Below, piece by piece: positions 1-35,697 of a stretch of DNA of 35,697 bases (the first letter of the stretch is position 1; the number at the start of each line of letters is the position of its first letter). This DNA is from Golubevia sp. BC0850. Lineage: Eukaryota > Basidiomycota > Exobasidiomycetes > Golubeviales > Golubeviaceae. Both the position numbers and the translations under genes were made by a program. The stretch lies in assembly GCA_012976225.1 (NCBI GenBank), contig JAAVVG010000055.1, forward strand, positions 1-35,697, in the 5' to 3' direction. Below the pieces are notes generated by a model. That model searched no databases. It worked only from the letters and a program-made list of their open reading frames with translations, and was not told the origin of the DNA.

Positions 1-1
1 A

Positions 2-292
2 GTAGAGTGTTCGACCATTCATATCTACCTTGAAGAAGCTACAACGCCGCCAACGTGCCAGGCAGCTCAAGCAACTCAAGACGCACCCACTCCAGTCAAA
101 CCAGAAACGATCAATCCAACTTGGCAAGTGGCGCCAACTCAGGAGCTAGCGATTCAGGAAGCCGTCAGAACAACGCTGGACCTTCTTGAGAAGGACATCT
201 TGGTCGCCAAGAAAGATTCTATTCCCAATAAATACCCCTTATCTCGTAACTCTCGTTCTTCGACTTCTCTCTCTCTCTATTTTGTTCTCTAG
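2..292 (+). CDS. Partial open frame entering from the left edge
   Basis: The second frame is open from the window edge to a TAG at 290-292 (96 codons) with no start codon at its head. The first 80 or so codons look protein-like (start VECSTIHIYLEEA, later LDLLEKDILVAKK), while the last 15 are Ser-rich and probably read through a pyrimidine tract rather than coding sequence. No family is recognised. The right-hand repeat copy keeps the first 17-18 codons of this frame and then reaches a TGA, so the copies are not equally coding. It may be the 3' end of a gene or of a repeat-encoded protein, or chance. Confidence 0.25.
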   Translation, partial: VECSTIHIYLEEATTPPTCQAAQATQDAPTPVKPETINPTWQVAPTQELAIQEAVRTTLDLLEKDILVAKKDSIPNKYPLSRNSRSSTSLSLYFVL

Positions 293-1032
293 TTCTCTTT
301 TAGCGTCACCTTCTCTCACTCATCATCACCTCAATCTCTCATATCCTTGGTTCCCTCATCATCATCATCCACTCGCACGCATGCAATGTTCTCGTAAAGT
401 CTCGTTCCGTCTTCGTAGATCCGATTTTTCCAACCGCCTCTCTCACACAAGCAAGCAGGGCTTTCTCATTCTGTTCCCTCCGTCATCTAAAATCCCTTTC
501 AAAACCTTACAAAAAAAAGGGGGGCAAGAACAAATTCTTTGTCGTTGAACCTGCGTTTGAAACAGTGATGTTCGGATGTTTCGTGGCTTGCTTGAGAATC
601 GACATGGCTTTCAGATTGATACGTAGGTTTCATTCTACAAGGTGATGGTCTCGCCTACAGTGAAGGTCGATCCTTTGAGAACAGATGCCTTTCAGAACTT
701 ACCTGGAAAAGGGGAGAAGCAAAGAACCGAATAGCAAGAGGAGGAGAAAGAGTCGAGCTTGTCTTCACCGCATGACAATCAACTGAACTCGGGCTTCATT
801 TCGCTTCTCCTCACAGTTGGCCATGAATCAAAAGGAGAGGACTACCTTTCAACTTTTGACTCGATCTTCCCCTTTCCTCAAAAAGAAGGTTCTGAAACTA
901 ACTGGAGAAAAGCCAGAGCCTGTTTTGATTCCTTCCGGGTTAGCTAAGGAGATGGGATGGTGACAGGCGGAGCGAGTTGGGATTTGGGATTTGGGATTCG
1001 GGAATTAGAGAAGAAAAAAACCAAAATTGTTA

Positions 1033-1056
1033 TGACTCAATGTAAACATGTTTACA
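1033..1056 (+). promoter_or_regulatory. AP-1/Gcn4-type site next to a 16-base palindrome
   Basis: TGACTCA at 1033-1039 is the consensus for fungal bZIP factors of the Gcn4/AP-1 type. One base later, 1041-1056 is a perfect palindrome made of TGTAAACA and its inverse, each half matching the forkhead core (T/G)TAAACA. Both elements are intact in the right repeat copy (35449-35472). Binding by these factor families is inferred from motif only. Confidence 0.4.
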
Positions 1057-1116
1057 GAGCTAAGCTCAACATTCTGCGTGTGAACTAAGGAAGACATGAA
1101 AAAGCGAACTAGATTT

Positions 1117-1745
1117 GTGACTTTGACTTTGTCGGGATCTAAAATCATCCTTAATCTTGGAGTGATTGATTCAGAAAGAAACCCCTGGAAAAAGGCGTTT
1201 TTGGAGGAGGAGTCGAGGGACTGGGCTGTAAGTCTCGAAAGAAAAAAGGGATGATTTGAGTCAGATGGGATCTTAGTTAGCTACACTCGAAGAGTGTTCG
1301 AGTGAAGTCAAGACTACAGATTAATCGTTTCAAATGCCTCTCTGCTTGAAACCGTTAGTAGTGGAGAGGTGTTTTCATAAGACTTCGAATTGGGATTGGA
1401 ATACACAGGATTCCAAAATTGTTAATGTAAACGATACATTTGAAAAGTCAAGGACTGCGGAGAAAGTTGAGCTCAGAAAAAGAAACGAGTTATGATGCAA
1501 TGGAGAATGATGTCAGCAGACAGAAGGGAGTAATTTCTGATGCGATAGAGAGATATTCTTGAGTGTAGTAAGAAGAGCCGCAATCGAAAGTCATAGACAC
1601 AACTTGAGAAGAGTGAAGGCGGTGACACTGAAACTTAGATCCCCTGAGGGAAGAAGACGATGAAAACAAAAGTTTTCGCCCAGTAGACTTGAGAGAGATC
1701 AGTCGAGACAAGTGCCCTTACACCAGATTTCTGAGTGATAAGAGG
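1117..1745. other. Gene-free stretch left of the F-box-like gene
   Basis: Between the end of the repeat and the 3' end of the minus-strand gene I find no convincing coding sequence, tRNA or terminator. A 73-codon minus-strand frame at 1490-1711 is Ser/Leu-rich and shows no domain; it is more likely chance or 3' untranslated sequence. Confidence 0.5.
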
Positions 1746-2986
1746 TTAACTTGCCAAGTTAAAGGAGGCCCCTGAGACCTCCACCTCAAACTCTGGCTCT
1801 GTGTCCAAGTCCACTACTTCATCCACAAGCTCTCGAAGCTCTGCTAACTTCTTCTGAGCTAACTCCTCCTTCTTGTTGTAGAAATCAGATAGGCATGTAA
1901 AATCGATTGTCGACTTCTTGAGGGGCTGCATTCTAACTCCTTCTACCTCCACTCCACTTTCCACATTGGCTTTCCTCTCTTCAAGTAATACGTAAAGCTC
2001 TCCTGTAAGTCGACCGGATCCTTCGACTTTGAGGACCTCAAGAATTGGGCAGCTATTCCAGAGCCTTTCCGGACCGTCAACCCAGCCCACCCAAAGTTTC
2101 GAGACAGAAGGGATTCCCCAACAAACCAAGTTTGGAACGTAAAGCGTTGATGAGGGAGGGACTTTCATCCAGCTCGGAAATCGGGAAGACTGAACCTCGT
2201 GACTCAAAGGCCACTCGAGCTGAATGAATTCTAGAAGAGGGAATTCTAAAGGACTTAATGACTGGGGCCCCGCAGCTTCAGAGATGCTGATTGCGAGATA
2301 TCTGAGAGATGTTGAGCAAGGTTCCAGAATGCTTCTATATGTGGCCTGATTGGCAGCTGAATCAACTTCGAAAAAAGTTAAATTCTGAAAGAGAGAAGGA
2401 TGATTGGATGGAAGGTTGCGAAGGAATTTGAGTTTAAGAATTTGAAGAGGTCCAGGAAGAGCTGGAGCTGTTCTGCGTATGTGGAAGTCTCCATGGTACC
2501 CCAGGTTGATGTTGAGATATACTAGATTTGGAAACCTTAGAGTGAGATCCTCGGGAAGAGGGTCTTCCTGTTCCACCAACCTCTCCCACTCCTTCTCCGA
2601 GCTTTCCGGGGTTTGAAGTCTCATCCATCTGGATTCATAGGACCAGAAGAGTTCATTTAGATTTATCTAGACACGCCAGTATCTCGTAGAATTCTGAAGG
2701 TTGATAGAAGTGGAGATCTCTTTTGATCTCTAGATAAACCTCCTTTAGGGTTGATCCATTTCTCTGATCGAATTGATTGAGGGCTGAAAGAGCTCCTTCT
2801 AGATCCAGCATATCTTGATTTAGCTTAATTAGCTTCTAGTTCGAGTACTCTCCAGAAAGTTTTGTTCTCACAAATTAGCACATCCCAATCTTTGCATACC
2901 TATCTAATTTTGAACACTTGCTTGGTCTCTAAACACTTGAAGACGGAGAGAAGGATGGCGGAAGGTAGAAAGTCGATGATGTCCAT
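1746..2986 (-). CDS. F-box/LRR-like protein, gene model incomplete
   Basis: The largest exon, 2628-1746, encodes a leucine-patterned protein with phrases such as LRFPNLVYLNI, LEFPLLEFIQLEWPL and CPILEVLKVEGSGRL, typical of irregular LRRs in fungal F-box proteins, then a Lys/Glu-rich helical tail. An upstream piece (2835-2675) joins it in frame across a 46-base intron (GC|A). The most upstream piece begins at ATG 2986 with MDIIDFLPSAILLSVFKCLE, which fits the N-terminal half of an F-box (LPxxIlxxIFxxL). However, the obvious donor GTATGC at 2899 lies directly after an in-frame TAG (2902-2900), so this exon cannot be joined without a stop. A weaker donor at the CAA|GTGTTC site avoids the stop but removes F-box residues. 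It is either a decayed F-box gene or one with unusual splicing; if functional it would be a substrate adaptor of an SCF ubiquitin ligase. Confidence 0.5.
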
Positions 2987-3052
2987 GTTTTGAATTGAGG
3001 TAGTCGAAGGACAAAGAAGTTGGGTATTGGATGACCTGTTATCAAGAGGAGA

Positions 3053-3097
<45 letters not shown>

Positions 3098-3491
3098 GTG
3101 GGGGGGATTCAAGGTCAGGGAAGTTGGACGAACGGGATGAAGAAAGAGAACTGAGAAGGATGGAGTAGTTGGTGAGAGTGGCTTGGATCTTAAGCGCATA
3201 TATCTGAGTAGCGACGTCAGAGGTTGGAGCAAGATCGTTCCATCGGATCAATTCCAGGGTCTTTGTCCCACCAAACACCATCTTCAAGCTCCAACAATCA
3301 CTTCTTTCCTTTCTTTTCCTTTCTTTCTTCTCTCCTTATCCATCCGACCCACAACCTCATTCTCCTCCCTCTTCTTCAAGCCTTCAACACTTTACTTCAA
3401 CGCCCGCCTCGGGGAGACTCTCTCCTTCTCCTCTCTCCTCTCCTAACTCTGTTCGTTCAGTGCCACACTCCTAACTTCTTCCAGCCAAGTC
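2987..3491. promoter_or_regulatory. Divergent intergenic region with pyrimidine-rich leader
   Basis: This 505-base gap separates the start of the F-box-like gene (leftward) from the channel gene (rightward). It contains a GA microsatellite with an adjoining G-run and, at about 3298-3480, a long C/T-rich tract ending just before the channel ATG. C/T-rich leaders near start sites are common in fungal promoters. No clear TATA box was seen. Confidence 0.45.
3057..3106 (+). repeat. (AG)19 microsatellite plus G-run
   Basis: Bases 3057-3094 are 19 AG dinucleotides and run straight into five G, one T and seven G (3094-3106). This purine-only strand of about 50 bases lies in the divergent promoter. 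Such homopurine tracts can form triplex structures and change length readily; that is general knowledge, not shown here. Confidence 0.95.
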
Positions 3492-6400
3492 ATGGCTGAT
3501 ATTGGAGATCGTAACGTCAACACAGCCTTCACCGGACTTTTAACAACGGTTGCAATCTTTGGTGGAGTCTCTTCAATCTGTTTAGTTGGTTTTGAAGTCT
3601 TTCGACAATTCAGAAGGTTACCAAACGTTCATTTCACTAGATTCTGGAGACCGGCAGATAGAGACGTCGGAGGTGGAATAGATGGTCAAGATCAAAACAA
3701 AGATGATGAAGAGAATACTGCTGTAGGAACGGCTTGGAAAGGTCTAGGAACTAGAGACAGGAAGGATGGTGGGAAAGGGAAATTGACTTGTGAGGATTGG
3801 GAAATGGGTCATCTTTATTTGGCTAGAATGTTTCATGCTACGTGAGTATCTTCTTAAGTGATGGACAATATAGGTGTAGAAGGGAGAAGGGAAAGTGATG
3901 AGATGAGAGATGGGTGGGATGATGAGCTAAAGGAATAGGGGCATGACCTTCAAATTGGACAGTTTCTAAGAGAGAACACTTGATCTCTTCGTCAAATGGA
4001 ATTTTCAAGTCAGACTAGAATATCTGTTTGAATTCAGAGATACGTTTGAGCCTTGGAGGAGTTCTGGAGCTGACCAGGAGAGCTCACGAAGAGTGACAAG
4101 GTTGAGTTTGAACTCAACCTTTAAAACTGTTGATCTCTCGACTTCTCTTCTACGACATCAAATCCTCTTGAACTTTAGCTGATACCTCTCTCTATCTCCC
4201 TGTTTCTTGACTCTCTCTCGCCTCCTTAAACTCAGAACTCCATCTCCACCTTTGGCTAGGTGGCCTCTAGCTTGGGCTTGGCAGGCAATTAAGTTCGACG
4301 ATTGGTTCTATGCTACTCATACTGGAATGGACACTGTCGTCTACGTCAGATTTCTTCGTGCTCTTGGTGAGTGTTAGTGAGACTCATAGTCGCTCGCAAT
4401 CGTAACTCTCGCTGTCCAAGCTGCTCGATCGAGCAGAAAGACGAGAAGAAGACACTCTCTCAAAGACCTCTATTGGACTTAGACTTACCCAAGCTCCCTC
4501 TCCTCTCTTATCAACTCTATTCCTTCTCCTTACTCCTTCAGTCTGGTACTTGACTTTACACACTCTCACGACCGCTCCTCTTCTCCTAGGAATCAATCTT
4601 CGATTCTCAACTGGAGCAGATTACAAGGACATGTCAGCCGCTTCTATTTCTTTTTTGGTTACCATTCCTGATGCTGGTTGTGCCGATCCAAACTCCGCCG
4701 ATTGCAAAAGAACTCCAAACGAAGAAGGTCGTTCTCTACTCTGGATTCATCTAATCGCAATGTATTGGGTTTCTATCACCTGGTTCGTTGCTCTTCTTTG
4801 GATCGCTAGAGGAAGTATCTCAATTAGATCCAGATTGATCGAGGAAACTAGAAAGAAGAGAAAGGAGAGAAAGAGAAAGGAACAGGAAGAAAGGGATAGG
4901 AATTACGATGAGAATGAGAATGGAAGTGGACCTCAAGTTGAAGGATTAGATGTTAATGCAGAAATGATCAATCAACATGGTTTAGGTGGACAAAATGGAA
5001 AGAGCAATTTCTCTACTTCTGCTCCTCCTGAAGACGATGATGAAGGATGGAGACAAAGAACTTTAATGGTTCTGAATTTACCAACTACTATGAGAGACGA
5101 AGCTTCTATCAGACGTTACTTTGAAGAATTTCTTAGGCCTGACGATGAAGATTCGGTTTTAGATCTTCAAATCACCCAAAGTCAAAACTCTAAGAATTAT
5201 CAACAGGATGGACAGAAGGGAGAGAACAACTTATCAGTCGCTCAGGATCCAAAGTGCCACTCTAGGAAGAGCAACTTGTCGGAAGATTCGAATATTTCTG
5301 CAATGGGAGAAGACACTGGAATGATGGACGCTTCTGGAGTTCATGAAGGAGCTACTCATCTAGACCGTCAAAAGAGTCTAGTCAGATCAGATCGAGGACT
5401 TCTCAGACCTGATTCTCCTGACGATGACCCAAACTCTTCTTCCACTGGAATCGAACCTAGCTCTGGAGGTGCTGGACCTGTAGGACCGGAACCGGATACG
5501 AATCCAGACAGACATCTTCGCTCTCCAGTTCAAACTGTAGTTTTGGTCAGGAAGATGAACGAACTCTCAGCAATGCTCACTCGTAGACAAGAAGTGTTGG
5601 CTCAGCTAGAAGCAGCTCATATCAAGTTGGCCAAGAATGTCATGTCTTCAGTTGGAAAGAGGACTAACAAGATGAGACACAAGAAGAGAGAGGAAGGAAA
5701 AGGTGGAATGGGAGGGGTTGGAGGTGGAGAATTAGACAACAAAGATTTGAAGAGAGAACATAAAGCTGCTGCTCAAGGTGAAGGAAGTGATGAGACGAAA
5801 GCTGCAACTTCAGGATCTGATGGAGTTCGAAACGATGTCGAAAAGGAAGCTACTGAGAAGACTAGGAAGCAATTGGAACAGGAAGCCTTGGAAGACCTAA
5901 CTAGAAGGTTAGCTAGATTCTCTCCGAACAACAAAGGAAGGCACGGCAGAGAAGCCCAAATGAGAGGAGATGAAGAAGAAGATGAAGCCAACGTCATGGC
6001 TGAGACCGTTTGGGAATCGCTAGCTACTGTTCCAAGAGAGCTTCTGGATCCTTATCAACCAGCAACTAGACTATCAGCTTTATTCAGAGGTCAGACAGTT
6101 CCAACAATCGACTATCTCTTAACAAAACTCAATCTCTTGACTGCCCTAGTCACTGAGATGAGAGCTAGACCTCCTTCATCCTACGAGCCAACTTCAACTG
6201 CTTTCGTTACTTTCAGAGATCCAAGACAAGCAAGAATGGTTTGGAGGGAGTTGAAATCTCAAATCGTTGTGAGAGTCAGGTTGGCACCTGAAGTCAAGGA
6301 TTTAGATTGGGAACGATTAATGAGAACTTCTTTCACTGGTGATTTGGCTAGAGGTTTGGGTGTTAATGCTTTCTTTTGGGGTTTAACTATCTTTTGGGTA

Positions 6401-9400
6401 ATTCCAATTCAATTGTTGACATCGGTGCTTTTCAGTGTCAAGAATTTGAGATTGGTCTTCCCTCCAGTTGAGACTTTCTTCGAATCGCATCCTGGAGTTG
6501 AAGCTTTCGTTTCGGTTACTCTTCCAACCGTTTTGGTTTCCCTTATTACTATGGCTGTACCAGAGATTATCTTCCAGATCTCAAAGAGAGCTCAAGGTTT
6601 CGTTACCTTCTCTGCTCTTTACGACCAGTGTCTTTGCAGATATTGGAAGTTCATCATTTGTAATGTCGTTATCTTCTTCTGTATCGGTGTAACTACTATT
6701 GAGGTGAGTAAGAGAAATGTGCAGCAGAGAAAAGATAGCGAAACTGGAAATGTTGACTCGAGTTCTTTCCCTTGCTTCCTCTTCTCCCCCGCAGACCATT
6801 CTTCAACAAGTCGTGCTTTCTGGAGATCTGCTTCTCACAATCGCCTTCAGTTTCCCAGCAGCTGCTCCGTTCTACGTCTCTTACTTGATTTTGGGAATCT
6901 CGCTTCATGTGAGTTTGCATCAGTTCACCCTTTTCCATATCTGCCACTTTTCTGATCGACTCCTCCCACTCTTTCTTCACCATTCTTCAGAGTGGATTCG
7001 AGCTTTTTGGTTTCATGGTGCCGCTAATCCAACATCTAGGAGCTAGGAAGGCTTTCACACCTCGTGCTAGAGCTCTCAAGACGCTACCTCGTAACTTCAA
7101 TCGATACTATTGGCTGCCTTTCCACATCTTGATCGTCACAATCGTCTTCATCTTCGCCATCCTCAACCCTTTAATCCTTCCGTTCGCTCTGGTCTATCTC
7201 TTCGTCGCCATGGTCGTCTTCAAGAAGAACTTGGCCTACGTCTACTTCCGAAGGTTCAACGAGAAGGACGGAGTCGTTTACTTCACCAGGCTCCTTCGAT
7301 TCTCTTTGGATGGTCTCTTGGTCGGTCAAATCGTCATCGTCGTCTTCTTTGCAGTCACCAATCAGAGAGCAGTCTACATCGGAATGTCAGCTCTGCTGAC
7401 TCCCTTCACTGTCGGGTGCAAGCTCTTCGGAAGTCGTCTTTGGGCCTCTCAATCCAGGGCTCTCGATGATAGTGAGGCAAACGCTCTCTGCGGTATCACC
7501 GTCAACTACGCTTCTAATGGAGAGGGAGAGGATACTGCTTACGGATCTCGTATCAGTACTGCCTCCAAAGCTGATGGATCTCCTCTGGACGCCAGAGCTA
7601 GAGGTCGTTATCCTACTGTCCTACCACCTCCTTCTACCGGATCAGCTTTCTATCGAGCTTGGCAGAAGGTCCACGATTCTTTCAATGCAAATGGAGCCGA
7701 CAGACCTAGCTACGTGGCAACTGCTCAAGCCAGAGGTCAGCAGCTAGCCAATCCTGTCCAACAAGGTGCTAGAACTCTGGCTAGCGTACCTCTCGACGCT
7801 GTCAGACAGAAAGCTGGTAATGCTAGTCACTTCAGGAACGCTCTCACTCTCCACTTCGGAAAGAACAAGGACTACGAGGAGCGAGCTGAATCTGTCGCTA
7901 GCAAGAGGGAGGTTCAGGTCCAGGAGGCGATTGTCGCTTCTCAGAACCTTCCAGAAGCCGCTGCTGCCGGAGATCAAGAGTTCAAGGAAGAGAAGAAAGC
8001 TATTGATCCAGAGGGCACTCCCAGGGGCAAGACTCAACGCAGACGGCCTTCTCGAAGAGGATCTTCCAGGAGCGAGAATCGTCCTTTCCTTTCAGGTGCC
8101 GACGCTGTCATGATGAACGCGCCAGTTGAACACGATGCCGGAGACTTGGGCTTTAACTATGGAGACGAAGATGGATACGAGGCTCGTATGGCTCGAACGC
8201 CCTCTGGAACTCCTCGAAGAAATTCCAGAAGAGGAAGCCAGCTCTACCGAAGTCCCTCCCGCTTCCGTGGTGAGGGGCCTGGAAGTGGGTTTCTTTCAGA
8301 TGAGAAGGGTCGTCGCCTCTCTGAATTCGGCCATCTCATTCCTGCCCATGAGAGCGAAGAAGGGAAGGAGTCTGGAGAAGCCGCTAAGGACATCTCGTTC
8401 GAGGAGGATGATGATGAGGAGGAGGAAGAAGAAGAAGACGCTCATCGTGACTTGGTCTGTCCTCACGCCAATGTCAGATGGGATGACACGCCAAGCAACA
8501 GCGCTCGTTACAACAATCCCTTCTACAACACTGAGCTGGATCCCTTCCTCTGGCTGCCCAGAGATCCACTCGCCCTCCTGGATCTCTACGACACGATCGA
8601 ATGGCATGGAGCCGCTCTGGTCAGTTCTCAGGGAGGTCAAGGTTACGTCGGAGATTGGGACGAGGAGGAAGAGGAAGAATACGAGCTCAGAGAGAAGGGC
8701 CACTACGACGACGATTCGGACGACGGTTTGGACGGAATCGAAGGTCACGAACAGATTCTCCTCACTGGTACTCTGGCTAGACATCTCGAGGAGGTCGAAG
8801 ACGTTGAAGACGTACCTGATCCTGCTGCCAGTCTTTCAAAAGCCGTTCTCGCAGACTACAAGAAGGCAATTCGCAGAGGAAGTAACGTCGGAAGCCAAGA
8901 CGATTCCAGCACTTTGGGTCCTAATGCTCTCGTGAGACAAGGCAGTATGATGTCTCATGCCAGCTTCAGGTCTCCTACTCTCTCAGCTAGAATGAGAGTC
9001 GACGGAGATTATCTGGACAGGCCGCCAAGTCCAATCGATCTTCGTTCAAGTCCAACCAACGCTCTTCGCCCAGTCTCAAGTGCAGGTGCGGATCAAGAGA
9101 GGTTACGCAGATTCCCAACTACCAAGCGAAAGGACACTGCTGGAACTATCCCATCGTTCGATCTCAACACTTCCGATCCAGTCCCAGCTTCTCCTCTCCC
9201 TGATGCCGCTGTCGCCTCACCAACCGCAGCTTCTGAAGACCACAAGCAAAGAGCTCACTTCGAAGACGCCTCTGTGGCAGGTCACGATCACAAGGCCTCG
9301 ACTGCTGGTCCTCATCGTCCAAGTACTCTTCTGCCTCTTCCGACCGAGCAGAGGATTTTTTCGAGTCCAGCTGGTGTCTCTTTCCAAACTCCAGCCCAGG

Positions 9401-10287
9401 TCCCTGGCGATCGCTTGGAACGTCAAGGAACTACTGGGTCTCACTTCAGGTATGGAACTGGAGCCAGTGGAATGTCTGGTGCCAGCTTGAAATCCGGTGC
9501 CACTTCAGTTGGTAGGAATAGAACTATCACTATGAAGAAGGCTCTTCAAGCGGAGGTACTGGAAGAAGAGAGGAGACTCTTGTTGAGGGAGAAGTTGGGA
9601 ACTATCAAGAGAAAGACCACCATGCTCAGAGGTACGACTCACAAGGTGGAGGCTCAGCAAAGCGAGAACCTTCAACGTGGAGAGTGAGTATCTGAAACTG
9701 AAATAGTTTTTTGAGACTCGATGAGTTCCATCGTCTTGAATTTCCAAGAGACTGATGTCGTTTCCTTCTCTCTTTCCTCTCTCTTCTCCAGCACCATTAT
9801 GTCTCGTCACGAAAGAGCTCTTCAACGTCGTCGCGACGCCAAAAGTGAAGCGGAATCTGTCTACGAGCCAGAGCAACAGAGTCCAACTCATCCTAGAGTC
9901 GCCTCTGCTGAGTCTCAAACTCCTCGAAACTCTCGTTTCCTCCTCAGAGACATGTCTTTCTCTCGTACTCCTAAGACTGGAACTGGAGCCGGAAACGTAG
10001 ATGGGTCTCACCTACAGATGCAGGAGCTTTCGGCTCAAGGAGTCGCAAACAACGCAAGATCTCAACTTAATACTCCAACTCCTAGCACTTCTAAACGACC
10101 GCCCACTCTCTTCCTCGGAGATCAACAGAACTATCAATACACAGACTTTGGAATCCAATCTTCTCCAGGGTCTTATAAAACGGGAGGCACTCCTTCGAAC
10201 GCCAACAATGGTGGAGATTTGTCTCGACAACAGCAACAGAAACCTGCTGTTTCAAGTTCCACGTCAGAGAAAAAGTCTCCTCCTTGA
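3492..10287 (+). CDS. CSC1/OSCA/TMEM63-type (DUF221) channel, very long
   Basis: Six exons: 3492-3841, 4236-4366, 4542-6703, 6795-6908, 6991-9683 and 9792-10287. They sum to 5946 bases (1981 aa) with matching phase at every junction. Residues about 10-35 form the first membrane helix. Exon 2 holds the conserved FYATHTGMDTVVYVRFLRAL block that precedes the next helices of this family. The cytosolic PHM7-like (RRM-related) domain begins near RTLMVLNLPTTMRDEASIRR but is split by an acidic and basic low-complexity insertion of a few hundred residues before resuming (AFVTFRDPRQARMVWREL). The pore helices follow from about residue 765 to 1070 (AFFWGLTIFWVIPIQLL, then YYWLPFHILIVTIVFIFAIL). The remaining roughly 900 residues are a disordered tail with two Glu runs. 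Family members are mechanosensitive or osmosensitive cation channels of the plasma membrane or vacuole, usually 750-1000 aa. The ATG follows a C/T-rich leader. Confidence 0.93.
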
Positions 10288-10796
10288 TCTTCTCTTAGTT
10301 GATTGGCTTCTTTTCCTTCTAATGCTTAGCGCCACTCCGAGTCGTATCTCTCTGATCTGCAGAACATCTGAATGCCTTTATTTTACAGTAACTTTACAAT
10401 TTCGAACGACAATACCCTCAATTTCACTCCTCAATAAACGCTCAACTCTTTCTTCTTGTCCAGATTCGTTCCTCTTTTCTGCCTTTTCTCTGTGTCCTTC
10501 ATACAAGCAGATGGCGCAGGGTCTTTTTACCTTTTCCTTCTTTTCACTGATCTCCTTTTGTAAATACCTTCACCTCTCCCCTTAGAATTACATATCTCAC
10601 ATTTTGGACGCAGACTGCGTGTCGTCTGAGCCGCTCAAATGATGAAGAGCTTGAATGACCAGTCAGAAAGAATTGAGAATTGTAGAATGCTAGTAACAAC
10701 GAGCCCTATGAACAAAGAAATAAAACCAAAAAGTGTAAAGGACAAAGCAAAGAAGGGTAAATGACGATGATTATGGTACAAAATCTCCCAAAAACC
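10288..10796. terminator. Convergent 3' untranslated region
   Basis: This gap of 509 bases lies between the convergent ends of the channel gene and the amino-acid transporter. An AATAAA at 10433-10438 is a plausible polyadenylation signal for the channel transcript. No gene-like frame or RNA was seen. Confidence 0.45.
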
Positions 10797-13532
10797 TCAC
10801 CATTTGACCGCTTTCGAATACCTCAAATCCAGCGAACCCAAAACAATGATGCTGAGACCTAGAGGGAGCAGAGCAGCAAGAACTAGAAGATCCTGCCACT
10901 TTCTTCGCCCTCGAGTCCTCTTCTGCAGCTCCCTCTCCTTCCTAGCTAGAAGGATGTTCAACGTAGCTTCCTCCTCGTCCTCCTGATCGTCTTGACTTCT
11001 GGTCTGCGAGTCTCGATCTTCATTGAAACTCGTGATTGGATCCGTTCGAGAATCTCTGGCAGCCTTCCTAGGATTTAGAATCATGTCTGGTAACGGATCG
11101 CTTTCGCCTCCATCGTTCATGATCTCACCATCTATACCTCTAGCAATTCCGAATGGTAAGAGCAACTGATTCTCTTCACCCTCCAGTCTGATCTGGCCAT
11201 TGCCCTTTCCTTTCCTCCTGCCCGCCAGTAATCCCAAAGTCCCTCGAATCAGCTCCCCAGCTTTTCGACCAATCCCGCTTGCGACTGCTTGTCCACTAGG
11301 AAGGATGGCTCTTGGTCGTCTGATGTGAAAGAGAATTATCCAGACCAAGCTTGGCAAAACCCAGCCTACCACAGCTCCGAGAAGGCCAGTAACCTTTTGG
11401 ACCAGGATGAATCTAGCTTCCTCTCCTTGCCTGTCCTTCTTTCTAAAACCTCCAGAGGAAGAAAGATAGCTCAAAGTCGAGGTGAAAGTCCAGAGGAGAA
11501 GACCTGCGAGAGAGTTTCGAGCTAACTTCGACCACGTCAGAGGATTCTTGGGAGGAGGTAGTTTGACACCTTTCCTTTTCTTCTTGGGTTTGACCGAAGT
11601 TGAAGAGGACCTTAGTTCTCTGTTTGAAATCTTCCCCTTCTGGTCAGCCGTCTTCTTCTTCTCCTTTCTGAATGGATTGAGCCTTAGAAGCTTCAACAAC
11701 CTGCCCCAGCTGGACCTCGCTGTTACGAGGCACAGAGAGAGATGAGAACTCAAGAGGAGGACGAAGACAACTCTGCAGGCGTTGAAGAGATCCGAAGAAG
11801 TTGAAAGTGATGAGAAGAAATTGGCTGAGGAGAAACGAGTGGAAGCAAAATGTAAGCGTCAGGATCGTTTAATACACTGAAGAGAGTAAAAAAGGTGTGA
11901 CTCACGTCCTATAGAGCTTTCGGATGTATCAGAATCGATTCCCAAGTCCAATTTGATCCCAACACCGACTGCTGTCGAGATTGCGACAACACCAGCAACC
12001 TGAAGAGTTTGAGCCACCATAAATGCTTTGACATTAGACTTGGACTGATCGCTTCTTCTGAGAGAACGATTGTGAGCCAAGATCTGGAGTGGCGAGCTTG
12101 AGAGCGTTAGAAGAGGTAGAAGAGAGATCGGCGCCCAGATCGATGGAGGTTTGAGAGGATTGAAATTGAAAGGAGACGAGAACGTCTTCCAGTGAAGAAG
12201 AGGGGTGTTTGAATTGAATCCTTGATCTTCTTCTCTGCTCTTGACAATTAGAATTGTCACCACGGCTGGATAGCTCAGTAGGGCAATCCATGTCGAGAGT
12301 TTGATCAAGTTGCGTTTGGCTAGAGGGAAGATGACAAGAGGCGTCGTCAAAAGTCCTCCTATGACGAAAGTGATGAAGCTTCTGTCGTGAAGCGGTATTC
12401 CTCGAGGAGAATAGTGAAAGAAGATCTGAAGGAGGAGATCGGATAGAGCTGAGAGTGGCGAGAAGTGGAAGAGAGGACCAAAAGATTAAGAACTTCGCCC
12501 TTAAATAATTTTTGGTCTTCTCATGATTTCCCCCTTAATCTTCCCCGATGCAGATCCCTCAGTCCTCAAAGCAGTTGTCCTTGCCTTCTCGACGTTCCAA
12601 CCTCTACAACTCCTCGCAGCCTCACTGAACTCACCTCCATAAGCAACCCAAGCAGCCATCATGGCATAAGTCGCCAGCAATAACCCAGATGTACATCTCC
12701 CAACGTTCCCTTTCCATCGATTGTGTCTCCCAAAGCTCTGGCCTGTAATTTCTTCGACAGTCAGCCCTTGAACGTATCGCGAAAGGACTACAAACAACCC
12801 TCCACCCACACCGCCGAGACCAGCTATCAAAATCAACCCAACCACTCCCCAAGCTACTCCTGTAAGACCGAAATAGTACGGCATGGAAAGTAGAACTCCA
12901 GGATGTAGCGAAGCGGCGAAGAGATTGGCAGAGACTAGAGGAAGAGATAGGGACGCTGGGAGTCCACCTCCTGAGCCTTTTCCTCTCGAGTGGGAGGATC
13001 CTTTGGTCAGGTACGTCCAGACGGAGGAGAATCTTGATTTGAAAGTCTTGGTGTTCTGAGGAGAGGGTGGTGGATGATTGGAGTTCCTTGATTTGGAGGA
13101 TCTCAACCTCAGAGGAGCACTTTGGAAAGCTTCAGCGTCTTCCGGATCGTCTTGATAAGGATTGAAATCTTCGAAAGTTGAATCAGCTGAAGCCCAAGCT
13201 CTAGTTGGAATCTGTTGAAGTCCATTCTCCTCCTGTTCTTCCTCCTGATCGTCGTAATCATTCTCATCGTTGGATCCTGACCCTGAATCTGATCCGTCCT
13301 CTTCCTCCTCTTCTTCATTCTCTTGCTCGCCTTCTTCTTCTTGATCGGAATCGTCCCATCCTAATTGAGAATTCAGAAAACTTTGAGGATGATTTGCTAG
13401 TTGATGATGAGAGGAAGAGGCTATCTGATCGACTTCTTGCTGCACCAACTCATCTTGAGCTTCTGCTTCGATGTCTTGGACTTGGTTGGTGTTTGAGGGG
13501 GATGAGCTGGAGGTTGTCTCGATCTTTGACAT
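10797..13532 (-). CDS. AAAP-family amino-acid transporter, AVT-like
   Basis: Exons on the minus strand: 13532-12635, 12448-11906 and 11824-10797. Together they make 2469 bases (822 aa), all in phase. I chose ATG 13532 (MSKIETTSSSS) because the longer frame upstream reads like untranslated sequence. The first ~215 residues are acidic and Ser-rich with a long Asp/Glu run. The membrane part then starts with LPLVSANLFAASLHPGVLLSM and MPYYFGLTGVAWGVVGLILI, matching the helix 1-2 region of the SLC32/36/38-AVT family. It continues over the first intron (WVAYGALSDLLLQIFFH) and ends with LGAVVGWVLPSLVWIILFHI, a basic/acidic loop and a last helix (DLLVLAALLPLGLSIIVLG). AVT proteins move amino acids across the vacuolar membrane using the proton gradient. 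Substrate and direction cannot be read from the sequence. The gene is convergent with the channel gene. Confidence 0.82.
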
Positions 13533-14715
13533 GCGAATTTGAAGAATTCGAGCTCTGGATTGAACACCCAAAGGTCGAGATAAAAAGCTGTTGAGGAGGA
13601 GAGAGGCAGTCTTCACGGAGGTATAGGTGGGTAAACACTCATCGCACGACACCCTCAGCCCCTCCTTCTCCCTCTTCTCCTCTTTCCCCTTAACTTTGAA
13701 TTTTATATTCAAAGACACCACGTTCCTCAATCCTCGAAGCAGAGGATCGTAACCTTTGTCGAAGTCGAGCGCTGCGTCGCTGCGTTAGAGTCTCGAGATC
13801 GCTGGAAAGTTGGAATCTGATCACACCGGCCGTATGAAAATTGAAGGGATGATCTACAAAACTAATTTCCCGAGAAATAATCAGAGTGATCTGACTCACA
13901 TGGACTGGGAGGTGGTTTTCTGTTGCAAAGGACGTCATCAGGTTTCAGGGGTGAGCGTCAAGCAGAGAATAACATGGGAAGCACTTAAATAAGGAAGAAT
14001 ACTTCGCTCATGCTATGATCTAGATCTGATTAAAATTAATTAATTGGATCAGATTTCCTTCAATGGTTGTATTCTCCAAGCGAGCTTTCTGGCCAAGATC
14101 CTCAGAAGTCCTCTGTGACCGTCATCGACGTCCCCCTTACCTCAAATCTGTGACCTCATCCCACTATTTCAGCCCCTCGGTAATAATTTTGAGACTTCAT
14201 AGACAAATTCTCCAAGGAGCTTTGGAGCTTCAAATCATGAACAAGACTATACACTCCTTATCATGTCGCCAAAAATCGACATGCATTTGAGAGAATTTTC
14301 GTAATCGTCCAATGCTGCCTCACGCAGCCTCTCTACCTGGACCTTGTAAGCTTACCTCGAATCTCTCTTCCTGGAAAAGGTGAAAGATGGAAGAAGCTAG
14401 ACGAAAGAAGTTAGGAGAGACTCGGAGGATGAACTCTTATCGCAGACCTGTAGGAGTTAGACGGGTAAACAAATCCTCCACTCGATCATCTTTTGCAAGC
14501 CGCCGTTTGAGCGCTAGAGCACTTTAGCCCACGGAACTTCAGAGATTCTTGAGCAAGAAGGATAGAAAAGGAAGGAAGGAGTTGGTAGATCTCATTCTTC
14601 CCCCTTCTCAGTCACCCTCTGAGTACGATAGACTTGCTACCAGAAAGTACTCTCAAATCTCAGAAGACAGAAGAAATTTCAGAAAGGTAACCAAGAGGAA
14701 GAAAGAGAACGGGAA
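13533..14715. promoter_or_regulatory. Divergent intergenic region, transporter and kinase fusion
   Basis: This gap of 1183 bases lies between two divergent genes. It is richer in A/T around 14030-14050 (an attaattaatt run) and holds only short frames. One 46-codon basic frame (14387-14527) is listed separately. No tRNA or mobile element was recognised. Confidence 0.45.
14387..14527 (+). CDS. Small basic frame, possible upstream ORF
   Basis: ATG at 14387 opens 46 codons ending with TAG at 14525-14527. The peptide begins MEEARRKKLGETRRMNSYRR and is more than a quarter Arg/Lys. It lies 189 bases before the kinase-fusion ATG, where it could act as an upstream ORF in the 5' leader. No homologue is recognised and the transcript start is unknown, so it may be chance. 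Confidence 0.2.
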   Translation: MEEARRKKLGETRRMNSYRRPVGVRRVNKSSTRSSFASRRLSARAL

Positions 14716-17700
14716 ATGAGCTCAAACCACCGTCGGGAGGGGCCTTTGCCTTACTCACTTCACATCTCAGCTGAAATCTCAGGTTTACCTTCTCTCCCTC
14801 CCCTCATCTCACAACGTTCTTCCACCAACACTTCCCCTATTCATCCAACTTCATTATCCAAAGAACTCAAGTACGATTCACTAGATTCAACAGAGCAGAA
14901 TCAATCTACCAACCACCACCATCACCACCATTCTGCAAGGCTCACCTCAAATTCTGCTCCAAATTCTCCAACCGAATTCAATCAAGTTAACACAAGACAT
15001 GCTACAGATTTGATCAAGTACACACAAAGTAAAACTTCAAAGTCAGATCAATCAAAGCAGGTTGTTCAACAGACCTCTTCCTCTCAACGCAGATCCAGAA
15101 GTCGTTCTGTAGCTCAGCCTTCCGGAATGGCTATGTTGCCTCCTCCCTCTAACAAATCTAGATCTTCTAATTCAAATTCGACCTCTAGATCTACTTCTGC
15201 CTCAACCCAGCAACCTCATTCAAGTTCCAATACCACCACCAATGCCAACTCAAGAACTCACACTCCCACCAGAGCGGAAGAGGACAGACGTAGAGCCATG
15301 GAGAAGGCTAGGGAGAAGGAGAGAGAAGAGTGGGAGAGAACAAGAGGAGCTGGTAGTTGGGTCATGAGACTCAAGGACAAGAAGACTGAGATTAGGAAGA
15401 AGAACGCCTTGAGGGAGGAACCAGATCTAGTAGAGAACTCTGCCTCTCCCTCAAATCGGGAAGAGAAGGCAGAGACTCAAAGTGTGAAAGGGAAAGGAAA
15501 GGAAACTTCAACACCAGAAGAAGAAAGTGAATGGGTAGCAGAAGATGTTCTGCCTTTATTGGAAGAGGTTGAGCAGGCACGATTCGAGGTGAGTAAAGGG
15601 TTCTGGCTAGACTATCCTTGGGTACATTCAACAAATTTAGGGCGATAAGGGATTTGAGACGATATTTCAGTCCTTCAAAGGACTGGAAATAGGACTAGAG
15701 GCTGTGGAGAAACACTTCATCACATTTTTAATCTTTGGGACCAGAGACTGGTCTGGGATAAAGAGGCTCCATTGTCCATCGAACCGAGCTCTACTCAGGA
15801 GACTACTTTGAATTCACAGGCCTTGGACTAACCTCTTTTTGTTCTCATCATTCTGATTTTCACTCAGCCATCCTACGTCCCCTCAGCAGACCAGCTCCTT
15901 CAGCGTGGAATCTCCGAGTACACAATCCTACCGAAGATTCTAGGTCGAGGGAAGTTCTCCTCAGTCTTCCTAGCTGTCAAAGCTGGCAGTGGAGGTTATC
16001 AGAAATCATCTTCGGTAGCAGCAAATGGTTCTCTGACACCATCTGCTAGCTCCTCCCAGATGAATGGGTACCTCTCTTCGAATCAGACCCCCACTCTACA
16101 GCAATTCCAAGTCGGACCTTCGTACTTCGCAGTCAAGCATACCCCTCTCTTCCCTCATCATTCTCTCATCGCTACTAGACTGCTCAGAGAGCCAACTCTG
16201 TTGGCTGAGCTACCTCCTCATCCTAACTTAGTAGCGGTTGTCGAGACGATCAGGACTCCAGGTCACTTCTATCTGGTCGAAGAGTATCTAGGAGGCTACG
16301 TCACTTTGGAGCAGCTTCTACCGATGCTAGGAGAATACCGTCAAACCACCTCGAGTTCAGGGTCAGCGCCAGGAGAGACGACTACGTCTTCGGTTCCCAC
16401 CTTACCTCCAGCATTGGCGGACAACATCTTCACTCAACTTCTATCAGCAGTCAGAGCCATTCATCATCCTCTTCAAATCTGTCACCGAGACATCAAGCCG
16501 GAGAACATTCTTGTGCATCCTACTACTCTTCAACTCAAGCTTCTAGACTTCGGTCTAGCTACTCACTTCTCTAAGAGTGGAGCCAAGCTTTCGACCTGCT
16601 GCGGATCTCCAGCCTTCCACTGCCCCGAGATCGTTCATGCTCTAGCCTCTCCTCCAGGAACTTCGACCTACTGGGGACCCGAGGTAGATGCTTGGACTTG
16701 TGGAGTGACGATGCTCAGAGTTCTGACTGGAGTCAGATATCCTCTAGGTTCAAGTCACTCCAGTCTCAGGAGCATGAGTATCAGAACGCAGAGAGCTCTG
16801 TCCATGATCCCAGATTCTCCTTCAAAGTTGAGGGAAAGAGTGGGGATGCTCTTGGATATGGATGCCGTCAAGAGAATGAAGGCGTTGGAGGACATGGCTG
16901 TACAGCAAGAGAGAGAAATGGGAGGACCGGAGAGAACTAGGAAGGAATTCAGATCAACTACTTTCGTCAAGACAGAACCCTCTCATCGGATGCATCTTCC
17001 CGTCTTGGTGGGTCCAAAGGCAGAGGAAGCTGTGGCCTCTCCAAATTCTTCTCGAACAGCCCATGGGGGCTTGAGCGGCAGGAAGAGAGGAGATGGAGGA
17101 AGGAGCGGCAGGAGCACTCCTCCTACGAGCGAAGCCAGCAGGTCTAGAAGTCGGAGGTCCACTCCCAGTGGAAGCAGAGCCAGCTCTCCAAGTCCGCTCT
17201 CCAATCCCCCCAGCGCTTTGACGTCTCCTATCTCAGAGGACGACAACGCTGCCCCCAAGCAACCTTCTACTCCATCTCTGCGAGTCAATTCTCAGAACCT
17301 TCAAGCGTCTCAAGAGACAGTCAAAGCGGACAAACCACCTAATCTTCAGCTTCAAACCATTCCTAGACCCATCGTGCTCATCAATCCCGGTGCTCAGCCA
17401 CCCCAAAGGTTGCTATCCTTCATCAAATGTGAGTCTGGTTTGTCGAACCAAATCTCTCAGTCTTGGCAGCATACACTCTTCTTTGTTATCTCTCGAACTC
17501 ACGGAACCCTTATTCCTCCTCTCTCATTCCTTCTCTTCTCTTTCCAGATTGTCTTCGATGCGCTGGAGTTCTCTATCACGCTTGGCCTGACACGACCTCA
17601 GCTCTTGCCGCTGCTTCAGGATCGAACCCTAGCTCCTCTCAACAACCTTTCCCAGGTCAAGGAGAGCATTCTCTGGCGCCCACCTCTCATCCTTCTGTGG

Positions 17701-20700
17701 CAGGATTCTCTGCAGCTCTAGCAGCAGCTCATGGCTCTTCCGCTGTCCCTAACTTCAATTCTGGCGCTGCTTTCTCTCCGACGACCCCTCTCTTCCCTTT
17801 CCCGAATGGCGGCTGCTCGTTGAATCAGTTACCGCTACCGGAGAGGGCAGATGGCTACGCTCACGTCCACGTCTTCCAATGCGTCGTGGATCTTCCGGAA
17901 CGAAAGGATGGAACTGGAACAGGAGCGGACGAGGAAGGAGGTCTCTCCTTGGTCCAGACGATCATGGCAGCGTTTGGAAGAAAGCAGAGCAATCGAAGGT
18001 CGATCTCTCAGCCTCCCAATGCCAGAGAATCATCCAAGTCTTCGACCGCAGCCCCTGCCAGCTCTACCGACGCAGCTCATCCAGACGGCAAGGTCAGATG
18101 CCTTCAATTCTACTTGGTAGTTCGGTTCCCAAAACCTGGACAATCTCATCACAGCAACCATCGATCTCGTTCTCAAATTCCGAATGGCAGAAGATCGAGA
18201 GCTGGAAGTGCAGCCACTACTCCTCTGGCCACCACTCCAACTCTGAACTCTGGTCAGTTCCCGAGCCCTGCTGCCCACTCGAATCCTTTTGGAGGGGAGA
18301 GAGAGCTTACTTCCAAGAGGTCAGTCGACTTGACCATGGAGAGAAGCAACTCCAATAGCACCATCAACGCTTCAAACAGCGGAACCTTCCCAAGACCTCG
18401 TGGTAGACCTCAGTCCCTCAGCTTTGTTGGCTCTCCTACAACACCAACTCTGGAGCTAGCAACTACTCCGATCTCAGGAACCACTTCTACCGGGACGCCT
18501 TCTCACTCGCCGTCCAGGTCTAGGACAGCCTCGAGCGCTCAGGATCGCAAGCTCAAGTCCAGTCACTCGTCCCACCTACACCGCAAGCAGATGGGATCTC
18601 GAAATGCCAAGGTCTTCATCCAAGTATCAGACGAGAGAGCTCTTGACATGGTGAGACAGGCTCTCATGATAGGAGGGAGCACGGAGACTTCAGACGTGGA
18701 AGACGATCCCAGCAGGGACGGAGACGATTCTATGGTAGCTAGAAACGGAAATTTGAGCATGCCTGGCACTCCTCGTACTGCCGAGAAGGAACTTCAACTT
18801 CAGCAGCAAGCTTTCGCCGGAGCTGCAGGTCAAGAGCAGAAGAAGCGAGCTAGCGCTCAGAGGTCTCTCTCCCATGCTCCTCTGACGACGCATGGCAGGT
18901 ACACTGCCTCTGCTTCGTCTTCAACTTCTGATCTTCATAGTGCTGCCGCAGGAGTAGCAAGCGGAGGAGGAAGAGCTTCCAACGCCAAGACGTCATCGAG
19001 AGCTCGTGGAGGTAGAGCTCAGAGCTACTCGACTCCTGCTTCCCAATCTCAATCCCGTTCACACTCCCGAACTACTTCAAGAGCTTCCACTCCTACGAAA
19101 GAGCACTCCAGTGGACGAGCTAGCTCTGACGCTGGCAGCAGCAATCGATGTGAGGACGTTGACGAGAGCGAAGAAGGCGAATTCGACTCGAGAGGGAGAA
19201 CAGCTACAAGGAAAGAGCAAGACAGTCTTCAACTCGAAGTGCAAGCGCCTTTCTCCTCTTCGGATCCTTCTCAAGTCGATAGTTCTCGTCCATCTCAGAA
19301 CAAGGGTCTCAGCTCGTTGGCTCAAACCGCTCTCCAGGAGGAGTCCCCTTCGCCTTCTCCTGACTCGAAAGCCAGGAAGCAGCTGCCAGAGATCAAGATT
19401 CCGCCTTCTGGTCTTCTCGGAACTCCTATTCAAGAGAACCCTTCCTCTGTTGGTCCTGGGAGCGGCGCCATTCTTTCCACCTCTGTCGCAACAATCCAAC
19501 CTTCCGACGTCGGAAAAGCACTCGGTGATACTGAGACCCTCGCACCTCGAGAGCTTTCTCTGGAGACTCTGGTGCAGAGCTTGGAAACTGCTCTTGAACC
19601 TCTCGTCAGCGCCTCTGCCAGGTCTGGTGTCCACACACGGGGGGCTCAGAGCTCTGTCTCAATCAACCCATCAGCTCATTCCGAAGCTCATTCTCAGCTA
19701 GAGATGTTGCTGAATCGACTCACGTCCTTGGAGAGATCGGATCCTGATCGACTTCAGGAGGACTTGGAACCAGTCATCTTTTCGATGGTAGAGGCACTTT
19801 CTCCTGCTTTGGGACTCGTGGATCAAGCTTCGGATGAACCTGAGAACATCCTCTCTACTGCAATCAAGTCGATACCCGAACTATCTCAAGAGATTCTTCA
19901 GCTTATAGCCAAGAATGCCAGCTCGCCTCGAGAGGTCCTCCTCGCACTTCAAGCTGGGATCGAAACATTGATCGCAACGGGCGCCAGTAGCGGAGAAATC
20001 AGTCCTGTCGATGACGGAGATGGAATCGAGGAGGACGTCGTTGAGGACGTGGCTAACGATGAAAAGAAGAGGCTTTCGAAAGTAAAGAAGGACGACGACG
20101 CTGGTAAGGCTATTTGGCAGGTCATAGGTCTCCTCAAAGTTCTGGCAACAGGTGAGTAATGAGAGTCTGTTTATCTCTCCCTTCTCTTTGGCAAAGGTTC
20201 TAACAGCTGCCACTTCTTCTCTCCCACAGTCTTCCCTCGCATCAAGTCGAAGAAGCCATCGAACTTCACGGAACCTTTGGCCTCTCTCCTTCCCAGAGCG
20301 ACAGTTCGCTTGATGGGAAAGCTGGTTGTCTCTACCGCCTCTTGGAGCGCTCAATCGAAGCCAAAGTCAAGTGACAGCACGATCTCTGAGCACCTCGTTC
20401 GGAGCGTCTTTGACCTGTGCTTGTCGATGGCGAAGTGGGAAAGGAGCATCACTGGAGCTCAATCGCAATCTCAAGCAGAGCAGCCTCTTTCAAGTGACCT
20501 CATCGCTATCTTCCTCACCTCAGTTGGAGCAATTGTTCCAGCTTTACAGCCTAGAGTACCCGACGAAGACGGTTTGACTATCGCTGAAAGGCAATTCAGG
20601 AAGTCTCAGCCACAGTTCAACATTAAAGGTCCATCCAACGACGCACGTTCCAACCCATCTCAGCCTACCTCTCCGATCTGGGAAGAGCTGCGTATCGTCG

Positions 20701-21903
20701 TTCAAAAGCTAGGACTCAATCTCGAGAGGCTGGCTTTCGAAAGGAGGTCCGCTCCAACCTCTGCCGTCGCCACCAACTCTCCCCTCGCGGCTTTGGAGAC
20801 TCAACGAGATGCAGCAGTCGACGAAACTCGATCAGCAGCCATGTCTACTGGAGCTTTCGTCATGTTCGTCTACCTCTCTGCTTTCGATTCTTCGTCCACC
20901 ATCAAAGACTGGGACTCGGCTCTAGCGAAGGTGCACCTTCAACTTTCTCTCCCTTTGCTGCTCGCTGCCTTCGGTTCAAGTGCTCAAATGCCAGCAGCCG
21001 GATTTGGTGCTGGAAAGAGCGTACCAGGGATGCGGAGCGTTCTCACGGACTCGGCTCTCCTCTGGCTGCAGTGGTGCTTCGACGCTTTCTCTCGAGATGC
21101 GTCAAAGACATTCCTCCCCGAGGGCCTTGTCTTGGTGCTGATCCCTGCTCTTTCGGTTCACGCGGCCTTGTCTCCAAGTCCAACAACCAGACACATGTCC
21201 TTCAGATTGGTGGCTTCTATCCTCGATCGTCACACAGAGGATGCCATCTTACTAGACATTCTTTACGATATGGTTGCCGAGACCCCCTTTCCGCAATTGA
21301 GGGATGCAAGTACTAATCTCATCCGAGAATTGGTGGGATCTCGTCTTCCAATGGTCAGCTCAACCTCAGATTCTGGTCCAACTTCTTCTCTGGCTTCTCG
21401 TAGACTGCTGGAAGTGCTAGGAGAACACCTCTTCGCCCTTCCAGACGACAAGTCTCTCCCTTCAGCTGTCGAACCTCGTCAAGAAGGCTTTGATCAAGCT
21501 AAGCATGCTACTATGACCTACCTCGAAGAGAACTCGTCAATCTTGACTTCTGCCTCTGGGGTGTACTACTTCTTGTTGAAGAGAGACCAAACCAATCTCG
21601 TGAGTTCGCTCTATCACGCTCAGCAACCTGATCCGTCGTTCTGGACTCCAACTCACCTCTTTCCTCTTTCTCTTTCAGACCGGGATACGAGACCCTGCTC
21701 ATCTCGAAGCAGTGGAGAAGCGATTTCTGTCTCCTCTCCGAGCTGGCATCAATGCTTGGTGCCCGATTTTCGCAGAAGATATCAAGGCCTCAAGCCCTTT
21801 ACCTTCCAACTCAGAAAGCGATTCTCAATCCGCCTTGACTCTTCTTCAAGTCTTGCAACTCTCTATGAACAGCATCGATGAAGCCGTCAAGTCGTTGAAG
21901 TGA
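14716..21903 (+). CDS. Protein kinase fused to a Ybp/glomulin-like domain
   Basis: Exons 14716-15588, 15868-17428, 17548-20151, 20230-21599 and 21679-21903 total 6633 bases (2210 aa), in phase throughout. Residues 1-291 are disordered with a natural six-His run (67-72). The kinase domain spans about 310-640: P-loop LGRGKFSSV (316-324), Lys381 in FAVKH, Glu399, HRDIKPEN (497-504), DFG (518-520), GSPAFHCPE (537-545) and DAWTCG (565-570), so catalytic residues are intact. About 55 residues are inserted between the P-loop and Lys381. A region resembling a kinase-tail regulatory domain follows (NAKVFIQVSDERALDMVRQA), then about 250 low-complexity residues. From about 1475 to the end comes an all-helical domain like Ybp1/Ybp2/glomulin (SFRLVASILDRHTEDAILLD; GIRDPAHLEAVEKRFLSPLR). 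Family members act with Yap1 and the kinetochore in yeast, or bind the RBX1 RING protein in animals. There is no stop or Met between about residue 1217 and 1530. Confidence 0.8.
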
Positions 21904-22465
21904 CCGCCCTACCTCTTTCTCGTCATTCTTACTATCTCCAACTCTATCGCCTTTTCATACATACACATATCATGTCTCCTTAATGTCTCCGTCTCACACC
22001 AAACATTCAACGAAGAAAAGGTCCTTTAGATTTCTGTAATCCCCTTTACTCTCCACTTCCGTATCAAGGTTTCAAAGCAAATCAAGCTAACAATCTACAT
22101 CCAACCTTTTTCAATTACAATACATCGTATTCAGTCCTGTTGTTTGATGTTCCCGTGGAAGAAGAGATCGTGAAAAGATTGAAATTTTGTTCTCTCGAGG
22201 CGAGAGAAAGCGAGACAGGAAGAGCATATGATGTTACAAAAAAGTAGAGAGTGTCCGTTAAGTGCGAGATAAGTTAAAGGGTAATCCAGAGCAAAGATTA
22301 GTTAAAAAGATAGAAATGATGAGAAAGGAATGCGAGAGTTTTGGGAAAGCCGAGCGCTTCTGAAATGTACCAGAGATTTCGAAGGACTCGATGAGAGAAT
22401 GAGAGTGAGAGGTAGTAAAAGAAAGACTGAGAGAGCAGTGTCGTTCTGGGGCTTGAAGTAAGAAT
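21904..22465. other. Convergent 3' region
   Basis: This gap of 562 bases lies between the ends of the kinase fusion and the hydrolase gene. It is A/T-rich around 22000-22140 and consistent with two 3' untranslated regions. I see no further gene. Confidence 0.5.
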
Positions 22466-24336
22466 TCAATCTCTAGAAGGAGCATCGCCTTCTCCAACGT
22501 AATTACTGAAGAGAGCATTTCTTCCACAGTCAGAGTTGAACATAGCATTTGCGTTGTGACCAATTCCCTTTACAACACAGTTGCGATGATTGAAAGAACC
22601 TCCAGAGTTGATGCTTTTCAATCCATTGTTCTTCAAAGTCGTGTAACCGTAGAAGTTTGAAACGTTGTTTGAGCTTCCAGATAGCATGTTTTTGTAAGCC
22701 CAGTAGGCGTAATTTCGGTCTCTTCGGTTCTCTCCACCTTGAGCTTGAGCTGGTGAACGAGGAGAGATATAGAAAGATAAAGGAAAAGGGAGATGGTCAG
22801 CAGAGAATCCCCAGTGCTCAAGATGGAGCTGGGAGTTGGGAGCTGGGAAAACCCATGTAGAACAATGGAAGGGGGACTCACCTTCGCAGCTTTGGTCTCC
22901 AAAATGGCTAGAAGCGTAGGTGTCGTCTGTTCCAATCAAAGTCACGACATCTCTTGAAGCGTATCGTCTGAGTTGGTAAAACAGTGAGAAAGAAGTCGAT
23001 GCGCAAGAGATAGAAGTCTGCGTCAGTTTCCAATTCCAAATTATGAAAGCAAGAAGTCCAGAAGAATCAGATCGAGAGAAGATAAATTTAACTCACTTGA
23101 ACATCGCCTCGTCGTTAGTCCAATGACTATCGACGTAACTAGGTCTATTTTGAGGTCCATACATCCAATTGTTGTAATTCGAACAAGAGCCCTTATCCAG
23201 ACTCTTGCTAGTCCTAGGTCTAATGGTGTTGAGGTAAGGATTGGTAGGAGAGTTGGCGGCGACGTATCTGATAGGTAGAGGTGGATCGTCTGAAACTAGA
23301 GCATAACGGGCAACTGTGCTTCCTCCATCAGAGTGACCGATGATTGAAATCTTCTCCATGTTGGGATAGATAGATTTGTCACTGAAGACTTTGATGAGAG
23401 CGTCATAATAATCGTAGGTAGAACAAGATCCGGCTACTGAGTTTGATCCTCCAATCCAAGAATTCGTGTCTTGCCAGGCTAGATTCTTGGTTGCTTGATA
23501 GAAGTTGTTCTATTTGAGTTTGAAAAGGGGAAAGAGGAAAGGTAAGGTCTCTGGGCTGAAAGAAAGGAGAGGTTACTTCTTCGATCTCTCGCCTGCACCC
23601 TGTAACTCACCTGGCCACTATCCGAAGGCAAGTAGAAGCCACCAGAAACCAGAACTCTCTTCTCTCCAATCAAGTTAATGACGTCACTATAGGCTCTATC
23701 CATATCTCTGGCCAGGCCATGTTGCACGATGAAAGCGTGAGTCGAAGTTGAAGGCTTGTTATTGAAAGCCCAAGCCGGATTTACGAACATAGGCACAGTT
23801 AATCTAGAATTCGAGCAAGGTTTGAATTGAACCAGAGTAGCACGATCAGGTCCTGGAGGACAGGTTGAACAGGAATCATCATCGTTCGATCCCGAGCCAC
23901 TGCCTCCGTTTCCATCACTAGGACCTTCATTCCTCGTGAATCCATAAGAACTCTTAACTCCTCCTTTATCAAATGAAGTCTCAGATTTCGAAACTTTCCC
24001 GCCGTATAAAGCGCAAACTACATTCCCACTTTTGTTCTCGATTGGATGAAAGAATCCACAACCTTTCTCCGCTTCGCACAACGAAGCGCATTCATCTATT
24101 TGATCTTGATTCAAAGTTTGAGACGATAAAGTCGAACGATCCAAATATTGACCAGTTGAAGAACCATAACTTAATCTTGAACCATCTTGACCCCAACTGA
24201 ATCGATAATTTTGAGGTGGATTAAAATTTGAATTGTAACGTTTGTTATAGGGGTTGCTTCTGTTTGAGTTTGAAGTTGAAGAGACTGCGGAAGAGATGAA
24301 GCAAAGAGAGAGTAAAAGAGAGAGCGCGCACCGCAT
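22466..24336 (-). CDS. Secreted PAN-domain plus alpha/beta-hydrolase protein
   Basis: Exons on the minus strand: 24336-23611, 23509-23097, 22967-22882 and 22749-22466; 1509 bases, 502 aa, phases match. ATG 24336 was chosen because it gives a clean signal peptide (MRCALSLLLSLCFISSAVSS); the frame extends further up but the added residues would bury it. Residues about 62-135 contain a PAN/apple-like module with Cys83, 87, 93 and 108. A Gly/Ser/Asp linker ends in a CSTCPPGP motif. The second half is an alpha/beta-hydrolase fold: nucleophile elbow GHSDGGS with Ser302, acid candidate Asp394 or Asp395 in LIGTDDTY after a DVVTLIG strand, and His473 in GIGHNANAMF. The triad therefore appears complete. 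It is likely secreted or wall-bound; the substrate is unknown and could be an ester of a plant or fungal polymer. Confidence 0.85.
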
Positions 24337-24952
24337 CGAATCCAAGAGAATGAGGGGTATAGATAACTTGAAGGGACTGGGGAGAAAAGAGAGTGGATGG
24401 GGAGTGGATGAAGAAAGAAGAATCAAGGTTTGGTGGAAAGAGATTGGACCTTGCTAGCGCAAAACTGGATCCGTCGGACTGTGAAGACGCGTTTCTTGAT
24501 ACTCTCCTCGTTGATCTGTCAATTCACAGCAGAATCAATTTTACTTCTACTTCTATGTAATTCACAATCTTCTACTTCTCTTATCTTCGAGGGTCATGGG
24601 TCCTTGATGAAGAGGTTCGATGGTACCAAACTTCTCCAGGGTGTTCCAGAAAGTAAGTGAGTGGGATCAGAAGCAACGAAGAAAGAGAGACGAGAATCTA
24701 CATTATGTACCGAAGATTTTAAAAACCTACAAGAATGAGAAAAGGCAAGGCAAAAGAAAGGTGAAGAAGGTGTCCTAAGAAACAGAATAGTAGCTGAGAG
24801 GTTCATCTATTCGAGAAGAATTAAAGGAGAAGTGTCGTGGGTATCGTTATTTCGTAAGAGTCATGAAATGTTCGTTGAAATGTTCATTATTAAACTAGAG
24901 TGTTAGAAGATAGATTAGGATTTGAGATCAAGCAGCTGAGTGCCTCTCCAGG
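24337..24952. other. Intergenic region between two minus-strand genes
   Basis: This gap of 616 bases lies upstream of the hydrolase and downstream of the Ivy1-like gene. It should hold the hydrolase promoter and the Ivy1-like 3' end. Only short frames were found and no RNA gene was seen. Confidence 0.5.
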
Positions 24953-26710
24953 CTAATCATTCGAAGTTCCAATTCCATTTTCACTTCCATTGACTTTCTC
25001 CCCTCTAACACTTTCATCATTACTAAGTTCAGCTTCTTCATCATGATCTAAATTATGACTGAGTTCCTTTTGATGTTCTCTAAACTTTGAACTTGGATTT
25101 GAATTGATGATTTCTTCTTTCTCTTTTTTCTTTTTCTCTTCCAGATCTTCGACAGGTTGATCATCAGATTTGCTCAAGATCTCAGATTTAGGTAAAGGAA
25201 TTGAACTAGCTAAAGAAGCATTTGAAGTTGGACCTTCATCAATGATACTTAAAACCTTCCCATGTCTTTGATCTTGATCTTCCTTCAAATTCGAGGACTT
25301 GTTAGATTTATCTTTGTTTTTCTTCTTTGAACTAGTATTTGAAGTTGGATTTAAATTGTTAACAGCATGAGAGACTTTCTTTCTAGAGACTGAAGGACCT
25401 AATAAATCATCCGGACCATTCTTCTCCAAACTTTGGTCTAATTCCTCTTCATCAAAAAGAGCTGAAGAAGGTCTTTCTTCCTCTTCATCTTCAATAACAG
25501 TCTCATCTCCCTCATTCAAAGCCTCGTCAGAGTTAATTCCCAACCCATCCTTTGCTTCTTCTCTTTCCTTTTCCTTCTCTTTCTCTTTCCCACTCGCACT
25601 TCTAGGTAAACCAACAATTGGTGTACTAGGACTCATAATTCCCATTCCACTTGGACTCATTTCACCTCCTAAACCTAATCCACCTCTATCTCTATCGTCA
25701 GAACTTAAGAAGTTGGAACCGATTCCATTTCCAGTTTGTAAGATGCTGAAAATCTGATCTTCGGTTCTTTCTGGACCGTATGAATTGAAGGGATCTGGAA
25801 TTGAGGATAAGAGTGGTTCTAAGATTGGATCTGAAGAACCTTTGGAGGTCAAACGTTCGGAGATGTCCAGGTGAGAACGTGTTAGGAGAGCCACCTGAGA
25901 GAGGGGTAGGAGAGAGTGATTAGCAAGTGGCTTATCGTCTACTCGAGAAGTAGCTCAACTTTGCATGAAGTTGCGTGCTTGGATATACCTTCCATCCTTT
26001 TACTTGTTTATTCAAGCGAGAAGTCTTAAAGGCTTGTCAAAGCTGTGTGATCCATCTCCGACCCTTGCACCAACATTGGACCCCCTATCATCTGCAAACA
26101 GACTCACCTTTTCCATGACCAACTTCCAACATTCCTCCTCACTCTGTAACAATTCATGGTAGTAGTCACTCTTCAATCTATCGATTTCTTCCACCTGCTC
26201 TTGTAATTCATTCAAAGCTTTTCTAAAACTATTCAAGTCTCTCTCCTTTTTCCTACCATTCTTCAAATTCCTCATTTCCGTGTCTTTTAGAACTTTGGAT
26301 TTCTCAGCCAAAAGTTTCTCATTAGTCAAAGATCTTTCGAAATTAGCTGCATTGTAAACGTCGAAGTGATTAAGAAGTGGGATTGAGAAATCTTTCCAAA
26401 AGGAATCTGCTAGTACTTGATTGTAGGAAGAGATTAGATAGTATAAACCACTCAAAGCTTGTAATTGAGATGAGGATTCATGTGAGCCCTTTAAACGAGA
26501 ACATTCATCTAAGGCTGAAGCTAATTCTGATGATGAATTTGCAAGTGAAAGAGTTGAATTGGTGTATGATTTTGATGCCGAGAGTAATCTCTGATAGGCT
26601 AGAGTTGAAGATGAAAGGTCTTTTCTTGTGATGGTTATGTGGGGTCCAAAGGGATGATCAAATTGAGTCGCAGAAGTCGTAGACGATCGAATAGAAGATG
26701 GTCCAACCAT
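24953..26710 (-). CDS. IVY1: Ivy1-like BAR-type vacuolar protein
   Basis: Two exons on the minus strand, 26710-26108 and 25894-24953, joined in phase 0 (MEK|VALLTRSHLDIS) give 514 aa. After a short Ser/Thr-rich start come FDHPFGPHITITRKDLSSST and a long helical stretch containing LDECSRLKG, LSGLYYLISSYNQVLADSF and WKDFSIPLLNHFDVY. This order is characteristic of the fungal Ivy1 family, which adopts an inverse-BAR fold. In yeast, Ivy1 binds phosphatidylinositol 3-phosphate and Ypt7/Vps33 at the vacuole and contributes to TORC1 and vacuole-fusion control. Heptad-like charged helices (ELQEQVEEIDRLKSDYYHEL) complete the domain across the intron. The last ~280 residues are acidic, Ser-rich and disordered. 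I chose ATG 26710; the frame stays open 71 codons further up, but that would overlap the divergent Vip1 gene. Confidence 0.8.
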
Positions 26711-26810
26711 AATCGAATAGGATGTTAGGGTTAGCAGGACAACCTCAGGTGGAACAACAACACTGCACCACCCAATCTTCCGTTCCCCGCACGACAGCCA
26801 ATTGACAATT
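26711..26810. promoter_or_regulatory. 100-base divergent promoter with telobox-like motif
   Basis: Only 100 bases separate the inferred start codons of the Ivy1-like gene and Vip1. TTAGGGTTAG at 26725-26734 is one and a half fungal telomere repeats, a known target of Tbf1/Taz1-type Myb factors in some fungal promoters. Regulation by such a factor is inferred. If either gene has a missed 5' exon the region is larger than drawn. Confidence 0.45.
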
Positions 26811-29800
26811 ATGGAGGCCTTAACTTTGGGAGTCGCTGCAATGGAAAGAAAGGTTAGTACAATATTCTTACTCACAGTCACAGTCACAGTAAAGAGAAGG
26901 GTGATCTCGGTAATGGTCCTCACAGCACAGCAGATTCACTTTCCACTCTCCACCCTTCTCACAGGCTCGATCCAAACCGATGCACAACATTCTGAATAGA
27001 ATCTTAGCCAACAAAGAACTCAACGTTAACATTATCATCTTTGGAGACAAAGTGTTATTAGATGAACCAGCTTCAGCTTGGCCAATAGTTGATGTTCTAA
27101 TCTCTTTCTTCTCAACCGGTTTCCCTTTAGACAAAGCCATAGAATACGTTGATTTAAGGAAACCAATCTGTGTAAATGATTTAAGATTACAAAAGGTTTT
27201 ATGGGATAGAAGAGCTGTACTTTCAATCTTGGATAGCGTAGGAGTTCCAACTCCCAGAAGAATTGAGTTGGATAGAGATGGTGGTCCTATCAAATCTCTG
27301 GGATTGGATGATGTCATTACTAAGGATATCAAGAAAAGATTAGGATTGGATTTAAGTAAAGGTAGAGAAAAGGAATTGGTTTGTAAGTTGAAAGATGGGG
27401 ATGAAGACGTTTTGTTGATTGGAGACAGAGAAATCAGGAAACCTTTCGTTGAGAAACCGGTCAGTGGAGAAGATCATAATGTTTACATTTACTTTCCTAA
27501 GAATAGAGGAGGTGGGGCTAGGAAACTCTTCAGAAAGGTGAGTCAGAAGTGCTCTTGGGAAAGGCGGCGGGGTTGGAAGAAGGTCTGGGAAACGTTCCCT
27601 CTATTAGAGAATCTCTCTTCTTGAAAAAGATCATCTCCGTGCTCTTCCTTACCTCTATCTTTTCCAATCCTTTATCCAATCCTACCCGTCTTCAGGTCGG
27701 AAACAAATCTTCCGAGTACGATCCAACTCTCTCCTCTCCCCGAACTGAAGGTTCCTACATTTACGAAGAATTTATGGACGTAGATAACGCTGAAGACATC
27801 AAAGTTTATACCATTGGACCTTATTTCGTTCATGCTGAAGTCAGAAAATCACCAGTCGTAGACGGTTTAGTCAAAAGAAATCCAGATGGAAAGGAAATTC
27901 GTTACATCACCAAATTGACTGAGGAAGAAATCAAAATGGCAACTAATATCACCAAAGCTTTTAAACAGAATATTTGTGGGTTCGATTTGTTGAGAGTGGG
28001 AGATAAAAGTTATGTCATTGATGTTAATGGTTGGAGTTTTGTTAAGGGGAATGATTTCTATTATGGTGAGTTTTGAGATGAGAGGCAAGTGAAAAGGGAA
28101 GATTCCATTCGGCTAGTCTGTTTTCAGACCTCCCCCTCTTTTCTAAAGCAATTCGATCACTTTTTATTCCCTAGACAAATGTGCCGAAATCCTAGGAAAG
28201 TTCTGTAGAACTTCAGGTCCACGTCGACCAATCTCAAGAGCTGGTTCAATTTCTTCTCTCTCATCAACTTCTTCAGAAGAAGAACAACCGGTTAACGGTT
28301 CTTGGATTTTAAAAGCTAATGTAACGGTCTTTCGTCATGGTGATAGAACTCCAAAACAAAAACTTAAAAGATCTTTTAAAGTTTCGGATCCTTGGTCAAA
28401 ACCTCTTATCGATTTATTACAGGGTAGAAGAGAAGAAATCATCCTCAGAACTCAACTAGAACTAGTTTCGGAAGCAGTTGATAAAAGTAGAGAGTTATTA
28501 AAAGCTTGGGGAGAAGAAAATGGAGAGGATACAAATGAACAAGAGAAAGATTTAAAGATTATTAGAGATTTGATTGAGAAAAAGAAGGAACAGGCTGGAA
28601 CTAAGATTCAGATGAAACCTGGATTCAAGAAGGAGAAGAAGGAGAAGAAGGAGAAAGAAAAGGAGGAGGATGAAGACATTGAAGAGGGAGAGGGAGAAAA
28701 GAAAGAGAAAGACTTGATGGAAGATGGAACTCAAGAAGAGGCTGTAAAGGGCAAGAAGGAGAAGAAGGAAGGAGAATTGGAGAAAATGCAGTTGATTTTA
28801 AAATGGGGTGGAGAGGTGAGTAATCCTACAAGATTAGAGCTGGACGAAAGATTTTGATTGCTGCGAAGCTACTTCACTGACAATTACTCCCTTACTTTCC
28901 ACTTGTTTTTTTTTCATTTTTTTTTTTTAATCCTCAGTTTTCTCATGCAGCTCGTCATCAAGCCAAAGACTTCGGTCAGAATATGAGGAGAGATCTCATG
29001 ATCATGTGTCCTGCCGCGTTGAAGAATTGTACCGTGAGTTGGAATTGCTAGCTTCCCAATATTTCTTCTTCAGTCCTCGAAAGTCCTTTCTTCTGAACTT
29101 CCACTTTTACATGAACTTCTTTCACTTCAGATCTACACCTCTTCCGAACGAAGAGTAACAGCTTCAGCAGAAATCTTCGCTTCATCATTACTAGATGATC
29201 CAGAATCACCTTCTTCAACTCCTCTTCAACTTATGATTCGTAAAGATTTACTCGATGATTCAAATGCTGCTAAAGATTTAATGGACGCAACTAAAGACAA
29301 ATTGAAAGCTTCTTTACGTCCAGATTCTTCTGAAACTTTAATTGAACCTCCTCCTCATTGGCCTAAAGATTTACCTCTTCCTCCAGAACTTGGAAAAACC
29401 ATCGCTGACTTACTAAAAAGCTTAGGTGAAACTATGAGAGAGAATTATAAGAAGAAAGGCGAAGGAGTTGAGAAGATTCAAATGAGATGGTGTACTCATG
29501 AGAACCCGAGTCTTTTCAAAGAGAGATGGGAGAAACTTTTGAGTGATTATGAAGAACAACCTCATGATCCTTCTAGGGTGAGTCATTTTACTCCTCTCGA
29601 AGCCTTTGCTAAGAGATCCCTCGGCTTTCTCTTTCAATCGAAACTGACCTGAGCCTCTTCATCTTCCCTCTCTCCTTCAGACTTCTGAACTTTACGATAT
29701 GATCTGTCATGACGCTCTTCACAATAGGATCTTCTTGGAAAGCATCTTTACCTCGAGTTCAGATCCAGCCGAGAAGAAGTTGGACAGGCTTCATCAGCTT

Positions 29801-30660
29801 TACAGAGCTACTTTAGCTTTGTTCAGCTATGTCTGTCCTCGAGAGTACGGAATGACTTCAGAAGAGAAGGTGAGTAAACGATCCGCAATGCTCATCGACT
29901 CGTTTTCTTAAGTACTCTCGAGTGCAGAGGTGAGAAGGAATCGCACTCGCTGACTCCAGCTTATCTTCTCTCTCTCCTTTCGGTCTTCTAGGAAGCGATC
30001 GGGCTTCTGACTTCAATGCCACTCTTGAACTCCATCATCAACGATCTCAAAGCAACTGAAGGTACCAAAGGTTTGTGTTCTCTCTACTTCACCAAAGAAT
30101 CTCACATTTGGACTCTTTTGAACTTGATTCTAGCATCCGAACTTCCAGTAGTAATGGAGAAGATTCCGCCTTTGGATTACTTCTCTTCAATTACCTTTGA
30201 AGTCTACGAACGATCTGGTAACAACAATGGCAATGGTAACGGTGGATCATCTTCATCATCATCTTCAAGAACTGGATCTCCAACTTCGATGTCAGAATCT
30301 AATTCACCAGAGAAGGAGTCTCCAAAACCAGAACCTGAAAGATCTTTACTGATCACTTTATCAGAAGGAGCTCATTCTTCAAATGTTCTTTCTATCACTT
30401 TAGACGCTAGACATGCTTTAACTCCTCTTCCAAGAAGACCTTTAACTACTCATATGGATCTGGATGAAGCTATAAGGAAGTTGTCTGCTCACTCGCTCAA
30501 ATCTGAGAAACTTGGAGATACCGATAGAGGTCAAATTGAGGGAGATGCGGTTTACTTTGGTGGTTCAGATCAAGAGCAAGGAGTCCTACCAGTGAAGCCG
30601 AACAGAAGAGGATCCGGAGATACGGACAGAGGCTCGATCATTACTGTTGGAGACAGATAG
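26811..30660 (+). CDS. VIP1: Vip1/Asp1 inositol pyrophosphate kinase-phosphatase
   Basis: Eight exons: 26811-26852, 26965-27537, 27696-28065, 28175-28815, 28938-29033, 29131-29577, 29681-29869 and 29992-30660; 3027 bases, 1008 aa, phases match at all seven junctions. The N-terminal ATP-grasp kinase domain starts almost at once ([19 protein letters not shown]) and includes [33 protein letters not shown] and [20 protein letters not shown], all hallmark blocks. It phosphorylates InsP6 or 5-InsP7 at position 1. The histidine-acid-phosphatase-like domain carries RHGDRTP (382-388), then [13 protein letters not shown] and [15 protein letters not shown], and the late ESHIWTLLN block (His824), and removes that phosphate. 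A Lys/Glu-rich insertion of about 80 residues (about 455-535) and a Ser/Gly insertion at about 865-890 are extra. It is cytosolic; inositol pyrophosphates signal phosphate status through SPX domains. Many fungal orthologues have a longer N-terminus. Confidence 0.95.
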
Positions 30661-31919
30661 AGGTTGTCGAGCGATGTCGATGATGGGGGTGGATCGTTTC
30701 GGGGGTCAAGCCTTCTCGGCTTGTGTCTTTTGCATTGTCTCGTCCTCGTTTTTTGTAAACAATTTCTTTTCTGCTCATATAGACTATCGTAATAGACAGT
30801 TTGCATTTCCATTACTTCAATGCATGAAGATGCTATGACGAGGCTGCGACTAGCCTTGAAGTTGGAAGGCTCGCTCGTTGCTCGTCATGCCAGGCTTAGA
30901 ATGAGCGCAGTAGCTTTGGGAAAGATTGACGGGTCCGGAACCTTCAGAGGCTCAGATAAGAGCTTGGAGAGTAGCAGTGCGAAGAGAGTTACTGAGGTGC
31001 GATGAATGTTAAAGGTACGTGTTTGCGAGAGTCTGGGAGATTCAAGAGTCATAGATCATGCTTGAAGTACAAAAGGTGAACTCAACGTAAGATTCGCGCC
31101 CCTTTAGCCTCTCCACTTTGTGCGCAAGATTTTGGATCCGCCTCGTTGTTTCATCATCGTGATGAGCCTTTTGACGCGAATAGTTTGATGACTTTGAGAA
31201 GAGACGTTGTTCAGTCGAAGGTCGAGATAGTACCCTTGTCCCCCCCCTTTTTTGTCACGGATTGGCTGGAGATACTTAGTAATGTTTCCCTTAACCGTCC
31301 TCTAGACTTCGGAAATGGGATTTCCTGCACACGATCTAAAGCGTCTCTGTCTATCAAAGAGGCGATCGCGGAGAAGATTGACAACCCACAGCCCTCTGAA
31401 CTTGTCTCGTCAAAAAATGGTCTCTTTCTGGGATGACTTTGCGTTGAATCACTCTCCTGATCCGCTTAGAGAGAGAAGTTGGAGATCTAGAGTAGAGTAG
31501 AAATCAGAGCTCTTAATCGCTTTCTGAGCTCCAAAGGCCGATTTACTGCAGCGGTCAGCGATTCGAGAGAACGCTGGTGGCGAAGTGCCTTCTTTCCTCA
31601 AACCTATTAACGGTAACGGAGATAAGGCCACGTTCCTCCCCTCCTCCAACTCACTTGGAGAGTCGGAAATCTTGCTCGTTTGCTGAGAGGCCCCTGACTT
31701 TAGAACGGGCCTTTTGTGAGCTTGAGAGAAAGACCAAGAAAAGAAGGGAAAGTAAATTGAACAAGATGAGCATTAGCAAGAGCAGTGTCTATTTTAAGTA
31801 GAGACAAGGGTGGGTAAATTGAAAGTCTAGGGAACTTTGATGTCTTGGGCCGGAAAGCCTCCTCTGCTGAAACCTTGAGATACAACTCATTCGAGTCCAT
31901 TGAAACGGTCGAGGTATTC
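30661..31919. other. Gene-poor convergent stretch
   Basis: These 1259 bases between the ends of Vip1 and the elongase are much longer than other convergent gaps here. They hold several frames of 60-96 codons without domain, start context or splice logic, and an eight-C run followed by T's near 31243-31256. No tRNA fold, transposon ends or repeats were recognised. It may contain a noncoding RNA or a lost gene, but nothing can be supported. Confidence 0.4.
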
Positions 31920-33596
31920 TCAGTCTCTCTTGATTCCATCACCATTTGCAATCGGTTTTAAGGTAGAAGTTGTCTTCGGTTTGTTCCTTTTCGAGTTCCC
32001 AGAAGAGAGATAAGAAGAGACGAAGAATTGAGCGAAGAGAGCTAGGAGTGGCTGTTGATGATAGGAAAGTAGGGAAAGTGGTCAGAGGACAAGTCTGCGA
32101 GGTCTAGTCGAATATAATGAAGAGAAAGATACTAACCAACATGTAAAGGGTATTGACATGCAACGCCAGCTTAGCCCCAGTAGTCTGTAGGCAGGTTTGT
32201 GGATCTTCCGATAACGATCGTTCGAGAGCGTAGGCAACGAAAGGAGCTTCTGATCCTAAGTTTAGAGAAGAGAATGAAGGCGAAGAAGAAGATGAAGAGA
32301 AGAAAGTCGAGGAGATCCATTGTTTTGAGGCCGACATTTGAGTTGAGGCAGCGTACTTGAGGACTGAAGTTGGATCTAAGGATGTTAAGAAATAGAGATT
32401 CGTGAGGATTGTCCCTGGGAAGTAGCGAGAGAAGGAGAAATACAAGAAGTCAAAGATCGAATCAAAGCAGAGCTAGAGAAGCCTTTCAGACTCACCAGAA
32501 GCGATCTGGGCGATCTGTGATTGGCAGAAAGAGAAGTGAGGGTGAATGTCAGAAAAGCGTTGCCCCGGAAGTTATCGTGAGGTGGGCACTTACCTGCAAT
32601 GTAGTCAGGTTCCTTTTCAGAGCTCGAGGAAAGGGAATCTTAACAGCCGAGCAGAAGTAGTAGGCATACATGAGAGTATGAACAAACGAATTGAAGACGC
32701 AAAAGACCCAAACCGGCTGAGACCTAAATCTAACAGCAATCCACATAGCAATGAGAGCACCAGTATGATGATACCTTTGTAAAACTCCGATCTGCTTTCC
32801 TTTCAAAGTGAGAATTAAAGAGTCTATCACTTCGTAGTACTTCGAAAGGTAGAAAAGATAAGAGTAGAAACTTAGAGACGTGGCTTGATTGGTTGGCATT
32901 GAACACAGAGAGAGTTTGAGACCTGAGAATAGAAGAAAGTTATATCAGAAGTTGAGAAGAGAAGTGGAAATGTTTCTTTAGCTGACGCAAGATGAGGCAG
33001 GAGGAGATTTGAGAATTTGTGATTCACGGGCCGAAGGCGACTTCAACTTAGCTGACCTCCCTTGCAAAGAAGCTCTACTGAATTCTACTTCAGCTCTGGG
33101 GAAGGGATCTTGCCAATTGCAAAGGATAGATCTGGAACAAAGATGCCGCCAGCCACCACCACCCACATCTTCCTAAACCCTTTGCCGAGTCTTGCAACTT
33201 CTACTCACCTTGCCAACCTGCCAACCTCCAACCCTGACTGAAGAAATCGACAACATCAGGAGCCATCTTGAAGAAAGTGAGAGCTGAATAAGCAGCCAGA
33301 AGAAGATTATGAGCCACTACCAAAGCTAGCAAGATCTTATTCTTCTTTACCCAATCCTTCCCACCATTGTTTTTCGACCATGAGTTGGCTATCTGACCGG
33401 CTATCAGATAGAACAAGCAGAAAGAGAATAAGAATGAAGGTTGAAGTGTGAATTGATAGAGATTGGGGGATATCAAAGAAGTGAAGAGTGGATTGGTTGG
33501 ATAAGGTGGATAAGAAGATTTGGAAAGAGTTGAGGAGATTGAGAAAGGTGAAGTTTTGGGATCCAAAGGTAATGCGGAAGGGAATAGAAAATCCAT
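31920..33596 (-). CDS. ELO-family very-long-chain fatty-acid elongase
   Basis: Exons on the minus strand: 33596-33209, 32922-32594, 32514-32496, 32414-32137 and 32051-31920; 1146 bases, 381 aa, phases match. Exon 3 is only 19 bases (IAQIAS), yet it restores the conserved TTLQI(A/T)Q block. Membrane helices start near residue 50. Family blocks are YLFYLSKYYEVIDSLILTLK (151-170), the box QRYHH (178-182) and FNSFVHTLMYAYYF (206-219). ELO proteins are ER membrane condensing enzymes that extend acyl-CoA with malonyl-CoA. The first His of the usual HxxHH box is Gln178 here; the last two are present. I recall fungal ELO relatives with a Gln at this spot, so the change may mark a subfamily rather than loss of activity. 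A Ser-rich insertion (about 270-290) and a basic tail typical of ER proteins (KRNKPK, ending IKRD) follow. Confidence 0.88.
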
Positions 33597-34029
33597 CTTA
33601 AGTCTTGAATCTTGAATCTTACTGGAATGAAATCATAACCTGAAGCTTTGTGGTGGAAGAAGAAGTTGAGAATGAACTGATTCGGTGGTAATGCAATCTG
33701 AAGATCTGAAGCCTGAAGCAAATTAGATAATCAGCAATCGACGCTACTAGCACTGATCCTCTTCCCAAAAGATTTGTAATTTATAGTTTCCAATTGCAAT
33801 GTTTCAATTTAAATTAGATCCGCAAGAGAAAGAGAAAAGCAGAAGAGAGCCACCGCTGAAGTGCTGAAGCTATAGCAAGATCAATTCCCATCCCCCGTTC
33901 TCCCCAGAGTTTATCTCTTCAGTTCGTCTTCCACCAGATCAAACGAAGGTCTGTCCGTATCTAACCATCGAGCCAATCTATGGAGCAAGTTCTCCCTGCT
34001 GGGGTTTCTCTGTCATCTGTCTCGTTTAG
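33597..34029. promoter_or_regulatory. Upstream region of the elongase
   Basis: These 433 bases before the elongase start are A/T-rich around 33770-33820. They presumably hold its promoter and, if the next candidate is real, that gene's first exon. No distinct motif was identified. Confidence 0.4.
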
Positions 34030-34472
34030 GAAAAGATTGTGGAAGAAGGATCCGTGAAACGAGAGAAGGTTGGAGGACCTGCCTTTAGAGGAAAACCGTC
34101 AAGTCACAGCGACTTCCAATTCAACCCTGTAGATGTTAAACCATTCGAAAACGTCTCGGTTGGGGTATTTGCTTACAGTTTGGATGAGAACAAGAAGAAA
34201 ATCTTCGAGGTGAGTGGTCTCTTCGTCTTATATCGATACTCGAGACTCGAGAGTCGAATGCAAGATCTAAAGTTAAGCCTTCTTTTCAACACCTTTCCAC
34301 TCCTTTCGATGAAGCCTAAACTGATAGCAATTCTCGTCATCAAATTTGACTCTATAAATGCAGTCAGCTCGTCAGGGCCCAAAGATCTAACTGGAACAAG
34401 ATTATTGGAGAAGCGATGTCATCCTTTCGTCGACGGAGCTCCCTCTCCAATTCCCAAATCTCTACCACATGA
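34030..34472 (+). CDS. Possible gene fragment of unknown function
   Basis: After a CTCGTTTAG acceptor at 34029, a frame reads EKIVEEGSVKREKVGGPAF and on to SLDENKKKIFE, ending at a canonical GTGAGT donor (34210). An acceptor at 34367 joins in phase to a short last exon (LVRAQRSNWNKIIGEAMSSF) with a TGA at 34470-34472. Neither part resembles a family I know. No upstream exon with an ATG could be joined in frame, so the 5' end is missing from this model. An alternative is read-through of the intron, which stays open to 34653 and gives a Gly/Pro/Ser-rich end (final SSWWRR). It may be a real small gene, a decayed one, or noncoding. Confidence 0.25.
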
Positions 34473-34653
34473 AGGTCCCCCTTCAAATCCTACGCCTTCT
34501 ACCCGAGTAATTCGGTCTTTCCATTCTGCTAGGGGCGGTCAAGGAAGGATTAACTCTGGACCTCCGAACAGAGGCAGCTGGAGGGATTCTTCTGCTCCAA
34601 ATGGAGGCCACCCAACGCCTTCAGCTTCGGAGTCTTCTTGGTGGAGACGCTAG

Positions 34654-35387
34654 CGAGGGGAATCAAGATTGTCTTATTGGCGGCGCTTTCAAGAGATGAA
34701 AGTCTATGGGGTAGCGTGTTGAACGCTTTGTCTTGGAATGGGTGATGAAGGATGGGTCCGATCCGAAAGATCAGGTCAGGGGTTGTCTCGTTTTGACAAA
34801 TTGACTCATGACAAATTTTTGATTTACTGATAACTGCCGAATAAAATAGAGGAAACTGGACCAGAAGAGAAGGATCTCTTCTCTTTCTCTTTCACCTTCT
34901 CCTTCTCGAAAGTGTGCCCTCAAAACCCATAGTTTCAGACATCTCATCCGACCCCCTTTTGCCTCTTCTTGAACTTCATCAAACTCAGTCCCTTTTGAAT
35001 AGTGACAGCATTCTGAATGGACCTCTTTGAACCCATCTACCAGACGAAACCCTGGAAAGCTAGAGGACTTTGGTGTCGTTGAGCTACTCGAGCGCAGGGA
35101 ATTCGCACCCATCCATGAGCCTTGAATGAGGCTTCGGATAGCCTTTGAAGATCAATCACCCGATCTGGGGGTCGAACCCTGATTAGGAAAAGCTGCCAGG
35201 CAGGCGAGAAGAGCGATGCGTGATGATGAGAGAGGGGCACTTGACGAAGGGAAGAGACTTCGAGCGAGCTCCCAGGTCCTTAGATAGCTGATTGGGCATC
35301 CCAGTGGGCAGTATATTCTTCGAGATCAGTAGAGCTGCTGAGGCTAGAGGCTGTTGATCTCCTGGGGCGACCTTGATCAAGCTTCTT
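34654..35387. other. Gene-free stretch before the right repeat
   Basis: About 730 bases without a convincing gene. The interval 35060-35190 contains pieces that look like tRNA promoter boxes on either strand, but no cloverleaf can be drawn. The sequence does not match the part next to the left repeat copy (1117-1745). Confidence 0.45.
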
Positions 35388-35697
35388 AAATCTAGTTCGC
35401 TTTTTTCATGTCTTCCTTAGTTCACACGCAGAATGTTGAGCTTAGCTCTGTAAACATGTTTACATTGAGTCATGACAATTTTGGTTTTTTTCTTCTCTAA
35501 TTCCCGAATCTCAAATCCCAACTCGCTCCGCCTGTCACCATCCCATCTCCTTAGCTAACCCGGAAGGAATCAAAACAGGCTCTGACTTTTCTCCAAATAG
35601 TTCACTGTGAGGAGAAGCGAAATGAAGCCCGAGTTCAGTTCACGTTGGCGGCGTTGTAGCTTCTTCAAGGTAGATATGAATGGTCGAACACTCTAGC
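35388..35697 (-). repeat. Right copy of the inverted terminal repeat
   Basis: The reverse complement of this 310-base stretch matches three blocks of the left end (1-57, 781-817, about 904-1116). Relative to the left copy it lacks about 720 bases between the first two blocks and has a 9-base spacer (35595-35603) in place of 86 bases between the second and third. No short direct repeat or microhomology is evident at the 720-base junction. Both window ends stop within two bases of the same repeat position, as expected if an assembly ended where a repeat could not be resolved. It is shorter than the left copy and non-coding after about 18 codons. Confidence 0.85.
35449..35472 (-). promoter_or_regulatory. 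Second copy of the AP-1 plus palindrome motif
   Basis: The 16-base palindrome (35449-35464) and the adjacent TGAGTCA (35466-35472) repeat the arrangement at 1033-1056 base for base, in reverse orientation. One substitution separates the copies immediately outside the AP-1 site, but none falls inside either element. Confidence 0.4.

Follow-up and report, generated by a model that had tools for sequence, protein, structure and literature searches.

The best reading of positions 14716 to 21903 of the window, which is the whole 35,697-nt stretch of DNA analyzed here, is one continuous gene in which a kinase that appears to be active is linked to a Ybp/glomulin domain. A single transcript across both halves is predicted and strongly supported, and two separate transcripts are unlikely. 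The coding linker between the two halves does most of the work in the single-gene argument.

Gene model and splice sites

The gene lies on the plus strand, where five exons join in phase to give a protein of 2210 residues. The original prediction of five exons, four introns, and this length was reproduced, with all four introns GT-AG and in phase. The parts of the model are as follows.

14716..15588, + strand: exon 1, with the ATG and residues 1-291; polar and, from its composition, probably disordered
15589..15867, + strand: intron 1, 279 nt, in phase 0; the least secure of the four junctions
15868..17428, + strand: exon 2, residues 292-811; an open frame that contains the kinase domain (Pfam PF00069)
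17429..17547, + strand: intron 2, 119 nt; connects the kinase exon with the bridging exon
17548..20151, + strand: exon 3, the bridging exon, residues 812-1679; lies in the open frame 17433-20159 and alone has no Pfam match
20152..20229, + strand: intron 3, 78 nt
20230..21599, + strand: exon 4, residues 1680-2136; an open frame with the Ybp2/glomulin domain (PF08568 match)
21600..21678, + strand: intron 4, 79 nt
21679..21903, + strand: exon 5, residues 2137-2210 and the stop codon

Splice sites were ranked with hand-set generic scores over 280 GT and 611 AG sites. The donor starts with GTGAGT in four of the four introns. The donors at 15589 (intron 1) and 20152 (intron 3, where GTGAGT follows an exonic CAG) tie for first of 280, while those of introns 2 and 4 rank 3rd and 7th. 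Two unused sites, 20104 and 18651, rank 4th and 5th of 280, and the donor-like site at 18651 scores slightly higher than the model's own donor at 21600. Both lie among the three internal GTRNG donors of exon 3 (18651, 19150, and 20104). On the acceptor side, TTCTCTTTCCAG of intron 2 and TTTCTCTTTCAG of intron 4 are tied best of 611, followed by CCACAG of intron 3 in 3rd place and the intron 1 acceptor in 7th.

The ATG at 14716 is the first of its open frame. The decoder described below starts there if run from 14600 but not from 14300; with more upstream sequence included, it proposes an additional, doubtful start at 14312. At 279 nt, intron 1 exceeds the other introns (78-119 nt) in length, so the N-terminus may differ from the model. 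By eye, intron 1 (15589-15867) includes short segments that look coding in two frames; a small exon may have been missed here, or alternative splicing may occur. We considered splitting intron 1 around a small extra exon; no convincing second donor was seen by eye, and the main setting of the decoder retained one intron.

Kinase and Ybp2/glomulin domains

The domains and the regions between them are located as follows.

15937..15966, + strand: glycine-loop-like ILGRGKFSSV, residues 315-324, assigned by eye
16123..16884, + strand: protein kinase domain, with AVK lysine K381, E399, HRDIKPEN (497-504), and DFG (518-520)
17550..18758, + strand: middle region, residues 813-1215, without a Pfam family and with no second copy found
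18762..19535, + strand: disputed linker, residues 1217-1474, polar and coding-like in the exon 3 frame
19881..20267, + strand: N-terminal stretch of the Ybp2/glomulin match, residues 1590-1692, profile positions 88-165; spans intron 3
21039..21756, + strand: C-terminal and best stretch of the Ybp2/glomulin match, residues 1950-2162, profile positions 414-609 of 636; spans intron 4

The expected N-terminal kinase was confirmed by the Pfam Pkinase profile PF00069, which matched residues 377-629 with an E value of 3.4e-34 and 118.9 bits, compared to a curated cut-off of 31.7. The catalytic motif set is complete: glycine loop, AxK, alpha-C Glu, HRD (497-499), and DFG, with the glycine loop and the alpha-C Glu (E399) assigned by eye. 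The glycine-loop-like segment falls outside the Pfam match, which starts at profile position 26. By eye, a polar insertion of about 40 residues (336-376; 16000-16122) separates the glycine loop from the AVK lysine, and it may be because of this insertion that the Pfam match omits the loop. The T-loop, LSTCCGSPAFHCPE, covers residues 532-545 and ends in CPE at 543-545.

The best matches of the kinase among solved structures were AMPK alpha-2 (E value of 2.7e-20), MARK, and Snf1. AMPK alpha, Snf1, and MARK are CAMK/CAMKL kinases. The T-loop segment LSTCCGSP aligns with LRTSCGSP of AMPK. In contrast to AMPK, Snf1, and MARK, this protein has extra residues separating its glycine loop from its AVK lysine and is fused to a Ybp domain, and the search of its middle region found neither a KA1 domain nor another regulatory family. 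From its sequence, we infer an AMPK/CAMK-like Ser/Thr kinase that is apparently active. The best other match to this kinase in the genome had an E value of 3.7e-15 and 34% identity.

At the other end of the protein, the Pfam profile PF08568 (Kinetochor_Ybp2/YAP/Alf4/glomulin) matched in two stretches with an E value of 2e-18 and 66.7 bits, compared to a cut-off of 25. This bears out the proposed C-terminal Ybp/glomulin domain and rules out the alternative that no profile would match it. The N-terminal stretch (1590-1692) is weak, scoring 25.5 bits against the cut-off of 25 once the strong stretch is removed. While the tail of exon 3 alone had no Pfam match, it is probably part of the Ybp domain, because the 1590-1692 stretch begins there and because exons 4 and 5 alone scored 45.9 bits, compared to 66.7 for the whole C-terminal half. 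The predicted structure of exon 4 is all helix, but it is a poor model (mean pLDDT of 42.8). A comparison of the Ybp half with solved structures gave two matches, with E values of 0.84 and 0.85, which we took as chance. In the genome, PF08568 had one match at E values up to 10, that of this gene, in a search made exon by exon that a very divergent copy could escape.

The middle region between the two domains has hydrophobic segments at residues 914-928, 994-1008, and 1165-1185, and a search of the genome for a second copy found none. A KA1-like identity was unsupported: four segments of the region had no kinase-associated family at E values up to 10. The profile search returned a single match, to a PrP8 domain, at an E value of 0.09 and below that profile's own cut-off.

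The linker and the question of one gene or two

The original prediction that exon 3 is free of stops in its own frame held, as did the claim of a methionine gap at about residues 1217-1530: in-frame methionines are found at 1216 and 1531, with none between. We scored the linker with a codon model built with pseudocounts from 18 long ORFs (15,389 codons) at ten loci elsewhere in this genome. The exon 3 frame of 18762-19535 scored +0.32 bits per codon with no stops, the best of six frames; the other five scored −0.15, −0.17, +0.05, +0.03, and −0.14, with 2, 12, 4, 13, and 8 stops, respectively. The linker score is also higher than that of the kinase exon (+0.10) or the Ybp exon (+0.13). Over 20,000 mononucleotide shuffles, the probability of the linker being open by chance was 0.0001. 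Its GC content is 0.546, compared to 0.450 and 0.400 in the 500-nt flanks of the gene, and GC stays between 0.49 and 0.57 along the whole length of exon 3. This linker does not look intergenic.

The same frame was followed along exon 3 in 16 overlapping 300-nt blocks. Compared with the two other plus-strand frames, it was best or tied in all 16. With the minus strand included, it ranked first in nine blocks, tied in one, and lost in six, and the winner in each of those six was a minus-strand frame with two or more stops. An earlier scoring, for which the remaining exons of the gene served as the training set, was positive for this frame in all 16 blocks. The signal is weakest at 17550-17999, with a codon score of +0.01 in two overlapping blocks. 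Scored against a noncoding background, the exon 3 frame gave +0.29 at 17550-17721 and +0.19 at 17722-17967; the other frame, in which the kinase would stop at 17721, gave −0.13.

We then asked a decoder for its preferred structure over 14600-22300. The decoder is crude, combining the codon model and the generic splice scores with start and intron costs. Its main setting returned the five-exon model, which was printed at four gap lengths for that setting. On the ten other loci, which carry no annotation for comparison, it separates same-strand neighbors, e.g., in L002, L004, L007, and L008, but L005 and L006 yield single calls of roughly 7 kb.

One rival reading is that two adjacent genes lie on the same strand, the kinase ending early and the second gene starting inside exon 3. 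The kinase could end at a stop at 17721 if intron 2 were retained, or by splicing from 18651 to a nearby stop; joined to the acceptor at 18693 or 18712, the donor-like site at 18651 would bring a stop after no more than 14 or 9 codons, respectively. The second gene could start at one of the in-frame ATGs that exon 3 contains (such as 17964, 18759, 19704, or 19785) or by a spliced start from the ATG at 18604, for which the same donor-like site, 5th of 280, could serve with the acceptor at 18712. The position of the domain alone would allow a later start: the matched Ybp stretch begins only at residue 1590, downstream of Met1531 and Met1558. Against this reading, the splice sites of intron 2 are high ranking, and if the intron stayed in, 17548-17721 would score −7.5 bits in the kinase frame, compared to +16.7 in the exon 3 frame. 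The steady GC of exon 3 and its coding-like linker also argue against a boundary there. When a stop and restart were forced within 16890-20250 with a minimum gap of 60, 150, 300, or 500 nt, the best split lost 8.5 to 34.8 bits in 12 of 12 settings. With no minimum gap (run from 14300), the split lost 10.5 bits at a start cost of −12 and 4.5 bits at −6, and only with free starts (cost of 0) was a break favored, by 1.6 bits. We regard the start costs of −6 and 0 as too loose, because the decoder there also breaks the kinase domain itself, with a stop at 16574 and a restart downstream. Taken together, we consider two genes to be unlikely.

A single long transcript might also be accompanied by shorter ones, so that an internal promoter (near Met1216, at 18759) or alternative splicing yields a separate Ybp protein too. 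The in-frame ATGs at 17964-18759 and the donor-like site at 18651 would allow this, but the sequence does not require it, and we think such products fairly unlikely. Alternatively, the halves of one protein may not act on each other, the fusion tying only their expression or half-life. The long, polar linkers would suit this arrangement, as would the lack of a known substrate for the kinase or partner for the adaptor. On the other side, it runs against the general expectation for a retained fusion, and because no second PF08568 gene was found, the fusion would carry the function of that family. Halves that do not act on each other seem quite unlikely to us.

Genome context and proposed role

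The genome assembly comprises 25.8 Mb in 64 contigs. The STE3 pheromone-receptor family is present (best E value of 6.6e-48), while STE2 gave one match only, below the cut-off at an E value of 0.07. STE3 without a clear STE2 fits a basidiomycete, and the genome looks basidiomycete-like from these sequences. Upstream of the fusion gene, at 4406-9687, two overlapping long frames correspond to a CSC1/RSN1-type channel (PHM7_cyt and both RSN1_7TM parts). Three long open frames at 10797-13784 on the minus strand, partly hydrophobic by eye, had no Pfam match at an E value of 0.001. Downstream, at 26914-29652 on the plus strand, PPIP5K2_N and histidine-phosphatase matches mark a VIP1/PPIP5K-type gene.

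No relatives of the kinase and exon 4 were found in viral contigs, nor any of exon 4 in bacterial and archaeal genome contigs and plasmid proteins. The collections consist of viral, bacterial, archaeal, and plasmid sequences, so the misses are uninformative on the spread of the fusion among fungi. Among the matches listed in the open-access literature, there was no description of a kinase-Ybp fusion, which is a weak negative.

The fusion would join two known families in an apparently new combination. To our knowledge, yeast Ybp1/Ybp2 and glomulin occur solely as separate adaptor proteins; here, a protein that resembles the PF08568 family over profile positions 88-165 and 414-609 of 636 is joined to a kinase. 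Ybp2 and Ybp1 are described as binding partners of other proteins (PMC2238814, PMC6545440). Ybp2 associates with the central kinetochore (PMC2238814), and Ybp1 can join Yap1 and Orp1 in a ternary complex (PMC6545440); in the available part of a further source, Ybp1 is named only as a yeast regulator (PMC2666651). Glomulin blocks RBX1-containing ligases by masking their E2-binding surface, using residues around 472-479 and 563-574 (PMC12169662); the 4F52 structure of glomulin is cited in PMC5462531. Arthrobotrys oligospora YBP1 is likewise a fungal protein with a YAP-binding/ALF4/glomulin domain, with a role in growth and development; unlike the present case, it is described in the accessible portion of that report as having its own gene, with a kinase-domain gene named separately (PMC8022932).

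Returning to the single-gene reading, we think it probable that one gene encodes a 2210-residue protein in which an AMPK/CAMK-like kinase is joined to a Ybp/ALF4/glomulin adaptor that docks the kinase on a partner complex. In this model, the N-terminal half would be a Ser/Thr kinase with its catalytic motifs in place, connected by long polar linkers and the unnamed middle region to a C-terminal helical adaptor. By analogy, the adaptor is most likely the docking part, holding a partner. Adaptors of this family share the theme of binding a protein complex, and a kinase carried on the same polypeptide would be brought to the bound complex; its targets could be either the complex or the adaptor. 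The original prediction had proposed phosphorylation of an oxidative-stress or ubiquitin-ligase adaptor, a role that the fused kinase may have.

By family analogy, the partner would be the RBX1-type RING of a cullin ligase, with Yap1 or kinetochore proteins less likely. We tentatively place RBX1 first because the best match covers the C-terminal part of the profile, and glomulin likewise has its RING contacts in its C-terminal part. An RBX1-type RING profile had 22 matches in the genome at E values up to 0.01, with 11 above the cut-off and the best at 1.7e-9; these may include other RING proteins. The PAP1/Yap1 profile PF08601 had no genome match at E values up to 10, and the controls gave no match either. 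CENP-O, the sole COMA/CCAN subunit searched, gave one match of 21.2 bits, below its cut-off of 23.9. In a more specific and decidedly tentative version, the kinase would be hard-wired to a glomulin-type brake on a cullin-RING ligase. The brake would bind the RING, and the kinase, under upstream control of its AMPK-like T-loop, would phosphorylate the ligase, the E2, or the brake, making ubiquitination signal switched.

If real, the fusion fits the absence of a stand-alone PF08568 match in the genome search. It would also be a natural “Rosetta stone” clue that a kinase and a Ybp/glomulin adaptor act together, and it would offer a partner that can be tested for these adaptors, whose reported roles (oxidative stress, kinetochore, and ubiquitin ligase) differ between species.
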